Source: Chryseobacterium gleum
GTDB taxonomy: Bacteria; Bacteroidota; Bacteroidia; Flavobacteriales; Weeksellaceae
Direction: 5' to 3'
Assembly (NCBI RefSeq): GCF_900636535.1
Contig: NZ_LR134289.1
Span: 4,171,001-4,235,000, forward strand
DNA length: 64,000 bases
The notes under the pieces were generated by a model, which saw nothing but the letters and a program-made list of their open reading frames with translations, ran no database searches and was not told the origin of the DNA. Positions 1 through 64,000 of this stretch are shown here, piece after piece. Made by a program: the position numbers and the translations under genes. How positions within the stretch are numbered: the stretch's first letter is position 1; each line of letters begins with the position of its first letter.

Positions 1-2
1 TC

Positions 3-1337
3 GCACAATGGTATCCGAGAATGTGCGTGTATGATGATGTGATGGGCTGGAATACGCTTCCGTACCTTGGAGCTTCGGAGTTTTATCTGGAATATGGAAA
101 TATCACAGCCAATATTACCGTTCCGGCTAATCATTATGTCGTAGCATCCGGAGAACTTCTGAATGAAAAAGAGGTGTATAGCAAAGAAGAAATCAGCAGA
201 TGGAATGAGGCCAGAAACAGTGATAAAACGGTAATGATCCGTCCCGAGTCTGAAATCGGTAAAAATAAAGCATCCGGCACAAAGACCTGGAAATTTAAAA
301 TTAATCAGACCAGAGATTTTGCATGGGCTTCATCTGCAGGATTCATTTTAGATGCTGCAAAAATCAATTTGCCAAGTGGCAAGAAATCTTTGGCTATTTC
401 AGCTTATCCTGTAGAAAGTGCCGGTGATAAAGCATGGGGAAGATCTACAGAATATACAAAGGCAGCTATAGAACATTACTCAAAAAAATGGTATGAATAT
501 ACTTATCCTGCAGCCACCAATATAGCAGGAAACGAAGGCGGAATGGAATATCCGGGAATTGTTTTCTGTCATATGGATTCCAAAGGGGAAGATCTTTGGG
601 GCGTTACGGATCATGAGTTCGGACACAACTGGTTCCCTATGATTGTTGGTTCTAATGAAAGATTGTTTGCATGGATGGATGAAGGATTTAACACTTTTAT
701 CAACGGACTTTCCACCGAAGCCTTCAATAAAGGGGAATATTACCGTAAACCAAATCTGGCAAGATCAGGAGTTTACCTTCTGAATGACAATCTGGAACCT
801 GTAATGGTAGGACCGGATAATATGAAAGAAAGAAGCATCGGAGCCTTGGCTTATTTTAAACCGGGAACAGGATTAGAAGTTCTAAGAGAAGCCATTCTGG
901 GACCTGAAAAGTTTGACAAAGCATTCAGAACCTATATAGACCGCTGGGCTTTTAAACATCCAACACCATGGGATTTCTTCCACACGATGGAAAATGTTTC
1001 CGGAGAAGAGCTGAACTGGTTCTGGAGAGGATGGTTCTTTAATAGATGGAAAATTGATCAGTCGGTTAAAAATGTACAATATGTTAACGGAGACTTTAAA
1101 AACGGAGTTCAGATTACGGTTGAAAATATTGGTCAGCTGCCAATGCCTACAACAGTACAGATCAGATTCAAAGATGGAACAGCCCAGATCGTGAAAATTC
1201 CTGTTGAGGTTTGGAAAAGAAATACGGAATGGACATTCAAAGTGGATTCTAAAAAGGAAATAGATGAGGTAAAGCTTGATCCGGATTCCGTAGTTCCTGA
1301 TGTCAATCTGGAAAACAACAGTAAAAAGCCGGCATAG
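3..1337 (+). CDS. M1 family metallopeptidase, C-terminal part (5' end outside window)
   Basis: The frame is open to the window edge (codons before the first ATG read AQWYPR), so this is the 3' portion of a longer gene. It shows the gluzincin zinc site HEFGH in the segment [10 protein letters not shown], followed about 18 residues later by MDEGFNTF, whose Glu is the third zinc ligand. The GGMEYPG segment just upstream fits the GAMEN-like substrate loop of M1 aminopeptidases. The C-terminal part has a helical stretch ([11 protein letters not shown]) and then a beta domain, as in Bacteroidota secreted M1 peptidases. The second M1 gene at 11119-12984 is a paralogue. The expected role is peptide trimming in the periplasm or outside the cell. 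A signal peptide cannot be checked because the start is missing. Confidence 0.9.
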
Positions 1338-1383
1338 AAACGTTGAATCTATTTAAATTGCCGACTATATACAATTACGCCAT

Positions 1384-1457
1384 TGTCATTCTGACGAAGG
1401 AAGAATCTCACATAAAACCTGGATTCTTCATTTCACTGCGTTACATTCAGAATGACA
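1384..1457. repeat. REP-like hairpin element
   Basis: A 74-bp imperfect palindrome. The outer arms TGTCATTCTGA (1384-1394) and TCAGAATGACA (1447-1457) are exact reverse complements. The inner arms AAGAATC (1401-1407) and GATTCTT (1422-1428) also pair. The core words resemble dispersed intergenic palindromes that I recall from Chryseobacterium genomes, but copy number was not checked. It lies downstream of the M1 gene, where such elements often sit. Confidence 0.7.
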
Positions 1458-1520
1458 GAGTGATAATAATAAGTAAGATAGCAGATTAATGTAAAATTGT
1501 ATATAATTACCTTTAAATTT

Positions 1521-1684
1521 AACGCAAAGATTAAAATTTAATGCTGAATTTTTAAGGGAGCAAAGATGGAATCAACTTTATTGATTCTTTCTAAGCGTAA
1601 GCATATCCATACAGCTTCATCAGCAACTTTGTTGCTTTCTTAGCTTACTTAAGAATAATAAGAATTCATTATCATCTTTGCGTT
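1521..1684. repeat. Intergenic element with 11-bp terminal inverted repeats (MITE-like)
   Basis: A 164-bp stretch bounded by AACGCAAAGAT (1521-1531) and its exact reverse complement ATCTTTGCGTT (1674-1684). Inside is a small hairpin, GCAAC-TTT-GTTGC, near 1623-1635. It has no convincing reading frame. Together with the hairpin at 1384-1457 it fills the 518-bp gap between the M1 gene and the DUF2589 cassette. It is probably a dispersed non-coding repeat. Confidence 0.55.
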
Positions 1685-1715
1685 TATACAAATAGACATA
1701 TGTAATATGCATCAC

Positions 1716-1751
1716 AAAAGCCTGAATTTACAACCGTAAGTTCAGGCTTTT
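1716..1751. terminator. Rho-independent terminator
   Basis: The inverted repeat AAAAGCCTGAA / TTCAGGCTTTT has a partly pairing loop and is followed by TATTTTTT. It lies between the repeat elements and the DUF2589 promoter, so it insulates the cassette from upstream transcription. Confidence 0.75.
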
Positions 1752-1818
1752 ATTTTTTAGGGTGTTTTTCCTGAACAAGTAGAGGTGTTCTCCTGAAATG
1801 TTTTGTCTATCAGTGATA

Positions 1819-1826
1819 TAATTTTG
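1819..1826 (+). promoter_or_regulatory. Bacteroidota -7 box upstream of DUF2589 cassette
   Basis: TAATTTTG matches TAnnTTTG, 30 bp before the DUF2589 start codon. No well-spaced -33 TTG was found. Confidence 0.5.
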
Positions 1827-1855
1827 TCCCACAATATTAATCAAAAACAAAAAAC

Positions 1856-2743
1856 ATGGAAACATTAAAATCAGTGCTTGAAGCAAGCCACGCTAAAAAA
1901 ACAAAAAATGAGTTAATTGATCTCTTATCAGGAGTAGAAAAAGTACTGACCCCAGCGGTCTATGAAAAAGTATCAGGAATCGAAACTTCAGAATTGAGTT
2001 CATTAACCAATAAGGAGTTGTTAGCGATTGTAGATGAATTCAAAAAGAATTATGATGAAAAGTGGGAAAAATCTTTTTCCGGTGCCTCTTCAGAAATTAT
2101 GAAGCTTATTGCCGGAAAAATGGCTGCCGATGATGAGATCTTCAGAACTTCAGATGCTGCCAGCGCAGATTTTGCTGCAGAACTGGGAAGTATTGACTTT
2201 GCCACCATTATTGGCGGACCTTTGGATGCCTGTGTAAAAGCGCAGTCCAACGCTTCTATAGCTACCGTTAATTTCATCAATGAAGTCGGTTTTGAGCTTA
2301 CAGATCCTGCCAATGCAGCAAGTGCTAAAAAACTGAGAATGGCAGAGTTCAAATACAAAAAAAATATTCCCAATCCGGATTTTAAAGAAGATGAGCCAGT
2401 AAGTGATACCAACCCTAAGACGATTCCTAATGATGTGGAAATTTCAGTGCCTTTTATTGCGCTGCTGAATGTTCCGAGCTTCAGAATTGAAACCTGTGAA
2501 GTAGACTTTAATGTGAAACTTAATTCTACATACACCAAAGATGTAAGTGACGAGTTCGGTATCAATGCAGGAGTATCCGGTGGCTGGGGGCCTGTGAAAT
2601 TCAAAGTGGATGTTTCCTATAAAAGAACTTCCAGTACAGGAATCAAAGTGGAAAAAGAATATTCTCTTGGGGTAAAAGTACGCGCAACCAATGATGAAAT
2701 GCCTGCAGGACTTGAAAAAGTACTTGGACTTCTTTCACAATAA
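1856..2743 (+). CDS. DUF2589-like protein, first gene of subtilase cassette
   Basis: A 295-residue protein with no signal peptide or membrane segment. Residues 1-130 look helical and acidic/lysine-rich. The segment near residues 195-290 (PFIALLNVPSFRIETCEVDF, then NVKLNSTYTK and later VKFKVDVSYKR) has the I-P-L/V-x-x-x-P-S-hydrophobic-alternating beta pattern I associate with DUF2589 (PF11655), a family of unknown function. It is followed after 15 bp by another unknown gene and then by a leaderless subtilisin-like protease, all on the same strand. The function is unknown. From its neighbours it may be the substrate or structural partner of the protease, but that is inference. Confidence 0.7.
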   Translation: METLKSVLEASHAKKTKNELIDLLSGVEKVLTPAVYEKVSGIETSELSSLTNKELLAIVDEFKKNYDEKWEKSFSGASSEIMKLIAGKMAADDEIFRTSDAASADFAAELGSIDFATIIGGPLDACVKAQSNASIATVNFINEVGFELTDPANAASAKKLRMAEFKYKKNIPNPDFKEDEPVSDTNPKTIPNDVEISVPFIALLNVPSFRIETCEVDFNVKLNSTYTKDVSDEFGINAGVSGGWGPVKFKVDVSYKRTSSTGIKVEKEYSLGVKVRATNDEMPAGLEKVLGLLSQ

Positions 2744-2758
2744 AACATTTTACGAAAA

Positions 2759-3454
2759 ATGATAAAATTATCAGATTACCTGGATTATCTCAACAATGAG
2801 ATAATTCAGGCTCGTAAAAAAGCTGACGAGAATGCTGTTCTTATTGCCAAAGAATATGCCCGTCATGAATATCTTAAGTATTTTAAGGTCCCGAGATATG
2901 CACTGCCCAGTGTAAAGATGGATATTCCCATCAAAATAACGGATATCGATTCAGATTCCAAATATAATTTTAAGCTGAACCAGGATCAGTTCGTTACCGA
3001 AATAAATGAGAGAATCCACCTGGCAAACAAAGAGAAAAACCTGAATATTCCTGAAATCAGTAAAAGACAGCTCCAGACCGAGGAGTTCAAAACGCTGTTC
3101 AATACACTGGAAAAAAATGATCAGAAATTCGGTAAGCTCCCTTCTGCAGAAGTTCTAAAGCTGGATCTCAGGAAAAAAGTCCAGCTTCTTAATTCCGGAA
3201 TCTTCAGGCCTCAGGAAGGAACAACAGAAGAAACTGATGAGCTGAAAGAAATTTTTTCAAAGGTTCTCCTGAATAAATATACGCTGGTGAATGCGAAGCT
3301 GAATAATATTTACATAGATCCCAATACCAGCGCAGCGGAAGATAAAGATAAGCTGTTTATCAATCTCCATGTGGAAATGGAAGAAGAAGGAATCAGGATT
3401 GTCTCCTACAAAGATAAAGACGGTAATGAAATAGAACAGATAACTTTTGAGTAA
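2759..3454 (+). CDS. Unknown protein, DUF2589 partner
   Basis: A 231-residue soluble protein that I do not recognise with certainty. The N-terminal 40 residues are a charged helix (DYLNNEIIQARKKADENA). They are followed by VPRYALPSVKMDIPIKITDI, which resembles the proline-containing beta segment of DUF2589-type proteins. The C-terminal part alternates helix and strand and is acidic. Its stop codon overlaps the next start by one base (TAATG at 3452-3456), so translation is probably coupled. No signal peptide is visible, which places it in the cytoplasm with the other products of this cassette. Confidence 0.7.
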   Translation: MIKLSDYLDYLNNEIIQARKKADENAVLIAKEYARHEYLKYFKVPRYALPSVKMDIPIKITDIDSDSKYNFKLNQDQFVTEINERIHLANKEKNLNIPEISKRQLQTEEFKTLFNTLEKNDQKFGKLPSAEVLKLDLRKKVQLLNSGIFRPQEGTTEETDELKEIFSKVLLNKYTLVNAKLNNIYIDPNTSAAEDKDKLFINLHVEMEEEGIRIVSYKDKDGNEIEQITFE

Positions 3455-4032
3455 TGCAGGAACTTATTCACTTTACGGTACAGAAAATCAAAGAACTGCT
3501 GGAGCATTTCAATGAAATTCAGACGCTCTATCTGTCGAAATCATTTGACTTTGATGCCCGTCTTGATGTATTTCTCAACGAAGTGCTGGAGTATTTCCGT
3601 ACAAAAGGAAACACCAGCCACGAATCTGAAGTGCTGAAAATTATGAATATGATTGCAACCGTTAAAAGAGGTTTTAATCCTATAAAAATGGAGAAAATAC
3701 TAACTGGAAGACGTGAAATTCTCGGAGGATTTTCATTCAACGGAATGGAAAGTATTTATGGAATTCTGATGGAAATATATACCAGGGAAAATAAAAAGCT
3801 TGAGGAGGCGGAAGAGCTTATTTCGGGAATCATTGTATCCCTGTATCAGAACGGGATTCTTGATGATGAAAAATTAAAAGAAATGAATTCTGTTCCTAAA
3901 ATTGAACGTTTCTGGACTTCGCTGGCTGAGCAGAATACAGCCATATCCGGAATTAATAAGAAGCTCAGGCTGACCATTATTCCTGAAGATATTTTCCTTA
4001 TTCTGGAAAAAATATTTCTGAAGTTAATTTAA
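3454..4032 (+). CDS. Unknown helical protein in subtilase cassette
   Basis: A 192-residue protein that appears almost entirely alpha-helical (ELIHFTVQKIKELLEHF, then a long run of amphipathic segments) and ends in a hydrophobic stretch, DIFLILEKIFLKLI. No catalytic motif, signal peptide or known domain could be recognised. It overlaps the preceding gene by one base and lies 11 bp upstream of the protease gene. An adaptor or scaffold role is possible but is not shown by the sequence. Confidence 0.7.
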   Translation: MQELIHFTVQKIKELLEHFNEIQTLYLSKSFDFDARLDVFLNEVLEYFRTKGNTSHESEVLKIMNMIATVKRGFNPIKMEKILTGRREILGGFSFNGMESIYGILMEIYTRENKKLEEAEELISGIIVSLYQNGILDDEKLKEMNSVPKIERFWTSLAEQNTAISGINKKLRLTIIPEDIFLILEKIFLKLI

Positions 4033-4043
4033 AAAAGAACCTT

Positions 4044-5306
4044 ATGGAAACCGGAAGATATATTGTATTGCTGAAAGATCAGCAGAAGACATCGCTCAAA
4101 AAAATAGAGAAAGAACTGGAAGTGAGTATTACTTCATCAGAATTTCTTTCCAAAGAAAACCGTTCCTATGAAGTGATCGATCAGGATAACAGTGTGCTTT
4201 ATAAAAATCTTGGAGTTCTTGTCGTGGATCATATGGATGAAGAACAATTGAAAAGCGCCGTTAAAGATGAATCCAATTCTATAGTTTACTATGAAAAAGA
4301 ACGTGAGTTTTTTCCGGCAGATGAACTGCAGCTGATCAACGAACTTAAAAAACAGTCTGCAGGGCTGGCAGAAAAAATTTCAGAGCTTGAAAAATATATG
4401 ACCAGCAAGCCTTTACCTCAAAAATCATTCACTGAGATGGAATGGGGATTACAGGCAATAGGTTTAGAAAATACTCATTACACAGGAAAAGGAATTGATA
4501 TCTGTATTCTTGATACAGGCCTTGAAACCTCCCATCCCGATTTTTCATCTGAAGAAATTGAAGGCAAATCTTTCATAGATGGTGAAGACTGGAACAGGGA
4601 TCCTAACGGACATGGTACACACTGTGCAGGAATTGCCACCGGAAACGTAAGAAGTGATACCGGAAAACGTTATGGAGTAGCTAAGGATTCCAACCTGAAA
4701 ATAGCAAAAGTATTGGCTGATAACGGAAGAGGTACTACCAGCAGTGTGATTGATGCAATAGACTGGGCGATTACGAAGAAGTTCAGAATACTGTCATTAT
4801 CGCTGGCATGTCCGGTGAAGCTTGACGACCAGCCTTCTGTTCTTTTTGAAACCATTGGGGAAAGAGCGTTGGAAAATAACTGTCTTATTATAGCAGCTGC
4901 AGGAAATGACAGCAACAGACCGCAGATTCCACAGCCCGTTTCAATGCCTGCCAATTCAAAATCGATTATGGCTGTAGGAGCTATTGACAGCCAGATGAAG
5001 ATCGCAAGATTTTCAAATGCAGGGCTTAACCCATCTACCGGTGGAAGTATCAATGTCTGTGCTCCCGGAGTGGATATTGTAAGCGCCTATCCTAAAAATG
5101 CAAAGAACAAAAACAATTTTTATTATACAATGAGCGGTACCAGTATGGCTGCACCACATGTTTCAGGGCTTGCAGCCTTATATATGGAGCAGTTTCCTGA
5201 AAAATCAGCCAAAGAAATCTGGGAGCTTATTGAACATAAAGCAAGGCCGGTTGAAGGCATAAAATACAGAGATATAGGAAATGGTTTAATACAGGTATAC
5301 TTATGA
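4044..5306 (+). CDS. Leaderless S8 (subtilisin-like) serine protease with N-terminal prodomain
   Basis: A 420-residue protein. Residues 1-95 resemble a subtilisin propeptide (inhibitor I9 fold): RYIVLLKD at the start and GVLVVDHMDEEQLKSA before an acidic end. Residues 98-125 form a short coiled-coil-like linker (ELKKQSAGLAEKISELEKYM). The catalytic domain has Asp157 (ILDTGLE), His190 (GHGTHCAGIATG), oxyanion Asn288 (AAAGND) and Ser367 (SGTSMAAPHVSG), so all key residues are present. There is no signal peptide and no T9SS tail, unlike the secreted S8 protease at 52815-54473, so it probably acts in the cytoplasm. The last four bases overlap the start of a 67-residue gene that looks like a second, free propeptide. 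Confidence 0.9.
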   Translation: METGRYIVLLKDQQKTSLKKIEKELEVSITSSEFLSKENRSYEVIDQDNSVLYKNLGVLVVDHMDEEQLKSAVKDESNSIVYYEKEREFFPADELQLINELKKQSAGLAEKISELEKYMTSKPLPQKSFTEMEWGLQAIGLENTHYTGKGIDICILDTGLETSHPDFSSEEIEGKSFIDGEDWNRDPNGHGTHCAGIATGNVRSDTGKRYGVAKDSNLKIAKVLADNGRGTTSSVIDAIDWAITKKFRILSLSLACPVKLDDQPSVLFETIGERALENNCLIIAAAGNDSNRPQIPQPVSMPANSKSIMAVGAIDSQMKIARFSNAGLNPSTGGSINVCAPGVDIVSAYPKNAKNKNNFYYTMSGTSMAAPHVSGLAALYMEQFPEKSAKEIWELIEHKARPVEGIKYRDIGNGLIQVYL

Positions 5307-5506
5307 AAACTTATCTGGCAGTTTTAAAAAAAGACATCAATTTTAAAGAGCTTGAAATCCTTCTTAAAAATAAAGAGATCAAACTTGCGGCCCATTATAA
5401 AACCATTGGCGTTGTGAAACTTGAAAGTGCATTGCCGGTTTCTGAAACTGAATTTCAGGCATATTTTATATCTGTAGAAGAAGAAAAAGATAATTTAACA
5501 ATATAA
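5303..5506 (+). CDS. Small protein resembling a free-standing subtilisin propeptide/inhibitor
   Basis: A 67-residue protein that starts inside the protease stop codon (ATGA overlap, 5303-5306). It opens MKTYLAVLKKDINFKELE and continues IGVVKLESALPVSETEF, the same order of elements as I9 propeptides (Y-hydrophobic-VxLK, helix, G-hydrophobic strand) and as residues 1-95 of the neighbouring protease. It ends in an acidic tail (SVEEEKDNLTI). The likely role is an in-trans inhibitor or folding helper of the protease, comparable to stand-alone I9 inhibitors. The assignment rests on weak similarity read by eye. Confidence 0.65.
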   Translation: MKTYLAVLKKDINFKELEILLKNKEIKLAAHYKTIGVVKLESALPVSETEFQAYFISVEEEKDNLTI

Positions 5507-5520
5507 TCATATAAATCAGG

Positions 5521-5545
5521 CTTCTCTGTCAAAGAGAAGTTTTAT
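5521..5545 (+). terminator. Terminator of DUF2589-subtilase cassette
   Basis: The stem CTTCTCT / AGAGAAG (5521-5527 with 5533-5539) has a 5-nt loop and is followed by TTTTATTTTTG. It sits 15 bp after the last gene, which supports the five genes forming one transcription unit. Confidence 0.7.
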
Positions 5546-5573
5546 TTTTGTTTTCTTATTGATAACATAACAT

Positions 5574-6401
5574 ATGAATTTCAGATTTTCAATGGTATTC
5601 CTGATGCTTTTTGCATTGGGATTTTCACAGGACCTTACCGTAATGAGTTTTAACATCAGGCTGAATGTAGAGTCAGATAAAGACAATGCATGGCCGAAGA
5701 GGAAGCAGGACGTTGCAGATTTACTAACCTATTACCATCCTGATTATTTCGGCGTACAGGAAGCACTTCCTGAGCAGATGAAAGATATTAAGGCAGGATT
5801 AAAGAATTATGATTATATAGGAGTAGGAAGAGACGATGGTAAAGAAAAAGGAGAGTTTTCAGCTATTTTTTATGATACCAACAGACTTGATGTCGTAAAA
5901 TCAGGCACATTCTGGTTATCTGAAACTCCGGAAAAACCTTCAAAAGGCTGGGATGCTGCACTGAACAGAATCTGCACCTATGCAGTATTTAAAGATAAAA
6001 AATCGAAAAAAGAATTCCTTGCAATGAATCTTCATTTCGATCATATTGGAAATGTGGCAAGAGTGAAATCTTCCGAATTGATCCTGAAAAAGATCAAAGA
6101 ACTCAATCCAAAGAACCTTCCGGTGACACTGAGCGGAGATTTTAACCTGACAGATGATTCAGAACCGATTAAAATTCTTTCCCAGAATATGAAAGATACT
6201 TTTTACCATTCTGAAACGAAACATTATGGTCCGGTAGGAACTTTCACTGCTTTTGATGTCAATACAGTCCCGAAAGACAGAATCGATTATATTTTTACGC
6301 AAGGCTTTACAATAAGATCTCACCGACACATCAATGACAGAAGAGAAAATCTTTTGTACCCGTCAGACCATTTCCCGGTGATTGTACATCTGTCGCTATA
6401 A
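5574..6401 (+). CDS. Secreted endonuclease/exonuclease/phosphatase family protein
   Basis: A 275-residue protein with a signal peptide (hydrophobic residues 5-18, cleavage near SQ-D). EEP-fold motifs are in order: MSFNIRLN (metal-binding Asn), VQEALPEQ (catalytic Glu), NLHFDHIG, SGDFNLT (GDFN), RIDYIF and SDHFPVIV (the catalytic Asp-His pair). This places it in the DNase I/sphingomyelinase-like superfamily, in the subgroup of secreted Bacteroidota phosphodiesterases. The substrate (nucleic acid, phospholipid or sugar phosphate) cannot be told from sequence. It converges with the response regulator gene, leaving only four bases between the two stops. Confidence 0.9.
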   Translation: MNFRFSMVFLMLFALGFSQDLTVMSFNIRLNVESDKDNAWPKRKQDVADLLTYYHPDYFGVQEALPEQMKDIKAGLKNYDYIGVGRDDGKEKGEFSAIFYDTNRLDVVKSGTFWLSETPEKPSKGWDAALNRICTYAVFKDKKSKKEFLAMNLHFDHIGNVARVKSSELILKKIKELNPKNLPVTLSGDFNLTDDSEPIKILSQNMKDTFYHSETKHYGPVGTFTAFDVNTVPKDRIDYIFTQGFTIRSHRHINDRRENLLYPSDHFPVIVHLSL

Positions 6402-6405
6402 AAAA

Positions 6406-7092
6406 TCACTTGGTTGGAAAATCAACTTCAAATCCAATTCCTCTCAGGGATTGGATTTTTATTTGGGGATCACTGTTGAAGTACTTACGCAGCCTGCTGA
6501 TGAACACATCAAGACTCCTGCCGGTAAAATAATCATTGGTTTCCCAAAGATTGTCCAGTATATCATCCCTTGTAATAATAGCTCGGTTGTGCTTTAGAAG
6601 ATACAGCAGTAATTCCTGTTCCCGTATGGTCAGGCGGTTGTTTCCGTTAGGATGTGACAACAGAAGTTTGGTAGTATCCAGGGAAAATTCCCCTATTTTT
6701 ATTTGGGTTTCTGCAACACCAGGAAGACTTCTCTTCAGAATATTTCTGATCCGTAAAACGAGCTCTTCAGGATCGCAGGGTTTGGCAATATAATCATCAG
6801 CTCCTATTTTCAACCCGGTCAGACGGTCTATTTTTTGGTTTTTGGCTGTTAAAAACAACAATGGGAAATTATTTTTTTTATTCAAAATCATTTTTGCCAG
6901 TGAGAAACCATCTATATTCGGCATCATCACATCCAGAATTCCTATATGAAAAGGAAAATCATTATGAAGTAATGGAATGACATCTTTCGGATTCTGAAAC
7001 CAAATGACTTCAAAATCTTCCAGTTCAAGATACTGCTTCAGGATCATTCCGAAATCTGGATCATCTTCTGCCAGAAGGATTTTAGTTTTCAT
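6406..7092 (-). CDS. OmpR-family response regulator
   Basis: A 228-residue protein read from the ATG at 7092, giving MKTKILLAEDDPDFG. An upstream in-frame start at 7167 would lie deep inside the kinase gene and is less likely. The receiver domain has the acidic pair EDD, the phospho-acceptor Asp in ILDVMMPNIDG, the Thr in LFLTAKN and Lys in IAKPCDPEEL. The C-terminal winged helix (ITRDDILDNLW, then FTGRSLDVFISRLRKYF) binds DNA. It overlaps the end of the histidine kinase gene by 11 bp, so the two form an operon. Candidate target sites are the ATTAACC repeats at 8445-8561, upstream of the kinase and of the divergent receptor. Confidence 0.93.
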   Translation of the reverse strand: MKTKILLAEDDPDFGMILKQYLELEDFEVIWFQNPKDVIPLLHNDFPFHIGILDVMMPNIDGFSLAKMILNKKNNFPLLFLTAKNQKIDRLTGLKIGADDYIAKPCDPEELVLRIRNILKRSLPGVAETQIKIGEFSLDTTKLLLSHPNGNNRLTIREQELLLYLLKHNRAIITRDDILDNLWETNDYFTGRSLDVFISRLRKYFNSDPQIKIQSLRGIGFEVDFPTK

Positions 7093-8395
7093 AAGGAATT
7101 GATATTTTAAAAGTACTGCTTGTATGAAGCTGGCTGGAAACATCAATCTTTCCACCGTAATAAGCAATGATTTTTTTTACGAAATAAAGCCCTAATCCAA
7201 GCCCCTTGCTGTTGTGAATGTTTTTGTGCTGTATTCTGTAGAATTTTTCAAAAATATTATTGAGCTCTTTCTTTTCTATGCCCTGACCATTGTCAGAAAC
7301 CTCGATTTCCAGATGTTGGAAATTTGACTTAAGATTTATTGCAACAACAGAAGCGCCATATTTTACACTGTTTTCACACAGGTTTTTAATCACCGTTTCC
7401 ATCAGGTTTTTATCAAAAGGCAGCTTTTGTAAGATGGAGTTTTTAACTCTAAAATCAGTATCAGGATAAGTAACCGCAAGATCCTGAATGAAAAAACTCC
7501 AGTCTTCAGGTTGTATTTCAACCATTTCATCAGGTATTTCGTCCTTGTGAAGCTGAGACATCAGGCTTTCCAGCCTTGAAATCTGGCGGTCAATAAGAGG
7601 AAGTGTTTCCGGATTCCACTCTTTCTTTAATGCTCTTGATGCTATTTTTAAAGTAGCTATCGGAGTTTTAAACTCGTGTGAAATATTATCCACAATGTTG
7701 TGGAGAACTTCCACCTGTTTTTGCTGGGCAGCCAGATTTTTAACTGTAAAAATATACAGCATCAGAACAAAGGATAAAATCGCAATACAAGACAGAAAGA
7801 GCAATGCCTGTTCTTTGAAAACAATACTTTTAATATTTAATATTTCAATACTGGTTCTGCTTCTTACCAGGAAAACATTATTTTTTCTGGTCTTACGATT
7901 GATTTTTGAAGTTGAAGTTGTTTCCCATTTTCCCCGGCTTAAAATTTCGGGATTTATTATTTTGTTTTTCGTTTCATACAGCACAATGGGGTTGTCCAGA
8001 AGATTGATATTATCCGGCATGAAAGAAACAGACAGGTATTCTATTTTTACAGCAATTCTGTACCCTTCTTTTCTAAACATACTGTCAACATGATTACTGA
8101 ATATTTCCATCGTCTGCTTTCTGTTTTCTTCGAAAAAATTCAGAAAATCTTTTTTACTGATTTCCTTATTGTTGTAGCGGATGAAAAAAGATTGTAAAGA
8201 ATCATCGTCAGTTTTTTTTGCACCGCCGTTATCTTCCAGTTCATCAGTATAATCTCTGAGAGGAGACTGTATTGTCCTGTAGATTTCTCTCTCTTTTACC
8301 TGATAGGTTTTATACATAAAGTAAACCTGTATTCCCAGTAAAAGAAGGAACAGAGTGGCAAAAACCGGAATCAGAATTTTACTCTTGGCTATCAT
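7082..8395 (-). CDS. Membrane sensor histidine kinase
   Basis: A 437-residue protein. Two membrane segments, near residues 6-26 (ILIPVFATLFLLLLGIQVYF) and 197-217, flank a periplasmic sensor region of about 170 residues. The dimerisation box is ISHEFKTPIATL, with the phospho-accepting His. The ATPase domain has the N box (NLCENSVKYG), DNGQGIEKKE and GLGLGLYFVKKI. It is the partner of the overlapping OmpR-type regulator. The start is about 250 bp from the divergent outer-membrane receptor gene, with two ATTAACC sites 50-67 bp upstream of its own start, so autoregulation is likely. Confidence 0.93.
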   Translation of the reverse strand: MIAKSKILIPVFATLFLLLLGIQVYFMYKTYQVKEREIYRTIQSPLRDYTDELEDNGGAKKTDDDSLQSFFIRYNNKEISKKDFLNFFEENRKQTMEIFSNHVDSMFRKEGYRIAVKIEYLSVSFMPDNINLLDNPIVLYETKNKIINPEILSRGKWETTSTSKINRKTRKNNVFLVRSRTSIEILNIKSIVFKEQALLFLSCIAILSFVLMLYIFTVKNLAAQQKQVEVLHNIVDNISHEFKTPIATLKIASRALKKEWNPETLPLIDRQISRLESLMSQLHKDEIPDEMVEIQPEDWSFFIQDLAVTYPDTDFRVKNSILQKLPFDKNLMETVIKNLCENSVKYGASVVAINLKSNFQHLEIEVSDNGQGIEKKELNNIFEKFYRIQHKNIHNSKGLGLGLYFVKKIIAYYGGKIDVSSQLHTSSTFKISIPYEN

Positions 8396-8444
8396 TAAAA
8401 CAAAGATAAAACTTTAGTCATTTTCAGGAATTGATTATTTTATT

Positions 8445-8561
8445 ATTAACCTTCCATTAACCATAGGCTTAAATCCTCAAAAAAACAGTTTCATCCCTTT
8501 ATCTGAGGCCCGTGATGGTAGGACAGAAATGCATTAACCCATCATTAACCTTCTATTAACC
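8445..8561. promoter_or_regulatory. Five ATTAACC repeats spaced 11 bp (candidate response-regulator operator)
   Basis: Exact ATTAACC heptamers occur at 8445, 8456, 8533, 8544 and 8555. Within each group the spacing is exactly 11 bp, one helical turn, which is the arrangement used by OmpR/PhoB-type regulators on direct repeats. The pair is next to the kinase gene and the triplet lies about 80-110 bp before the receptor start. No perfect TAnnTTTG box precedes the receptor (TATAGAATTTTG at about 8579 is off-consensus), consistent with activator-dependent transcription. Confidence 0.65.
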
Positions 8562-8642
8562 GTATTTTTCACAGCCAATATAGAATTTTGTACCCATAGA
8601 ACGGAACAATAGTTTTTGTTTGAGCGGATAAAAAAAACAACC

Positions 8643-11012
8643 ATGTATAAAATTCTTTTTCTTCTGTGTTTCCCGGCTTTGATTTCTGCCCAGCAACAAA
8701 AAGCTGAAGGTATAGTGATGAACACCGAAAATGAAAAACTTTCTTTCGTAAAGATAGAAGTATATAACTCTCAGAATGCATTGATCAAAGAATTAAAAAC
8801 GGATGAAAACGGGAAGTTTGTACTGGAGGGCATAGAAAAACAGGATGCAAAACTGATAGTTAAAAATCAGGGATATTCTTTATTTGAGAAAAAACTGGAT
8901 TTAAAAGAACCTGAACCTCTGAATATCATTCTTAAAAAAGAATCTCACGAAATAGAAGGAGTGGTTATGACGAAACGTAAACCTCTGGTGAAAAGAAAGG
9001 TAGACCGTCTGGAATTTAATGTGGAAAACAGTAATATTTCTTCGCTCAATGCCTGGGAAATCTTAAAAAATACACCCGGTGTTACGATCAGCAACAGTGC
9101 ATTAAGTGTAAAGGGAAGTACGGGAATTCTGGTGACCATTAATGATAAAAAAGTAATGTTGACGGGGGATGAGCTCAAAAACCTCCTGGAAAATACGCAG
9201 GGAGACGAAGTGAAATCGGTGGAGGTGATTACCAATCCGCCTGCAAAATATGAAGCGTCAGGGAGTGCTGTACTGAATATCGTCCTGAAGAAAAATAAAA
9301 TTGAAGGCTATCGCGGAATTCTCTCCTCCAAATATATACAGACACAATATGCGAAAGGTGTCTTTGGGATTTCCCAATATTATAAAAAGAATAAACTTTC
9401 TCTTATGGGAAGCTATTATAGAGGATTGGGGACATACTACCGGGAAGGAACAGATTATGTGAACTACCCGGAAAGTCAAACCCGATGGATCAGTACAATG
9501 AACAGGAAGGATAAAAACAATAACCAGAATACCCTGAATTTTAATGCGGAATATGAATTGGACAGCCTGACCAATATTAGCCTCAACTACTCAGGGTATT
9601 TTTCTCCAAAATCCTTCGGGGTCTACAATGTGCCTACTTTAATCTATAATCAGCAGGATATCGTAGAATCAAATTATACCACGATCAGTGATCACCGTTC
9701 ACGTTCCATCAATAACGCCGTAAGTTTTCAGATAGACCGTAAGTTGAATAAGAAAAGCAGCCTTACCTGGATCAATTATTTTACAGGTAACAATGCAGAT
9801 AAATATCAGAATGTAATAACCTATCTGAACTTCGCAGGACAGGTTCCAAAAGAAGATAATTTTATTACAAAGAATAAAGCAGATGTCCAGCTGTATTCCA
9901 CTCAATTCGATTATCAGTGGAAAGGAGATCAACTGGAGCTGGAATCTGGAGCAAAGTACAGTTTTGTAAAGACAAACAGTAAGCTTGATTTCTCAGATAA
10001 CGAGAATGGAGAATTGCAATACAGACCGGAAAAGAGCAGTGTTTTTGATTATAAAGAACATAATTTTGCCCTGTACTCTTCATTAGCCTACAATATTGGA
10101 AAGTGGAATTTCAAAGGAGGTCTCCGTGCAGAAATGACAGATCTTGAAGGGGTGGTCTCTGAGCCCTATGAGCTGAATAAAAACAATTACTGGAAGTTTT
10201 TTCCTACTTTTTATGTACAGTATACCACAGAAAATAAGCAGGAATTCGGATTTTCTTATGGGAAAAGAATCAGCAGACCTTCTTATTCATGGCTGAATCC
10301 TGCGAAATCTTATTATAACCTGTTTTCCTACTATCAGGGCGATCCAAAGTTAAAGGCTACCATCACGCACAATCTGAATCTCACCTATTCCTGGAAAGAG
10401 TGGAATGTGGATTTATATTACCGAAAAGAAATCTATCCATCCATGGAAATCTCCTATCAGGAGCCGAGTACCAACAGCCTTATCTATTATTTTACAAATA
10501 TTGAGAAAGGAGAAGCTTTTGGATTAAGCCTTTACAAAAACTTTCAGGTCAAGCCATGGTGGAATATTATTGTGTCTGAAAATCTTGAGCATAATGAGAA
10601 TTATTTCAAGGGAATCGATGGAGTAATCTATAAAAACAGAGTCTGGAACTTAGCATCCAATATCTCAACGAGTTTTACACTCGATAAAAACAGCGATTGG
10701 AAAATGGAAATCGGACACCGCTATTATTCTCCGGGGATACAGGGAACTTTCAGGATCTCAGAATCTTCTGCAACATATCTGGTGGTCAATAAAAAATTCT
10801 TTAATAAAAAACTGGAAGCAAGCCTTTTGTTTAATGATATTTTTAAAACTTCACAGGAAAAAATAAGTACAAAATATGCTAATCAGGATAATTATTTTAT
10901 AGATTACCGGGATACCCAGAGTTTCACACTTTCTTTGAAATTCAATTTTGGGAATCAGTCTGTGAAAAATGCAAAAACAATAAAGAAAACTGCAGAACAG
11001 GAAAGATTGTAA
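8643..11012 (+). CDS. Outer-membrane beta-barrel receptor (TonB-dependent receptor-like)
   Basis: A 789-residue protein starting at MYKILFLLCFPALISAQ, a clear signal peptide; an upstream in-frame ATG at 8616 would place a basic extension before it. Residues 20-110 form a carboxypeptidase-regulatory-like beta domain. It is followed by a plug-like region (NAWEILKNTPGVTIS, then EVKSVEVITNPPAKYEASG) and a long barrel of alternating aromatic strands, as in the Bacteroidota 'outer membrane beta-barrel family' proteins. It lacks an obvious TonB box, so TonB dependence is inferred. It is divergent from the two-component system, which probably controls it in response to an envelope or nutrient signal. 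Confidence 0.88.
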   Translation: MYKILFLLCFPALISAQQQKAEGIVMNTENEKLSFVKIEVYNSQNALIKELKTDENGKFVLEGIEKQDAKLIVKNQGYSLFEKKLDLKEPEPLNIILKKESHEIEGVVMTKRKPLVKRKVDRLEFNVENSNISSLNAWEILKNTPGVTISNSALSVKGSTGILVTINDKKVMLTGDELKNLLENTQGDEVKSVEVITNPPAKYEASGSAVLNIVLKKNKIEGYRGILSSKYIQTQYAKGVFGISQYYKKNKLSLMGSYYRGLGTYYREGTDYVNYPESQTRWISTMNRKDKNNNQNTLNFNAEYELDSLTNISLNYSGYFSPKSFGVYNVPTLIYNQQDIVESNYTTISDHRSRSINNAVSFQIDRKLNKKSSLTWINYFTGNNADKYQNVITYLNFAGQVPKEDNFITKNKADVQLYSTQFDYQWKGDQLELESGAKYSFVKTNSKLDFSDNENGELQYRPEKSSVFDYKEHNFALYSSLAYNIGKWNFKGGLRAEMTDLEGVVSEPYELNKNNYWKFFPTFYVQYTTENKQEFGFSYGKRISRPSYSWLNPAKSYYNLFSYYQGDPKLKATITHNLNLTYSWKEWNVDLYYRKEIYPSMEISYQEPSTNSLIYYFTNIEKGEAFGLSLYKNFQVKPWWNIIVSENLEHNENYFKGIDGVIYKNRVWNLASNISTSFTLDKNSDWKMEIGHRYYSPGIQGTFRISESSATYLVVNKKFFNKKLEASLLFNDIFKTSQEKISTKYANQDNYFIDYRDTQSFTLSLKFNFGNQSVKNAKTIKKTAEQERL

Positions 11013-11086
11013 GCAAATTTAATATAAGAATCGTTACAATAAAATATTATTATACAACAAATGATCTACCGATGTCAGATTTTCGC

Positions 11087-11094
11087 TATTTTTG
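11087..11094 (+). promoter_or_regulatory. -7 box of second M1 peptidase gene
   Basis: TATTTTTG matches TAnnTTTG, 25 bp before the ATG at 11119. It overlaps the earlier in-frame ATG at 11092, which argues that translation starts at 11119. Confidence 0.6.
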
Positions 11095-11118
11095 ATGCCA
11101 ATCTTTAAAAAGATCGTT

Positions 11119-12984
11119 ATGAAGAAAATTTTTTCCATGATGCTGGTAGCAGTTTCTTTGCTGCAATTATCAGCACAGGAATTGTATATGCCGAGGAATA
11201 TTAAAAAAGCATACGAAAGAGGAACCCGTGATATCTCCGGAGCACCGGGTAAAAATTACTGGCAGAACAAAGGAGTGTATAATGTAGAGGTAAAAGTGGA
11301 TGCCAGTACAAAAATAGTTTCCGGAAAAGAAACGATTGTCTATACCAACAACAGTCCTGATAGTCTGAATGAGCTGGCTATACGTTTTGTGAATAACCTT
11401 CATAAGCCGCAGTCGCCAAGATCAGGGTTTGTATCCAAAGATTTCCTGTCTTCAGGGCTTAAGATTAAATCTTTTATCGTAAACGGTGCAAAATATGATA
11501 TCAACAGTGACGATTGGAGTACCGTTGAAAAAGTAAAACTGAAAACAGCTTTGAAATCAAAATCCAAAGCTGAGGTTAAAATAGAATGGGAGTATCCGTT
11601 GTCCGTACAGAGTGGAAGAGAAGGTCAGATTGATCCCGAAACATTCTATGTGGCTTATTCTTTTCCGAGAATTTCCGTATATGATGATTATAACGGATGG
11701 GATATGATTCAGCATTCGGATAGGCAGGAGTTCTATAATGATTTTAATGATTACAGTTTCAGTATTATAGCTCCAAAGAATTATGTGGTCTGGGCAACAG
11801 GTGATTTCCTTAATCCGGAAGCTGTTCTTCAGCCGGAATATTTAAAACGGTATAAAGCTTCGTTAAAAAGCGATAAGCTAGTACGCATCGCGACAGAACA
11901 GGAAATGAGGTCCGGAAAAGTGACCAAACCTAATAAATGGAATGTATGGAAATTTAAGGCTAACCATATCACAGATTTCTGTTTTGCACTGAGTAATCAT
12001 TATGTTTGGGATGCTGCAAGTGTTCAGTTAAAAACAAAAAGAGCAAGCGTTCAGGCAGGATATAAATCCGGAGCGAAAGATTTTGAACACTATGTAGACT
12101 GGATGCGTTATAATCTGGATTGGTTCTCTAAGAACTGGCCCGGCGTAGAATATCCTTACAATGTAATGACAGCTATTCAGGGGTATGCAGATATGGAATA
12201 TCCGATGATGATTAATGATACAAGTATTCCTGATGATCTTCAGGATGCGAGGTTGACAGCTGATCATGAAATTGCCCATACATATTTCCCTTTTTACATG
12301 GGAATCAACGAAACAAGATATGCTTTTATGGATGAAGGCTGGGCTACTACACTGGAATATCTTATAGGAATTGATGAAAACGGAGAACCTGCAGCTAAAG
12401 AATTTTATAAAAACTTCCGCGTTAAAAAATGGATTAATGATCCATCTGCCGAACAGGATCAGCCGGTGATTACAATGAGTACTCAGGTGAGTGGTGCCGG
12501 GTACGGAAACAATTCCTATGTGAAAGCATCCTTGTCTTATCTGGCTCTGAAAGATTATCTGGGAGACGAGCTGTTCAAAAAAGCATTACATCATTATATG
12601 AATAACTGGAACGGGAAGCATCCGGTTCCATGGGATTATTTCAATTCCATGAATACAGGTTCAGGTAAAAACCTGAACTGGTTCTTCCAGAACTGGTTTT
12701 ATACCAATAATTATATTGACTTAAAAGTATCAGGGGCATCCCAGATGAATGATATGCTTACCGTAAATGTTACCAATGTTGGAGGCTTTGCTATTCCGTT
12801 TGATGCAATACTGTCTTATGAAGACGGAAGTACAGAAAAGTTACATTTTTCACCGTCTGTCTGGGAAAAAGATCAGAAGATGACTGATCTTGTGATTCCC
12901 ATTAAGAAGAAAGTAAAATCGGTGCAGCTGGATGGTGACCTGTTTATGGATTATACTCCGGAAAATAACCGCAAAAATTTATAA
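11119..12984 (+). CDS. Secreted M1 family metallopeptidase
   Basis: A 621-residue protein starting MKKIFSMMLVAVSLLQLSAQ, a signal peptide. The zinc site is HEIAH (ADHEIAHTYF) with the third ligand Glu in MDEGWATT. DMEYPMM just before it corresponds to the GAMEN-like loop. The N-terminal part is a beta-sandwich domain and the C-terminal part holds the helical WFFQNWFY segment and a beta tail, as in gene 3-1337. The likely role is aminopeptidase activity on peptides in the periplasm or outer-membrane space. It is followed by a strong bidirectional terminator shared with the convergent PAP2 gene. No T9SS sorting domain is visible. Confidence 0.93.
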   Translation: MKKIFSMMLVAVSLLQLSAQELYMPRNIKKAYERGTRDISGAPGKNYWQNKGVYNVEVKVDASTKIVSGKETIVYTNNSPDSLNELAIRFVNNLHKPQSPRSGFVSKDFLSSGLKIKSFIVNGAKYDINSDDWSTVEKVKLKTALKSKSKAEVKIEWEYPLSVQSGREGQIDPETFYVAYSFPRISVYDDYNGWDMIQHSDRQEFYNDFNDYSFSIIAPKNYVVWATGDFLNPEAVLQPEYLKRYKASLKSDKLVRIATEQEMRSGKVTKPNKWNVWKFKANHITDFCFALSNHYVWDAASVQLKTKRASVQAGYKSGAKDFEHYVDWMRYNLDWFSKNWPGVEYPYNVMTAIQGYADMEYPMMINDTSIPDDLQDARLTADHEIAHTYFPFYMGINETRYAFMDEGWATTLEYLIGIDENGEPAAKEFYKNFRVKKWINDPSAEQDQPVITMSTQVSGAGYGNNSYVKASLSYLALKDYLGDELFKKALHHYMNNWNGKHPVPWDYFNSMNTGSGKNLNWFFQNWFYTNNYIDLKVSGASQMNDMLTVNVTNVGGFAIPFDAILSYEDGSTEKLHFSPSVWEKDQKMTDLVIPIKKKVKSVQLDGDLFMDYTPENNRKNL

Positions 12985-12987
12985 TAT

Positions 12988-13014
12988 AAAAGCCTTCAGA
13001 TTTTGAAGGCTTTT
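12988..13014. terminator. Bidirectional terminator between convergent genes
   Basis: AAAAGCCTTCA / TGAAGGCTTTT form an 11-bp stem around a 5-nt loop, with T-runs on both sides. It serves the M1 gene and the convergent PAP2 gene. Confidence 0.85.
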
Positions 13015-13019
13015 GTATT

Positions 13020-14405
13020 TTAAAAATAGGCTGTTAATCTTAAACCTAATGTGATATAATTAACTTTTTCTTTTGCAATCAGGTTATTAAGTTCCTGGTC
13101 CAGTTCAGCGCTTTCTTTAATCTCATCACTGAAGTAATAACGAATGGTAGAGTTGATCTGATTATAATCTGTATAAAAGGTAAGACCTAATCCCGGATTA
13201 AATTTATAAGTCATGGAAGCTCCTGTATTCCATCGGAAGGCGGGTTTAGGTTTATATCTGGCTATCTGCAGTTCGTGATTAGGAGTATCTATTTCGTTTC
13301 CTTTTACAAATACTTTTCCACTTGCAGTTGCGGCATATCCTCCGGTTAACTTTAAGGTAAGCTGCCATTTATCTGATAATTCATGGGAAAAATAGGGACC
13401 AATGCCTGCAGCCAGGAATCCCATAGATTGTGTTTTGATTTCATGATCACCAAAATCCTGCCCGTCATCAAATGTTATTCTTTGAGATTTAATTGGGAAG
13501 CTGCTGAAAGCTATATCTGCACCGACACCCCATTTTTTAGAGAAAAAATAAGCGCCTTCCAGTCCGCCCTCAAACCCGGTTTGTTTTTTGTCATCAAGCT
13601 CAGACTCTTTAAGGAAGTTGGTTGTACCTAATGCTGTACCCATCTTCAGAGCAAGAAAAGAAGGATAGTCATTTCCCTGTATCCTGGATAAAAGACTCAA
13701 ATTATCCCCTTTGTTCTTATAAATCTTATCAATAAAGAAATATCCGAGTTCTGTTGATATTATTCCGATACCGGCACCGGCAAGAATATCCGGAACCCAG
13801 TGTCTGTTATTTAAATTTCGTCCAAGACCTGTTAAAGTAGCAGATCCATACCCTGCAATACTGTAAGCCGGGTTTACCATTCCGTATTCTTTGTGAAGAA
13901 AACTTGCATTGGTAAAAGCCATAGCGGCATGTCCTGATGGGAAAGAATTATTTTTGGATCCGTCAGGTCGTTCAACTTTTGCTGTATATTTGATAGAGTT
14001 AACTAAAATAGCCATGATGGCTAAACTTGTACCATAGGATAAGGTTGCTCTTCCTATATTGTTCCGGCCCTTTACACCTGAGAGCTTTAATCCGTAAACA
14101 GCGACAGCAGGAGCATACTGAAGATAATCATCATATTTGACTTTGAAGTTGGGAAGATAACGGTTTCTTACCTCACGGATATTCTCTTTCTCTCCCCATG
14201 TTGCTGCAGCGGCAGTAAAAAGAATTGCAGGAGCCACTGATTTTTTAACCCATTCTTTTTTGAAAAACGGAGTCTTCTCCTGAATTGTATACCCTGAATT
14301 GATGAGTGCCAGATCTTCATTGAGGTTTCTGGATTGGATAGTATCCTGTGCTTTAATACAATATAATTGCAATAGTATTCCGGATGCTAATGCTGTTTTT
14401 TTCAT
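13020..14405 (-). CDS. PAP2-family phosphatase with C-terminal outer-membrane-barrel-like domain
   Basis: A 461-residue protein with an N-terminal signal peptide (ASGILLQLYCIKAQ). The PAP2 signature is complete: KVERPDGS (motif 1), FPSGHAAMAF (motif 2, with His) and GRNLNNRHWVPDILAG (motif 3, with His and Asp). From about residue 245 the sequence changes to alternating beta strands with aromatic ends and finishes LGLRLTAYF, typical of an outer-membrane barrel that ends in Phe. The likely role is dephosphorylation of isoprenyl pyrophosphate, phospholipid or lipid A at the envelope. The pairing of an enzyme with a barrel-like tail suggests an outer-membrane location, which is inference. Confidence 0.88.
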   Translation of the reverse strand: MKKTALASGILLQLYCIKAQDTIQSRNLNEDLALINSGYTIQEKTPFFKKEWVKKSVAPAILFTAAAATWGEKENIREVRNRYLPNFKVKYDDYLQYAPAVAVYGLKLSGVKGRNNIGRATLSYGTSLAIMAILVNSIKYTAKVERPDGSKNNSFPSGHAAMAFTNASFLHKEYGMVNPAYSIAGYGSATLTGLGRNLNNRHWVPDILAGAGIGIISTELGYFFIDKIYKNKGDNLSLLSRIQGNDYPSFLALKMGTALGTTNFLKESELDDKKQTGFEGGLEGAYFFSKKWGVGADIAFSSFPIKSQRITFDDGQDFGDHEIKTQSMGFLAAGIGPYFSHELSDKWQLTLKLTGGYAATASGKVFVKGNEIDTPNHELQIARYKPKPAFRWNTGASMTYKFNPGLGLTFYTDYNQINSTIRYYFSDEIKESAELDQELNNLIAKEKVNYITLGLRLTAYF

Positions 14406-14608
14406 CGGTAGTGGTGCTGAAATTAAAATCGGGTAAAAATATTAAAAAAATCTATCCGAAAAATTGAGACAGACTATTTTAATGTTTTTATAATATTCCA
14501 GCTGTGCAGTTTATCATATTATCTGGCTTTTGATCAAATGCTGATACTGCCTATAAAGTTGCCATCATAGAGTTTGTAAACATTTTGCCAGGCTAAAGAG
14601 TATAAAAA

Positions 14609-14638
14609 AAATCTACCCCATTGGTTTGGGATAGATTT
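14609..14638 (-). terminator. Terminator of M43 protease gene
   Basis: AAATCTA-c-CCCA / TGGG-a-TAGATTT form a stem with a single mismatch and a 6-nt loop. On the minus strand it is followed by a run of T (the A-run at 14604-14611). Confidence 0.7.
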
Positions 14639-14659
14639 AATATAATTTAAAAATATATT

Positions 14660-15664
14660 CTAATAAACTCTTAATCCGGATCTTGCACCAGAAGAAGCTA
14701 CTACAGACTGCATTCTTGTTTTCTGTCCTGCAGAGAACATAAACATAGCTGCATCATCTACATAGTCCATATAGTTCATGAACATTACAGATCTTTGTAC
14801 ACCGCTGCATGTATTGTATAGCGGATAAGAAGGTTTTCCGTAATTAGCAGTAGTTTGTGTAGGAGTATCGCTTACCAGGTCATTTCCGCAATTGGCATCT
14901 CCCCAGATGTGTCTTAAGTTTAAGTAGTGGCCAACTTCATGCGTAGCGGTTCTTCCAAGATTGAAAGGTGAAGAAGCTCCAGTTTTTCCAAAATACGGAG
15001 CACCGATAACTACACCATCGTTCCATAATCCTGCAGACTCCGGGAAAGTTGCATATCCAAGAATAGTTTGTCCCTGGCTGGTCATTTTACCAACTACCCA
15101 GATGTTTAAATAATTGGTAGGATTAGTAGCATCAATACCTCCTTTTGAGGCTTTTTTCATATCATCATTAGTAGCCCAGCTCGTTTTTGTAGTAGATTTT
15201 CTAACCGTATTTACCAGTCTGAATTTTACTTTTGTATCACCGGAGCTTACGGATTGGAATTCAGTAGGAATTTTACTGACATCACTATTGGTGCCTGAAT
15301 AGTCAGCATTCAATACGGCAATTTGCTCAGCAATTCTTGCATCAGAAACATTTTCTGCAGTAGTTCTGTATAAAACGTTTACAATCACAGGAATTTCTAC
15401 ACTGCCGTCCGCAAGAACTTTTCCTACTTTAAGATCGTTGGCAAATTTTTCTGTGTTGGTCTCCAGAGCAGCAAATCTTTGCTGAAGTTCAGGACTTTTT
15501 TTCAATGCCTCCTGTCTGATTTCCTCAGAAGCACAGCCTCTTTGAACTAATCCTGGAGTGGTAACTGATTCGTCAGTCGGATTTTCGTTTTGATTGGTGA
15601 TGCTGTCATTGTTACACGCAGCCATTACAGTGAGCATAAAAGCTCCGAATAATAGTTTTTTCAT
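14660..15664 (-). CDS. M43-like (pappalysin family) zinc metalloprotease, lipoprotein
   Basis: A 334-residue protein. The N terminus MKKLLFGAFMLTVMAAC carries a lipobox, with Cys17 as the lipidated residue, followed by an Asn-rich linker. The metzincin motif HEVGHYLNLRHIWG gives HExxHxxxxxH, and the Met-turn is in VMFMNYMDYVDD. The motif CGNDLVSDTP between them is typical of M43B cytophagalysin/ulilysin proteases. Cysteines around residues 259-286 may form disulfides. It probably degrades proteins at the cell surface. It is a single-gene unit with its own terminator; the 250-bp AT-rich region upstream gives no clear consensus promoter. Confidence 0.92.
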   Translation of the reverse strand: MKKLLFGAFMLTVMAACNNDSITNQNENPTDESVTTPGLVQRGCASEEIRQEALKKSPELQQRFAALETNTEKFANDLKVGKVLADGSVEIPVIVNVLYRTTAENVSDARIAEQIAVLNADYSGTNSDVSKIPTEFQSVSSGDTKVKFRLVNTVRKSTTKTSWATNDDMKKASKGGIDATNPTNYLNIWVVGKMTSQGQTILGYATFPESAGLWNDGVVIGAPYFGKTGASSPFNLGRTATHEVGHYLNLRHIWGDANCGNDLVSDTPTQTTANYGKPSYPLYNTCSGVQRSVMFMNYMDYVDDAAMFMFSAGQKTRMQSVVASSGARSGLRVY

Positions 15665-15914
15665 ATCAAAAATCGTTTAGGTTGAGGATGTGAAATTATA
15701 TTATTTGAAATTGATATGCAAATTTTTTTTAAAAATATTTAAGATATTATCAAATATCTGTCTTTTTATTTGAATTAAATTTAATGTTATTGAATATGTT
15801 TTGAATTTTAATTAATTTCAAGTTGTGTTTGTGTATTTTTATTTTTTTTACTGATTTTGAATGAAAACTTTTCGTTTGAATTTAATTTTTAAAATAAAAT
15901 TTTCGCACTGAATC

Positions 15915-16556
15915 TTAATTGGCAAAACCGTTTTTGATAGCAAAAACTGCCAGGCCTACACGGGTTTTCAGATCGAGTTTTTCACACAGCTGGTCGCGGT
16001 AGCTTTCCACTGTTCTTGGGCTGCAGCACATCCTGTCTGCAATTTCCTTATAGCTAAGCTCAGTCACAGTGTATTTCAGGAATTCTTTTTCCCTGTCTGA
16101 AATTTTCACAACAATTTCAGATTCAGTTTCTTTATTAAGGTTGGTGAATATGATTTTGGAAGCCCAGTCCGGGTAAAAGAAGCCGTCACTGTTCAGTCGT
16201 GTAAGAGCAGTCTCCAGATCTCTCGGATGTGTATTTTTCAAAAGATAGCCTTTTGCCCCGCTTTTGATCATCTTAATCACGCTGTTGTCATCTCCCTGCA
16301 TGCTCAGAGCCATGATTTTAATACCGGGATGATTTTTTGTAAGCCATACTGCTGTTTCAAAACCATCCATAATAGGCATGCTGATATCCAGAAGAATAAT
16401 ATCTGGAATAGCGTTTCCTTCTTCAAATTTTTGAATAAGATCTTTGCCATTCTCACAGACATAAATGACTTCAAATTCATTAAAATTACCAATAATGCCT
16501 TCCAGGGCTTTAGCAATGAGTATATGGTCGTCAACGATTACGATGCTTTTTTTCAT
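15915..16556 (-). CDS. NarL/LuxR-family response regulator
   Basis: A 213-residue protein. The receiver domain shows VDDH, the phospho-acceptor Asp in LLDISMPIMDG, the switch Ser in MALSMQGDD and Lys in AKGYLLKNT. The C-terminal HTH begins KISDREKEFLKYTVTELSYKEI and continues through CSPRTVESYRDQL. It overlaps the sensor kinase gene by 4 bp and is the last gene of the kinase operon. The target genes are unknown. Confidence 0.95.
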   Translation of the reverse strand: MKKSIVIVDDHILIAKALEGIIGNFNEFEVIYVCENGKDLIQKFEEGNAIPDIILLDISMPIMDGFETAVWLTKNHPGIKIMALSMQGDDNSVIKMIKSGAKGYLLKNTHPRDLETALTRLNSDGFFYPDWASKIIFTNLNKETESEIVVKISDREKEFLKYTVTELSYKEIADRMCCSPRTVESYRDQLCEKLDLKTRVGLAVFAIKNGFAN

Positions 16557-17338
16557 GACTGTTTTTTTAAGATAATATTAAGTTGGGTTCCCTCATTTTC
16601 TTTACTTTCCATATGAAAGCTGGCTCCTATGATTTCAGCTCTGTTTTTCATATTGGTAAGACCTATTCCGTTGGATTTGATTTGTGATGTATCAAACCCG
16701 ATTCCGTCATCACGGATATCAAGTTCCCAAAGTATGTCTTCAGTAGTATTCAGAGTTATAAAAATATTTTTACAACGGGAATGTTTTATGCTGTTCTGAA
16801 TAAACTCCTGCGTAATTCTTAGCAGCATATTTTTATGAACAAAACCCAAATCCAGCTGTTTAAAATTATGCTCAAAACTTACTTTACACTTTTTAAAAGA
16901 ATTGGTATTGTCTACTTCCTCCTGTATCAAAGTTACAATTTCCTTTTGGTTGATATTGTCATCGGTTAATGTTTTTGACAAGCTCCTCAAGTCCTGTAAA
17001 GATTGATTAATAATCTGTGAAACCTGATCTATTCTTTCACTTGCCTCCGGAACTTTGTTTTCATAAAGCATTTGCTGAACATAGAGGCTTACCAGGGTAA
17101 GTTTTTGACCAATATTATCATGCAATTCTCTTCCGATCTGCTGCATGGTGGCCTGCTGTATTTCGAGTTGAGTAGCCAGAAGCTCTCGCTGATGAAGTTC
17201 ATTTTTCATTTCGATTTCATTCAGATATTCTTTTTTTCTCTGTCTGTAATTGCGTATGTAAATAAATACAGCTATTACAAACATCAAAAAAAAGATATTG
17301 AATGAAATAATAGTTATTAAGAGCTCTGTTTTCCCCAT
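16553..17338 (-). CDS. Sensor histidine kinase, HisKA_3 type
   Basis: A 261-residue protein read from MGKTELLITIISF at 17338; a start at 17428 would lie further inside the upstream gene and add a second hydrophobic stretch. It has one membrane helix (residues 4-26), a coiled-coil (QRKKEYLNEIEMKNELHQRELL) and the dimerisation/phosphorylation motif IGRELHDNIGQKLTL, with the His of the NarL-partner class. The ATPase part has IRDDGIGFD and GIGLTNMKNRAE. With almost no extracytoplasmic part, it may sense through the 7-helix protein encoded just upstream, with which it overlaps by 22 bp. Confidence 0.92.
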   Translation of the reverse strand: MGKTELLITIISFNIFFLMFVIAVFIYIRNYRQRKKEYLNEIEMKNELHQRELLATQLEIQQATMQQIGRELHDNIGQKLTLVSLYVQQMLYENKVPEASERIDQVSQIINQSLQDLRSLSKTLTDDNINQKEIVTLIQEEVDNTNSFKKCKVSFEHNFKQLDLGFVHKNMLLRITQEFIQNSIKHSRCKNIFITLNTTEDILWELDIRDDGIGFDTSQIKSNGIGLTNMKNRAEIIGASFHMESKENEGTQLNIILKKQS

Positions 17339-17964
17339 ATAAATGAACTTGCAAATAAAATATACATCACTGCTCCTGAAACCTGAAAATATATAAAATA
17401 CATATCCCAGATATCTATATATTTCCAAAGAAGAGAGTTAAATGTCATAAATGGTATGTTTGCTATATAAAAAAGTGTTACCCCAAGATTGATATAAAAC
17501 ATTTTGTTTTTACTGAAATTAAGAATTTCAGATGAATTAACTTGTTTATAATATTCCATAATGACAAGAGCCATTAAGAGCAAACAACCTATGTTATAAT
17601 TGAAGGAAAATATTACTTTCTTTTCCGGGAAAAAAAGTGCCCTGACAATATATGTTAAAAGGTATATTCCCGTCATGACATAGAACAACTTAACTTTTTT
17701 TAAAGATTCTTTGGCGTACAGCCAATAAAAAAATATAAACTGCAATGGAATCACAAAGTAGTTGTGAAAGTTTATTCTATCAATTTTGAGTGGTTTTTCT
17801 CCCCATTTTACTGCTGATTCACACAGAAAAATAAGTATGAGGTAAATTGCCAGATATTTCCAGGGTTGTTTTTTTACGCGGTTATAATAAATCAGGGAGA
17901 CTATAGCTGAAAAAGCTTCTCCCCAATACATAAATGACGAAAAAATTTTTTGAATCTCAGTCAT
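17317..17964 (-). CDS. Polytopic membrane protein, possible sensor partner
   Basis: A 215-residue protein with about six or seven hydrophobic helices (for example YLAIYLILIFLCESAV, VIPLQFIFFYWLYA and YVMTGIYLLTYIV). It has no enzymatic motif that I can name. It overlaps the kinase gene by 22 bp and is co-transcribed with it. Similar small 7-helix proteins precede short NarL-type kinases in flavobacteria, so an input role is plausible, but this is inference from position. Confidence 0.75.
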   Translation of the reverse strand: MTEIQKIFSSFMYWGEAFSAIVSLIYYNRVKKQPWKYLAIYLILIFLCESAVKWGEKPLKIDRINFHNYFVIPLQFIFFYWLYAKESLKKVKLFYVMTGIYLLTYIVRALFFPEKKVIFSFNYNIGCLLLMALVIMEYYKQVNSSEILNFSKNKMFYINLGVTLFYIANIPFMTFNSLLWKYIDIWDMYFIYFQVSGAVMYILFASSFIWGKQSS

Positions 17965-17990
17965 ATTGTGTTTAAGAATATGAATGATAA

Positions 17991-18521
17991 TTAATAAGAT
18001 GTGCCCATCGGCGGTGATGGCGGAATAAGTGTTCCACTATTTTCTCCAAGACCTGTATCATCATCTTCTCCCGTGTTTTTAGCGGATTTGTTGGACAGGG
18101 CTAGAGACTTTCCTTCAGCGCTTTGGAAAGGATTAAAATCATAATCAATAAGTTCTCCTGTTTCATTAGCTTTTTTTAATGTTGGAACCATGACTAAGGT
18201 ATGTCTTCCTGCATATTCAATCGGAACCGGGTGAGATTCCATGATAGACCAGTTTTCCTCTTTCGGATACGCAGAATAATAAAATCTGACTCCTAAATCT
18301 TCTGCAGATGCCGCAGGATTTACCTTGGCAGCCTCTGCCTCAATATTTGCGATGAAATTTTTTAATTTCGGAAGGTCAAACCAGATGGAATGTGCATCTT
18401 CTATTCCTAAAGCCGTATTGATAGCACTTAGGTGATTTTGACGGTAATTGTTGATCAACGCCTGGATAAGACTGTTTGACATTGTTCCAGGTTGCAGCGG
18501 ATTGTTGGATTCTGTATTCAT
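17991..18521 (-). CDS. Conserved hypothetical protein
   Basis: A 176-residue soluble protein that I do not recognise. The N-terminal part has a helical segment (SNSLIQALINNYRQNHLSAINTALG) and a middle part with VRFYYSAYP, then RHTLVMVPTL. The C-terminal 45 residues are low-complexity and polar, ending GTLIPPSPPMGTSY. No signal peptide is visible. It lies 26 bp upstream of the membrane protein/kinase operon and may be its first gene. Confidence 0.7.
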   Translation of the reverse strand: MNTESNNPLQPGTMSNSLIQALINNYRQNHLSAINTALGIEDAHSIWFDLPKLKNFIANIEAEAAKVNPAASAEDLGVRFYYSAYPKEENWSIMESHPVPIEYAGRHTLVMVPTLKKANETGELIDYDFNPFQSAEGKSLALSNKSAKNTGEDDDTGLGENSGTLIPPSPPMGTSY

Positions 18522-18722
18522 AGCTTAGTGTTTTGCAGATAAAACTTAATTAATATGCAAATTTCGTAAAAATTATGGTAGAAAGGGCATCTGTGAATCG
18601 GGAATTATACTGTTATTTTTCCGTGTTTTTACGGATTGTAATAATCACAGTAACTTATACTGATAACAAGCTTGAATTTATATTATAAAAAACGGAGAAA
18701 TATGTTTTTTCTCCGTTCTTGT

Positions 18723-18875
18723 CTAAATGCAGGGGTATTTTCTCCAGTCTCTGCAGATATATCCTGATGTGCAGCAAAGGTTAGGCGGGCAGTTCATGTT
18801 TTCATCACACATGATGATTGGAGCGATAAGTCCGCCATCAATTTTCTTAAGATCATTTCTTTTAAGCTTTTTCAT
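18723..18875 (-). CDS. GG-leader six-cysteine peptide precursor (bacteriocin-like)
   Basis: A 50-residue reading frame. Residues 1-15 (MKKLKRNDLKKIDGG) form a double-glycine leader of the class cut by C39-peptidase ABC exporters. The mature part has six Cys at 23, 29, 34, 35, 41 and 49, i.e. C-X5-C-X4-CC-X5-C-X7-C, a spacing seen in inhibitor-cystine-knot peptides. A second precursor at 42084-42245 has CPP and CC at identical residue numbers (29-31 and 34-35). An HlyD-type export adaptor lies at 62601-63899. Antibacterial or signalling activity is inference. Confidence 0.8.
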   Translation of the reverse strand: MKKLKRNDLKKIDGGLIAPIIMCDENMNCPPNLCCTSGYICRDWRKYPCI

Positions 18876-19014
18876 ATTGATTCTATTTTAGTTATTAGTT
18901 GAATAAAGATAACAATATTTCACATAGTAAGGAAGTGAGTTCGTAAAAAATAAGTGCCGCAGAGTAATCTACAGCACTTATTCACAAAAATAATGTATAT
19001 GAAAAAAAACTATT

Positions 19015-21609
19015 TTATTGTTCAGTAGGTCTGAAAACCAGTCCTGTTTCTTCAAAATAATCTAAAGTGATTCTGTCTCCATCATTCACATTTCCTGCAA
19101 GAATCTCTTTTGATAATTTATTCAATACTTCCTGCTGGATCACTCTTTTCAATGGTCTTGCTCCGAAGGCAGGATCATAACCTTTATCCATCAGATAATC
19201 CACTGCGTCCTGAGTGAAAGTCATAATGATGTTTCTTTTAGATAACATTTCATTGAAACCTCTCAACTGGTACTGAACGATTTTTCCGATTTCTTTTTTT
19301 CTTAATGGCTGGAACAGTACAATTTCATCAATTCTGTTCAGGAATTCCGGACGAAGGGTTTGTTTAAGAAGATCAAAAACTTCTTCTTTGGTCTTATCCA
19401 CAATCTCATCCTGGTTTTCCTCCGTAAGATTCTCAAAATTTTCCTGAATCAGGTGTGAACCTAAATTCGAGGTCATAATAATGATTGAATTTTTGAAATT
19501 AACCACACGTCCTTTATTATCAGTCAGACGTCCATCATCAAGAACCTGAAGCAAAGTGTTGAAAACATCCGGGTGTGCTTTTTCAATCTCATCCAGCAGT
19601 ACCACTGAGTAAGGTCTTCTTCTTACCGCTTCAGTCAATTGTCCGCCTTCATCATATCCTACATATCCCGGAGGCGCTCCTACCAATCTTGAAACGCTGT
19701 GACGTTCCTGATATTCACTCATATCGATTCTGGTCATATTGTTTTCATCATCGAATAAGAATTCTGCCAGTGCTTTTGCAAGCTCGGTTTTACCCACTCC
19801 GGTTGTTCCCAGGAATAGGAAAGATCCGATAGGTTTTTTGTCATCACTCAATCCGGCTCTGTTTCTTCTGATCGCATCTGCAACTGCCTGGATCGCTTCA
19901 TCCTGTCCAACAACTCTATGGTGGAGTTCAGTCTCCAGATTTAATAATTTATCTCTTTCAGACTGAAGTAATTTGGTTACAGGAATACCTGTCCATTTAG
20001 CAATGACTTCAGAAATATTTTCTGCAGTAACCTCCTCTTTGATCAGTTCATTCTGATGATTCTGCATTTCAAGCTCCACTTTGCTGAGCTCTTCTTCCTT
20101 TTCACGGAGTTTTCCGTACTGGATCTCCGCTACTTTGGCATAATCTCCGGCTCTGGAAGCTCTTTCTGCTTCCAATTTCAGAGACTCAATATCTTTTTTA
20201 ATCTGTGTAAGATCTTCACTTTTCTGTTTTTCTTTTAGCCATTTGGCATTGATCTCATTTCTCTGTTCGGATATTTTGGCAATATCTTCTTTAAGGTGAT
20301 CAATTTTGGTTTGGTTGCCTTCTCTTGAGATAGCAGCCAGCTCAATTTCCATCTGCATCAGTTTTCTGTCCAATACGTCCAGTTCTTCAGGCTTTGAATT
20401 GATTTCCATTCTCAGTTTAGCCGAAGCCTCATCAATAAGGTCGATGGCTTTATCCGGTAAAAAACGGTCTGAAATATATCTTTGAGACATTTCCACAGCG
20501 GCAATAATTGCCTCATCTTTGATTCTTACTTTGTGGTGAGCCTCATATTTATCTTTAATACCACGAAGGATAGAAATTGCAGATTCAGTATCTGGTTCTT
20601 CCACCATCACTTTCTGGAAACGTCTTTCTAACGCTTTGTCCTTTTCAAAATACTTTTGATATTCGTTCAAGGTTGTTGCCCCAATGGCTCTTAATTCTCC
20701 TCTTGCCAGAGCGGGTTTTAAGATGTTGGCTGCATCCATGGCTCCTTCACCACCTCCGGCACCAACCAATGTGTGAATCTCGTCAATGAAAAGAATAATC
20801 TGACCATCCGATTTGATAACCTCGTTGACAACCGATTTCAGACGCTCTTCAAATTCACCTTTATATTTTGCTCCGGCGATCAAAGCTCCCATATCCAATG
20901 AATATAATGTTTTATCCATAAGGTTTTCAGGAACATCACCGCTGATAATTCTATGAGCGATTCCCTCAGCAATCGCTGTTTTACCTACACCCGGCTCCCC
21001 GATAAGAATCGGATTATTTTTGGTTCTTCTTGAAAGGATCTGCAGAACTCTTCTGATTTCTTCATCACGCCCGATAACAGGATCCAGCTTGCCTTCTGCT
21101 GCTAATTCGTTAAAGTTCTTAGCATATTTGTTTAAGGATTGATACGTTTCTTCCGAACTTGCAGAAGTCGCTTTGCTTCCTTTTCTTAATTCTTTGATAG
21201 CACCTTCCAGGAGATTTTTGGTTACACCCATATCTTTCAACATTTTGGATACTTCTGAAGTGGTTTCCAGAAGTGATAGCCATAAATGCTCAATCGTTAC
21301 ATATTCATCACCCATTTTCTTGGCAATATTGGGTGCGTCCAGCAATACTTTGTTGGCAGGTTGTGAAAGATAAATATTTCCTCCCTGTACTTTAGGAAGC
21401 TTTTCTAAGTTTTCACGATTGCGCTCTCTTACTAATGCAGCATCTGCTTCAGACTTTTTTAATAAGAAAGGCGAAATATTTTCATCTACCTGAAAAATTC
21501 CTTCAAGGAGATGTTGGGGTTCAATGCTTTGGTTGCCAAATTCCATCGCAACCTGTTGCGCTGCCTGGATGGCTTCCTGTGATTTTACAGTATATTGGTT
21601 TAAGTTCAT
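19015..21609 (-). CDS. clpB: ATP-dependent chaperone ClpB
   Basis: An 864-residue hexameric disaggregase that rescues aggregated protein in the cytoplasm with DnaK. In order: Clp N-domain repeats (1-145), NBD1 with Walker A GEPGVGKT and Walker B ILFIDEIH, the middle coiled-coil (about 410-525, many EELSKVELEMQ-type heptads), NBD2 with Walker A GTTGVGKT and Walker B VVLLDEIE, and the C-terminal ClpB_D2-small domain. The length is normal for ClpB. It is monocistronic, and upstream lies an inverted/direct repeat array (21774-21829) that may regulate it. Confidence 0.98.
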   Translation of the reverse strand: MNLNQYTVKSQEAIQAAQQVAMEFGNQSIEPQHLLEGIFQVDENISPFLLKKSEADAALVRERNRENLEKLPKVQGGNIYLSQPANKVLLDAPNIAKKMGDEYVTIEHLWLSLLETTSEVSKMLKDMGVTKNLLEGAIKELRKGSKATSASSEETYQSLNKYAKNFNELAAEGKLDPVIGRDEEIRRVLQILSRRTKNNPILIGEPGVGKTAIAEGIAHRIISGDVPENLMDKTLYSLDMGALIAGAKYKGEFEERLKSVVNEVIKSDGQIILFIDEIHTLVGAGGGEGAMDAANILKPALARGELRAIGATTLNEYQKYFEKDKALERRFQKVMVEEPDTESAISILRGIKDKYEAHHKVRIKDEAIIAAVEMSQRYISDRFLPDKAIDLIDEASAKLRMEINSKPEELDVLDRKLMQMEIELAAISREGNQTKIDHLKEDIAKISEQRNEINAKWLKEKQKSEDLTQIKKDIESLKLEAERASRAGDYAKVAEIQYGKLREKEEELSKVELEMQNHQNELIKEEVTAENISEVIAKWTGIPVTKLLQSERDKLLNLETELHHRVVGQDEAIQAVADAIRRNRAGLSDDKKPIGSFLFLGTTGVGKTELAKALAEFLFDDENNMTRIDMSEYQERHSVSRLVGAPPGYVGYDEGGQLTEAVRRRPYSVVLLDEIEKAHPDVFNTLLQVLDDGRLTDNKGRVVNFKNSIIIMTSNLGSHLIQENFENLTEENQDEIVDKTKEEVFDLLKQTLRPEFLNRIDEIVLFQPLRKKEIGKIVQYQLRGFNEMLSKRNIIMTFTQDAVDYLMDKGYDPAFGARPLKRVIQQEVLNKLSKEILAGNVNDGDRITLDYFEETGLVFRPTEQ

Positions 21610-21773
21610 ATTTTATATATTTTTGGTAATGATTCGTTTAAAGTTTAGTTTTTAAAAAACATCAAGAAACCAAATTCTGAGGCTCAGTTTCTTAATGCCA
21701 ATCAATTATTTAATCATTTAATCGATGACTGTATCGCAAAAACTGTTCAATTATTAAATTTACAAAAAATATA

Positions 21774-21829
21774 GACAAAATTTCCGGATTTTGCATTTTT
21801 AACGGAAATTTAACTTGACAAAATTTCCG
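21774..21829. promoter_or_regulatory. AAATTTCCG repeat array upstream of clpB
   Basis: The 13-mer GACAAAATTTCCG occurs twice as a direct repeat (21774-21786 and 21817-21829), with an inverted CGGAAATTT (21803-21811) between. These three half-sites make two possible palindromes. The array is about 165 bp upstream of clpB and 170 bp upstream of the divergent tetR. The rest of the 387-bp gap (21610-21996) shows only AT-rich DNA and the tetR -7 box. Confidence 0.4.
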
Positions 21830-21977
21830 ATTTCGTAATTATTTATTTAAAATCTATGAACAAATAGTCATATTATAATTATAGCAGCTAACAACAGAAG
21901 GTAAATGCACGGATTGAATTGGTTCGGATGGATTAATCTTTTATGATCAAAAAACAAGCAGTTTAATTCAGAATAAT

Positions 21978-21985
21978 TACTTTTG
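21978..21985 (+). promoter_or_regulatory. -7 box of tetR-type regulator gene
   Basis: TACTTTTG matches TAnnTTTG, 11 bp before the ATG at 21997, giving a very short leader. Confidence 0.55.
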
Positions 21986-21996
21986 CATTTTACCAG

Positions 21997-22575
21997 ATGG
22001 AACTAAAAGAAAAACAGAGAAAAATACTAGATGTAGCAGTAGAGCTTTTCAAAGAAAAAGGCTATATGGGAAGCTCGGTAAGAGATCTGGCTACTAAACT
22101 CAATATTAAAGCAGCTTCATTGTATGCGCATATCCGTTCAAAGGAAGAAATTTTGGAATGGATTTGTTTTGGTATTGCCCAGGATTTTTTTGATGAGCTT
22201 CAGGAAGTAAAAAATACAGATGTAGCTCCAAGGGAAAAATTGAATTTATTGCTGGACAGGCACCTTTCCGTAGTTCTTAAAAACCGTGACGTTACCCATA
22301 TTTATTCCAATGAATGGAAGCATCTTGAAGAAAGGCTTCCCGAATTTGTTGAATTGAGAAAAAATTATCAGCAGGAGGTTGAAGAGCTGATTTCTGAAAT
22401 TTATAAAGCTGAAAACTGGGAACTGAAATCTCCGTCGTTTACCACAAGATTTATCCTTCATACTTTAAATAACTCCTATTTCTGGTTCAAAAGAAGTAGT
22501 GATTCCACGGATGAAATCACAGATGAAATAAGGGAAAAGATTCTTTTCGGCCTGTTGGGAAACCAACATTCATAG
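21997..22575 (+). CDS. TetR/AcrR-family regulator, probable phenylacetate operon repressor
   Basis: A 192-residue protein. The N-terminal TetR HTH is clear: RKILDVAVELFKEKGYMGSSVRDLATKLNIKAASLYAHI, with the K-x-x-[IL]L segment following. The C-terminal ligand domain is helical and ends in an aromatic-rich part (NNSYFWFKRSS), suited to an aromatic acyl-CoA ligand. It sits directly upstream of paaK on the same strand, with a palindrome (CTAACAAATGTTAG) between. By analogy with PaaR of other bacteria, a TetR repressor of paa genes released by phenylacetyl-CoA, it is the likely pathway regulator. Confidence 0.85.
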   Translation: MELKEKQRKILDVAVELFKEKGYMGSSVRDLATKLNIKAASLYAHIRSKEEILEWICFGIAQDFFDELQEVKNTDVAPREKLNLLLDRHLSVVLKNRDVTHIYSNEWKHLEERLPEFVELRKNYQQEVEELISEIYKAENWELKSPSFTTRFILHTLNNSYFWFKRSSDSTDEITDEIREKILFGLLGNQHS

Positions 22576-22725
22576 GTCTTGACAAGAAGAATTATTAATA
22601 CATTTTACATTATACTTTTTACAACAAAAAGCATTTGAGCTTTTATTTTTTTATTTAGAATCATTCAAAATATGACAAAAGTCATAAAAATTTTGCCAGC
22701 TTCCAAAATCTTTTTAAATTTACAC

Positions 22726-22739
22726 CTAACAAATGTTAG
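22726..22739. promoter_or_regulatory. Palindromic operator candidate in front of paaK
   Basis: CTAACA-AA-TGTTAG is an exact inverted repeat ending 8 bp before the paaK start codon and overlapping the likely transcription start (a TAAATTTA -7-like box lies at about 22715). The position fits steric repression by the adjacent TetR protein. Confidence 0.55.
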
Positions 22740-22747
22740 TTAGTTTT

Positions 22748-24064
22748 ATGGATTTTTCAGTTGAATATCTGAAGCTGGATCAGTTGAGACAGCTTCAATC
22801 CGACCGGTTGATCAGCCTGATCAGCTATTTGGGGGAGAAGTCGGAATTTTATAAAAAGAAATTTGATGAACTGCAAATATCTCCACAGGATATAAGGTCG
22901 ATTGAGGATATCACGAAACTTCCCATTACTTACAAACAGGATTTAAGAGATAACTATCCATTCGGATTATTTACCGTTCCTAAAAGCGAGCTTCAGCGTA
23001 TTCATTGCTCAAGCGGAACGACAGGAAAACCGACTGTGGTAGGATATACCAAAGAAGATGTTGATCTTTTCAGTGAAGTAGTGGCAAGATCATTGAATGC
23101 TGCTGGTGCCAAGCCGGGAATGCAGTTACATAATGCTTACGGTTACGGGATTTTTACCGGTGGATTAGGACTTCATTATGGAGCAGAAATGCTGGGAATG
23201 AGTGTTCTTCCTATTTCCGGTGGAATGACGGCAAGACAGGTGGATCTGATTGTGGATTTTAAGCCGGAAGTAATCTGCTGCTCGCCATCATATGCTTTAA
23301 CGATTGCGGATGAATTTGCAAAAAGAGGAATTTCAGCAGATGAAATCAGTCTTAAATATGCTGTTTTAGGTTCAGAGCCGTGGACTGAAATTATCAGAGG
23401 GCACATCGAAGAAAGATTAGGAGTTCATGCAACCAATATCTACGGATTGAGTGAAATTATCGGACCTGGAGTTTCCATGGAGGATTTTGAGGAAAAAGGC
23501 GGAGCTTATATCTGGGAAGATCATTTCTATCCTGAAATTTTAGATCCGATCACGAAGCATCCTGTTCCTTTCGGAGAAGAAGGGGTATTGGTGATTACAA
23601 CATTAACAAAAAAAGCAATGCCGCTTTTGCGTTACTGGACCAATGATATTACAAGTCTTTACTATGACGAAAATGCTAAAAGGACAATGGTGAAAATGAA
23701 ACCCATTGTTGGAAGGGCAGATGATATGCTGATTGTAAGAGGAGTAAATGTTTATCCAAGTCAGATTGAAGATGCTTTCTCCTATGTAAAAGGAGTGGTT
23801 CCTAACTATTATCTGACGCCTGTAGAAAAAGAGCACATGTGCATCGCTTTGGATATTGATGTTGAAATAGATGATGACCTGGTGAAATCTCAGAAAATAG
23901 AAGCCAATACCGATGATTATTTTAATTTTGTCGGGAATTTTGGAAAAAACATAGAAAACGAAATAAAAAAACGGGTAGGCATCACTACAAAAGTGAAAGT
24001 TCATGCCCAGGACAGCCTGCCAAAGTGCGAAGGTGGAAAAATTAACAGAATACTAAAAAAATAA
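22748..24064 (+). CDS. paaK: Phenylacetate-CoA ligase
   Basis: A 438-residue AMP-forming ligase that activates phenylacetate to phenylacetyl-CoA with ATP. Motifs are the P-loop-like SSGTTGKPTV, NIYGLSEIIGPG, YWTNDIT and the hinge/C-terminal GRADDMLIVRGVNVYPSQIE, ending KINRILKK. The start at 22748 (MDFSVEYLKL) fits the family N terminus; the frame also opens at 22733, inside the operator. The stop overlaps the paaE ATG by one base, so expression is coupled. Confidence 0.96.
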   Translation: MDFSVEYLKLDQLRQLQSDRLISLISYLGEKSEFYKKKFDELQISPQDIRSIEDITKLPITYKQDLRDNYPFGLFTVPKSELQRIHCSSGTTGKPTVVGYTKEDVDLFSEVVARSLNAAGAKPGMQLHNAYGYGIFTGGLGLHYGAEMLGMSVLPISGGMTARQVDLIVDFKPEVICCSPSYALTIADEFAKRGISADEISLKYAVLGSEPWTEIIRGHIEERLGVHATNIYGLSEIIGPGVSMEDFEEKGGAYIWEDHFYPEILDPITKHPVPFGEEGVLVITTLTKKAMPLLRYWTNDITSLYYDENAKRTMVKMKPIVGRADDMLIVRGVNVYPSQIEDAFSYVKGVVPNYYLTPVEKEHMCIALDIDVEIDDDLVKSQKIEANTDDYFNFVGNFGKNIENEIKKRVGITTKVKVHAQDSLPKCEGGKINRILKK

Positions 24065-25149
24065 TGAATTCATTTTATAAACTTAAAACAGTTAAGGTTC
24101 AGAAAGACACTCCCGATGCAGTAAATGTAGCGGTGGAAATTCCTGAAGAGCTGAAAGATAAGTTCAGGTTCAAACAGGGGCAGTACCTGAATTTCCGGAT
24201 GATGATCAACGGGAATGAGGAAAGACGTTCTTATTCTATCTGTAATGCGCCCAGTGAAAAAAGCAATACACTGGAAGTATTGGTGAAATTGCTTGAAGGC
24301 GGAAAAGTATCAGGCTATTTCAATGAGCATCTTCATATGGATGAAGTATTGGAAGTAATGCCTCCGATGGGTGGTTTCAATACATCTTATCATCCGACAA
24401 ATGTGAAAACCTATGTTGGATTGGCAGCAGGAAGCGGAATCACTCCTGTTTTATCCAATATTAAAGAAAGTCTTTATCAGGAACCTAACAGTAATGCATA
24501 TCTGTTCTATAGCAACAGAAGTATGAATCATGTTTTAAGAAAAGCTGAAATTGATAAGCTGGTAGAACAGTTCAACGGAAGGCTTAAAGTAGTTTACCTG
24601 GTAAGCCGTGAAAAGCACGAAGATCCTGTTTTCGAAGGAAGGATTTCTGCTGAAAAACTGGAGCAGTTATTTGAAAGATATGCAGATATTGATGTAAGAG
24701 AAGCAACTTATTTCATCTGCGGACCTTCAGAAATGATCAAAGGAATTGCGGATTATCTGAAAAAAGATAAAAAGGTTCCTGCTATCCAGGTATTGTTTGA
24801 ATATTTCACCGCTCCGGATGAAGAAAATACGGAGGAAATGAGTGAAGAATTCAAAGCCATTGCCAATATTGAAAGTATGGTAACGGTAATCATTGATGAT
24901 GATGAATATTCATTCCACCTTAATTCCAAAAAAGAGAGTATCTTAGATAAAGCATTGAAAGACAATCTTCCTGTACCTTTTGCATGTAAAGGAGGCGTTT
25001 GTTGTACGTGTAAAGCACAAGTTCTGGAAGGAGAAGTTTTCATGGAGAAAAACTATGCGCTTACCGAAGAAGAAGTAGCCAGAGGCTATGTTCTTACCTG
25101 TCAATGTCACCCGACAACGAATGTGGTGATGCTTAATTATGATGTTTAA
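24064..25149 (+). CDS. paaE: Phenylacetyl-CoA 1,2-epoxidase reductase subunit PaaE
   Basis: A 361-residue FAD/2Fe-2S reductase that passes electrons from NAD(P)H to the PaaAC oxygenase. It has the FAD-binding RRSYSICNAP, the NAD-binding GLAAGSGITPVLS and CGPSEMI. The C-terminal plant-type ferredoxin domain has Cys in ACKGGVCCTC and the last ligand in TCQCHPT. Most operons place paaE after paaABCD; here it comes before paaA, as in other flavobacterial clusters. The gap to paaA holds an inverted-repeat element. Confidence 0.96.
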   Translation: MNSFYKLKTVKVQKDTPDAVNVAVEIPEELKDKFRFKQGQYLNFRMMINGNEERRSYSICNAPSEKSNTLEVLVKLLEGGKVSGYFNEHLHMDEVLEVMPPMGGFNTSYHPTNVKTYVGLAAGSGITPVLSNIKESLYQEPNSNAYLFYSNRSMNHVLRKAEIDKLVEQFNGRLKVVYLVSREKHEDPVFEGRISAEKLEQLFERYADIDVREATYFICGPSEMIKGIADYLKKDKKVPAIQVLFEYFTAPDEENTEEMSEEFKAIANIESMVTVIIDDDEYSFHLNSKKESILDKALKDNLPVPFACKGGVCCTCKAQVLEGEVFMEKNYALTEEEVARGYVLTCQCHPTTNVVMLNYDV

Positions 25150-25259
25150 TTCAATTTGAAAATGTGCTAATTTGGAAATTTGAAAATGAGTAATAACTTA
25201 TTCTCAGTTTCTCAAAATAATTTTCAAATTAACTAATTCTCAAATTTTCAAATTAAAAA
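25150..25259. repeat. AATTTGAAAATG-type inverted-repeat element, copy 1
   Basis: This fills the paaE-paaA gap. The left part (25153-25190) is built of words AATTTGAAAAT/GTGCTAATTTGG. The right part (25218-25256) is built of the reverse-complement words TTTTCAAATTAACTAATT. It starts within 3 bp of the paaE stop and ends just before paaA. It shares words with the copies at 29664-30060 and 34401-34491. Confidence 0.75.
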
Positions 25260-25262
25260 ATT

Positions 25263-26201
25263 ATGGACTTAGAAAAATTTGTTCAATACGTTCACGAAGA
25301 AAATAAAGTAGAGCCAAAAGATGTAATGCCTGATGATTACAGGAAATTATTGGTTCGTCAGATTTCACAGCACGCCCATTCTGAAATTGTGGGAATGCTG
25401 CCGGAAGCCAACTGGATCTCCAGAGCCCCTTCATTGAGAAGAAAAATGGCTCTCTTGGCGAAAGTTCAGGATGAGGCAGGTCATGGTTTATACCTTTACT
25501 CTGCTACTGAAACTCTAGGAGACGGAAGTATCAGGGCAGACAGAGATGCTACTTATGATGATATGCTGGAAGGAAAAGCAAAGTACTCAAGTATCTTCAA
25601 TTATCCTACCCTAAGCTGGGCAGATATAGGAGCTATCGGTTGGCTGGTAGACGGAGCTGCCATTATGAACCAGGTAATGCTGATGGGAAATTCTTATGGC
25701 CCGTATTCAAGAGCGATGGTGAAGATCTGTAAAGAAGAATCTTTCCACCAAAGACAGGGATATGAGATCCTGATGGCACTTTGCCGTGGTACAAAACAGC
25801 AGAAAGAAATGGCTCAGGCTTCATTAAACCGTTTCTGGTGGCCGGCTCTGATGATGTTCGGACCTAATGATGACAGCTCACCAAACTCTAAAATTTCTAT
25901 GAATTACAGAGTAAAAAGAGAAAGTAACGACAGTCTTCGTCAGAGATTTATCGACGTTACCGTTCCTCAGGCTGAATTTTTAGGATTAACTATTCCTGAT
26001 AAAGATCTGAAATGGAATGAGGAAAGACAGCATTACGATTTCGGGGAACTTCCTTGGGACGAATTCATGGAAATTTTGAAAGGAAACGGACCTTGTAACA
26101 AGAAGCGTATCGAGACGAAGAGAAAAGCTCAGAGAGAGAATGCTTGGGTAAAAGAAGCCGCAGTAGCTTTTGCGGAGAAACAACAAAAAGAAGTAATATA
26201 A
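25263..26201 (+). CDS. paaA: Phenylacetyl-CoA 1,2-epoxidase catalytic subunit PaaA
   Basis: A 312-residue di-iron monooxygenase subunit that epoxidises the aromatic ring of phenylacetyl-CoA. The ferritin-like iron ligands are visible in [11 protein letters not shown] (ExxH type) and [13 protein letters not shown] (second ExxH). [22 protein letters not shown] and the [13 protein letters not shown] region are typical of PaaA. The C terminus is basic and Ala-rich. It is partnered by PaaC (26664-27413) and the small PaaB. Confidence 0.98.
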
Positions 26202-26202
26202 T

Positions 26203-26303
26203 AATGTAACAATATACCAATGTAGAAATGTAACAATCATTGTTATGCTGAGCTTGTCGAAGCATCTCATTGTTAAATTGGTACATTGATACATTGTTAA
26301 ATT
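26203..26303. repeat. AATGTAACAAT-type inverted-repeat element with internal hairpin
   Basis: This fills the paaA-paaB gap. The left arm 26203-26237 (AATGTAACAATATACCAATG and on) is approximately the reverse complement of the right arm 26269-26303 (ATTGTTAAATTGGTACATTG and on). Between them is TATGCTGAGCTTGTCGAAGC, a word recalled as frequent in Bacteroidota intergenic repeats. Related short stretches occur at 28800-28850 and 33147-33190. Confidence 0.7.
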
Positions 26304-26312
26304 AATTTGACT

Positions 26313-26594
26313 ATGGCAAATTTAGATATGTGGGAAGTGTTTATTCAGACTAAACCGGGATTATCCCACAAACACGTTGGAATTGTGCAGGCACCAACAG
26401 CAGAAATGGCTTTGCAGAACGCAAGAGACGTTTATACAAGAAGAAAAGAAGGGACTTCTGTTTGGGTTGTTCCAAGCAAATATATTGTGACTTCGGAAGG
26501 AGTGGATAAAGAAGCTTTCTTTGATCCGGCAGACGATAAACTATACCGTCATCCAACTTTCTACGAGATTCCAAACGATGTAAAAAATATGTAA
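26313..26594 (+). CDS. paaB: Phenylacetyl-CoA 1,2-epoxidase subunit PaaB
   Basis: A 93-residue small subunit starting MANLDMWEVFIQTKPGLSHKHVG. This start was chosen over a TTG six bases upstream because it matches the family N terminus. The conserved VGIVQAPTAEMALQNARDVY and SVWVVPSKYI are typical of PaaB, which bridges PaaAC heterodimers in the epoxidase complex. Length is normal. Confidence 0.97.
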   Translation: MANLDMWEVFIQTKPGLSHKHVGIVQAPTAEMALQNARDVYTRRKEGTSVWVVPSKYIVTSEGVDKEAFFDPADDKLYRHPTFYEIPNDVKNM

Positions 26595-26599
26595 AAACG

Positions 26600-26660
26600 C
26601 TAATGGCTATTAGCTGCTTGCAATTTGCTAAAAGCTATATGCCAAAAGCCAAAAGCTAAA
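26600..26660. repeat. Low-complexity AGCT-rich spacer between paaB and paaC
   Basis: The gap is made of short related words (GCTAATGGCTATTAGCTGC, then TTGCTAAAAGCTATATGCC and AAAAGCCAAAAGCTAAA) with partial self-complementarity (GCTAATGGCTATTAGC). It differs in words from the other paa spacers but has the same simple-sequence style. Confidence 0.45.
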
Positions 26661-26663
26661 ATA

Positions 26664-27413
26664 ATGAACCCATTATATAATTATTTATTAAAACTAGCAG
26701 ATGACAGTTTCATTATGGGGCAACGTCTGTCTGAATGGTGCGGTGAAGGTCCTTACTTAGAGGAAGATATTGCATTGACGAATATTGCATTGGATGAGCT
26801 GGGACAAGCGAATAACTTTTATGTTTATGCTTCAAGAGTGATTGATAACGGTAAAAGTGAAGATGATATTGCGTTTTTAAGATATGAGCACGAATATCTG
26901 AACGCCCACTGGACAGAACTTCCCAATGAAGATTATGCCCAAACCATTCTGAAAGTTTATGTTTTTGCAGTATATCAGAAACTGATGTATGAAGCATTAT
27001 CAAACTCTGCTAATGAAGAATTGAGCGCCATAGCCCAGAAATCATTAAAAGAAGTAAGATATCATTATACGCACGCCGCATCATGGATGAAAATCTTTGC
27101 CCAGGGAACAGAAGAAAGTAAGTCCCGTTTAGTAAAAGCTGTTGAAAATATCTGGGAATATACAAAAGGTCTTTTTGCGAAAACAGAAGGAGAGGAAGAC
27201 TTGGTAGCTTTGAATATTGCTCCGGATACAGATGTCCTTTATGGAGAATTCCTTGCGATTACAAAGAAAGATTTTGTAGATTTCGGTTTAGAATATCCGC
27301 AGAATCCTTTCATGCAGCCAAAATCCAGAACAGGATATCACACGGAATATTTCGGATATATCCTTTGTGAGCTTCAGTATATGCAGAGAGCATATCCTGG
27401 ATGTACTTGGTAA
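26664..27413 (+). CDS. paaC: Phenylacetyl-CoA 1,2-epoxidase structural subunit PaaC
   Basis: A 249-residue ferritin-like subunit that pairs with PaaA. The start MNPLYNYLLKLADDSFIMGQRLSEWCGEGPYLEEDIAL matches the family; an earlier in-frame ATG at 26625 lies in the low-complexity spacer. LDELGQAN and the C-terminal GRTEYF-like segment (SRTGYHTEYFGYILCELQYMQRAYPG) are characteristic of PaaC. It is needed for complex stability and catalysis, although the active iron site is in PaaA. Confidence 0.97.
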   Translation: MNPLYNYLLKLADDSFIMGQRLSEWCGEGPYLEEDIALTNIALDELGQANNFYVYASRVIDNGKSEDDIAFLRYEHEYLNAHWTELPNEDYAQTILKVYVFAVYQKLMYEALSNSANEELSAIAQKSLKEVRYHYTHAASWMKIFAQGTEESKSRLVKAVENIWEYTKGLFAKTEGEEDLVALNIAPDTDVLYGEFLAITKKDFVDFGLEYPQNPFMQPKSRTGYHTEYFGYILCELQYMQRAYPGCTW

Positions 27414-27419
27414 AAAGTC

Positions 27420-28229
27420 ATGAAAAAATTGCTTCTGGGAATATTGGCTTTTTTTCTTGCGGTCTATGTGATATTATGTATTGGTCTTTATTTCTATCAG
27501 GAGAAAATTATTTTTTATCCGGAAAAGCTGCCGGATAATTACAAATTTAAATTTGATAATGATTTTGAAGAAGTAACGATCAGAACAAAAGATAATAAGA
27601 ATTTAAATGCTGTATTATTTAAAGCACAAAATCCAAAAGGAGTCATCTTATATCTTCATGGAAACGGAGGGTCAATAAAGGGCTGGGGAGAAGTAGCTCA
27701 GTTATACAGAAGTATGAACTATGATACGTTTATACTTGATTACCGGGGCTATGGAAAAAGTGAAGATAAAATTAGCAGTAAAGATCAGATTTTTTCGGAT
27801 GTTGATGCTGCGTATAAAGAACTTTTGAAACGATATCCGGAGAATAGGATTATTATTTTAGGATATTCTGTAGGAACAGGACTGGCTGCAAAACTGGCGT
27901 CAGAGCATCAAGCAAAATTGCTTATTTTACAGGCTCCATATTATAGCACAGAAGATGAAATGAGCCAGAAATTTTCATTTCTTCCGAGATTTTTACTGAA
28001 ATATAATTTTGAAACCGGTAAATATTTAGAAACAGTTAAGTCACCGATAATTATTTTTCATGGCGATAAAGATGAGGTTATTAATTACAAGGCATCTTTA
28101 AAACTTAAGAATAATTTTAAAAAAGATGATAGCCTGATTATATTAAAAGATCAGTATCACAACGGCATAACAGATAATTTAGATTATCAGAAAGCAATGA
28201 AAATAATTCTTGATTCTGATAAAAAATAA
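27420..28229 (+). CDS. Membrane-anchored alpha/beta hydrolase
   Basis: A 269-residue protein with an N-terminal membrane anchor (residues 4-24). LHGNGGS forms the oxyanion loop, DYRGYGKSE follows, and the nucleophile Ser lies in LGYSVGTG. The acid is probably in FHGDKDEVI and the His in QYHNGI. It belongs to the BEM46/ABHD13-like group. It is not a standard paa gene but is placed between paaC and paaD with 6-bp and 3-bp gaps, so it is co-transcribed. A role in hydrolysing stray CoA esters or lactones is speculative. Confidence 0.85.
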   Translation: MKKLLLGILAFFLAVYVILCIGLYFYQEKIIFYPEKLPDNYKFKFDNDFEEVTIRTKDNKNLNAVLFKAQNPKGVILYLHGNGGSIKGWGEVAQLYRSMNYDTFILDYRGYGKSEDKISSKDQIFSDVDAAYKELLKRYPENRIIILGYSVGTGLAAKLASEHQAKLLILQAPYYSTEDEMSQKFSFLPRFLLKYNFETGKYLETVKSPIIIFHGDKDEVINYKASLKLKNNFKKDDSLIILKDQYHNGITDNLDYQKAMKIILDSDKK

Positions 28230-28232
28230 AAT

Positions 28233-28697
28233 ATGAATCAGCTTTTAGATTTATTAAAAACAATCCCAGATCCGGAAATTCCGGTAATCAACATTGTAGA
28301 ATTGGGAATTGTAAGAGATGCAAAGGTTACAGGTGAAAACACCTGTGAAGTGATCATTACTCCTACTTATTCTGCCTGTCCTGCTATGTTTACCATCGAA
28401 GAGGATATTATCAAAATGATGAAAGAAAATGGATGGGAAGCAAAAGTAGTAACCAAAATGTTTCCGATCTGGACAACAGACTGGTTAACAGATGAAGCGA
28501 GAGAAAAACTCCGTGCGTACGGAATCACTCCTCCCGAAAAAGGAGCAGACGAACATCACATCGGGAAACCGAAAAAATGTCCACGCTGTGGTTCTGAGAA
28601 TACCAAGCAGATCAGCAGATTCGGGTCTACTTTGTGTAAGGCCTCGTATCAATGTTTAGACTGCCTGGAGCCTTTTGATTATTTTAAATGTCATTAA
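28233..28697 (+). CDS. paaD: Phenylacetyl-CoA 1,2-epoxidase maturation subunit PaaD
   Basis: A 154-residue protein. The N-terminal MIP18/SufT-like (DUF59) domain has DPEIPVINIVELGIVRD and the YSACPAM motif with its reactive Cys. The C-terminal zinc-ribbon-like region has CPRCGSENT and YQCLDCLEPF. It is thought to help iron or Fe-S assembly for the epoxidase complex. Confidence 0.95.
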   Translation: MNQLLDLLKTIPDPEIPVINIVELGIVRDAKVTGENTCEVIITPTYSACPAMFTIEEDIIKMMKENGWEAKVVTKMFPIWTTDWLTDEAREKLRAYGITPPEKGADEHHIGKPKKCPRCGSENTKQISRFGSTLCKASYQCLDCLEPFDYFKCH

Positions 28698-28860
28698 TAA
28701 TGCGATAACTGTAAACAATGAATTAACCATAGCCCATCAATAAAATTGACGAATATGCAGAGCATAACGATGGTATTGCTAGATTGTTAAAATCTTAGGT
28801 GGTTACATGAATTTATATTGTTAAATTAGTGCATTGTTAAATAATAAATTAATAAAAACT
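28698..28860. other. paaD-paaG spacer with repeat remnants
   Basis: A 163-bp gap with no reading frame of interest. Its 3' half contains ATTGTTAAATTAGTGCATTG and TTGTTAAATAATAAATT (about 28818-28850), words shared with the element at 26203-26303. It is probably a degraded copy of that family. Confidence 0.5.
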
Positions 28861-29661
28861 ATGTATACACAACTCGATATTGAAACGCATTTTGACGGGA
28901 AGCTTAAAATCGCATATCTTAATCAACCGGAAACCATGAATGCCCTTACCAAGCCGGCTTTAGCGGATCTTAGAGATTTTGTCAAAGAATGCAGTGAAGA
29001 CGAAACCGTAAGATGTGTTGCTATTTCCGGAAGAGGAAGAGCGTTCTGCTCAGGTCAGAATCTGGATGAAGCTTTTGTGGTAGGCAAAGAACATCACGAT
29101 CATGACATCATCAGAAAAATTGTGGTCGATTATTATAATCCACTGGTTTTGGAAGTTACCCGTTGCAAAAAGCCGGTTATTGCTTTAGTCAATGGTCCTG
29201 CAGTAGGAGCTGGAGCGATGTTGGCATTGATCTCTGATTTCGTTTTAGCAAATGAAAAAGCATATTTTGCTCAGGCATTTTCAAATATCGGTTTGATTCC
29301 TGATACCGGAGGAACTTACTTCTTACCTAAACTTTTAGGCAGACAATTGGCTAATTATTTAGCATTTACAGGTAAAAAATTATCTGCAGAAGAATCCAAA
29401 TCTTATGGCCTTGTAGCGGAAGTTTTCAGTGAAGAAGAATTTGTTCCAAAATCTATGGAAATCCTTGAAAGAATGGCAAACATGCCGACAGCAGCCATAA
29501 AGCTTACGAAAAAAGCATTTGCCCATTCTTATAACAATACATTGAAAGAACAACTGGAACTGGAAGGTGATCTTCAGCAGGAAGCTGCAGAAACAGAAGA
29601 CTTTATTGAAGGTGTAAACGCCTTTTTACAGAAAAGAAAACCTAATTATAAAGGAAAATAA
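28861..29661 (+). CDS. paaG: Enoyl-CoA hydratase/isomerase family, probable 1,2-epoxyphenylacetyl-CoA isomerase
   Basis: A 266-residue crotonase-fold protein starting MYTQLDIETHFDGKLKIAYL; an in-frame ATG at 28834 lies in the spacer. The CoA/oxyanion segments SGRGRAFCSGQNLDE and ALVNGPAVGAGAMLALISDF are clear, as is GLIPDTGGTYFLPKLLG, whose Asp in the active-site loop is typical of PaaG. It converts the epoxide to oxepin-CoA. No separate paaF is present in the operon; the crotonase at 45596-46360 is a possible partner. Confidence 0.88.
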   Translation: MYTQLDIETHFDGKLKIAYLNQPETMNALTKPALADLRDFVKECSEDETVRCVAISGRGRAFCSGQNLDEAFVVGKEHHDHDIIRKIVVDYYNPLVLEVTRCKKPVIALVNGPAVGAGAMLALISDFVLANEKAYFAQAFSNIGLIPDTGGTYFLPKLLGRQLANYLAFTGKKLSAEESKSYGLVAEVFSEEEFVPKSMEILERMANMPTAAIKLTKKAFAHSYNNTLKEQLELEGDLQQEAAETEDFIEGVNAFLQKRKPNYKGK

Positions 29662-29663
29662 TT

Positions 29664-30060
29664 AATTTGAAAATGAGTTAATTTGAGAATTTGAAAATGA
29701 GGAATGACAAAGAAAATATTATTGTAAATAAGACTTTTGATTTTGCACTCAATATCATTGAATTTTCAGAATATTTATACGATGCGAAAAAAATTCCTTT
29801 GGCAAATCAAATTTTTAAATCAGGAACTTCAATTGGAGCGAATGTAAGAGAAGCTCAAAATGCAGAAAGTAAGGCAGATTTTATTCATAAATTAAAAATT
29901 GCAGCTAAAGAGTATTGGCTTTTGCTGTGCTTAAAGTCTCCATATTTGAAATCTCCAAACGAAAAATTACTATCTGATTTAAAAGAAATTTTATTAATCC
30001 TGTCTAAAATTATTTCAAGTTCAAAATTAAGTAATTTTCAAATTAACTCATTTTCAAATT
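29664..30060. mobile_element. IVP-carrying inverted-repeat element (AATTTGAAAATG family, copy 2)
   Basis: A 397-bp unit whose ends, 29664-29686 and 30038-30060, are exact 23-bp reverse complements beginning AATTTGAAAATG. Between them lies a four-helix-bundle gene. It begins 2 bp after the paaG stop codon and ends 14 bp before the paaH start, so it is inserted cleanly inside the operon. Shorter, gene-less relatives are at 25150-25259 and 34401-34491. No target-site duplication can be defined because the flanks are AT-rich. Confidence 0.65.
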
Positions 30061-30071
30061 TTCAAATTTAA
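29697..30071 (+). CDS. Four-helix bundle protein (23S rRNA IVP / S23 family)
   Basis: A 124-residue protein starting at the ATG within the repeat (MRNDKENIIVNKTFDFALN). It carries the family signature YLYDAKKIPLANQIFKSGTSIGANVREAQNAESKADFIHKL, then KIAAKEYWLLLCLK. This family occurs as the ORF of 23S rRNA intervening sequences and is related in fold to Avd of diversity-generating retroelements. The last 14 residues (SNFQINSFSNFQI type) are simply the translation of the right inverted-repeat arm. The usual ELxEtxYWL segment appears shortened (KEYWLLLC), so some residues may be missing. Function is unknown; nucleic-acid binding is suspected for the family. Confidence 0.88.
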   Translation: MRNDKENIIVNKTFDFALNIIEFSEYLYDAKKIPLANQIFKSGTSIGANVREAQNAESKADFIHKLKIAAKEYWLLLCLKSPYLKSPNEKLLSDLKEILLILSKIISSSKLSNFQINSFSNFQI

Positions 30072-30074
30072 AAT

Positions 30075-31205
30075 ATGAATGTAGGAATTATCGGTGCCGG
30101 AACAATGGGAATCGGCATTGCACAGGTAGCCGCAACGAACGGATGCAAAGTATGGGTGTATGACGCCAATGCAAAACAAGTAGAAACGGCCACGGTAGGT
30201 TTGGAAAAAACATTGACCAAATTGGTGGATAAACAAAAAATTTCAGCGGAGAAAATGACTGAAATTTTAGCCAACATTTCCATTGCTACAGAACTGAGAG
30301 ATTTCAAAGATTGTGAGCTGATTATTGAAGCCATTATCGAAAACAAAGAGATCAAGACAAAAGTTTTTACAGAGCTTGAAAATTATGTTTCAGAAAGCTG
30401 TATTCTTAGTTCCAATACCTCATCTATCTCTATCACCTCTCTGGGTGCAGAACTAAAGAAACCGGAGCGTTTCATCGGAATTCACTTTTTCAATCCGGCT
30501 CCGTTTATGCCTTTAGTGGAAGTTATTCCATCCTTATTAACAGAAAAAACATTAGCAGAAAAAATCTACAACCTCATGAAAGAATGGGGGAAGACTCCTG
30601 TTATTGCCAAAGATATTCCCGGATTCATCGTCAACAGAATTGCCAGACCTTATTATGGGGAAGGCTTGAGAATTGTTGAAGAAAATATTGCAACACCGGA
30701 ACAGGTAGATGATGCCATGAAAACTTTAGGAAACTTCAAAATGGGACCTTTCGAATTGATGGATCTTATCGGAGTGGATGTAAATTTTGCTGTAACAACA
30801 ACTGTTTACAAAGACTATTTCTACGATCCGAAATACAAACCATCCTTACTTCAGCAAAGAATGTCTGAAGCCAAACTTCACGGCAGAAAAACAGGAAAAG
30901 GCTTCTACGATTACAGTGAAGGAGCAGAAAAACCTGTTGCTCAGAAAGACGATGCTTTATACCAGCAGATCTTTTTAAGAATCATTTCCATGTTGATTAA
31001 TGAGGCTGTTGAAGCGAAAAGATTAGGAGTAGCCAATGACGAAGATATTGAGTTGGCCATGCAGAAAGGCGTCAACTATCCGAAAGGATTATTAAGCTGG
31101 GGTAAAGAGATCGGATATGCAAAAATCTCCGAAACTTTACAAAACCTTTACGAAGAATATCAGGAAGAAAGATACAGGCAAAGTCCTTTGTTGAAGAAAA
31201 TGTAA
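30075..31205 (+). CDS. paaH: 3-hydroxyacyl-CoA dehydrogenase PaaH
   Basis: A 376-residue NAD-dependent dehydrogenase that oxidises 3-hydroxyadipyl-CoA to 3-oxoadipyl-CoA. The Rossmann motif is at the N terminus (IIGAGTMGIGIAQ). SSNTSSISI, the catalytic His in GIHFFNPAPFMPLVEVI and the Asn/Glu region (NRIARPYYGEGLRIVEE) are present. The C-terminal dimerisation domain has GPFELMDLIGVDVN and RKTGKGFYDY. It starts 3 bp after the IVP gene. Confidence 0.95.
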   Translation: MNVGIIGAGTMGIGIAQVAATNGCKVWVYDANAKQVETATVGLEKTLTKLVDKQKISAEKMTEILANISIATELRDFKDCELIIEAIIENKEIKTKVFTELENYVSESCILSSNTSSISITSLGAELKKPERFIGIHFFNPAPFMPLVEVIPSLLTEKTLAEKIYNLMKEWGKTPVIAKDIPGFIVNRIARPYYGEGLRIVEENIATPEQVDDAMKTLGNFKMGPFELMDLIGVDVNFAVTTTVYKDYFYDPKYKPSLLQQRMSEAKLHGRKTGKGFYDYSEGAEKPVAQKDDALYQQIFLRIISMLINEAVEAKRLGVANDEDIELAMQKGVNYPKGLLSWGKEIGYAKISETLQNLYEEYQEERYRQSPLLKKM

Positions 31206-31206
31206 T

Positions 31207-31674
31207 ATGAAATATTTTCCTGAAAGATATGATGAAATAAAATCTTTAAACTCTGTTGAAAAGATTTTATCAAATATAAATAGCAATAGTGAGAAAAGTT
31301 ATTCTCTAACAATGAACCGTACTAGAAAATTTTTAAGAGGATATACGGAGAAAAATTTTTTTAAAGTAATAAGTGCCGAGGTACCATTGGGAGCTTTGTG
31401 TGTTTTTGAAGGTCAATTGTTTCAAAAGGAACATGAGACAATAATAAAGTTGAATTCAAAATTTCATAGAACTTTTAGAATAATGTTATTTGTTTGGGGT
31501 ATTCTTCCGGTTTTTGCGATAATTGTTAATTGCTTTCAAACTGGAGCAATTGCATTAGCATTATTATTACCACTTGCTATGTTTTATACAATAATCTATT
31601 TCGTAATTAAATTTTATTTCAAAAGATCTTATGAAAATGGAATTAAAGATTTGAATAGGATTATTAATGAATAA
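31207..31674 (+). CDS. Unknown small membrane protein in paa operon
   Basis: A 155-residue protein starting 1 bp after paaH. The N-terminal 90 residues are soluble and basic. They are followed by two membrane helices (about 93-112, MLFVWGILPVFAIIVNCF, and 115-137). It has no recognisable domain and its codon use is more AT-rich than that of the paa genes. It is not a known pathway component and may be a recent insertion. Confidence 0.7.
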   Translation: MKYFPERYDEIKSLNSVEKILSNINSNSEKSYSLTMNRTRKFLRGYTEKNFFKVISAEVPLGALCVFEGQLFQKEHETIIKLNSKFHRTFRIMLFVWGILPVFAIIVNCFQTGAIALALLLPLAMFYTIIYFVIKFYFKRSYENGIKDLNRIINE

Positions 31675-31685
31675 ATTAACTTATA

Positions 31686-31994
31686 ATGAATATAGATGAA
31701 TTCAGGGCTGAACTGGAAACCAGGCTTCTGATTGAGAAACAGTATTTAACTCAGGAAGCATCCTCTGTTAATGAGCAGGAAAGACTCGAGTTACTGGGAA
31801 AGTTTAATGAAAAATATAAAGAGCTGATCAAAAGATTAGCCAACGAAAATGGAATTGATTTAAACGCATCCTATCCCTCTGAAAATTCATCAGATTCAGA
31901 AAATCTTTCATACGGGCAGATCATTCTGGGTAAAACAATGAATGTTTACGACAGATTATCCGATGAGCTGTATGAAGAAATAACAAACATATAA
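31686..31994 (+). CDS. Unknown 102-residue acidic protein
   Basis: A short soluble protein that looks helical (IDEFRAELETRLLIEKQYLTQEA) with an acidic Ser/Asn-rich middle (YPSENSSDSENLS). I do not recognise a family. It lies between an unknown membrane protein and paaI with 11-bp and 9-bp gaps, so it is part of the operon. Confidence 0.6.
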   Translation: MNIDEFRAELETRLLIEKQYLTQEASSVNEQERLELLGKFNEKYKELIKRLANENGIDLNASYPSENSSDSENLSYGQIILGKTMNVYDRLSDELYEEITNI

Positions 31995-32003
31995 TTAATA
32001 GAA

Positions 32004-32417
32004 ATGAATCCAAGACAAGTAGCAGATTATATGTTCAATCAGGATTATTTTTCCCAGTGGATGAATATCAGGATGATTGAAGTAAAAGAAAATTACTGTT
32101 TAATAGAAATGCCGATCAAGAAGGATATGCTGAACGGCCTTAAGACAGTTCATGGTGGTGTTACCTTTGCATTTGCAGACTCTGCGCTGGCATTTTCTTC
32201 CAATAATACCGGAGATGCTGCTGTAGCCTTGAACTGCATCATCAATTTTACCAAGGCAGGAAAGGCAGGTGATGTTTTCAGAGCAGAAAGTGTTTTGGTT
32301 AATGATACAAGGAAAACAGCAGTGTATGACATTCAGATCACAAATCAAAACAGCGAGCTGATTGCAAAATTTGTAGGAACAGTCTACAAAATAGGGAAAA
32401 AAGTAACCGACTTATAA
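32004..32417 (+). CDS. paaI: Hotdog-fold phenylacetic acid degradation thioesterase PaaI
   Basis: A 137-residue hotdog protein with the PaaI signature TVHGGVTFAFADSALAFSSN, containing the catalytic Asp, and ALNCIINFTKAGKAGDVF. In other bacteria PaaI hydrolyses ring-hydroxylated phenylacetyl-CoA to release CoA when the pathway stalls. Length and context are as expected. Confidence 0.93.
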   Translation: MNPRQVADYMFNQDYFSQWMNIRMIEVKENYCLIEMPIKKDMLNGLKTVHGGVTFAFADSALAFSSNNTGDAAVALNCIINFTKAGKAGDVFRAESVLVNDTRKTAVYDIQITNQNSELIAKFVGTVYKIGKKVTDL

Positions 32418-32447
32418 AACTTAATACCAAACACCAGATTAACCAAA

Positions 32448-33143
32448 ATGAGAAAAATATTTATGTTACTTTTTGGGATTTCAACCCTTCTCGTTAATGC
32501 CCAGAAGAAAGTGAACGAAGTGTTGAAAAAAGAACTTGATGCTATTATGAAGGTGGATCAGGGGTATAGAATGCTTTTTGATACTGAGATCACTCCCGAG
32601 AAAAAAGAGCAACTCTTGAAAGACCTGAATATTGACCAAGAAGAATTCAAAAAGAAAAACTGGATGTTGGTGGCGGAACACGATAGTCTGAACATGCAGA
32701 AGATTGAAAAAATTATTGCTCAATATGGCTATCCCGGGAAAACCCTGGTAGGAGAACCTACCAATCAGGCGGCCTGGTATGTAATTCAGCATTCAACAAA
32801 AATTGGAAAATACCTGCCTCTCATTAAAGAAGCTGGAAAAAAGAAGGAAATTCCTTTCACCTGGGTTGCTATGATGGAGGACAGGTACCTGATGCAGCAA
32901 GATAAAGAACAGATCTATGGAACACAGGGAAAAGGTGAAATGACAAAAGATAAAGATGGTAAACAGGTGTTTGTCAATTTTGTATGGCCGGTACAAGATC
33001 TTAAAAATGTTAATAAAAGAAGAAAAGAAGCAGGTTTCGATTCTACCCTTGAAGAAAATGCCAAAAGAATGTTCGGACCGGACTTTAAATATGAACCTTA
33101 TACTTTAAAACAGGCTTTAGAATTAAGAAATAAAAACAAATAA
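32448..33143 (+). CDS. DUF6624-like secreted protein
   Basis: A 231-residue protein with a signal peptide (MLLFGISTLLVNAQ). The body has MKVDQGYR near the start, YGYPGKTLVGEPTNQAAWYVIQH and later MMEDRYLMQQDKEQIYGTQ, NKRRKEAGFD. This order of motifs matches the DUF6624 family of uncharacterised Bacteroidota proteins. It has no known link to phenylacetate and is carried as a passenger within the operon. Confidence 0.75.
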   Translation: MRKIFMLLFGISTLLVNAQKKVNEVLKKELDAIMKVDQGYRMLFDTEITPEKKEQLLKDLNIDQEEFKKKNWMLVAEHDSLNMQKIEKIIAQYGYPGKTLVGEPTNQAAWYVIQHSTKIGKYLPLIKEAGKKKEIPFTWVAMMEDRYLMQQDKEQIYGTQGKGEMTKDKDGKQVFVNFVWPVQDLKNVNKRRKEAGFDSTLEENAKRMFGPDFKYEPYTLKQALELRNKNK

Positions 33144-33146
33144 ATC

Positions 33147-33190
33147 CGGTATTGTTATACTGTTACATTATCAGATTGTTATATTAAAAT
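33147..33190. repeat. Short ATTGTTATA-type repeat in spacer before paaJ
   Basis: Words TATTGTTATACTGTTACATT and GATTGTTATATTAAAAT resemble those of the element at 26203-26303. It fills the 51-bp gap between the DUF6624 gene and paaJ. Confidence 0.4.
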
Positions 33191-33194
33191 AATT

Positions 33195-34400
33195 ATGAAC
33201 AACGTATACATCATAGACTATGTCAGAACTCCCATCTCAAAATTACAGGGAGGATTATCAGAAGTAAGAGCCGATGATCTGGCTGCTATTGTAATCAAAG
33301 AAGTAGTAGCAAGAAATCCTGAAGTTCCTGTGGAGGAAATTGAAGATGTTATTTTCGGTTGTGCCAATCAGGCTGGAGAAGATAACAGAAACGTTGCAAG
33401 AATGGGACTTTTATTGGCTGGTCTTCCTTATAAAATTGGTGGCGAAACTGTCAACAGACTATGCGCTTCAGGAATGTCTGCGGTAGCCAATGCATTCCGT
33501 TCAATTGCTGCAGGAGAAGGAGAAATTTATATTGCAGGAGGAGTGGAGCATATGACGCGTTCTCCTTATGTAATGTCAAAGCCCAGCGCTGCTTTCGGAA
33601 GAGACAGCCAGATGTTTGATACAACTTTCGGATGGCGTTTTATCAATCCTAAAATGAAAGAAATGTACGGGGTTGACGGGATGGGAGAAACCGCTGAAAA
33701 TTTAGCAGATATTCACCAGATCAACAGGGAGGATCAGGATAAATTTGCTCTTTGGTCTCAGCAGAAAGCAACAAAAGCTCAGGAAAGCGGAAGACTGGCA
33801 GAAGAAATTGTAAAAGTTGAAATTCCTCAGAGAAAAGGCGATCCAATCATTTTCGAAAAAGATGAATTTATTAAACCTTCTTCATCGATGGAAGGGTTGG
33901 CAAAACTTCGTCCGGCTTTCCGAAAAGAAGGAACGGTAACTGCAGGAAATGCTTCAGGAATGAATGACGGAGCTGCTGCTTTGATTTTAGCGAGCGAAGA
34001 AGCGGTAAAAAAATATAGTTTAAAACCTAAAGCAAAAATTCTGGGATCTTCTGTGGCAGGTGTCGAACCAAGAATTATGGGAATCGGACCGGTGGAAGCT
34101 ACTCAAAAATTGTTGAAAAGATTAAATCTATCCCTTGAGGATATGGATATCATCGAATTAAATGAAGCATTCGCAGCACAGGCACTGGCTGTAACAAGAA
34201 GCTTAGGTTTAAAAGATGATGATGAAAGAATAAATCCGAATGGAGGTGCCATTGCAATCGGTCACCCGCTGGGAGTATCCGGAGCAAGAATTGTAGGCTC
34301 TGCAGCCATGGAACTTCAGAAGCAGGATAAAAAATATGCATTGTGTACCCTTTGTATCGGTGTCGGACAAGGATATGCGATGGTCATTGAAAAAGTATAA
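33195..34400 (+). CDS. paaJ: 3-oxoadipyl-CoA thiolase
   Basis: A 401-residue thiolase. It has the active-site Cys in NRLCASGMSAV, the His in IAIGHPLGVSGAR and the second Cys in LCTLCIGVGQGYAM. GGVEHMTRSPYVM and NEAFAAQALA are conserved in 3-oxoadipyl-CoA thiolases (PaaJ/PcaF). It acts at the last step, giving acetyl-CoA and succinyl-CoA, and probably also cleaves 3-oxo-5,6-dehydrosuberyl-CoA. Confidence 0.94.
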   Translation: MNNVYIIDYVRTPISKLQGGLSEVRADDLAAIVIKEVVARNPEVPVEEIEDVIFGCANQAGEDNRNVARMGLLLAGLPYKIGGETVNRLCASGMSAVANAFRSIAAGEGEIYIAGGVEHMTRSPYVMSKPSAAFGRDSQMFDTTFGWRFINPKMKEMYGVDGMGETAENLADIHQINREDQDKFALWSQQKATKAQESGRLAEEIVKVEIPQRKGDPIIFEKDEFIKPSSSMEGLAKLRPAFRKEGTVTAGNASGMNDGAAALILASEEAVKKYSLKPKAKILGSSVAGVEPRIMGIGPVEATQKLLKRLNLSLEDMDIIELNEAFAAQALAVTRSLGLKDDDERINPNGGAIAIGHPLGVSGARIVGSAAMELQKQDKKYALCTLCIGVGQGYAMVIEKV

Positions 34401-34491
34401 TTAATTTGAAAGTGAGCTAATTTGAGAATTTGAAAATGATGAAAGACATTATTAATTTTCAAATTAGCTCATTCTCAGATTTTAAAATTAA
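34401..34491. repeat. AATTTGAAAATG-type inverted-repeat element, copy 3
   Basis: It begins directly after the paaJ stop. The left arm (34402-34439) and right arm (34453-34491) are imperfect reverse complements and share GAGCTAATTTGA. The corresponding word in copy 2 is GAGTTAATTTGA in both arms, so the arms co-vary. There is no gene inside; the loop is about 13 bp. Confidence 0.75.
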
Positions 34492-34496
34492 AAAAA

Positions 34497-35090
34497 ATGA
34501 ACATCTACTCATACCACGGGATTCGTCCCATTATAAAACCTACTGCATACATTCATCCGCAGGCAGTTATTATCGGGAATGTAGAAATAGGTGAAGAAGT
34601 ATATATTGGTCCCAATGCGGTAATCCGTGGGGACTGGGGGAAAATTATCATTAAAGATGGAGCCAATGTACAGGAAAACTGTACCCTCCACGTTTTCCCA
34701 AATATAGAAACCATATTGGAAGAATCTGCACATATCGGACATGGTGCTATCATTCATTCAGGGCATATTGGAAAAAACTGTCTGATCGGAATGAATTCTG
34801 TGGTAATGGATAAAGCTTATATCGGTGATGAAAGTATCGTTGGAGCATTGGCTTTTGTACCTGCTAATTTCAGATGTGAACCAAGAAAATTAGTGGTAGG
34901 AAGCCCTGCGAAAATTATCCGTGATGTTTCTGATGAAATGATTCACTGGAAAACAGAAGGAACTAAACTATATCAAGAGCTGGCGAGAGAAGGAAAAGAA
35001 GCTATTCTGCCTTGTGAGCCATTTACGGAATATGTACAGCAGATCCCAACTAAAGTTGTTGATTACAGTATCTGGGATGATATAAAATAA
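34497..35090 (+). CDS. paaY: PaaY-like hexapeptide-repeat (gamma carbonic anhydrase fold) protein
   Basis: A 197-residue left-handed beta-helix protein. Hexapeptide repeats run through PQAVIIGNVEIGEEVYIGPN, GDWGKIIIKDGANVQENCTLH and AHIGHGAIIHSGHIG, which contains the His residues that bind metal in this fold. It continues with LVVGSPAKIIRDVSDE. PaaY in other bacteria is a thioesterase that relieves toxic CoA esters of the pathway. Confidence 0.92.
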   Translation: MNIYSYHGIRPIIKPTAYIHPQAVIIGNVEIGEEVYIGPNAVIRGDWGKIIIKDGANVQENCTLHVFPNIETILEESAHIGHGAIIHSGHIGKNCLIGMNSVVMDKAYIGDESIVGALAFVPANFRCEPRKLVVGSPAKIIRDVSDEMIHWKTEGTKLYQELAREGKEAILPCEPFTEYVQQIPTKVVDYSIWDDIK

Positions 35091-35108
35091 TGACCATTGA
35101 AATTAAGT

Positions 35109-35936
35109 ATGATTAAAAAAATTGCACTTGCATGCAGCATAATGTTGGCGGTAGGCTGTACACTAACAGCACAGACAGTTACTACAAAACCGCTTATAAT
35201 AGGAGAAGTGAGGACGCTTAAGTCCAAAACATTAAATGAAGACAGGACTCTGAATATTTATCTTCCACAGGGATATGACAAAACAAAATCGTACCCGGTA
35301 ATCTATCTGCTGGATGGAAGTATAAACGAAGACTTTATTCACGTGACAGGATTAGTACAGTTCTTTAATCAGATGTATTCCATGCCGGAAACCATTGTGG
35401 TGGGAGTTGCTAATGTAGACAGAAAAAGGGACTTTACGTTTCATACGGATTTAAAAGATCTGCAGAAAGATTACCCTACAACAGGACATTCTGATAAGTT
35501 TATTGAATTCATGGAAAAGGAGTTAAAACCATATGTTGAAAGCCAGTTCAAAACTACAGATAAATACCTTTTCGGTCAGTCTCTGGGTGGGCTTTTGGCG
35601 ACAGAAATCCTTTTGAAAAAACCGGAAATGTTCAATAACTATTTTATTATCAGTCCAAGTTTGTGGTGGGATGACGAAAGCCTTTTAAAACAGGCTCCTC
35701 AATTACTTTCAAAATCTCCGGATACCAAAAAGTTTGTTTATGTCTCCGTAGGAAAAGGAGAACATCCGGTGATGATAAAAGATGCAGAGGCTTTCTATGA
35801 TGTTTTGGAAAAAGCAGGAAAGAAAAACTGGATATTAGAATATAAAATGATGGAAACAGACAACCATGCAACCATTCTTCACAGAAGCTTATATGAAGGA
35901 TTGGTAAAAATGTTTCCTTATCAGGAACAGAAGTAA
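35109..35936 (+). CDS. Secreted alpha/beta-hydrolase esterase (Fes/IroE-like)
   Basis: A 275-residue protein read from the ATG at 35109 (MIKKIALACSIMLAVGC); a TTG at 35097 would only extend the signal peptide. The N terminus could be a lipoprotein or ordinary signal peptide. YPVIYLLDGSINEDF, the nucleophile in FGQSLGGLLATE and a C-terminal His (DNHATI) match the putative esterase family (PF00756) found near siderophore systems. Its role within the paa operon is unclear. Confidence 0.85.
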   Translation: MIKKIALACSIMLAVGCTLTAQTVTTKPLIIGEVRTLKSKTLNEDRTLNIYLPQGYDKTKSYPVIYLLDGSINEDFIHVTGLVQFFNQMYSMPETIVVGVANVDRKRDFTFHTDLKDLQKDYPTTGHSDKFIEFMEKELKPYVESQFKTTDKYLFGQSLGGLLATEILLKKPEMFNNYFIISPSLWWDDESLLKQAPQLLSKSPDTKKFVYVSVGKGEHPVMIKDAEAFYDVLEKAGKKNWILEYKMMETDNHATILHRSLYEGLVKMFPYQEQK

Positions 35937-35947
35937 ATCAGTTTCCA

Positions 35948-36223
35948 ATGATAAGTCTTCTGAAAAAGTACTGGCTTGTAGTATTGATTGTTATAATCTT
36001 TATAAATGCTTTGGGATTTCACTTTGCAAAAGAGTCAATAGGAATTTCAGATACTTTGGAACATGCTGAGTTGGATGAGGTCATTGCTCGTCTAAAACGC
36101 AAAGACTATTTCTACACATTATTTGTTGAAGTTGTCTTTATTTTAGATTGCTGGCTGGTACTTTTTATTCCTTATCTGTTCATCAGTAATTTTATTAAAA
36201 AGAATAATCTAAGCAAAAAGTAA
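35948..36223 (+). CDS. Small membrane protein of unknown function
   Basis: A 91-residue protein with two hydrophobic helices (residues 7-23 and about 57-79) and a charged segment between them. No family was recognised. It lies 8 bp upstream of paaZ and 11 bp after the esterase gene, within the operon. Confidence 0.6.
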   Translation: MISLLKKYWLVVLIVIIFINALGFHFAKESIGISDTLEHAELDEVIARLKRKDYFYTLFVEVVFILDCWLVLFIPYLFISNFIKKNNLSKK

Positions 36224-36231
36224 AAAACTAT

Positions 36232-38727
36232 ATGGAAAAGTTAAAAAATTATATTTACGGACAATGGGTAGAAGGTACCGGAAACGGAGTCCCTTTGTAC
36301 AACGCTGTTACAGGAGAGCAGGTAGCTGTTTCCGATACTGAAGGGCTCAATTTTGAACAGGCTCTTGACTATGGAAGAACAGTAGGATACAAAAACCTTT
36401 CTTCAATGACTTTCTACGACCGTGGGGAAATGTTGAAAAAAGTGGCTCTTTACCTGTTGGAAAGAAAGAAAAAATATTACGAACTATCCTACAAAACAGG
36501 AGCTACGCACGTAGATTCATGGGTAGATATTGAAGGAGGTTTTGGAACTTTCTTCACCTATTCCGGATTGGCAAAAAGAATGCTTCCCAATACTCCGTTC
36601 TGGGTAGATGGAGATACACAAAAAATCTCTGCAAACGGGACTCATTTGGGAACCCATATTTTAACACCAAGCGAAGGCGTTTCCATACAAATTAACGCAT
36701 ATAACTTTCCGGTGTGGGGAATGCTGGAAAAGCTTTCCACTTCCTTACTGGCAGGTGTTCCTTCCATTGTAAAGCCATCTCCTTTCGGATCTTATCTTAC
36801 CAATGCGGTGTTCCAGGATATGATTGAAAGTGGAGTATTGCCTGAAGGTGCTGTTCAGTTAGTGTGCGGAGAGCCAGGAAATATTTTAGATTATGTACAG
36901 GATGGAGATTCTGTATTGTTTACAGGTTCTGCCCATACAGGAAGAAAGTTAAAATCGCTTCCTTCTATCGCAGGAAATGCCGTTCGTTTCAATATGGAAG
37001 CAGATTCATTGAACTGTTCTATCTTAGGATTGGAAGCAAAACCGGGAACTCCTGAATTCGATCTTTTCATCAAAGAAGTAAGAAACGAAATGACCACAAA
37101 AGCTGGTCAGAAATGTACTGCAATCAGAAGAATTATCGTTCCTGAGCACTTAATTGGTGATGTTCAGAATGCTTTGTCTAAAGCTTTGGATCAGACAAAA
37201 ATCGGAAACCCTTTAAGCAGAGAAACCAGAATGGGATCTTTGGTAGGAAGACAGCAGTACGAAGAAGTTCTGAGAAAAGTAAACTTATTAAAATCAGAAA
37301 CGGAACTGGTCTATGACGGAAAACACGAACTGGTAGATGCGAACTATGAAAACGGAGCATTTATGAGCCCTAAACTATTCCTGAATGACAAGCCTTTCGA
37401 AAAAAATATCTCTCACGATGTAGAAGCTTTCGGGCCTGTATCTACATTAATGCCTTACAGAGATGCTGAGGAGGCGGCTGCACTGGCAAAAAGAGGAAAA
37501 GGAAGTTTGGTAGGATCTATTGTTTCTCAAGATGAGAACTTCATCGCTGAAACTTCATGGAAAATGGCTTCCCAGCACGGAAGAATCTTTGTATTGAACA
37601 GAGATAACGCCAAGGAAAGTACCGGCCACGGTTCTCCACTTCCGACATTGATGCACGGAGGTCCTGGTAGAGCAGGCGGCGGTGAGGAAATGGGTGGATT
37701 GAGCGGCCTTCATTTCTTCCTGCAGAAAACAGCTATCCAGGGATCACCGGATGTACTGAAAGCTATTACCAAAATCTACCAGCAGGGAGCAGAGAAAAAA
37801 TTCTCAGACAAACATCCTTTCCAGAAATATTTTGAGGAAGTGGAAGTAGGAGACTCTTTAGAAACTGCAGGTAGAACCGTTACAGAGGCAGATATCGTAA
37901 ACTTCTCCAATGTTTCCTGGGATCACTTCTATGCGCATACGGATGCTACAAGTTTAACAGGTACTATCTTCGATAAAACCGTAGCTCACGGATATTTCAT
38001 TCTTTCAGCTGCTGCAGGATTATTTGTTTCAGGCAAAAAAGGACCTGTTATTGCTAATTACGGATTGGAAGACTGCAGCTTCTTCAAACCGGTATACGCA
38101 GGAGATACCATTACGGTTTATTTAACAGCTAAAGAAAAAATAAACAGAGGAGTCAAGGGTAGAAATATTCCTTCCGGTGTTGTAAAATGGCTGGTAGAAG
38201 TAGTGAACCAAAGAGATGAGGTGGTTTGCGTGGCAACAATCCTGACATTGGTTGCTAAGCAATCTCCTTTCATTGATCTGAATGTGAAGAATGTTCACAA
38301 AATACTGAGCGGATTAACAGAAAGCACTCCTGCGCTTTGGGGAAAAATGTCTCCTCAGCAGATGATTGAACATTTGGAAAAAGCAGTATTGGTAAGCTTT
38401 GGAGAACCTGAAGCAGAAAAATGTTTCACTCCCGAAGAAAATATTGAAAAATGGCAGGACTCGCTTTATAATCACAGAGCGATGCCAAAAGAATTCACAG
38501 CTCCTTTCCTTCCGCAGGATGGTTCACTTCCTGAGCCTGTCCACAAAAACCTGGAAGCAGCAAAGCAGTCATTCATGGATAATCTGAAGAAATTTGTGAT
38601 CTATTACAAAGAGAATCCACAGGCAGAACACATGAATTATGTATTTGGAAAGCTGAATAAAGAAATGTGGGAACTGATGCACAGAAAGCATTTTACTCAC
38701 CACTTCCAGCAGTTTGGATTGATTTAG
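36232..38727 (+). CDS. paaZ: Bifunctional oxepin-CoA hydrolase / semialdehyde dehydrogenase PaaZ with extra C-terminal domain
   Basis: An 831-residue protein, against about 680 for E. coli PaaZ. Residues 1-530 form the aldehyde dehydrogenase domain with catalytic Glu in NMEADS (about 256) and Cys in AGQKCTAIRR (about 295). Residues 535-675 form the MaoC hotdog hydratase that opens the oxepin ring, with Asp and His in SWDHFYAHTD (about 564 and 569). Residues 676-831 are an extra domain: SPQQMIEHLEKAV, then a C-terminal NYVFGKLNKEMWELMHRKHFTHHFQQFG. Its H-x-x-H-H and layout resemble DUF1569/DinB-like four-helix proteins. It is the last gene of the operon, followed by a strong terminator. Confidence 0.93.
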   Translation: MEKLKNYIYGQWVEGTGNGVPLYNAVTGEQVAVSDTEGLNFEQALDYGRTVGYKNLSSMTFYDRGEMLKKVALYLLERKKKYYELSYKTGATHVDSWVDIEGGFGTFFTYSGLAKRMLPNTPFWVDGDTQKISANGTHLGTHILTPSEGVSIQINAYNFPVWGMLEKLSTSLLAGVPSIVKPSPFGSYLTNAVFQDMIESGVLPEGAVQLVCGEPGNILDYVQDGDSVLFTGSAHTGRKLKSLPSIAGNAVRFNMEADSLNCSILGLEAKPGTPEFDLFIKEVRNEMTTKAGQKCTAIRRIIVPEHLIGDVQNALSKALDQTKIGNPLSRETRMGSLVGRQQYEEVLRKVNLLKSETELVYDGKHELVDANYENGAFMSPKLFLNDKPFEKNISHDVEAFGPVSTLMPYRDAEEAAALAKRGKGSLVGSIVSQDENFIAETSWKMASQHGRIFVLNRDNAKESTGHGSPLPTLMHGGPGRAGGGEEMGGLSGLHFFLQKTAIQGSPDVLKAITKIYQQGAEKKFSDKHPFQKYFEEVEVGDSLETAGRTVTEADIVNFSNVSWDHFYAHTDATSLTGTIFDKTVAHGYFILSAAAGLFVSGKKGPVIANYGLEDCSFFKPVYAGDTITVYLTAKEKINRGVKGRNIPSGVVKWLVEVVNQRDEVVCVATILTLVAKQSPFIDLNVKNVHKILSGLTESTPALWGKMSPQQMIEHLEKAVLVSFGEPEAEKCFTPEENIEKWQDSLYNHRAMPKEFTAPFLPQDGSLPEPVHKNLEAAKQSFMDNLKKFVIYYKENPQAEHMNYVFGKLNKEMWELMHRKHFTHHFQQFGLI

Positions 38728-38746
38728 TTACATCTGATTATAAAAT

Positions 38747-38780
38747 AAAAAACAGCAGTTTAAGTAAACTGCTGTTTTTT
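38747..38780 (+). terminator. Terminator of the paa operon
   Basis: AAAAAACAGCAGTTTA / TAAACTGCTGTTTTTT, a 16-bp stem with a 2-nt loop and T-run, ending about 50 bp after the paaZ stop. Confidence 0.9.
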
Positions 38781-38790
38781 ATGTAATTAA

Positions 38791-38839
38791 ATATCAAATA
38801 TCAAATATCAAATATCAAATATCAAATATCAAATATGAA
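38791..38839. repeat. ATATCAA heptamer tandem repeat
   Basis: Six exact tandem copies of ATATCAA (38791-38832) and a seventh with one change (ATATGAA). It ends 4 bp before the stop of the convergent C1q-like gene. The unit is out of frame with any gene. Confidence 0.9.
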
Positions 38840-38843
38840 TCGA

Positions 38844-39755
38844 TTACTGTTCAACTATTGTAAGTGAATTATAGGCTCCGTTTCCTGAAGTATCAAACTG
38901 ACTGATTGTGCCATCAAATGCTACGGTAATCCAGGTAAAAGGTCTTAATTTGTCCCCTTTATTTAAATATACACTTACGGTACAGGCAGACCCTACGGGT
39001 ACAGCATTGGGACTTGCACCTGTATCAGAAGAATATCCATTATTTGTCTTTATCCTTTGTGTGATTGTGCCACTCGGATTTCTCACTTCCCAGATTGCTT
39101 CAGTTTGATTGTTAGATCCTGTATTTACCTGGCTTGATTGTAATGCGAAAGTAAAAGTTGCAAAATAGACACCATCACGCGGAGCCACAAATTCACCGGT
39201 AGCCGGATTGAAATTTGAGGTAGGAACCCCGGAATCCGAGTCTAATTTCTCAGTCCAGTTAGTTAAATAAGAAGATCTTCTTTGAACAATGCCGGATTTA
39301 GTTCCTATTTCTGAAGGCGTAACACTTTCAAATACATAAGTATCCTGAGTTGTTTTGCTTGCCATTACAATGATACGCGGTTTCCCTTTAGGAAAAAAGC
39401 TCACCCAGTTTGAACCGTCGGAAAACTCCAGATAGCCTTTCACACCAATCGCAGGGCTTGCTACATAGCGTAATGCACCTGCACCCGCTTGGGCTGCTGT
39501 TTTAGTAGTATTTCCGATAGCTACAGAACCATTTACATTGCTGCGCAGATCCAGTGCTACTTTTGGATTAGTAACTAATGTGCCTATTTTTCCGGAATTA
39601 TCAATGATAATGTTACCTGCATCTGTCTTAACTTCCACAGGGTTGGTTGGATTGGATAATCCTATTCCTATTTGAGCATTGATATAGTTTATGTTGAATG
39701 ATAAAGCAATAAAAATACTAATCAATCTTTTTATTTTATTCTTTGATTTCATCAT
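38844..39755 (-). CDS. Secreted protein with C1q-like C-terminal domain (paralogue 3)
   Basis: A 303-residue protein with a signal peptide (INAQ cleavage). The N-terminal part has IGIGLSNPTNPVEVKT and the NPKVALDLRSNVNGSVAIGN repeat, the 'N-P-x-x-x-L-D' stalk motif of Bacteroidota surface proteins. The C-terminal 140 residues, FNPATGEFVAPRDGVYFATFTF to the end (YNSLTIVEQ), match the C1q/TNF-like jelly roll, which trimerises. It is the third of three tandem paralogues spaced by 9-10 bp. Confidence 0.75.
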   Translation of the reverse strand: MMKSKNKIKRLISIFIALSFNINYINAQIGIGLSNPTNPVEVKTDAGNIIIDNSGKIGTLVTNPKVALDLRSNVNGSVAIGNTTKTAAQAGAGALRYVASPAIGVKGYLEFSDGSNWVSFFPKGKPRIIVMASKTTQDTYVFESVTPSEIGTKSGIVQRRSSYLTNWTEKLDSDSGVPTSNFNPATGEFVAPRDGVYFATFTFALQSSQVNTGSNNQTEAIWEVRNPSGTITQRIKTNNGYSSDTGASPNAVPVGSACTVSVYLNKGDKLRPFTWITVAFDGTISQFDTSGNGAYNSLTIVEQ

Positions 39756-39764
39756 TATATATTA

Positions 39765-40610
39765 TTACAATTCACTGATACTTAAATTATTCAATTTGCT
39801 GTCATTGAGAATGCTTCTCGCACTGCCTATATTATGCTTCACGGTGAATTTTATGGTATCATCTTTTTTAAGATTGAAAATAGCATTACAATTACCGCTT
39901 ATAAAATTACTTACTGCACCGGCCTGAAAAGCAGGATAAGAGTTTACTGTTTTAAATACAGGAATATTATTGATGCTTTGGCTGCTTTCTATTGCGGTTT
40001 CTATAAAGGTATTTTTAGGGATATTTCCGTTAGCCAGAGTAATATTGAAAGAAACAAGATAAAAACCATCACGCGGAGCTTTAAAAAGCCCGGTAATCGG
40101 ATCAAAATCTCCACCTCCTGCACCTAGGTCCACTGTTTCTGTCCAGCCTGTAATGGTTGTCGTCGTTCCACTGGGAATACTTTGTGCAGAACTGTTACTT
40201 GCATTTACAAGTGCTTTGGTAGGAGGAGTAAGGGGCAAAGCTATCCATTGCTCACCATCAGAATATTCCAGATATCCGCCGGTGTTGTAACGTATTGCTC
40301 CTCCGCCAGCTGAAGAAGGGCTCTGTGTATTGCTACCCAAACCAATAATTCTTTGATCACTTGAAGATCTGAGATCAACCCTGGTAACCGGATTTAAAAC
40401 TCCAACCCCTATCTGACCTTCTGATGTAATGACAACATCATTGGATATTTTTGTCGCATCAGGGGAAGAACCGTTATCTTTTCCGGCATCTATATGCAAG
40501 GGTTGTGCAGGATCAGGGGTGAAAAAACCAACCTGAGCAGTTGTTTTAATGGCGAAAAGAAATAAAAGAGAAGAAAATAGTTTATAAGTTATATTGATTT
40601 TCTTTTTCAT
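39765..40610 (-). CDS. Secreted protein with C1q-like C-terminal domain (paralogue 2)
   Basis: A 281-residue protein with a signal peptide (KTTAQ). The N-terminal stalk reads DPAQPLHIDAGKDNGSSPDA and LNPVTRVDLRSSSDQRIIGLG. The C1q-like region starts at FDPITGLFKAPRDGFYLVSF and ends LNNLSISEL. It resembles its two neighbours along the whole length; the regions between the motifs have diverged strongly. Ligand and function are unknown. Confidence 0.75.
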   Translation of the reverse strand: MKKKINITYKLFSSLLFLFAIKTTAQVGFFTPDPAQPLHIDAGKDNGSSPDATKISNDVVITSEGQIGVGVLNPVTRVDLRSSSDQRIIGLGSNTQSPSSAGGGAIRYNTGGYLEYSDGEQWIALPLTPPTKALVNASNSSAQSIPSGTTTTITGWTETVDLGAGGGDFDPITGLFKAPRDGFYLVSFNITLANGNIPKNTFIETAIESSQSINNIPVFKTVNSYPAFQAGAVSNFISGNCNAIFNLKKDDTIKFTVKHNIGSARSILNDSKLNNLSISEL

Positions 40611-40620
40611 GATCTATATC

Positions 40621-41514
40621 TTAATGTTCTATTATAGTTAGATTGTTAAATCCATCATCCGGATTGGCAGGATCTGAAGAATTACTTGTAACTCTGAGTG
40701 GAATAGCACCTGAAGTAAGGTTCTGATACAATCTCGCACTTACCTTAGTACCTGCAGTTAAAGTAAGGGTAACAGTACTTGATCCTCCAGCCTGTGTTGA
40801 ACGTGTAGCATTTGCATCATCAGCTGTACCAGTCATAGATTGGCCAAAAGTTTTATATACGCTGGCAAGAACAATACCTGTAGCGGGATTATAAAACTGG
40901 GATTCAACTCTGGAACCATCATTAATAACTGCACCTGTGAAATTGAATGTTAACAGAAAGGTATAAGTTCCGTTTCGGGGAGCTGTAAATTCACCGGTGC
41001 TGGGATCAAAGCTATTGCTCATATCACGAACTTCACTCCAGTTAGTGATAGTTGTGGGAGTGGCTGTTGGTATCGACTGGCTTACTATTTTACGGACCAC
41101 AACAACTGCTTTTTGAGGGGCAAGATAAACCTTGTTCCATACTGCACCATCAGATACCTGAATTTTAGCTCCTACAGGTATATTGTTTACATCATACCGT
41201 GTAGCACCCGCACCTGCTGCCACTGCCGACATGCTGGTCGTCCCTAAACCAAGTGAATTTTCACTTCCTGCTGATCTCATATCCAACTGAACCAGAGGAT
41301 TAAGAACTCCTGCTCCAATAAAACCTGTTGTTTTATTTATAATAACATCATTAGAAAGCTGTGCTGATGTCGGTACACCTGAAGCGGGATTGTCTTTAGC
41401 ACCATCTACATGTAAACTTCCTAAAGGGTTATTTGTTCCTATACCTATTTGTGCATTAAATACATAGGTAAAGAAACAAAAAGGAAGTATTAATAATTTG
41501 TGTTTTTTAATCAT
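40621..41514 (-). CDS. Secreted protein with C1q-like C-terminal domain (paralogue 1)
   Basis: A 297-residue protein, first of the three-gene unit. It has a signal peptide (FFTYVFNAQ) and then IGIGTNNPLGSLHVDGAKDN, typical of the repeated head/stalk motif of many flavobacterial secreted proteins. The C1q-like domain starts at FDPSTGEFTAPRNGTYTFLL and ends FNNLTIIEH. No T9SS sorting tail is visible, so it is likely secreted or surface-bound by another route. The 569-bp upstream gap should hold its promoter, but no consensus box was found on the minus strand. Confidence 0.75.
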   Translation of the reverse strand: MIKKHKLLILPFCFFTYVFNAQIGIGTNNPLGSLHVDGAKDNPASGVPTSAQLSNDVIINKTTGFIGAGVLNPLVQLDMRSAGSENSLGLGTTSMSAVAAGAGATRYDVNNIPVGAKIQVSDGAVWNKVYLAPQKAVVVVRKIVSQSIPTATPTTITNWSEVRDMSNSFDPSTGEFTAPRNGTYTFLLTFNFTGAVINDGSRVESQFYNPATGIVLASVYKTFGQSMTGTADDANATRSTQAGGSSTVTLTLTAGTKVSARLYQNLTSGAIPLRVTSNSSDPANPDDGFNNLTIIEH

Positions 41515-42083
41515 ATTTTAATTAGAATTTTAGGCTATAAATACAATGTAGTAAGTCATTATTTTTAAAGAGCAATGACATTCTAAAAATGAGTTTGGAA
41601 TTTAAAAAGTAAACAATGTCTTAGGGAAATTGACAATTAATGTCATAATGATCAGAAAACTGCTGGTTCTTAAGTTTTTGCTTTTGAAGGATTTGCAAAA
41701 ATTAGAATTTCTCAATTTTCAACCAAATAATTGGCTACAGATCAAATTTGAAAAAAATCACTTTCATAACAATAGTTTAATTTCTCATCATTAATGTGTT
41801 TTTAGAATTTTCGATAATAATAGATGTGCGCAACCAAAGTGTTTAAATTTTTGTCAAAAGTGAAAATTTTTAAAATACTTACAAAAAATAGTGTTAAGAT
41901 ATACATCGATAGACTGATAGATTTTTTTCTACGATGACTAAATATGAGATGATTTATTATTGAAAATGTAGGGAACTGCTTTTAATCAGTTTATTATGTA
42001 GGTTTCCGGATGAAAATTATTAACTTTAATAAGCGCATTCCGAAAAGCATGTAGAGTAGGAGAAAACATCAAAACTGATTATT
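41515..42083. other. 569-bp AT-rich intergenic region
   Basis: Divergent region between the C1q-like operon (minus) and the six-cysteine peptide gene (plus). I see no reading frame with coding character. TAACTTTA at about 42021 is a near match to the -7 box for the peptide gene. ATGACATT and ATGTCAT words about 70 bp apart are inverted but too weak to call. Confidence 0.5.
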
Positions 42084-42245
42084 ATGAAAAATTTTAAAAA
42101 ACTTTCAAGACATGAGTTGAGATCACTTAAAGGAGCCGGACCAAACTGGTCTTGTACCCTTAATCCTTGTCCTCCAGGCACCTGCTGCCTTCCGGGAAGA
42201 TGGCCGGATATTGCCAGAGCATGTTATATATGTGCTGATTCTTAG
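42084..42245 (+). CDS. GG-type-leader six-cysteine peptide precursor (bacteriocin-like)
   Basis: A 53-residue reading frame. The leader MKNFKKLSRHELRSLKGAG has the L-S-x-x-E-L-x-x-L-x-G pattern, with G-A in place of the double glycine. Six Cys at 24, 29, 34, 35, 47 and 50 give C-X4-C-X4-CC-X11-C-X2-C. C29-P30-P31 and C34-C35 are at the same residue numbers as in the peptide at 18723-18875. It is followed by its own terminator and is monocistronic. It is probably exported by a C39-ABC/HlyD system such as the one partly seen at the end of this window. Confidence 0.8.
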   Translation: MKNFKKLSRHELRSLKGAGPNWSCTLNPCPPGTCCLPGRWPDIARACYICADS

Positions 42246-42268
42246 ATTTTATAATTTCAAACAATACA

Positions 42269-42300
42269 AAAAGCTGCAATTCCATGAGTTTGCAGCTTTT
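42269..42300 (+). terminator. Terminator of peptide gene
   Basis: AAAAGCTGCAA / TTGCAGCTTTT with a 10-nt loop, 24 bp after the stop. Confidence 0.8.
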
Positions 42301-42383
42301 CTTATAATCTTTTGTTAAAAATTCTTTTGAGTTTGATGCCGTGAAATTTATTCATTATTTTCAGACTTAAAATCAATTCAATA

Positions 42384-43115
42384 ATGAACGAAAGCTGGAT
42401 GCAAAAATGGGAAGAAGTAAAAGAAATTCTCACATCTCCTGTAGATATTGATACTTATTTTACTTCAGAGGTGATTATGGGACAGAGTATGGAAGCCATG
42501 GAAATTGGAAAAGTTTCCCTGCCTTCAGGAAAAGTAATCGTGAGGGATCCGCTGGTATATCTGAATGTAGGCGAGAAACCTTATTTTGTGGAAGTTCCCA
42601 AAGGAGACTTTCCCGTAACGGTTGCCGTAGCAAAATTAGAAGGATGGGGAGACCGGTATGCTGCAGTGAAAGTAGAATTTACAAAAGAAAAACCTGTACT
42701 TTACCAGGAAGCATTGATTGGAATCGAAAATCTTGAAGGTGTCAATGAAGAGGAGTATTTCGGTTTTGCAGTAGATGCAGGATTAGGCTGTATCACGGAT
42801 CCTGAGGTAGTGCCTTTTGTTGAGAAGTTTCTTTCAGAATTGAATGTTGATAATATTTACGATGATTATTTTGCAGAACTCTTTGCTGAAAGCTACAAAG
42901 AAAACCCTAAAAATCAAAGAGATCTTGGTGACTGGATCAACTGGAAGGTTCCCAATACCGAATATCATATTCCCTTCTTTGCAAGCGGTTTAGGAGATGG
43001 CCTGTACCCTGTTTACTTTGCTTATGATGCTCAGGGAAAAATATCAGGACTTTATATTCACTTTATTGATATTGAACTTATGCTATCCGAAGAAGAGGAA
43101 GAAGACAATGATTAG
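42384..43115 (+). CDS. DUF4241-like protein
   Basis: A 243-residue cytoplasmic protein, acidic at the C terminus (SEEEEEDND). The order of motifs, GKVSLPSGKVIVRDPLVYL, then FVEVPKGDFPVTVAV, GFAVDAGLGCITD and FASGLGDGLYPVYFAYDAQG, matches the DUF4241 family (PF14025). Its function is not established; members occur in polymorphic-toxin/immunity-type neighbourhoods. No toxin gene is adjacent here. Confidence 0.7.
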   Translation: MNESWMQKWEEVKEILTSPVDIDTYFTSEVIMGQSMEAMEIGKVSLPSGKVIVRDPLVYLNVGEKPYFVEVPKGDFPVTVAVAKLEGWGDRYAAVKVEFTKEKPVLYQEALIGIENLEGVNEEEYFGFAVDAGLGCITDPEVVPFVEKFLSELNVDNIYDDYFAELFAESYKENPKNQRDLGDWINWKVPNTEYHIPFFASGLGDGLYPVYFAYDAQGKISGLYIHFIDIELMLSEEEEEDND

Positions 43116-43161
43116 GATTCTGAACAGCCGGATAATTTTATATTTTTAAAGCAATAATCTT

Positions 43162-43848
43162 ATGAATACAACTTTTGCAGAGCATGTCATTGATTTCAAT
43201 AAGAATCTTAGCTATACTGGAAATTTACCGGAGGGTTTTGAAGTCCTGAATCCATATCTGGATAATCCGGAAACATTGACGGTCATGCAGGAATTTTATC
43301 ATAAATATTATGATGACTCAATCCGCAGGAAATTTATGATTGGAATTAATCCAAGCCGTCATGGAGCAGGAGTTACGGGAGTTCCGTTTACCGATACCAA
43401 AAGACTTAAAAGTGTTTGCGGAATCAAAATGAAGTCAGCGTACACCCATGAAGTATCTTCCGTATTCATGTATGATATGATTGAAGAATATGGCGGCGCA
43501 GATCTTTTTTATAAAGACATTTATATCAACTCTCCTTTTCCGTTGGCGATTGTGAGAAAAACAAAAAACGGATGGCTCAATGCCAATTATTATGATGACA
43601 GGGAGCTCTTCAATTTTGTAAAAGACTTTATGATCGAAACTCTGAAGAAGCATATCAGTCTTAATCTGGACACTTCAGAAGTTTTTGTCCTCGGTAAAAA
43701 GAATGCAGATTTTCTTTCAAAACTAAATAAAGAAGCCAAACTCTTCGATACTATGACCGTTCTGGAGCATCCAAGATATATCCAGCAGTACAAATCAAAA
43801 GATAAACAGCTTTACATAGACAAATACATTTTGGCCTTGAAAAAATGA
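43162..43848 (+). CDS. SMUG2-like uracil-DNA glycosylase family protein (DUF4918)
   Basis: A 228-residue soluble protein. The N-terminal LPEGFEVLNPY, then MIGINPSRHGAGVTGVPFTD with the Asn of the catalytic motif, is the SMUG2 form of the UDG superfamily. YINSPFPLAIV and the C-terminal EHPRYIQQYK, with the His of motif 2, also fit. It would excise uracil or damaged pyrimidines from DNA. It is a single gene with its own terminator. Confidence 0.82.
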   Translation: MNTTFAEHVIDFNKNLSYTGNLPEGFEVLNPYLDNPETLTVMQEFYHKYYDDSIRRKFMIGINPSRHGAGVTGVPFTDTKRLKSVCGIKMKSAYTHEVSSVFMYDMIEEYGGADLFYKDIYINSPFPLAIVRKTKNGWLNANYYDDRELFNFVKDFMIETLKKHISLNLDTSEVFVLGKKNADFLSKLNKEAKLFDTMTVLEHPRYIQQYKSKDKQLYIDKYILALKK

Positions 43849-43849
43849 C

Positions 43850-43875
43850 CAAATCCCTTTCGATGAAGGGATTTG
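43850..43875 (+). terminator. Terminator of SMUG2-like gene
   Basis: CAAATCCCTT / AAGGGATTTG with a 6-nt loop, directly after the stop codon. The T-run is poor (GTCATT), but the hairpin is strong and could act from both sides. Confidence 0.65.
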
Positions 43876-43931
43876 TCATTTATGAATTAGAATCTTTAAG
43901 GGATATGGAACTTATGTGCAATTTCCTGATA

Positions 43932-44753
43932 TTAGTTTTTAATGACTTTGGTGGATTCTGTTGCTGTTTTGATAATATAAATCCCTTTCGGAAGCTCTGA
44001 AATATTGATTTCATTTTTCCCTTTCTGGGTTTGTACCGTTTTCAGCAATTTACCGTCAAGGCTGTATACTTTAGCTTCATTAGCCTTTTCAGCGGTGATA
44101 GAAAGAGGACCGTTGGTTGGGTTAGGATAAACAGTCAGGTTTTTTTGAGTGCTTTTAGCTTCTGAGGTACCTAATACCAGATTGCTGTCTTTTACCCAGG
44201 TAAAGGCATCAAAACCTACATAACGAAAGGCTCCGCCAGCAGTGATCTGCAATTCATCAATCACGATATTTGAATAATTCTGGCCGTTTAGGTTGGTAAG
44301 ATCTATCAGGGTATACCCATTAGTGGATCCTAAGCCTGTTGCAAATCCGGTAGTTTTCGTTTGTGTAAATTTTGTTACTCCGCTCAGTTTTCCGGTAACG
44401 GTCAGGGTTCCTGCTACATTGAGGTCCAGATTCAATGCAGAAAGGTACATCCAGAATCGGTTTACCTTAAACAGGTTAGAGGTAGTTTTAATACTGAATG
44501 ACGGCGGAAACTGAGAATCATTGGAATTATCAATATACCGGTTATCATTTGATGTTCCGCTCCAGCCTGTTCCCGGGAAATTCGCCTGGATGTCAAAAAC
44601 ACTTACATGTGAAATGATATTGAAAATGACTCCATTGTCGGTGAAGCTTGTACTCCCGTTCGATTCTGTTTCAAATAGTTCTGTACTGGTCTGCCCGAAT
44701 GAGAAAATTGAAATGAGCAGACTACAGATGGCTAAAAAAGTAGTGCTTTTCAT
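43932..44753 (-). CDS. T9SS-secreted protein with C-terminal type A sorting domain
   Basis: A 273-residue protein read from MKSTTFLAICSLLISIFSFGQ, a signal peptide; the frame runs back to 44822 but that would precede the signal peptide. The middle part is a beta-rich jelly-roll-like domain of about 170 residues with unknown ligand. The last 75 residues, NLTVYPNPTNGPLSI and the end (LPKGIYIIKTATESTKVIKN), are a classic Por/T9SS type A sorting domain, so it is exported across the outer membrane. Confidence 0.9.
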   Translation of the reverse strand: MKSTTFLAICSLLISIFSFGQTSTELFETESNGSTSFTDNGVIFNIISHVSVFDIQANFPGTGWSGTSNDNRYIDNSNDSQFPPSFSIKTTSNLFKVNRFWMYLSALNLDLNVAGTLTVTGKLSGVTKFTQTKTTGFATGLGSTNGYTLIDLTNLNGQNYSNIVIDELQITAGGAFRYVGFDAFTWVKDSNLVLGTSEAKSTQKNLTVYPNPTNGPLSITAEKANEAKVYSLDGKLLKTVQTQKGKNEINISELPKGIYIIKTATESTKVIKN

Positions 44754-44790
44754 GATGTTTGTTTTAAATGTTAGGTTGGTTAAAAGGGTA

Positions 44791-45342
44791 TTAATCCCTC
44801 GGCGGATAAATTCCTTCAACACAAATAATATAATTTAAGCCAAGATATGGTGGCATATTATTTAACGGTAAACCTTGTCCTGTAAAAGAAATACTTAATG
44901 GATTAATTGTTGTGTCAGGGTTGGCATCATTCACGAAACTCGGTACTGCATTGAAATCTCTTCCTACCTGCGTTCCTGAAATGGCAATTGTTGAGGTCGC
45001 TGTCGGAGTAGACGAATTGGCATTCTTATTGGCTACTTTAAGCTGGAATCCGGCTCCTATACTTGGAAGGTTTGACGATAAAAGAGTATTTTGTGTTGTA
45101 CCGGATACTATTCCCAAAGGATAATTTTCACCGGAGTTTACATTCCCCGCACCCAAAGCCATACGTCCTTTTAAGTTGGGAAGAGCAAAAGTAGTGATGC
45201 CATCTCCGCCATAAGTGGTTCCTAAAATAGAAAATAAGGCAGAATTTCTTGAGATGCTTAATAAGCTTCCGTCGCAAAACATCCAGCCTCTCGGCGCGAA
45301 ATTTCCTGCAAATAATTTTACAATTCCAATGTACTCGTCCAT
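44791..45342 (-). CDS. Tail-collar domain protein (microcystin-dependent protein family)
   Basis: A 183-residue protein opening MDEYIGIVKLFAGNFAPRGW, then FCDGSLLSISRNSALFSILGTTYGGDG and FALPNLKGRMALGAG. This is the phage tail collar (PF07484) pattern found in the small stand-alone MdpB-like proteins of bacteria. It ends NYIICVEGIYPPRD as family members do. It has no signal peptide. No phage structural genes surround it, so it is not evidence for a prophage. Function is unknown. Confidence 0.88.
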   Translation of the reverse strand: MDEYIGIVKLFAGNFAPRGWMFCDGSLLSISRNSALFSILGTTYGGDGITTFALPNLKGRMALGAGNVNSGENYPLGIVSGTTQNTLLSSNLPSIGAGFQLKVANKNANSSTPTATSTIAISGTQVGRDFNAVPSFVNDANPDTTINPLSISFTGQGLPLNNMPPYLGLNYIICVEGIYPPRD

Positions 45343-45565
45343 GATAATATTTTTTTAGTTTTTAATTTCTTACTCTTTTAATGGCTTTTCAGATGCCGCC
45401 ATGGGTTATTATTTCTTATTTCAAAGGAACGATTAATAGCAGGTAGGTACTAGAGTAGAAAATACCAAATTAAAAACTCCGTATTTCTACGTAATAATGT
45501 CTCGTATTAGGCAGGGTTAAAAAGAAAATATAAGATTTAAGTTTCTCTGAACGAGCTGTATTTCG

Positions 45566-45573
45566 TATTTTTG
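45566..45573 (+). promoter_or_regulatory. -7 box of enoyl-CoA hydratase gene
   Basis: TATTTTTG matches TAnnTTTG, 22 bp before the ATG. Confidence 0.6.
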
Positions 45574-45595
45574 TAAGAATCCAATAAAAATAAAA

Positions 45596-46360
45596 ATGAG
45601 CGAATTTGTAGCATCAGAAATTAAAAATAATATTGCTGAGATCAGTTTCGGAACTCCTAAAAGTAATTCTTTGCCGGGAGCAATTTTAGAAAAACTGGCA
45701 GCAACTATCCTTGAAGAAGGCGCGAAAGATGAGGTGAAAGCTATTTTGGTAAAAAGTGAAGGTGAGAAAGCATTCTGTGCAGGAGCAAGTTTTGATGAGC
45801 TTTTAGCAATTGAAGAACTTGAAGCTTCCACACAATTCTTTGGCGGCTTTGCTAAAGTTTTGAATGCGATGAGAAACTGCGGAAAGATTATAGTGGTAAG
45901 AGTTCAGGGTAAAACTACCGGTGGTGGTGTTGGAATTGCCTGTGGAGCAGACTATTGTTTTGCCACAAAAGATTCAGCGTTGGCACTTACAGAAATCAAT
46001 CTTGGAATTGGTCCCTTTGTTATCGGTCCTTACGTAGAAAGAAAAATCGGAAAATCACAATTTTCTGCAATGGCTATTGATGCTGATTTCAGGTCTGCTG
46101 AATGGGCTGAGCAGCATAATATCTACCATTCAGTTTCAGATACCATTCAGGAAATGGATGAAAAACTGGAAAAATTTTTACAAACTTTGGCTTCAAGAAG
46201 TAGTGATGCCTTAGCATTAATTAAAAAAGTTTCATGGGAGGGGACAGATCATTTCAATGAATTAATGCCTGCAAGAATTCACATGAGTGCCAGTCTTATT
46301 CTTGAAGATTCTGCAAAGAAAAATATTGAATCAATTAAAGAAAGATTGAGAGCGAAATAG
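45596..46360 (+). CDS. Enoyl-CoA hydratase/isomerase family protein
   Basis: A 254-residue crotonase-fold protein. It has the oxyanion/CoA segment GEKAFCAGASFDELLAIEE, VVRVQGKTTGGGVGIACGADY and a Glu in ALTEINLGIGPFVIG. The usual GxGGTQ stretch is replaced by GIGPFVIG, so substrate preference may differ. It resembles methylglutaconyl- or 2,3-dehydroadipyl-CoA hydratases, and could supply the PaaF step missing from the paa operon, although it is 7 kb away and separately transcribed. It has its own promoter and terminator. Confidence 0.82.
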   Translation: MSEFVASEIKNNIAEISFGTPKSNSLPGAILEKLAATILEEGAKDEVKAILVKSEGEKAFCAGASFDELLAIEELEASTQFFGGFAKVLNAMRNCGKIIVVRVQGKTTGGGVGIACGADYCFATKDSALALTEINLGIGPFVIGPYVERKIGKSQFSAMAIDADFRSAEWAEQHNIYHSVSDTIQEMDEKLEKFLQTLASRSSDALALIKKVSWEGTDHFNELMPARIHMSASLILEDSAKKNIESIKERLRAK

Positions 46361-46397
46361 TTCTTTTTTTAGCTTTTAGGATTTTAATACAATATAT

Positions 46398-46429
46398 AAT
46401 CCGTAGAAATATTTTATTTTCTACGGATT
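46398..46429 (+). terminator. Terminator of enoyl-CoA hydratase gene
   Basis: AATCCGTAGAAA / TTTCTACGGATT, a 12-bp stem with an 8-nt loop followed by TTTTTTG. Confidence 0.9.
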
Positions 46430-46525
46430 TTTTTGTTCTGTATAATATTATTATACGACTGTTCTGCATTTTAATAATATATGAGTATATCGATAAGTAC
46501 AACTCCAAAATTTTAAAATAAAAAC

Positions 46526-46566
46526 TTGGCAGATTAAAAATAAATTATAACTTTGTAATTCAAAGT
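46526..46566 (+). promoter_or_regulatory. Promoter with overlapping palindromic operator (first ACTTTG-N5-CAAAGT)
   Basis: A -33 TTG at 46526-46528 and a -7 TAACTTTG at 46548-46555 are 19 bp apart, an ideal flavobacterial promoter. The palindrome ACTTTG-TAATT-CAAAGT (46550-46566) overlaps the -7 box. The same motif recurs at 48218-48234. The winged-helix regulator encoded at 47905-48195, between the two sites, is the obvious binder. Confidence 0.7.
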
Positions 46567-46573
46567 TCTTTTT

Positions 46574-47191
46574 ATGGATGCAAAAAACTATCACGAAGAC
46601 TTATCTCATATCCGTTCTATGATGGAGCGTTCTTCCAGATTTATTTCATTAAGCGGATTATCCGGAGTTGTTGCGGGGCTAACGGCAATTATCGGAGCTG
46701 TTTATGTGTATTTTGTTTTCCTGAGGGAAGGGATCAGTTATTTTGATGGAGATAGAAATATTCTGGGACCTGCTTTGGTTAAAGAACTTGTTCTGATTGG
46801 AATTGTAATTTTGGTTGTAGCTATTCTTAGTGGTTATATTTTTACAGCCCATAAAAGCAAAAAGAAAGGTTTGAAGATCTGGGATGCCACAACAAAGCGA
46901 CTTTTGATTACCTTTGCAGTCCCTTTGATTGCTGGAGGAGTTTTCTGTCTTGCGCTTCTCTATCATCATCTTTTCGTTTTTATTGCTCCGGTTACACTCA
47001 TTTTTTACGGATTGGCTCTGGTGGCGGCAGAACGGTATACATTAACGGACATAAAGTATCTTGGATATTTTGAGATTGTTTTAGGACTTATTTCTTTATT
47101 CATTTTAGGTTGGGGGTTAGTGTTTTGGGCAATTGGTTTTGGGGTTTTGCATATTATCTATGGATTGATTATGCATAAGAAGTACAAATAA
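46574..47191 (+). CDS. Polytopic membrane protein, first gene of regulator operon
   Basis: A 205-residue protein with six probable membrane helices and a short N-terminal soluble segment (MDAKNYHEDLSHIRSMMERSSRF). The first helix is GLSGVVAGLTAIIGAVYVYF. It is a conserved flavobacterial type often found with a winged-helix regulator; function unknown. The stop overlaps the next start by one base. Confidence 0.8.
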   Translation: MDAKNYHEDLSHIRSMMERSSRFISLSGLSGVVAGLTAIIGAVYVYFVFLREGISYFDGDRNILGPALVKELVLIGIVILVVAILSGYIFTAHKSKKKGLKIWDATTKRLLITFAVPLIAGGVFCLALLYHHLFVFIAPVTLIFYGLALVAAERYTLTDIKYLGYFEIVLGLISLFILGWGLVFWAIGFGVLHIIYGLIMHKKYK

Positions 47192-47811
47192 TGGGAGTTG
47201 GTTTTGTCATATTAATCCATCTTTTCATTATTGCTGCTCTCAGTTTTATCTTCGCTGTGATAAGTTGTACTTTCACTTATTTTATCAGCAAAAAAGAAAA
47301 TAGAAGACGGAAAATAATATTAGCATTAATAGCTCCTTTTGTAGCTTTTTATACCTTTTATATTGTCGGAGTTATTGGTTTATCCATGGTGTCTAATAAT
47401 AAAAAAGTGGATGTGGGAATTGGTGATTCCTGGTACGTTCCTCTTAAAAATGATCATCAACTATTATTTATTGATTTGCCCGAACAAGCAAGTATAAATA
47501 ATGGGAATGGACTGACATTGATCTCGTCGGTTGCTAAAATAGAGGAATCTGGTAACCATATTTTTGGAAAGACATTAGATAATGAATATTTTTTCGTTGA
47601 TTTAAAGACAAATGATGTAAAAACTTTTCAAACAGAGAAAGAGTTGAGTTTTTTATCTACATCTAAAAAACTCAATCTAATAGATGTAACTGAATTCTAT
47701 TCAGAAAGGAAGAAAGATATTATGGGTTATTGGCCTTTACTGATAATGTTTTTATCTTTTATTATTAGTGTTGGAGCGGTGTACATTTGGAAATTAATAT
47801 TAATTTTTTAG
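47191..47811 (+). CDS. Unknown membrane protein with extracytoplasmic domain
   Basis: A 206-residue protein with two N-terminal membrane helices (about 5-32 and 45-68), an extracytoplasmic part of about 100 residues (KVDVGIGDSWYVPLKNDHQLLFIDLPEQ) and a C-terminal helix (about 181-204). No family was recognised. The coding region is more AT-rich and lysine-rich than its neighbours. Translation is coupled to the preceding gene by a one-base overlap. Confidence 0.7.
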   Translation: MGVGFVILIHLFIIAALSFIFAVISCTFTYFISKKENRRRKIILALIAPFVAFYTFYIVGVIGLSMVSNNKKVDVGIGDSWYVPLKNDHQLLFIDLPEQASINNGNGLTLISSVAKIEESGNHIFGKTLDNEYFFVDLKTNDVKTFQTEKELSFLSTSKKLNLIDVTEFYSERKKDIMGYWPLLIMFLSFIISVGAVYIWKLILIF

Positions 47812-47904
47812 TTATGAAATAATATCATACTAAAGTTATAAAGAATTAAAAAAAATGAGAGATAGTCAGATTTGACTGTTTCAGAATAAATAAGATAAAG
47901 TAAA

Positions 47905-48195
47905 ATGATCAAAATAAATCAACTCAATAAAGAATTCGAAAGCCGTGTAAGACTGGGCATTATGTCCGTTCTGATGGTCAACGACTGGGTTGATTTTTCT
48001 GAAATGAAAAGCCTGCTCGAAATTACAGACGGAAATCTTGCCAGCCATAGCAACGCACTCGAAAAAGCAGGATACATTGAAGTGAAAAAAGAATTTGTAG
48101 GGAAAAAGCCTAAAACATCTTATCGTGTTACGCAGAGTGGGAGACAGGCTTTTACTGAGCATCTGAATGCTCTTGAAAAATTATTGGGACGATAG
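47905..48195 (+). CDS. Winged-helix transcriptional regulator (HTH_34/MarR-like)
   Basis: A 96-residue protein consisting almost entirely of one winged helix: FESRVRLGIMSVLMVNDWVDFSEMKSLLEITDGNLASHSNALEKAGYIEVKKEF, then a wing (KPKTSYRVTQSGRQAF). This class typically represses membrane-protein operons in Bacteroidota. Twin palindromes upstream of 46574 and 48261 are probable targets, which would make it autoregulatory. Confidence 0.9.
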   Translation: MIKINQLNKEFESRVRLGIMSVLMVNDWVDFSEMKSLLEITDGNLASHSNALEKAGYIEVKKEFVGKKPKTSYRVTQSGRQAFTEHLNALEKLLGR

Positions 48196-48215
48196 TCCTA
48201 TATTTTTTTGAAAAT

Positions 48216-48234
48216 TAACTTTGAAATACAAAGT
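48216..48234 (+). promoter_or_regulatory. -7 box within second ACTTTG-N5-CAAAGT palindrome
   Basis: TAACTTTG (48216-48223) overlaps ACTTTG-AAATA-CAAAGT (48218-48234), 27 bp before the next gene. The arms and spacer length match the site at 46550-46566 exactly. No well-placed -33 was found. Confidence 0.6.
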
Positions 48235-48260
48235 ACTTTATAATTTTAAAATCAAATAAA

Positions 48261-48551
48261 ATGATGACACAAAAACAAACAACAGTTGCAATTTATGCTC
48301 TACCAGTGGCTTTGCTAAGTATTCCGTTGCTGGGAAATCTGTTTTCTAAAGAAGTAAACTGGTCGCCTTCAGATTTTCTGATCGCAGCAATTTTACTGTT
48401 TACAACAGCATTTCTGATCAATCTAGTCAGGAACAAAATCAAAAAACAAAGTCAGAAAATTCTGATCTGCATTTTCATTTTGCTAGCCCTTGCATTAATC
48501 TGGCTCGAACTGGCAGTAGGGATTTTTGGAAGCCCGATTGCGGGAAGCTAG
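48261..48551 (+). CDS. Small membrane protein of unknown function
   Basis: A 96-residue protein with three hydrophobic helices (about 10-24, 35-52 and 62-84). The frame opens MMTQKQ; the second ATG, 3 bp later, is equally possible. No family was assigned. It is the first gene downstream of the second palindrome and probably leads the operon continuing to 51562. Confidence 0.7.
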   Translation: MMTQKQTTVAIYALPVALLSIPLLGNLFSKEVNWSPSDFLIAAILLFTTAFLINLVRNKIKKQSQKILICIFILLALALIWLELAVGIFGSPIAGS

Positions 48552-48598
48552 CACAGAATTATACAACATTTAAGCTGATTATTGTTAATAAATACATT

Positions 48599-49084
48599 AT
48601 GAAAAAAATACGCGTTCAGTTTCTGCTATTTGTGTATGATAAAACTCAAAAGCTCTACAGAAAATATTTTAAAAAGAAAAAAAGACAATGGCAGTTCAAT
48701 GAAAAACAGCTGCTGGAATTCCAGGAAGATTCTTTGGGGAGAAAGCTCGGGGAATTTTACAGGAAACATGGGTTTTCAATGATTCCCAAAATGGAAAACC
48801 ACGACGTTCACCATCTGATAACCGGCTGTGGAACCAACTTCGAAGATGAAATTGCCATGCAGTACCTGCTTCTTGGGAACGGCAAGCTTAATGCACACCT
48901 TCTGGCTGCAATCGTATTGGGAACAATTATCCTTCCGGAATACGTGAAAATTTATATTAAAGCCTACAAAAAAGGGCAGAACATGAGAGCCTTTCACGAT
49001 TGGGATTTTGAAGGGCTGCTCTGGCAGAATTTTGAACATGTGAAAGATTTTATTCAACAGAAAGAAACGGCAGTTCTACATTAA
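48599..49084 (+). CDS. COQ4-like protein
   Basis: A 161-residue protein. The segment NHDVHHLITGCGTNFEDE gives the complete COQ4 zinc motif HDxxH-x11-E, and SLGRKLGEFY and AIVLGTIILPEY also fit the family. In ubiquinone-making organisms COQ4 acts in ring C1 decarboxylation. Flavobacteria use menaquinone, so the substrate here must differ. It sits between small membrane proteins in the regulator operon. Confidence 0.82.
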   Translation: MKKIRVQFLLFVYDKTQKLYRKYFKKKKRQWQFNEKQLLEFQEDSLGRKLGEFYRKHGFSMIPKMENHDVHHLITGCGTNFEDEIAMQYLLLGNGKLNAHLLAAIVLGTIILPEYVKIYIKAYKKGQNMRAFHDWDFEGLLWQNFEHVKDFIQQKETAVLH

Positions 49085-49094
49085 AATTAAGATA

Positions 49095-49406
49095 ATGAGA
49101 AAAATAAAATTCAGTCCATTGGGGGAGAAGACATTTTTAATCTCCTTTTTGTTGGGTACATCTTTACTGCTTTTGTTTTGGATTACAAGAGCCGAATTTC
49201 TCATTGTATTGGGATTTTATTATGTGATGATTGCAGCTGTAGTGAATCTGTTAATCACTTTATATGAATTGATGGAGTTTCTGAGTGATATCTCCGGAAA
49301 GAAAAGAAACGGGAACTCTGTGCTTCTGTTATTGCTTAATATCCCTATTGCTTTAATCTATTTCATCGTATACTTTGAGTTTCTTTCCAATGTTTCCAAA
49401 TTTTAA
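49095..49406 (+). CDS. Small membrane protein of unknown function
   Basis: A 103-residue protein with three probable membrane helices (about 14-33, 36-58 and 76-97). No recognised domain. It starts 10 bp after the COQ4-like gene. Confidence 0.7.
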   Translation: MRKIKFSPLGEKTFLISFLLGTSLLLLFWITRAEFLIVLGFYYVMIAAVVNLLITLYELMEFLSDISGKKRNGNSVLLLLLNIPIALIYFIVYFEFLSNVSKF

Positions 49407-49480
49407 TTTTTGCTAATCTCTGTATCTATAGATCAAGTGTTTCAATCCTTTAAATTTTAAATCTTTCAATAATTAACCTC

Positions 49481-50851
49481 ATGAAAACACATCATTATAT
49501 ATTTCTTACAGCCCTCTTGTTTGTCATTGTCTTCTATGATCAGGAAGTAGGGCTGAACCTTGGAATTCTTGGAATTGCCTATGCCGTACTGACCCTGTTC
49601 AGAACACAGCAAAAAAACAGAACCGGAACTTTGTACACCCTTTTTGTGACAAGCATCCTGTCCGGCATTGCGTTTGCCTGGTTCGGAGACTTCCCGTCTT
49701 TTATTGCTGTCGTAAGTTCATTGCTTTTACTGGGATATAAGTCGAAGAACAAAAGATTAAAAATCGTTTTTTTAATTCCGGTTTTTGTCGTTAATTGCTG
49801 TACTTCATTCTGCCGTTTTTTCAGTTTTGATGAGTGGCTGCCAAAGAAAAATATTCCCGGATTATGGCAAAAAACGCTGGCTTTCATTTTGATCCCGCTG
49901 ATCCTGGTTTCCGTTTTCTTTGGAATTTATTCTGCAGGAAGCAATCATTTTGCAGCTCTTTTCACAGATTATGAGCTGGATATTAATCTGTGGCAGGTAT
50001 TCTGTCTGTCTGTTTTAGGATTCTTTATTGCCTTCAATTACTGGAATTATGCTGTAGAAAAGCTGATCTATAAAAACAATCATGTTCTGGATAATGAGTT
50101 TAGCAAAGATGCCCGGATCCCAAAGGCTACTTATTCTTTTCTTGATATTGATGCAGAAAGAATGAGTGGAGTGATTTCTTTTATTTTGCTGAATATACTA
50201 TTGGTATTCTTTATTATTACGTACAACTACGAACAGTTTTATGAAGCGGTAAAAACTCCTGTTCAGCTGTCAGAAGAAACCCATGAAAGAGTAAATGCTG
50301 TGATCATGTCTATTGTCATGGCCATCCTGGTAATCATGTTCTACTTTAAGTCAGGATTTAATTTTGATCCGAAAGCTGGTCTGTTAAAAACATTAGCTAA
50401 AATCTGGATTTTCCTTAATGCTGCTCTTGTTTTGTCTGCGGTCCTTAAAAATTATGAGTATATCGTTAATTACGGATTTACCTATAAAAGACTGGGAGTT
50501 TTTGCTTTCCTTGTTTTATCAATGATCGGTCTGGCTTTAACTTTTATTAAAATTCAAAAGAAAAAAAGAAATATTTTCCTTATCAATACCATGATCTGGT
50601 ACGTTTACGGAACCATTTTATTGTGCAGCTATTTCAATTGGGGCGGTTTTATTACTGCTCAGAATATGAAAAGAAAAGATTTTGCAGTGAACTATTATTT
50701 AACGTCTGTCAATTTCAGTGAAAAAGCGCTGTTGAAGTATGCAGATGCAAAAAATGATCAAAAGCTTAAAAAGACACTGCAGAAAAAGGTAAAAAATGAA
50801 ACATCCAAAACGTTTCTTTCCAAAATTATCTATTATCAAACCATTCAATAA
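49481..50851 (+). CDS. DUF4153/DUF4173-like polytopic membrane protein
   Basis: A 456-residue protein with about 11-12 membrane helices. The pattern YSAGSNHFAALFTDYELDINLW in the middle and the C-terminal WGGFITAQNMKRKDFAVNYYLTSVNFSEKALLKYAD (helix, then a short Asn/Tyr-containing periplasmic tail) match the DUF4153/DUF4173 membrane family. Function is unknown. It is 6 bp upstream of the DUF1361 gene. Confidence 0.8.
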   Translation: MKTHHYIFLTALLFVIVFYDQEVGLNLGILGIAYAVLTLFRTQQKNRTGTLYTLFVTSILSGIAFAWFGDFPSFIAVVSSLLLLGYKSKNKRLKIVFLIPVFVVNCCTSFCRFFSFDEWLPKKNIPGLWQKTLAFILIPLILVSVFFGIYSAGSNHFAALFTDYELDINLWQVFCLSVLGFFIAFNYWNYAVEKLIYKNNHVLDNEFSKDARIPKATYSFLDIDAERMSGVISFILLNILLVFFIITYNYEQFYEAVKTPVQLSEETHERVNAVIMSIVMAILVIMFYFKSGFNFDPKAGLLKTLAKIWIFLNAALVLSAVLKNYEYIVNYGFTYKRLGVFAFLVLSMIGLALTFIKIQKKKRNIFLINTMIWYVYGTILLCSYFNWGGFITAQNMKRKDFAVNYYLTSVNFSEKALLKYADAKNDQKLKKTLQKKVKNETSKTFLSKIIYYQTIQ

Positions 50852-50857
50852 CTGATT

Positions 50858-51562
50858 ATGAAAAAGCTCACAGAATCTTCAAGATTTACAATCAGTATGC
50901 TCCTTATATTGATGACTGTATTTTGTTTCAGCCTCTCTGTTTTCAGATATTATATCAGTGAAACAAAAGTATTTTTATTTCTCAACTGGAACCTCTTTCT
51001 GGCATGGATCCCTTTATTATTAAGTTCTTTGGTTCTGGCTTTTAATATCAGAAGTAGAATCTCGCTGGCATTTATTATTATAATCTGGATTTTGTTTTTT
51101 CCCAATTCGCCCTATATTCTTACAGATCTTTTTCATCTGAGAGCAAGAAACGAGATTCCGATCTGGTATGATCTGGTTGTGATTCTTTCTTATGCCTGGA
51201 CGGGTCTGATCTGTGGCTTTATCAGCCTTAAAGATATTGAACAGCGTCTTTCAGATTATGCCAGAAGAAATTTCATTACCGGTTTAATTATATTTTTCCT
51301 TTTTATGAGCAGCTTTGGAGTCTATCTGGGAAGATTTCTGAGATGGAACAGCTGGGATGTGCTCAATAATCCTTTTGGTCTTTTCTCAGATATTGTAGTA
51401 AGGTTCATCTATCCGATGGAATATACCAAGACTTGGGGCATTACTGCCCTGATAGGGATGATGCTCAACTTTATGTACTTCACATTCAAATGGGCAGGAA
51501 CAAATCATGAAAAAGTAATACAGCCGGAAAATAAACCGTTGCATGAATTGGAACAGTTTTAG
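50858..51562 (+). CDS. DUF1361 membrane protein
   Basis: A 234-residue protein with six or seven membrane helices. WILFFPNSPYILTDLFHLR and GVYLGRFLRWNSWDVLNNPF are the conserved DUF1361 segments. Function is unknown. It is the last gene of the co-directional run from 48261. Confidence 0.88.
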   Translation: MKKLTESSRFTISMLLILMTVFCFSLSVFRYYISETKVFLFLNWNLFLAWIPLLLSSLVLAFNIRSRISLAFIIIIWILFFPNSPYILTDLFHLRARNEIPIWYDLVVILSYAWTGLICGFISLKDIEQRLSDYARRNFITGLIIFFLFMSSFGVYLGRFLRWNSWDVLNNPFGLFSDIVVRFIYPMEYTKTWGITALIGMMLNFMYFTFKWAGTNHEKVIQPENKPLHELEQF

Positions 51563-51615
51563 CATTTAATTGAGCTCAACAGAATATTGGTTGATCACTT
51601 TTAAAATTAATTATT

Positions 51616-52155
51616 ATGAAAAAAAGCTTATTGTTAATCCCTTTGATGATTGTTGCCTGTAAAAAAGAGCCTGCCGTGACCAGCGTTCCGGAGAAAGATT
51701 CCACAGTCGTAACAGAAATGCCGGACTCTTCTGTGAAAAGTGATTCTGCTGCATTGATAAAAAGAGATTCAATTATTAACAATGCACCGGCTACCAAAGA
51801 AGTTCTTCGTAAAGGTGTCATGAGAGATGAAAAAGAGGGCCAGATTATAAGAACGGCTGATGCCAACCAGTTGCCTTTTACTATAGGGGAAGAATTTACA
51901 AAAGATGATCAGGACTTTGTTTTAAAACTAACCCATTATGACCGTCCGAATATTAAAGCAAAAATTTCTACAAAAGAAAAAGACTTCAATATCAGATTCA
52001 ATCAGATCAGATTACCGAACGGGAACTATGATGGACCTTTCGGAAGGGAAATTACTTATGACACTCCCGGAAAAGGAGAAGTATGGCTGATTATCGGTAA
52101 AAGTAATATGGCTTCCGGAAATACCAAAGGAAGCTTTACAGTAACTGTAGAATAA
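51616..52155 (+). CDS. Lipoprotein of unknown function
   Basis: A 179-residue protein with the signal/lipobox LLLIPLMIVAC, Cys15 being lipidated. It is followed by a Ser/Thr/Asp-rich linker (residues 20-60) and a beta-rich C-terminal domain. That domain contains LTHYDRPNIKAKISTKEKDF and NYDGPFGREITYDTPGKGEVWLIIGKSNMASG, with the flow of a C2- or pre-peptidase-like beta sandwich. No name could be given. Confidence 0.8.
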   Translation: MKKSLLLIPLMIVACKKEPAVTSVPEKDSTVVTEMPDSSVKSDSAALIKRDSIINNAPATKEVLRKGVMRDEKEGQIIRTADANQLPFTIGEEFTKDDQDFVLKLTHYDRPNIKAKISTKEKDFNIRFNQIRLPNGNYDGPFGREITYDTPGKGEVWLIIGKSNMASGNTKGSFTVTVE

Positions 52156-52215
52156 AACCAATCAATTTGGTACAATTTCTGCAAACTAAATTCTGAAATT
52201 TAAAAATTTACAATT

Positions 52216-52728
52216 ATGAAAAATATAGTTCTAACAGCAATGGCCGCCTCAGCTGTACTCGTAAGTTGCGGAACCGTACAGTCGCTGGTTCAGAATACAT
52301 TTCCATACACAACGAATGTCTTGGTATCTACGGGAGTACCTGCTGATAAAGAAATTTCTTCCACTGCAACAGCTACCAATGTGCAGACCTGGTTTGGAGG
52401 TAATAATAATGCAAAAATTAAAGATGTAAGAATATCAGATGCAAAAATTTCTGTAGCTTCTCCTTCGGGAGGCAATCTGAGTGCATTTAAAAGCGTGAAG
52501 ATCTATGTTTCATCCAACGGAACAGGAGAAAGACTGGTTGCATCACGTTCCAATATCTCCACCAATTCTTCCAGCTTAAATCTGGATTTGAATGATACAG
52601 GATTTCTTGATGAAATTGTAAAAAGTTCCGGATTGACAGTAAGAACAGTTTATGAATTGAAGAATCAAACCTCTTCAGATATGAATATAAAAGTAGCGCT
52701 TAACTTCAACAGCGTTCCTGCACAATAA
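52216..52728 (+). CDS. Lipoprotein of unknown function
   Basis: A 170-residue protein with lipobox SAVLVSC, Cys19. The mature part is beta-rich and Ser/Thr/Asn-rich. It includes TTNVLVSTGVPADKEISSTA and a C-terminal SDMNIKVALNFNSVPAQ, resembling an immunoglobulin-like outer-surface lipoprotein. It is followed by a bidirectional terminator shared with the convergent protease gene. Confidence 0.8.
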   Translation: MKNIVLTAMAASAVLVSCGTVQSLVQNTFPYTTNVLVSTGVPADKEISSTATATNVQTWFGGNNNAKIKDVRISDAKISVASPSGGNLSAFKSVKIYVSSNGTGERLVASRSNISTNSSSLNLDLNDTGFLDEIVKSSGLTVRTVYELKNQTSSDMNIKVALNFNSVPAQ

Positions 52729-52750
52729 GACCTATAAAAATTGATATTAA

Positions 52751-52782
52751 AAACCCTCTTTCAGTATTCCGGAAGAGGGTTT
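52751..52782. terminator. Bidirectional terminator
   Basis: AAACCCTCTT / AAGAGGGTTT (10 bp, with two further inner pairs) and an 8-nt loop, between convergent genes. Confidence 0.8.
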
Positions 52783-52814
52783 AATGTGAAGTAAAATGAT
52801 GTAAAATTTTAAAA

Positions 52815-54473
52815 CTATATTTTGGTTAATTTCTCAACAACTCTTCTCTGACCTTCATTGATATTAATGATATACTGACCTGTAGGCAGTTGGGAAATAT
52901 CAATTTTTTCATCAGGTAAAACTGAACTTTTAATTACTGTACGTCCTTGAAAATTAATGATTTCAATATCCAGCTTTTTATTTTCATTACTTTGAATAGC
53001 AATGCTGCTGCTGGATGGGTTAGGATAAATTTTAACTTCTAATGCAGCTAAGGTTTTAACAGGGGTGGCAAATTTACTTTCCAGTTGAAGTATGGCATTC
53101 TTCACATTAGGAAGAGGGCCTATCTTCTGTCCCGTTACAGTTCCTCCCTGCGGAATTCCCGTAGAAATCAAAAGATTCTTCATCGCCGTAGGTGTTAAAT
53201 ATTGTCCTGTTGTCTGGCGATAAAAAGACTGGATCAGAATAGCTGCAGAAGACACCACCGGCGTAGCAGAACTCGTACCACTGAAATAATTATAGGTTCT
53301 GTTATTATCATTGTCATATTTCGCGTAAGATCCGTAGCCTGCTGCCAGTACACTGCTTCCCCAACCCTGAACATCCACTCTGTTTCCATAAGTACTGAAG
53401 CTCAGTTTTGAATGGGTGGTATTGGGAGATCCCGCACCTACGATGATAGCTCCACTGTTTCCTCTCGCAAGATAGTTGGCATAAAACGGATCATCGAGAT
53501 TCTGGTTACCATTACCTGCAGCAGCAATAACAATAATTCCTGAATCAGTAGCCGCTTTTGTAAGATCCCAGATGACCTGGTCATACTCAGCAGGGCAATA
53601 CTGGCCATCTTTGCCACCGGTCTGCATTTCATATAAAATAATATCGCCAGCCTGAGATGCGTTGATAGATCTGCTCACTGCAGAAGCTCTGTTGTATCCC
53701 ACAGTGGTCCATTCCATATAGCCTTTTATTTCAGAAGTATTGTAGGCAGCTCCTGTAAGTCCGATATTATCTTTAACTGAACCTAAAATACTCACTACTG
53801 CAGTCCCGTGGTCACGGTAATTATTATTCGCTAATCCTGCATTAGGAGAATATCCGGGCTCAAGCTGTATAGCGTTTTGATTGGAAAGCATTTCATGTGT
53901 TTTGTAAAAACCATATTCCACATCCCTTACACGGATATTCTGTCCGGTAATTCCTCTTGACCATGCATATTTTGCATTAATACCCGGATTGTCGTTCAGG
54001 TAAGTCTGAAGGCTTTCCAGATCCGGTGTAGCCACAAAAGCATTGACCAAAGGAGGTTCAACAGGATCAGCACTCATGACAGACACATATTCTATTTCTG
54101 GAAACCTTTCCAGAGTGCGGATAATTTTCTCTGTTGTTTCTGTGTTCTGAAGTGGAAGATCAGCCTTATAAATTCTTTTCAGCTTTTCTACAGACTCTGT
54201 GGAATTTCCGATGGCTTTACTGTTTCTGGCCATTTCATCAAGCTTACTGTCCGTAAAATCAAGATCATACCTGAACGAAATGTGATTCTCTCTTGAAAAC
54301 TTTTCCAGATCAGCATTTCGGCTGAATGCTGTTTTTTCTGAATTAATGCCTTTTGAAAAGCATACATACATAATTGAATTTTGATCATTAGCCATCCTGT
54401 GCTGGCTGTCCTGCCCAAAAGACAGGGAAGCACAGAACGCAAACAATGCGAAAAGGTTGATTTTTGTTTTCAT
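52815..54473 (-). CDS. Secreted S8 (subtilisin-like) protease with T9SS sorting domain
   Basis: A 552-residue protein with a signal peptide (LFALFAFCASLSFGQ) and a prodomain to about residue 165. In the catalytic domain the usual Asp segment reads VRDVEYGFYKTHE. The His is in NYRDHGTAVVSIL, the oxyanion Asn in VIAAAGNGNQN and the Ser in FSGTSSATPVVSS. The last 75 residues, VKIYPNPSSSSIAIQ to EKLTKI, form the T9SS type A sorting domain. The His motif is DHGTAV instead of GHGTHV. It is a surface or secreted protease, different in location from the leaderless one at 4044-5306. Confidence 0.9.
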   Translation of the reverse strand: MKTKINLFALFAFCASLSFGQDSQHRMANDQNSIMYVCFSKGINSEKTAFSRNADLEKFSRENHISFRYDLDFTDSKLDEMARNSKAIGNSTESVEKLKRIYKADLPLQNTETTEKIIRTLERFPEIEYVSVMSADPVEPPLVNAFVATPDLESLQTYLNDNPGINAKYAWSRGITGQNIRVRDVEYGFYKTHEMLSNQNAIQLEPGYSPNAGLANNNYRDHGTAVVSILGSVKDNIGLTGAAYNTSEIKGYMEWTTVGYNRASAVSRSINASQAGDIILYEMQTGGKDGQYCPAEYDQVIWDLTKAATDSGIIVIAAAGNGNQNLDDPFYANYLARGNSGAIIVGAGSPNTTHSKLSFSTYGNRVDVQGWGSSVLAAGYGSYAKYDNDNNRTYNYFSGTSSATPVVSSAAILIQSFYRQTTGQYLTPTAMKNLLISTGIPQGGTVTGQKIGPLPNVKNAILQLESKFATPVKTLAALEVKIYPNPSSSSIAIQSNENKKLDIEIINFQGRTVIKSSVLPDEKIDISQLPTGQYIININEGQRRVVEKLTKI

Positions 54474-54491
54474 ACTATTTTGTTAAATGGT

Positions 54492-54522
54492 TGTAAATCA
54501 GATTTGATTTACATCAAAAGTA
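54492..54522 (-). promoter_or_regulatory. -7 box and palindrome in front of secreted protease gene
   Basis: On the minus strand TACTTTTG (54522-54515) matches TAnnTTTG. Directly downstream lies TGTAAATCA-GATT-TGATTTACA (54492-54513), a 9-bp-arm palindrome over the expected transcript start, 19 bp before the start codon. It could be an operator or a leader hairpin. Confidence 0.55.
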
Positions 54523-54668
54523 GTAATAAAATAAAAACAAATCACATTTTTGTGAGTTTATTTTTTGATTTTTTTCTTTGCCTTTTGTGCAGGAGCTTTT
54601 AAAGGTTAAACAATAAAAAACCATCCAGAATCACTGAATGGCATTGTTGAGGTTTATCAATTGAATCT

Positions 54669-55265
54669 TTACAGATCATCAAACCAGTTTAATTTATTTT
54701 TGTGATAAATCACTTTCTTCTTATTCTTAATGTGGTATTCAATACCAATGCTGTCGTTGTTCACATTCACCAGTTTAGCCTCCTGAATGGGTAGCTCTCT
54801 CTCATCTGTAATTCTCTGCAGTGATGGTGGCAAAATGTCTTCCGTTATATCTCTGTAAAGAACCCTTGCTGTTTGCTTTTCAAAAATCCCCTCTTTTTTG
54901 TAAATCGTGATCATAGGATTATATAGCGCTCCCGGACGGCCTCTTTCCATTCTGTAAATATCATTGAGCTTAATTTGCTGATCACAGCCCAGGGTAGAAA
55001 AATACAGAAGAATATTGAAAAAAGGGATCATCATGGGCAGTATGCTCAGAATAATTCCTGATATCAAAACACCAAAATATACTTTAACTCCTTTTTTCTT
55101 CCAGAAGCGGATAATAATAAAAACAGTCATTGCAAGCCAAAGCCAGTTAATTATCTTGTCTGTATAATAGCCAGCAAGACTATAGTGGTTCAGGCTTATT
55201 ATGATCCCGAACAGAAAAATTAAAGTCACTGCCAGATAAGCAATGACTATATTTTTGTTACTCAT
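54669..55265 (-). CDS. Unknown membrane protein
   Basis: A 198-residue protein with two or three N-terminal membrane helices (about 7-27, 36-53 and 62-90). A C-terminal soluble part of about 105 residues follows, including GCDQQIKLNDIYRMERGRP and KLVNVNNDSIGIEYHIKNKKKVIYH. No family was recognised. It is 9 bp downstream of dtd on the same strand. Confidence 0.75.
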   Translation of the reverse strand: MSNKNIVIAYLAVTLIFLFGIIISLNHYSLAGYYTDKIINWLWLAMTVFIIIRFWKKKGVKVYFGVLISGIILSILPMMIPFFNILLYFSTLGCDQQIKLNDIYRMERGRPGALYNPMITIYKKEGIFEKQTARVLYRDITEDILPPSLQRITDERELPIQEAKLVNVNNDSIGIEYHIKNKKKVIYHKNKLNWFDDL

Positions 55266-55274
55266 CTTTCAAGC

Positions 55275-55724
55275 CTAGCTTTTGGTAATAGAATCCATTA
55301 CAATGGTTACAGGTCCGTCGTTGATCAGGGATACTTTCATATCTGCCCCGAAGATTCCGCTTTCTGTTTTCAATCCGGATTTGCTTATTTCTTCTTTAAA
55401 ATAATCAAAAAGAGGAACCGCTTTATCAGGTTTCGCTGCTTTTATAAAAGAAGGGCGGTTTCCTTTCTTATAATCGGCAATCAATGTAAACTGGCTGATG
55501 CAAAGGATTTCTCCGGAAATATCCTTCACAGAAAGATTGAGCTTATCTTCTTCATCCCCGAAGATTCTTAGATTTAAAACCTTCTGTACAAGCCAGTCTG
55601 CATCTGTTTTTTCATCATTCTCATCTACACCTACCAGCAGCATCAGCCCTTTACCGATTTCACCTACAATCTTTCCTTCCACTTTTACATTAGCTTCAGA
55701 GACTCTTTGTATAACGATCTTCAT
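55275..55724 (-). CDS. dtd: D-aminoacyl-tRNA deacylase
   Basis: A 149-residue protein that removes D-amino acids (and Gly from tRNA-Ala) mischarged on tRNA in the cytoplasm. It starts MKIVIQRVSEANVKVEG. The two signature motifs are ISQFTLIADYKKGNRPSF (SQFTL) and NDGPVTIVMDS (GPVT), which form the active site across the dimer. Length is standard. It is transcribed with a Rieske-like lipoprotein upstream and a membrane protein downstream. Confidence 0.97.
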   Translation of the reverse strand: MKIVIQRVSEANVKVEGKIVGEIGKGLMLLVGVDENDEKTDADWLVQKVLNLRIFGDEEDKLNLSVKDISGEILCISQFTLIADYKKGNRPSFIKAAKPDKAVPLFDYFKEEISKSGLKTESGIFGADMKVSLINDGPVTIVMDSITKS

Positions 55725-55732
55725 TTTATATT

Positions 55733-56188
55733 CTAATAATAAACATTTAAAGTTTTGCTTGGTGTATCATAGCTGTACGGATAAGTTTTGGGAGGAAGAG
55801 ATGTTTTAGCTCCTGATTCCGGCTGTCCCGTACTTAAAATCCATCTTGTATTATCCTGAGGACATATAATAGAAATATTGTCTTTCACCTCCAAAGTGGT
55901 ATTGCTGTCAGGGCATATATGGGGAGCATTTCTGTCATATACTTTAAATCCGTTTGCTGTTCGGACAATAATTAATCCTCTCGTTCCGGACTGTTGCTCG
56001 TTGACGTAGATCCAGCCGTTGATATTGTTCAAAGGGTAGTACGCCGGAAGGTTCAGGTTAAGCGATACATTGATAGGAACATTCGGGAAGCAGTTCACCG
56101 TATCTTCTCTGCTTCCACATGAGTTTATAGTTAAATTACTGAAAATCAATAAGCTGAAAATAGATAAGATTGAAAAAGTTTTTTTCAT
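55733..56188 (-). CDS. Rieske-fold-like lipoprotein lacking His ligands
   Basis: A 151-residue protein with a lipoprotein-like signal (TINSC, Cys24). The middle has GWIYVNEQQSGTRGLIIVRT and YDRNAPHICPDSN, then IICPQDNTRW and a final LPPKTYPYSYD. The order resembles Rieske [2Fe-2S] domains, in which C-x-H and C-x-x-H bind the cluster. Here the two sites read CPD (Cys92) and CPQD (Cys109), so both His are Asp and no normal cluster can form; the two Cys may form a disulfide. It is 8 bp upstream of dtd. Confidence 0.7.
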   Translation of the reverse strand: MKKTFSILSIFSLLIFSNLTINSCGSREDTVNCFPNVPINVSLNLNLPAYYPLNNINGWIYVNEQQSGTRGLIIVRTANGFKVYDRNAPHICPDSNTTLEVKDNISIICPQDNTRWILSTGQPESGAKTSLPPKTYPYSYDTPSKTLNVYY

Positions 56189-56205
56189 TTCAATTTAAAT
56201 TTTTA

Positions 56206-56213
56206 TATATTTG
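56206..56213 (+). promoter_or_regulatory. -7 box of greA
   Basis: TATATTTG matches TAnnTTTG; it is about 85 bp before the greA start, leaving a 5' leader of about 80 nt. Confidence 0.6.
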
Positions 56214-56297
56214 TAAAAATTAAACGATTACAACACGAAAACATTGTCCGGCAAATGTCGGATTATTTTTTTATACTAAAACTAAATTTTGAAAATT

Positions 56298-56768
56298 ATG
56301 GCAAGCTATGTAACTAAGGAGGGCTTAGAGAAAATGAAAGCTGAGCTGGAACAGTTGGAAACTGTGGAGAGACCAAAAATTACTCAGCAGATCGCAGAAG
56401 CTAGAGACAAAGGAGATTTGTCTGAAAATGCAGAATATGATGCGGCCAAAGAGGCTCAGGGTATGCTTGAAATGAGAATTTCCAAGCTGAAAGATGTCAT
56501 CTCTACTTCTAAAATTATAGACGAAAGCCAATTAGATACTTCAAAAGTTTCAATCTTAACAACAGTGAAACTTAAAAATAATGCTACCAAGCAGGAACAG
56601 GTATTTACATTGGTACCGGATAATGAAAGCGACCTGAAGACAGGAAAGATTTCTGTGAACACACCTATTGCAAAGGGTCTGTTAGGAAAAGCTATCGGCG
56701 AAACAGCTGAAATTACTTTACCGAACGGAAACAAACTGTCTTTTGAAGTATTAGACATTTCTTTATAG
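56298..56768 (+). CDS. greA: Transcription elongation factor GreA
   Basis: A 156-residue protein read from MASYVTKEGLEKMKAELEQL; an in-frame ATG three codons earlier is also possible. The N-terminal coiled-coil has the catalytic acidic tip ARDKGDLSENAEYDAAKEAQ. The C-terminal FKBP-like domain ends FEVLDI. It stimulates transcript cleavage by stalled RNA polymerase. Confidence 0.97.
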   Translation: MASYVTKEGLEKMKAELEQLETVERPKITQQIAEARDKGDLSENAEYDAAKEAQGMLEMRISKLKDVISTSKIIDESQLDTSKVSILTTVKLKNNATKQEQVFTLVPDNESDLKTGKISVNTPIAKGLLGKAIGETAEITLPNGNKLSFEVLDISL

Positions 56769-56823
56769 TCTGATATTTCTTTTATTTCTAACTTCTAAAA
56801 CATCTAACCAAACTTCTGATAAA

Positions 56824-57213
56824 ATGAGCACTATATTCACAAAAATCATCAATGGCGAAATTCCCTCTTATAAGATTGCAGAAAATGAAAACTTTATCGC
56901 ATTCTTAGACGCAATGCCTTTGGTGAAGGGGCATACTTTAGTAGTCCCTAAGAAAGAAGTGGATTTGATTTTTGATCTTGAAAGTGAAGAATACAAAAAC
57001 CTTTGGGGATTTGCCCAAGAGGTAGCCAAGAAGATCAAAACTGCAATTCCATGTGTAAGAGTAGGAGTAGCGGTGGTAGGACTTGAAGTTCCGCATGCAC
57101 ACATCCATCTGATTCCTTTAAATAAGATGGAAGATATGAATTTCAGAAATGAAAGATTAAAATTAACGAACGAAGAATATACAGAGATTCAAAACTCAAT
57201 TATTAATTCTTAA
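56824..57213 (+). CDS. HIT family hydrolase
   Basis: A 129-residue histidine-triad protein of the HINT group. FTKIINGEIPSYKIAENENFIAFLDAMPLVKGHTLVVPKKE is the conserved N-terminal half, and VPHAHIHLIPL is the HxHxHxx triad. It hydrolyses nucleoside phosphoramidates or related AMP conjugates. It lies downstream of greA (55 bp), probably in the same transcript, and ends in a strong terminator. Confidence 0.96.
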   Translation: MSTIFTKIINGEIPSYKIAENENFIAFLDAMPLVKGHTLVVPKKEVDLIFDLESEEYKNLWGFAQEVAKKIKTAIPCVRVGVAVVGLEVPHAHIHLIPLNKMEDMNFRNERLKLTNEEYTEIQNSIINS

Positions 57214-57219
57214 CAACCG

Positions 57220-57253
57220 GAAAATCGTAAAAAAGTAATTTTTTACGATTTTC
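57220..57253 (+). terminator. Terminator after greA-hit
   Basis: GAAAATCGTAAAAAA / TTTTTTACGATTTTC, an exact 15-bp stem with a 4-nt loop. Confidence 0.85.
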
Positions 57254-57281
57254 TTTAACATATACATATATATTATATCAT

Positions 57282-58469
57282 ATGAACTCAAACCAATGTT
57301 CTTTCTGCGGCAGAAAAAGAAGTGAAGTACAGATGCTGATTTCCGGGCAGAATGGTTTTATTTGTGAAAATTGTATAGAGCAGGCACATGCTATTGTAAA
57401 AGACAGTGCATCCAAAACAGGATACTCGCCTGCAGAAAGCATGGACGAGCTTAAAAAACCAAAAGAGATCAAAGAATTTCTTGATCAGTATGTAATTGGT
57501 CAGGATCAGGCAAAGAAACAGCTTTCAATTGCTGTGTATAACCACTATAAAAGATTACTTCATGCTCAGGACGAAAACAGGGAAGTAGAGCTGGAAAAGT
57601 CAAATATCATCATGATAGGGGAAACCGGAACAGGTAAAACCCTTTTGGCAAAAACGATTGCAAGAGAACTTAATGTACCTTTCTGCATTGTGGATGCTAC
57701 TATTTTAACAGAAGCAGGGTATGTGGGGGAAGATGTTGAAAGTATCCTTTCCAGACTTCTGATGGTGGCGGATTATGACGTTGAAAAAGCTGAAAAAGGA
57801 ATTGTTTTCATCGATGAGATTGATAAAATTGCCAGAAAATCAGATAACCCGAGTATCACCAGAGATGTTTCCGGAGAAGGAGTGCAGCAGGGATTGCTGA
57901 AGCTATTGGAAGGAAGTATCGTAAATGTTCCGCCTCAGGGAGGAAGAAAACACCCGGACCAGAAATATATCCAGGTAAATACACAGAACATCCTTTTTAT
58001 TGCAGGAGGAGCTTTTGATGGGATCAAAGAGATCATCGAAAGAAGAATGAACAAGCAGGCCATCGGCTTCAGCTCTGAAAAAATCAATAAAACTGATGAA
58101 GATGAGTATATATTAACAAATATTAATGCGATTGATCTTCGTACTTTCGGATTAATTCCGGAACTTTTAGGAAGATTTCCGATTATCACTTACCTCGATA
58201 AACTCACAAAAGAGACTTTGGTAAGAATTATGAAGGAACCTAAAAACTCTATCGTGAATCAATTTGTGGAACTTTTCAAAATGGATGGCACAAATTTGGT
58301 TATTACAGACGGAGCAATTGAAAAAATCGTAGAGGAAACTATTGAAAAAGGATTGGGAGCAAGAGGTCTGAGAGGTACTACCGAAAAAGTTCTAGAAGAC
58401 TATATGTTTTCAATAGGAGAGGAGAAAGAGATCATCTTAACGGAGGATAATGTTTTGATTAATAGATAA
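57282..58469 (+). CDS. clpX: ATP-dependent Clp protease ATP-binding subunit ClpX
   Basis: A 395-residue AAA+ unfoldase that feeds tagged proteins to ClpP. The N-terminal C4 zinc domain has [11 protein letters not shown] and CENCIEQA. Walker A is GETGTGKT, Walker B is [11 protein letters not shown] and sensor regions include [10 protein letters not shown]. The C-terminal small domain has [20 protein letters not shown]. The ClpP-binding IGF-type loop is seen as QAIGFSS. clpP is not in the window. Confidence 0.98.
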
Positions 58470-58497
58470 AAAATTTTTTTTTTAAGAAAAATAATAA

Positions 58498-58505
58498 TAC
58501 CTTTG
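58498..58505 (+). promoter_or_regulatory. -7 box of T9SS surface protein gene
   Basis: TACCTTTG matches TAnnTTTG, 38 bp before the start codon at 58544. Confidence 0.6.
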
Positions 58506-58543
58506 CGGGTGAAGATTGTATTAACACACAAATAATTTATACA

Positions 58544-60520
58544 ATGAGAAAAAGTTTATTTGCTATAGGTCTTTTAGCAATTAGTTATTCTGTTCAGGCG
58601 CAGATACTATGTCATGTTGACACTAATGCTAATATGTATGTGAGCGAAGGCACCCTAGTTTATAGTGGTGGAGGTGTACAAACAAAAGGTAATGGCCTTT
58701 TGGACGTACATGGAAATATAATGATTGTAGGATCTGGTACAGATGCTTTTAAGACAATAGACGCTGCAGGTTCTGATAAGACAGATGGCGGTAATATCAT
58801 CTTAAGACTAAATACCCCTGCTTCCTTTGCTACTTCCACGTATGGCCAGCTGTACATCGATGGACTATCCCAGTCCAATATTACAGGTATTGTAACTAAA
58901 GAATACAGAACTACAAGTAATGGTAGTGGTAATTATTTCCAGCAAGTCGCTTTGCCTTTCTATGGTAAAGCTTTAGGTTCATTATCTACAGAGGTTGGTA
59001 AAACCTTCAATACAGGTAGATACAGCAATCCAATTCTAAAGTGGGATAACGGTAATGCAGTTTCTGCACATTTTACAGATTTAGCAACTACTACAGCTGA
59101 TGGTTCAGGGTATTATATGCTGAAAGTTACCAACAATGATTGGAATCCAAGTGCACCTGCTACAGGAACAGTTTTCAATATTAACGGTAGACCATTTGCC
59201 CCGTTGGCTGGAACTGCTTCATTGCAGAATGCAGGAAAATCTAACGTTGGCCCTTCCAATGTCGTATTTGGAAATGGTGGTAACGCTTTGAATTCTTACA
59301 GCGAAAAGTATAATACTTACCTTGATGATTCATTTGAATTTACTCTAAGCCCATGGGCTGGAACATTTGGTCAGAACTTCTATCAATTTGGTAACCCTTA
59401 TCTAACTAATATAGATTTATCTAATATCGGATACACTGAAAGCGTTACAGGGTCAGATGGAAATGCGGTAAGAAACATCTGGGGTATTGAATATAACCCT
59501 GGTACTATTGTTACACTTCCTGGAGGTTCTACTTATGCTACAGGTGCTCAGGTGGTTACTTACGTGCCGACAGGTGACGGAGTAGCTCCGGCAGTTGGTG
59601 ATGTCAACTTAGATAAAATGGTGATTAAACCTATGCAGTCATTTAAAATAAAGTTAAGAGACAATACAGTTCAGACTTTAGACTTTAATCCTCTAAGAAG
59701 ATTTAAATCAACAGCAAGAACTGCAGGTACTCCTAACGGTGTAAATGCAGCTAGAATGGCTGGTAAGAACACATCCAATACAGTGAAGCAGCTTGGAGTA
59801 ATCGGTCTTGATGCTAATGGTAATGAGATTTCCAGAACATATTATGTGGTTTCTCCATCATTTACAACAGGGCACCAGGTTTCTGCAGCTACAACAGTTC
59901 AAAGTTCAGCAGGTACAAGAATTATTGGTACTTACGAAGAAGCATTGAATGGTGGGTATGATAACAACTATACCAACTATTGGTTATATATTAATGAAGC
60001 TAATGAGAATAACTTCCAAGGTAAAAATGTTAAGTTAGTTAACTATAAGCTTGATCAGGTTAAATCTTATAAGTTCGAGATCAGAGAAAATGCAGAACTT
60101 ATTCCTGCCGGTGCACACCAGTTATCTTCAGGAATTGGTTTCTACTATAAAGCGGAAAATGGAAATTTACTACAGGCTAAACAAGGTGATATTGTACCTG
60201 TAACAAATGAGGAAGCTAACTTGTATTATGGTGAGCCAAGTAATATTACTCTGGCTGTAGATAAGGCAGCTCCTAGTATTTCGAGAACACTTGTTGTTTA
60301 CGATCCATCTGTTACAAATTACATTGTTAGATTTGATCCAAAATGGAAAAAAGCGGACATTCAAGTTTATGATATGAGCGGTAAACTGGTAATCTCTAAA
60401 AAAGCGGTTGAAACATCCAGAGATTTTGTAATTGAGCTTGATGGCTCAGTTAAAAACTCTTACATTGTAAAAATCGTTTCTGATAAGGGAGAAACTGTTA
60501 ACACTAAAATCTTAAAATAA
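58544..60520 (+). CDS. Large T9SS-secreted surface protein
   Basis: A 658-residue protein with a signal peptide (GLLAISYSVQAQ). The N-terminal 120 residues are beta-rich (VDTNANMYVSEGTLVYSGGG, then GLLDVHGNIMIVG), with the look of a beta-helix. The middle is Thr/Ser/Asn/Gly-rich and contains FYQFGNPYLTNIDLSNI. The C-terminal 80 residues (DIQVYDMSGKLVISKKAV, then SYIVKIVSDKGETVNTKILK) form a T9SS type A sorting domain. It is a probable adhesin or matrix component. A Gly-rich membrane protein gene follows after 5 bp. Confidence 0.85.
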   Translation: MRKSLFAIGLLAISYSVQAQILCHVDTNANMYVSEGTLVYSGGGVQTKGNGLLDVHGNIMIVGSGTDAFKTIDAAGSDKTDGGNIILRLNTPASFATSTYGQLYIDGLSQSNITGIVTKEYRTTSNGSGNYFQQVALPFYGKALGSLSTEVGKTFNTGRYSNPILKWDNGNAVSAHFTDLATTTADGSGYYMLKVTNNDWNPSAPATGTVFNINGRPFAPLAGTASLQNAGKSNVGPSNVVFGNGGNALNSYSEKYNTYLDDSFEFTLSPWAGTFGQNFYQFGNPYLTNIDLSNIGYTESVTGSDGNAVRNIWGIEYNPGTIVTLPGGSTYATGAQVVTYVPTGDGVAPAVGDVNLDKMVIKPMQSFKIKLRDNTVQTLDFNPLRRFKSTARTAGTPNGVNAARMAGKNTSNTVKQLGVIGLDANGNEISRTYYVVSPSFTTGHQVSAATTVQSSAGTRIIGTYEEALNGGYDNNYTNYWLYINEANENNFQGKNVKLVNYKLDQVKSYKFEIRENAELIPAGAHQLSSGIGFYYKAENGNLLQAKQGDIVPVTNEEANLYYGEPSNITLAVDKAAPSISRTLVVYDPSVTNYIVRFDPKWKKADIQVYDMSGKLVISKKAVETSRDFVIELDGSVKNSYIVKIVSDKGETVNTKILK

Positions 60521-60525
60521 ACCAC

Positions 60526-60744
60526 ATGAAAACTATTAATAAACTAGTCCTGGCGTTTTTTCTCTTTGCTATATCTCTAGTAAATGCAGCTCCACCAATT
60601 CCGGGAGGAGGAGGAAACGGGGGAAATGGTACCGGATCACCATCACCAGCCTCACCAATTGATATGTATGTATATGTACTTGGTATCGTAGCAATTGTAT
60701 TTATTGTCTACTTTACAAAAAAGTACAAAAGCGTAAAAGCATAA
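60526..60744 (+). CDS. Small Gly/Pro-rich membrane protein
   Basis: A 72-residue protein: signal peptide (LVLAFFLFAISLVNA), then a low-complexity linker (PPIPGGGGNGGNGTGSPSPA), one membrane helix (about 47-64) and a short basic tail (TKKYKSVKA). It looks like a mini-protein of the 'signal, flexible linker, C-terminal anchor' type. It is co-transcribed with the large surface protein and followed by a terminator. Confidence 0.8.
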   Translation: MKTINKLVLAFFLFAISLVNAAPPIPGGGGNGGNGTGSPSPASPIDMYVYVLGIVAIVFIVYFTKKYKSVKA

Positions 60745-60764
60745 AATTTTATTAAAATAATATT

Positions 60765-60790
60765 AAACTCTCTGATTACTCAGGGAGTTT
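60765..60790 (+). terminator. Terminator after surface-protein pair
   Basis: AAACTCTCTGA / TCAGGGAGTTT, an 11-bp stem (one G-T pair) with loop TTAC and a T-run. Confidence 0.85.
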
Positions 60791-60805
60791 TTTTATTTTT
60801 ACTCT

Positions 60806-62098
60806 ATGAAAAAAATTTATACGCTATCTGCGGTTTTAGCTGCATTTGCTTTGCAGGCTCAATTTACGGTCACAATCCAGACTCCTGCAGATTTTAAAGA
60901 TCAGGACGCAATTCTATATACATTAAACGGCTCAAAAGATATTATTGTTACTAAAGAACAAAGTAAGAATGGTACGTGGACTTTTAAATATCCGGGTAAC
61001 TACATGGGGATGATGAAAGTTTATTTTCCCGGTTCTAACAATACGGTAAGCTTTATTTCTGAGAATAAGAACGTAAACTTTAAACTGGATGTCCAGAATA
61101 ATAAAGTTAAAGATGTTATTTATCTTGATGAGGCAAATAGCCTGATGAGCAAACAGCAGGAAGGTTCACAAAAGAAAGAGCTTATTTTGCCGGCTTTAAC
61201 ACAAATCAAAGAATACTATAAAGACAATACGGACTTTGGAAAAGCCCTGAAAACCGAAATTGACAGGCTTTCCGGGACTTCAAGCACTATTGATGCAGCA
61301 CAACATCCGTTTATTGCTTATTATAATACGAACTACAGTAAATTTATTTCTAACTCACCAGATTCAGTCAAAAAAGTAGATCAGGAAGAGATCATCAACT
61401 TTCTGGACAAATCAGGAGATATGCTTGAAAGCTCATCATTATTGAGACCGGTTTTGGTGGCTTATCTTAACGCAGGAGGAAATACAAATGTTACAGCTTC
61501 TGTTGATAAGCTTTTAGACCGTTTAAAAGTAGAGACGCCAAGAGGGCAAACCGTATTATCCGAATTGATTGATATCTTTGATGCATATCAGATGGATGAG
61601 TACAAGAGCAAATATTTGTCTCTTGCTAAAAATCTTAAATGTACCATTACTGACAGGCTTGCTTCTACCTTAAAATCGAATGCAAACACTGAAATAGGAG
61701 CTGTTTTCCCTAATTATAAGTTTCAGTCAGCTGTGAATACCACCGCAAAATCTTTACATGATATAAAAGCAGATAAGAAGGTTATCGTATTCTGGTCATC
61801 CACCTGTTCACATTGTGAAACTGAGCTTCCTAAGCTTCTTGAAAAATACAATGATCTTAAATCAAAAAATATTCAGGTTGTAGGATTGTCTTTAGATGTG
61901 GATAAGAATTCTTATACCAAAAAGATTGCCGCATTTCCATGGGTGAATGACTCGGAATTGAGAGGATGGAACAGCAGTTATACAGATACGTACAATATTC
62001 ATGCAACTCCGACGTATTTTATTTTAGATGCTAACAATAAGATAATCAGCAAACCAGATCATGTTGGTGATGTTTTGGAATATTTTAAGGTAAAATAA
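60806..62098 (+). CDS. TlpA-like thioredoxin-family protein
   Basis: A 430-residue protein with a signal peptide (LSAVLAAFALQAQ). The N-terminal part (residues 18-120) is a beta domain like the DUF4369 region that precedes many Bacteroidota TlpA proteins. A helical middle follows. The C-terminal thioredoxin domain has the redox site WSSTCSHCETELP (about 330-342) and the cis-Pro in HATPTYFILD. It probably acts in the periplasm as a disulfide reductase or oxidase for envelope proteins. Confidence 0.9.
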   Translation: MKKIYTLSAVLAAFALQAQFTVTIQTPADFKDQDAILYTLNGSKDIIVTKEQSKNGTWTFKYPGNYMGMMKVYFPGSNNTVSFISENKNVNFKLDVQNNKVKDVIYLDEANSLMSKQQEGSQKKELILPALTQIKEYYKDNTDFGKALKTEIDRLSGTSSTIDAAQHPFIAYYNTNYSKFISNSPDSVKKVDQEEIINFLDKSGDMLESSSLLRPVLVAYLNAGGNTNVTASVDKLLDRLKVETPRGQTVLSELIDIFDAYQMDEYKSKYLSLAKNLKCTITDRLASTLKSNANTEIGAVFPNYKFQSAVNTTAKSLHDIKADKKVIVFWSSTCSHCETELPKLLEKYNDLKSKNIQVVGLSLDVDKNSYTKKIAAFPWVNDSELRGWNSSYTDTYNIHATPTYFILDANNKIISKPDHVGDVLEYFKVK

Positions 62099-62122
62099 TT
62101 TTGGAGGTAAAGAAATATTTTC

Positions 62123-62130
62123 TATATTTG
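62123..62130 (+). promoter_or_regulatory. -7 box of tRNA gene
   Basis: TATATTTG matches TAnnTTTG, 12 bp before the tRNA 5' end. Confidence 0.65.
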
Positions 62131-62142
62131 CACCACCAAAAC

Positions 62143-62216
62143 GGCGAGGTAGCTCAGTTGGTTAGAGCGCAGGATTCATAACCCTGAGGTCACGGGTTCA
62201 ATTCCCGTCTTCGCTA
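62143..62216 (+). tRNA. tRNA with CAT anticodon (probably elongator tRNA-Met)
   Basis: A 74-nt cloverleaf. The acceptor stem is GGCGAGG with CTTCGCT (two G-U pairs), with D arm TAGCTCAGTTGG and T arm ACGGGTTCAATTCCCGT. The anticodon CAT is at 62177-62179 in loop TTCATAA. The anticodon stem has one A-C mismatch next to the loop (62174 with 62182). There is no initiator-type 1-72 mismatch, so this is elongator Met; tRNA-Ile2 with modified C is less likely but not excluded. CCA is not fully encoded. A strong terminator follows. Confidence 0.93.
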
Positions 62217-62220
62217 CAAT

Positions 62221-62253
62221 AAACCGCAATCATTGATTTAATGATTGCGGTTT
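62221..62253 (+). terminator. Terminator of tRNA gene
   Basis: AAACCGCAATCATT / AATGATTGCGGTTT, a 14-bp exact stem with a 5-nt loop and a T-run. Confidence 0.9.
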
Positions 62254-62545
62254 TTAATTTTAAAAGTATCATAACTGTATCTTTTAATTCTTCTAAAAGA
62301 TTTCCTTTTTTAAATATTTTGGCTTCTTAGAATAAAATCCAGGGAATATCCGTTGTTTATTTTTGTTACAGTTTTATGCATTAACTATGTACAGCTATTT
62401 CCTCATATTCGCTTTTCTATAGCTTATTTTTGGAATATCTGGATTTTCATGATAGAAGATATTTCATTGAGTCGGATAATGCGTGTAATGGCTTGTTTAA
62501 ACAATCGACGGTAATTTTCAGTATCTGTAGTAATTAAAATATAAA
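62254..62545. other. Intergenic region with two plus-strand -7 boxes and no reading frame
   Basis: TAnnTTTG matches occur on the plus strand at 62358-62365 and near 62424 (both TATTTTTG). No coding frame follows before the hairpin at 62546-62582. In AT-rich DNA such boxes arise by chance, so a small RNA is only a possibility. Confidence 0.35.
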
Positions 62546-62582
62546 GTAAGAGCCGTTCTGCAATTTGCAGAACGGCTCTTAC
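62546..62582. terminator. Exact 17-bp-stem terminator of export operon
   Basis: A perfect 17-bp inverted repeat (starting GTAAGAGCCGTTCTGCA) with a 3-nt loop, 18 bp beyond the stop of the HlyD-like gene. T-rich sequence follows on both strands, so it may work in both directions. Confidence 0.9.
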
Positions 62583-62600
62583 CTTTTTCCTATTGGTTTA

Positions 62601-63899
62601 TTAAAGCTGATATCCAAGGAGTTTTCTGATCTGATAGAAAAATCTTTCAATCAGTCGCAGGTCTTGTGTCACGATCTCTGCACTGCCCCGGAGTTCTTTA
62701 TCAAACGTGAGTGTTTTGTTATAACTTGTTTTTAATCCTTTTGGTAAAATAACGTCTACATAATAATTCCCTTTTTCATCAGGAATAAGAGAGATATTCT
62801 GTACTTTTCCTTCAATGATACCATATTCCTGGAATCGATAATTGTCCAGTTTGATCAGTACTTTTTCACCCGGAGTTATTTTTCCTGAGTTTGTTGTAGG
62901 AACAGACATTCTGCCTACCAACTGCTCTTTATTTTTAGGAAGAATAGAAAGGATAGGTTCACCTACCTTTACGAACTGATTCTCGCCGAAAAACTGCTGA
63001 AAACTGGCAACACCATCTGTGGATGAGATCACCAGATAGTTCAGTTCCCACTGTTTTAACGATTTTCTCAGCTGTTCAAGAAGTTGTAAAGTCTGTGAAG
63101 AGTATGTAATTCTGTCTTTTTCTGTATTAATGGCAGTTCCGCTTTTGGTTTTATTCAGGTTGGAGATCCCTTCATCCATTTGTGATATGGAGATTTTAAT
63201 ATTCTCAAGGTTTTGCTGAGCCTGAAGATATTTGATCTTTTCATTTTCAAGTTCCATCGCTGAAATAACACCCTGGTTGAATAGCTCCTGAGATCTGTTG
63301 AAGTTTTTCTTAGTCAGGTCATATTTAATGGATTCAAGGTTTTTCTGCTGCTTTAAAGTAGCAATTCTCACTCTATATTCAGAAATACTTTGGTTGGCAG
63401 CGAGGTTTTCAGGCGCATAAGGTTGTAACCTTGTAAAGAGTGCTTCATCCTGAAATGCTTTGGCAAAACTGTTATATTCACCCTGTAGTTCACCCAGTTT
63501 AAACCTTGAAGCCTGGGCAATAGGGAAGGTGTATAATTTATCAGGTGTAATAGAATCCACCAGTTTTTTCAGCTCTAAAATATCCTTATAATTGGCTGCA
63601 GACTGCATCACCATCAGTACATCATTCTTTTTAACTTCCTGGTGGTCTTTTATGAATATTTTTTCAATTTTAGAACTGGTCCTTGCTTCTATTTTCTCAG
63701 GAGGATTCTGAGAAGTTACAATAATAGGAGCAGGTACAAATTCCGGATATTTTATAATGTAGCTCATCAGAAGGATAAGCAGGAGAATAACAAATATAAC
63801 GGTATTTCCCCAGCGGATCATCCAATGCGGAGGCTGGGTAAGAATATCCTGTACGCTTTCTGAGCGGAGTTCAATATTGTCTAAAACGTCTTCTTTCAT
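62601..63899 (-). CDS. HlyD-family secretion adaptor (membrane fusion protein)
   Basis: A 432-residue protein read from MKEDVLDNIELRSESVQDIL at 63899. One membrane helix lies near residues 26-46 (VIFVILLLILLMSYIIKYPEF). It is followed by a lipoyl/barrel-sandwich half (ARTSSKIEKIFIKDHQEVKKNDVLMV), a long coiled-coil (about 130-270) and the second lipoyl half and beta barrel (VASFQQFFGENQFVKVGEPI, then KVLIKLDNYRFQEYGIIEG). It links an inner-membrane exporter to the outer membrane. In this genus such genes accompany C39-peptidase ABC transporters that export GG-leader peptides, which fits the two precursors in this window. Confidence 0.9.
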   Translation of the reverse strand: MKEDVLDNIELRSESVQDILTQPPHWMIRWGNTVIFVILLLILLMSYIIKYPEFVPAPIIVTSQNPPEKIEARTSSKIEKIFIKDHQEVKKNDVLMVMQSAANYKDILELKKLVDSITPDKLYTFPIAQASRFKLGELQGEYNSFAKAFQDEALFTRLQPYAPENLAANQSISEYRVRIATLKQQKNLESIKYDLTKKNFNRSQELFNQGVISAMELENEKIKYLQAQQNLENIKISISQMDEGISNLNKTKSGTAINTEKDRITYSSQTLQLLEQLRKSLKQWELNYLVISSTDGVASFQQFFGENQFVKVGEPILSILPKNKEQLVGRMSVPTTNSGKITPGEKVLIKLDNYRFQEYGIIEGKVQNISLIPDEKGNYYVDVILPKGLKTSYNKTLTFDKELRGSAEIVTQDLRLIERFFYQIRKLLGYQL

Positions 63900-63943
63900 T
63901 GTTCTGAGGTAAATTTCCCCCAATATTTCAGGGGGAATATAAT

Positions 63944-64000
63944 TTAAATAATTGGGCAGTTCCCGTCATACCATGATGGTGGCGAAGTGTCTGCATCCGG
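63944..64000 (-). CDS. C-terminal end of a small reading frame (possible peptide precursor)
   Basis: On the minus strand the last bases of the window read PDADTSPPSWYDGNCPII followed by a stop, ending 44 bp upstream of the HlyD-like start. The Pro/Ser/Asp/Cys-containing tail would fit the core of a short secreted peptide encoded with its exporter. The gene body lies outside the window, so neither frame nor identity can be confirmed. Confidence 0.35.
   Translation of the reverse strand, partial: PDADTSPPSWYDGNCPII

Follow-up and report, generated by a model that had tools for sequence, protein, structure and literature searches.

A conserved five-gene unit in Chryseobacterium gleum joins a DUF2589 trio to a leaderless subtilase and its putative inhibitor

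We analyzed a window of 64,000 nucleotides from Chryseobacterium gleum (contig NZ_LR134289.1, positions 4,171,001 to 4,235,000) and focused on five plus-strand genes at window positions 1856 to 5506 (Table 1). The tight codirectional packing described in the first-pass annotation was confirmed from the open reading frame coordinates, with successive intergenic gaps of +15, -1, +11, and -4 bp. Terminator-like stems were found on both sides, as had been claimed, but single sites of this kind are weak evidence because the scan returned 8 sites over 4.4 kb where 2.8 would be expected. The sequence 5' of the cassette had no match to the Bacteroidetes-type promoter pattern. The reported absence of signal peptides was borne out for all five products: the most hydrophobic 11-residue stretch within the first 40 residues scored 0.22 to 1.11, compared to 2.65 and 2.95 in two window proteins with export-type starts.

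Table 1. Positions of the cassette genes and their parts in the window
Feature	Position	Strand	Remarks
Terminator-like stem 5' of cassette	1716..1751	+	16 pairs, T tail; consensus scan only
Gene 1, DUF2589 protein	1856..2743	+	295 aa; PF11655, E 8.7e-25
Gene 1, N-terminal extension	1856..2203	+	Residues 1-116; predicted helical 1-87, low-confidence 88-116; model confidence low overall
Gene 1, DUF2589 core	2204..2740	+	Residues 117-295; predicted long helix, then mostly strands; model confidence low, <50 from residue 217
Gene 2	2759..3454	+	231 aa; conserved blocks at N-terminal and C-terminal ends
Gene 3	3454..4032	+	192 aa; helical look from sequence
Gene 4, S8 subtilase without export leader	4044..5306	+	420 aa
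Gene 4, prodomain (I9-like pattern)	4044..4322	+	Residues 1-93
Gene 4, catalytic domain	4485..5255	+	Residues 148-404
Gene 4, triad codons	D157, 4512-4514; H190, 4611-4613; S367, 5142-5144	+	
Gene 5, free propeptide-like putative inhibitor	5303..5506	+	67 aa; 4-base overlap with gene 4 end
Terminator-like stem 3' of cassette	5518..5542	+	10 pairs; consensus scan only

Gene 1 scored 88.3 bits against PF11655 (cut-off, 23), whereas genes 2, 3, and 5 matched no Pfam family above cut-off. Sequence searches for genes 1, 2, 3, and 5 returned no solved structure below an E value of 0.05. To our knowledge, DUF2589 has no known function; an excerpt from the literature mentioning the family describes AF0414-AF0417 as up-regulated on lactate. 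Wherever the core motif could be placed, the extra N-terminal part of about 100 aa in the DUF2589 protein occurred only beside a subtilase, and the extension of gene 1 is thus a candidate substrate or dock for the enzyme. The earlier suggestion that the DUF2589 protein is a target of the protease, or restrains it, stays plausible, this extension being the sole new pointer to it. The idea that gene 2 is a split relative of DUF2589 was dropped, as the profile match was weak (13.7%).

Gene 4 belongs to the Peptidase_S8 family (PF00082; E = 2.6e-53). The catalytic triad was reported as intact and proved invariant: D157, H190, S367, and the oxyanion residue N288 were kept in all 46 proteases compared (>380 aa and >400 bits, window included). 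Among the solved structures matched by gene 4, secreted subtilisins ranked first, and intracellular serine proteases (7y6m and 7xr8) were also present. The N-terminal prodomain attributed to the enzyme reappeared as an I9-like pattern. When this prodomain was compared with the free small proteins related to gene 5, a pooled profile matched with a probability of 65%, and narrower pools gave values near zero.

In its structural model, the small protein encoded by gene 5 looks like a subtilisin propeptide. Propeptides headed the Foldseek list for the model and shared the top VIA rank, although unrelated ferredoxin-like folds tied with them, and the second helix of the beta-alpha-beta-beta-alpha-beta propeptide fold was unassigned. 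None of 15 gene 5 members matched PF05922 at E values up to 10. The propeptide label given to gene 5 in the first-pass annotation finds support in fold similarity but not in a sequence-family match. Judging from the model, gene 5 is an inhibitor-like partner dedicated to the protease and probably blocks it.

Conserved adjacency in other genomes had been proposed as the main check on the cassette, and we found it. Among 49 loci collected via relatives of gene 2, all five genes were unbroken and in the same order in 42 (41 recovered by search, and L076, in which gene 5 is divergent and was identified by eye); two others ran into contig ends and five were frameshifted. The cassette occupies several unrelated slots across Flavobacteriales, Bacteroidales, and Saprospiraceae. 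In Chryseobacterium its slot is mostly fixed, with ordinary gene neighbors. Across 118 genomes of this genus, gene 2 and the protease co-occurred in an identical set of 35; a 36th occurrence of the close-type protease is a broken remnant. Because distant genomes keep both order and spacing, the arrangement is more than chance, which supports the conclusion that the five genes form one conserved unit.

This unit consists of two modules, each of which also exists apart from the other. The first is the trio of DUF2589, gene 2, and gene 3, which occurs elsewhere without the protease; relatives of gene 2 also follow DUF2589 at these protease-free loci. The second is the leaderless subtilase followed by a small protein of 67 to 87 aa, an arrangement seen in 12 of 12 cases examined, compared to none of five subtilases with a leader or anchor. 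The pair is found without a nearby DUF2589 gene in Methylobacterium, Hymenobacter, Streptomyces, Deinococcus, Rhizobium, Palleronia, Vibrio, and other Bacteroidota, and in all it spans Bacteroidota, Alpha- and Gammaproteobacteria, Actinomycetota, and Deinococcota. A leaderless subtilase with a small protein encoded downstream could represent a general bacterial means of keeping a subtilase safe inside the cell.

We consider it about an even chance that the five genes act as one functional unit for controlled intracellular proteolysis, built of these two modules, in which the subtilase docks on or cuts the gene 1 extension. The enzyme would be synthesized as a zymogen carrying an I9-like prodomain of its own, and the separate I9-like gene 5 protein, translated alongside it, would keep the mature form inactive, as fold and gene order suggest. 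The trio probably assembles in the cytoplasm or at the membrane surface. The N-terminal extension of gene 1 would be the most likely site of docking or cleavage, and loss or titration of gene 5 might then allow the protease to switch or dismantle the DUF2589 assembly. A more specific version is possible but doubtful: a cytoplasmic switch in which the trans-inhibited subtilase removes the dedicated N-terminal part of DUF2589 and so turns the three-protein assembly on or off, with the trio and the protease-inhibitor pair both portable and the pair spread over several phyla.

Alternatively, the protease and its inhibitor may be a general pair for intracellular protein turnover, comparable to Bacillus intracellular subtilisin (ISP) and its inhibitor, with the trio serving as a targeting or storage scaffold rather than as a substrate. 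The wide occurrence of the pair away from DUF2589 and the matches to intracellular serine proteases of solved structure favor this reading, though secreted subtilisins lead those matches. We regard it as rather unlikely given the near-complete pairing of the close-type protease with gene 2 in the genus. Conservation of the DUF2589 protein is also close to that of the enzyme (75 versus 68% in L060 and 48 versus 51% in L076), which exceeds what a mere tag would need.

A role in defense or abortive infection, in which infection frees the protease to activate a DUF2589 effector, as in protease-activated gasdermins or pro-nucleases, seems improbable. The architecture does resemble described pairs of protease and proprotein (PMC12799240): like bacterial gasdermins and protease-pro-nuclease pairs, the cassette is an operon of a protease and a putative protein substrate. 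Two of eight protease-small protein pairs on plasmids also had defense-like neighbors (DndB with a cytosine methyltransferase, and TIR with TPR genes). Pfam, NCBIfam, and PADLOC placed no gasdermin or nuclease family in the five genes (the gene 1 model being of low confidence). PADLOC matches to the catalytic region of gene 4 came from the model "subtilase" (E = 6.3e-27) and from IetS models (best E = 1.2e-15). The likeness to IetAS comprises an S8 peptidase and this IetS match over part of the catalytic domain; against it, gene 4 reached 24 bits with NCBIfam IetS, far below the cut-off of 900, and Pfam detected no ATPase (IetA) family among the five genes. The defense role raised in the first-pass annotation thus gained no support from these subtilase-type matches or from the mostly fixed slot among ordinary genes in Chryseobacterium.

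A patatin was weighed as another possible effector for the trio. At each of the 16 trio loci without a protease that we examined in the genus (L083 and L124-L138), the patatin gene is found upstream in the same orientation, with gaps of 308 to 845 bp, and its product is similar to the CBASS lipase model (161 bits; cut-off, 200). It was rejected as an effector partner because 116 of the 118 genus genomes carry it and most of these lack the trio; the patatin is a core gene adjoining an insertion site.

Least probable is a mobile or phage-derived origin, in which the trio would form a structural or toxin-delivery assembly matured by the subtilase. Gene 4 has a phage "protease" as its best PHROG match (phrog_3677; E = 1.7e-65), and DUF2589 loci lacking the protease are close to a DUF2586 gene of tail-sheath type (L141), a TcB-like gene (L092), and a secretion operon (L097), but none of 10 flanking genes scanned with PHROG was a structural phage gene (six had no match at an E value of 0.001 or hit only an unnamed family, and the remainder matched two-component, AraC-type, or FabG-like families), and an IMG/VR scan with the cassette-type DUF2589 found no relative. 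The protease-free type retrieved one relative from IMG/VR, one distant DUF2589 record from the phage set, and four records from the plasmid set. Cassette flanks beyond the 10 scanned genes were judged by eye.

Among the matches listed in open-licence literature for DUF2589, subtilase/anti-phage/gasdermin, subtilisin inhibitor, and Chryseobacterium, none described the five-gene unit, and no mention of PF11655 was found in that literature. The role of DUF2589 is now directly testable because the conserved unit links the family with two constant partners as well as a leaderless protease that has a candidate inhibitor.

Known subtilases and their inhibitors offer the closest comparisons. ISP enzymes have a short N-terminal prosegment with a LIPY-type motif; this motif is not in the gene 4 sequence, which instead carries the I9-like N-terminal domain of about 100 aa. 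Gene 4 shares with ISP the lack of an export signal, as judged by the low hydropathy of its first 40 residues. We know of no ISP beside DUF2589. Bacillus ISP is described as a leaderless cytoplasmic S8 enzyme restrained by its prosegment and by a separate small inhibitor (PMC3901451, PMC6220982), and gene 4 with the candidate inhibitor gene 5 would follow the same plan. The inhibitor IPI has an Ig-like fold (PMC3901451), unlike gene 5, which models as a propeptide-type fold. Compared to fungal POIA1 and family I9, gene 5 shows 13% identity and no PF05922 match. In Plasmodium, the stand-alone propeptide-fold protein SUB1-ProM is encoded next to subtilases, one of which it inhibits (PMC6993865); it is eukaryotic and acts in the parasitophorous vacuole, and the abstract mentions no DUF2589 partner. 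Like SUB1-ProM, gene 5 may, judging by its model, be a free propeptide-like protein encoded next to a subtilase.

The host genome (5.6 Mb in one contig) carries five co-directional, tightly spaced genes, as the first-pass annotation had described, with successive gaps of +15, -1, +11, and -4 bases. Gene 1 is the only DUF2589 match in this genome (PF11655; E = 8.7e-25), and gene 4 encodes a subtilase with a Peptidase_S8 domain (E = 2.6e-53). No credible family was found for genes 2, 3, and 5 in Pfam, NCBIfam, PADLOC, or PHROGs. The claimed absence of signal peptides also held, since none of the five products has a hydrophobic start, in contrast to two export-type proteins of the window. The nearest relatives of the cassette proteins were from Chryseobacterium, the highest value being 98%, to a protein of C. 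gleum. Three relatives of the gene 2 and 3 products (P0004, P0035, and P0126) bear mutually conflicting source names (YfkK, phage tail tape measure, and MazG-type), which family scans of the window proteins did not support.

Coordinates of the cassette and of features in the window and at related loci (L numbers)
Feature	Location	Strand	Remarks
Five-gene cassette	window 1856-5506	+	
Three adjacent similar-looking frames	window 38844-41514		303, 281, and 297 aa; export-type starts
Hybrid two-component AraC regulator	L060:3046-5916	same as cassette	Bacteroidales
Hybrid two-component AraC regulator	L072:2972-5830	same as cassette	Bacteroidales
TcB-like gene (SpvB, TcdB middle regions)	L092:2622-6815	same as trio	233 bp after DUF2589 trio
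Two DUF2589 genes, zinc-ribbon-like frame, trypsin-like peptidase	L081:5165-9283	all on one strand	consecutive

The five-gene cassette is a genuine, conserved unit, and its linkage is real and old. Searching a gene 2 alignment against a species-level genome collection yielded 49 loci, and the adjacency proposed earlier is kept in other genomes, with all five genes unbroken at 42 of the 49 loci (41 by search, plus L076 from Saprospiraceae). Genes 1 and 2, some of them broken, were present in all 49 loci, and gene 3 and gene 4 (whole or partial) in 48 each. Searching found gene 5 in 45, and a further, divergent copy was read by eye in L076. The cassette is cut short by contig ends in L057 and L059 and frameshifted in L054, L064, L075, L077, and L079; the genes flanking it on both sides in L075 are also broken, which points to sequencing errors. 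Spacing was -1 or 0 between genes 2 and 3 (46/48) and -8 to +14 between genes 4 and 5 (43/43). Among 118 Chryseobacterium genomes, for which gene 2 and gene 4 lists were compared by hand, near relatives of gene 2 occurred in 35 (broken in G339 and G355) and near relatives of gene 4 in the identical 35. Genome G326, which lacks gene 2, retains a protease remnant of 72% identity interrupted by two stops, and five further genomes have a more distant subtilase (35 to 41% identity). Remote gene 2 relatives alone were found in 14 of the 118, and near and remote types co-occur in G319 and G339.

This conservation is more than synteny. In most Chryseobacterium, an SDR (PF13561 in L063) or M1-peptidase gene precedes the cassette and an endonuclease/phosphatase-type gene follows it. 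In the Petrimonas relatives (L060, L062, and L068), a hybrid two-component regulator carrying an AraC domain lies ~125 to 240 bp before the cassette on the same strand (TPR, histidine kinase, receiver, and AraC domains in L060), and a small AraC-type gene lies after it. A regulator of the L060 type likewise precedes the cassette in L072, and it may control the cassette in Bacteroidales. L076 and L078 (a Bacteroidetes MAG) have yet other neighbors. In a quick protease tree of 29 rows, the five-gene enzymes formed a single clade (SH-aLRT, 99), within which the two Bacteroidales and six Chryseobacterium rows grouped together (98), leaving Chryseobacterium sp. MFBS3-17 and Amniculibacterium outside. 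This placement of the Bacteroidales rows among Chryseobacterium suggests that the cassette was transferred between lineages as a unit.

The cassette joins two modules, a DUF2589 trio (genes 1 to 3) and a protease pair (genes 4 and 5), each also occurring alone. PF11655 was present in 19 of 296 Bacteroidota genomes, the host included. In 8 of 15 wider DUF2589 regions, relatives of genes 2 and 3 lay close by without a subtilase, as judged with trio profiles partly built from the loci counted; one of the eight (L090) has a second DUF2589 copy. Only a gene 2 relative was seen in L080 and L084, and neither relative was found near DUF2589 in L081, L088, L089, L093, and L094. With the near-family gene 2 profile by itself, the eight regions scored 17 to 59 bits, a profile made from the distant third genes matched gene 3 (E = 4e-10), and profile comparisons backed both relationships (99% for gene 2 and 95% for gene 3). 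All 15 genus regions fetched via distant gene 2 contained DUF2589 and gene 3 relatives, and none had a subtilase within 4 kb.

At all 16 Chryseobacterium loci examined that have the protease-free trio (L083 and L124 to L138), it adjoins a patatin gene, with an M15-type peptidase frame at 15. We rejected patatin as a partner of the trio, as it is a core gene (116/118 genus genomes). Very large frames (~480 to 1,775 aa) lie beyond the far side of the trio in L083, L132 to L135, and L138; the three of them scanned against Pfam gave no match. The IMG/VR viral contig L141 carries a DUF2586 gene (tail-sheath type) in the vicinity of frames for an M15-type peptidase, patatin, and DUF2589, and a prophage may thus occupy this hotspot. 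On a Vibrio plasmid (L097), two DUF2589 frames, one of them annotated, follow an ABC-HlyD secretion pair and lie near a TcdA/TcdB-type glycosyltransferase-domain gene. The trypsin-like peptidase of L081 is a second, unrelated serine protease found with DUF2589.

Related subtilases without DUF2589 near by have a downstream gene of 67 to 87 aa, from a 4-base overlap to 138 bases away. We examined 9 of the 20 plasmid matches listed (out of 396 matching records) and each of the 8 noncassette Bacteroidota matches. Leaders were scored by eye, L104 seems to have a broken start, and the annotation of some starts may be in error; on this basis, the small gene accompanied 12 of 12 leaderless subtilases (L099 to L106, L139, L140, L114, and L115) and 0 of 5 with a leader or membrane anchor (L107, L113, L116, L117, and L118, the last with an unrelated-looking 96-aa frame). 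The twelve matched gene 4 over near full length (six) or in the catalytic part only (six).

The DUF2589 core starts ~100 residues later in cassette gene 1 than elsewhere. Its motif lies at positions 119 to 136 in 46 of the 51 rows where a subtilase is present and at 16 to 21 in 26 of the 33 where it is not; in the remaining rows the motif is absent or the sequence is a fragment or meets a contig end (L057). In the structural model, the extension has a helical part (block pLDDT over residues 1 to 70, 73 to 85) and a linking low-confidence stretch (residues 88 to 116), the core past residue 217 being equally uncertain. The simplest reading is that the extension is a removable or docking part; its association with the subtilase may also reflect a single ancestral event.

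The likeness to defense systems drawn in the first-pass annotation fared less well: the cassette slot is mostly fixed among ordinary neighbors, the defense-library matches were to subtilase-type models in the catalytic region, and the patatin that looked like a partner of the protease-free trio proved to be a core gene. Defense-like genes lie beside two of eight plasmid protease-small protein pairs, too few to weigh: DndB and a cytosine methyltransferase (L106, Vibrio) and TIR and TPR genes (L099, Methylobacterium).

The unit is a variant of the protease-plus-inhibitor kind, with gene 5 as the putative inhibitor, joined to a three-gene module; we found no description of it in the open-license literature searched (DUF2589, subtilase, and intracellular inhibitor topics). 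It is best read as a putative zymogen and trans-inhibitor switch acting on the DUF2589 protein. The prodomain and the putative inhibitor would hold the subtilase silent in the cytoplasm, and upon loss of the inhibitor, the enzyme would act on the DUF2589 protein and its particular extension. Analogues of this mechanism are SUB1-ProM (PMC6993865), IPI and Isp1 (PMC3901451), and the protease-activated pro-nucleases of defense (PMC12799240).
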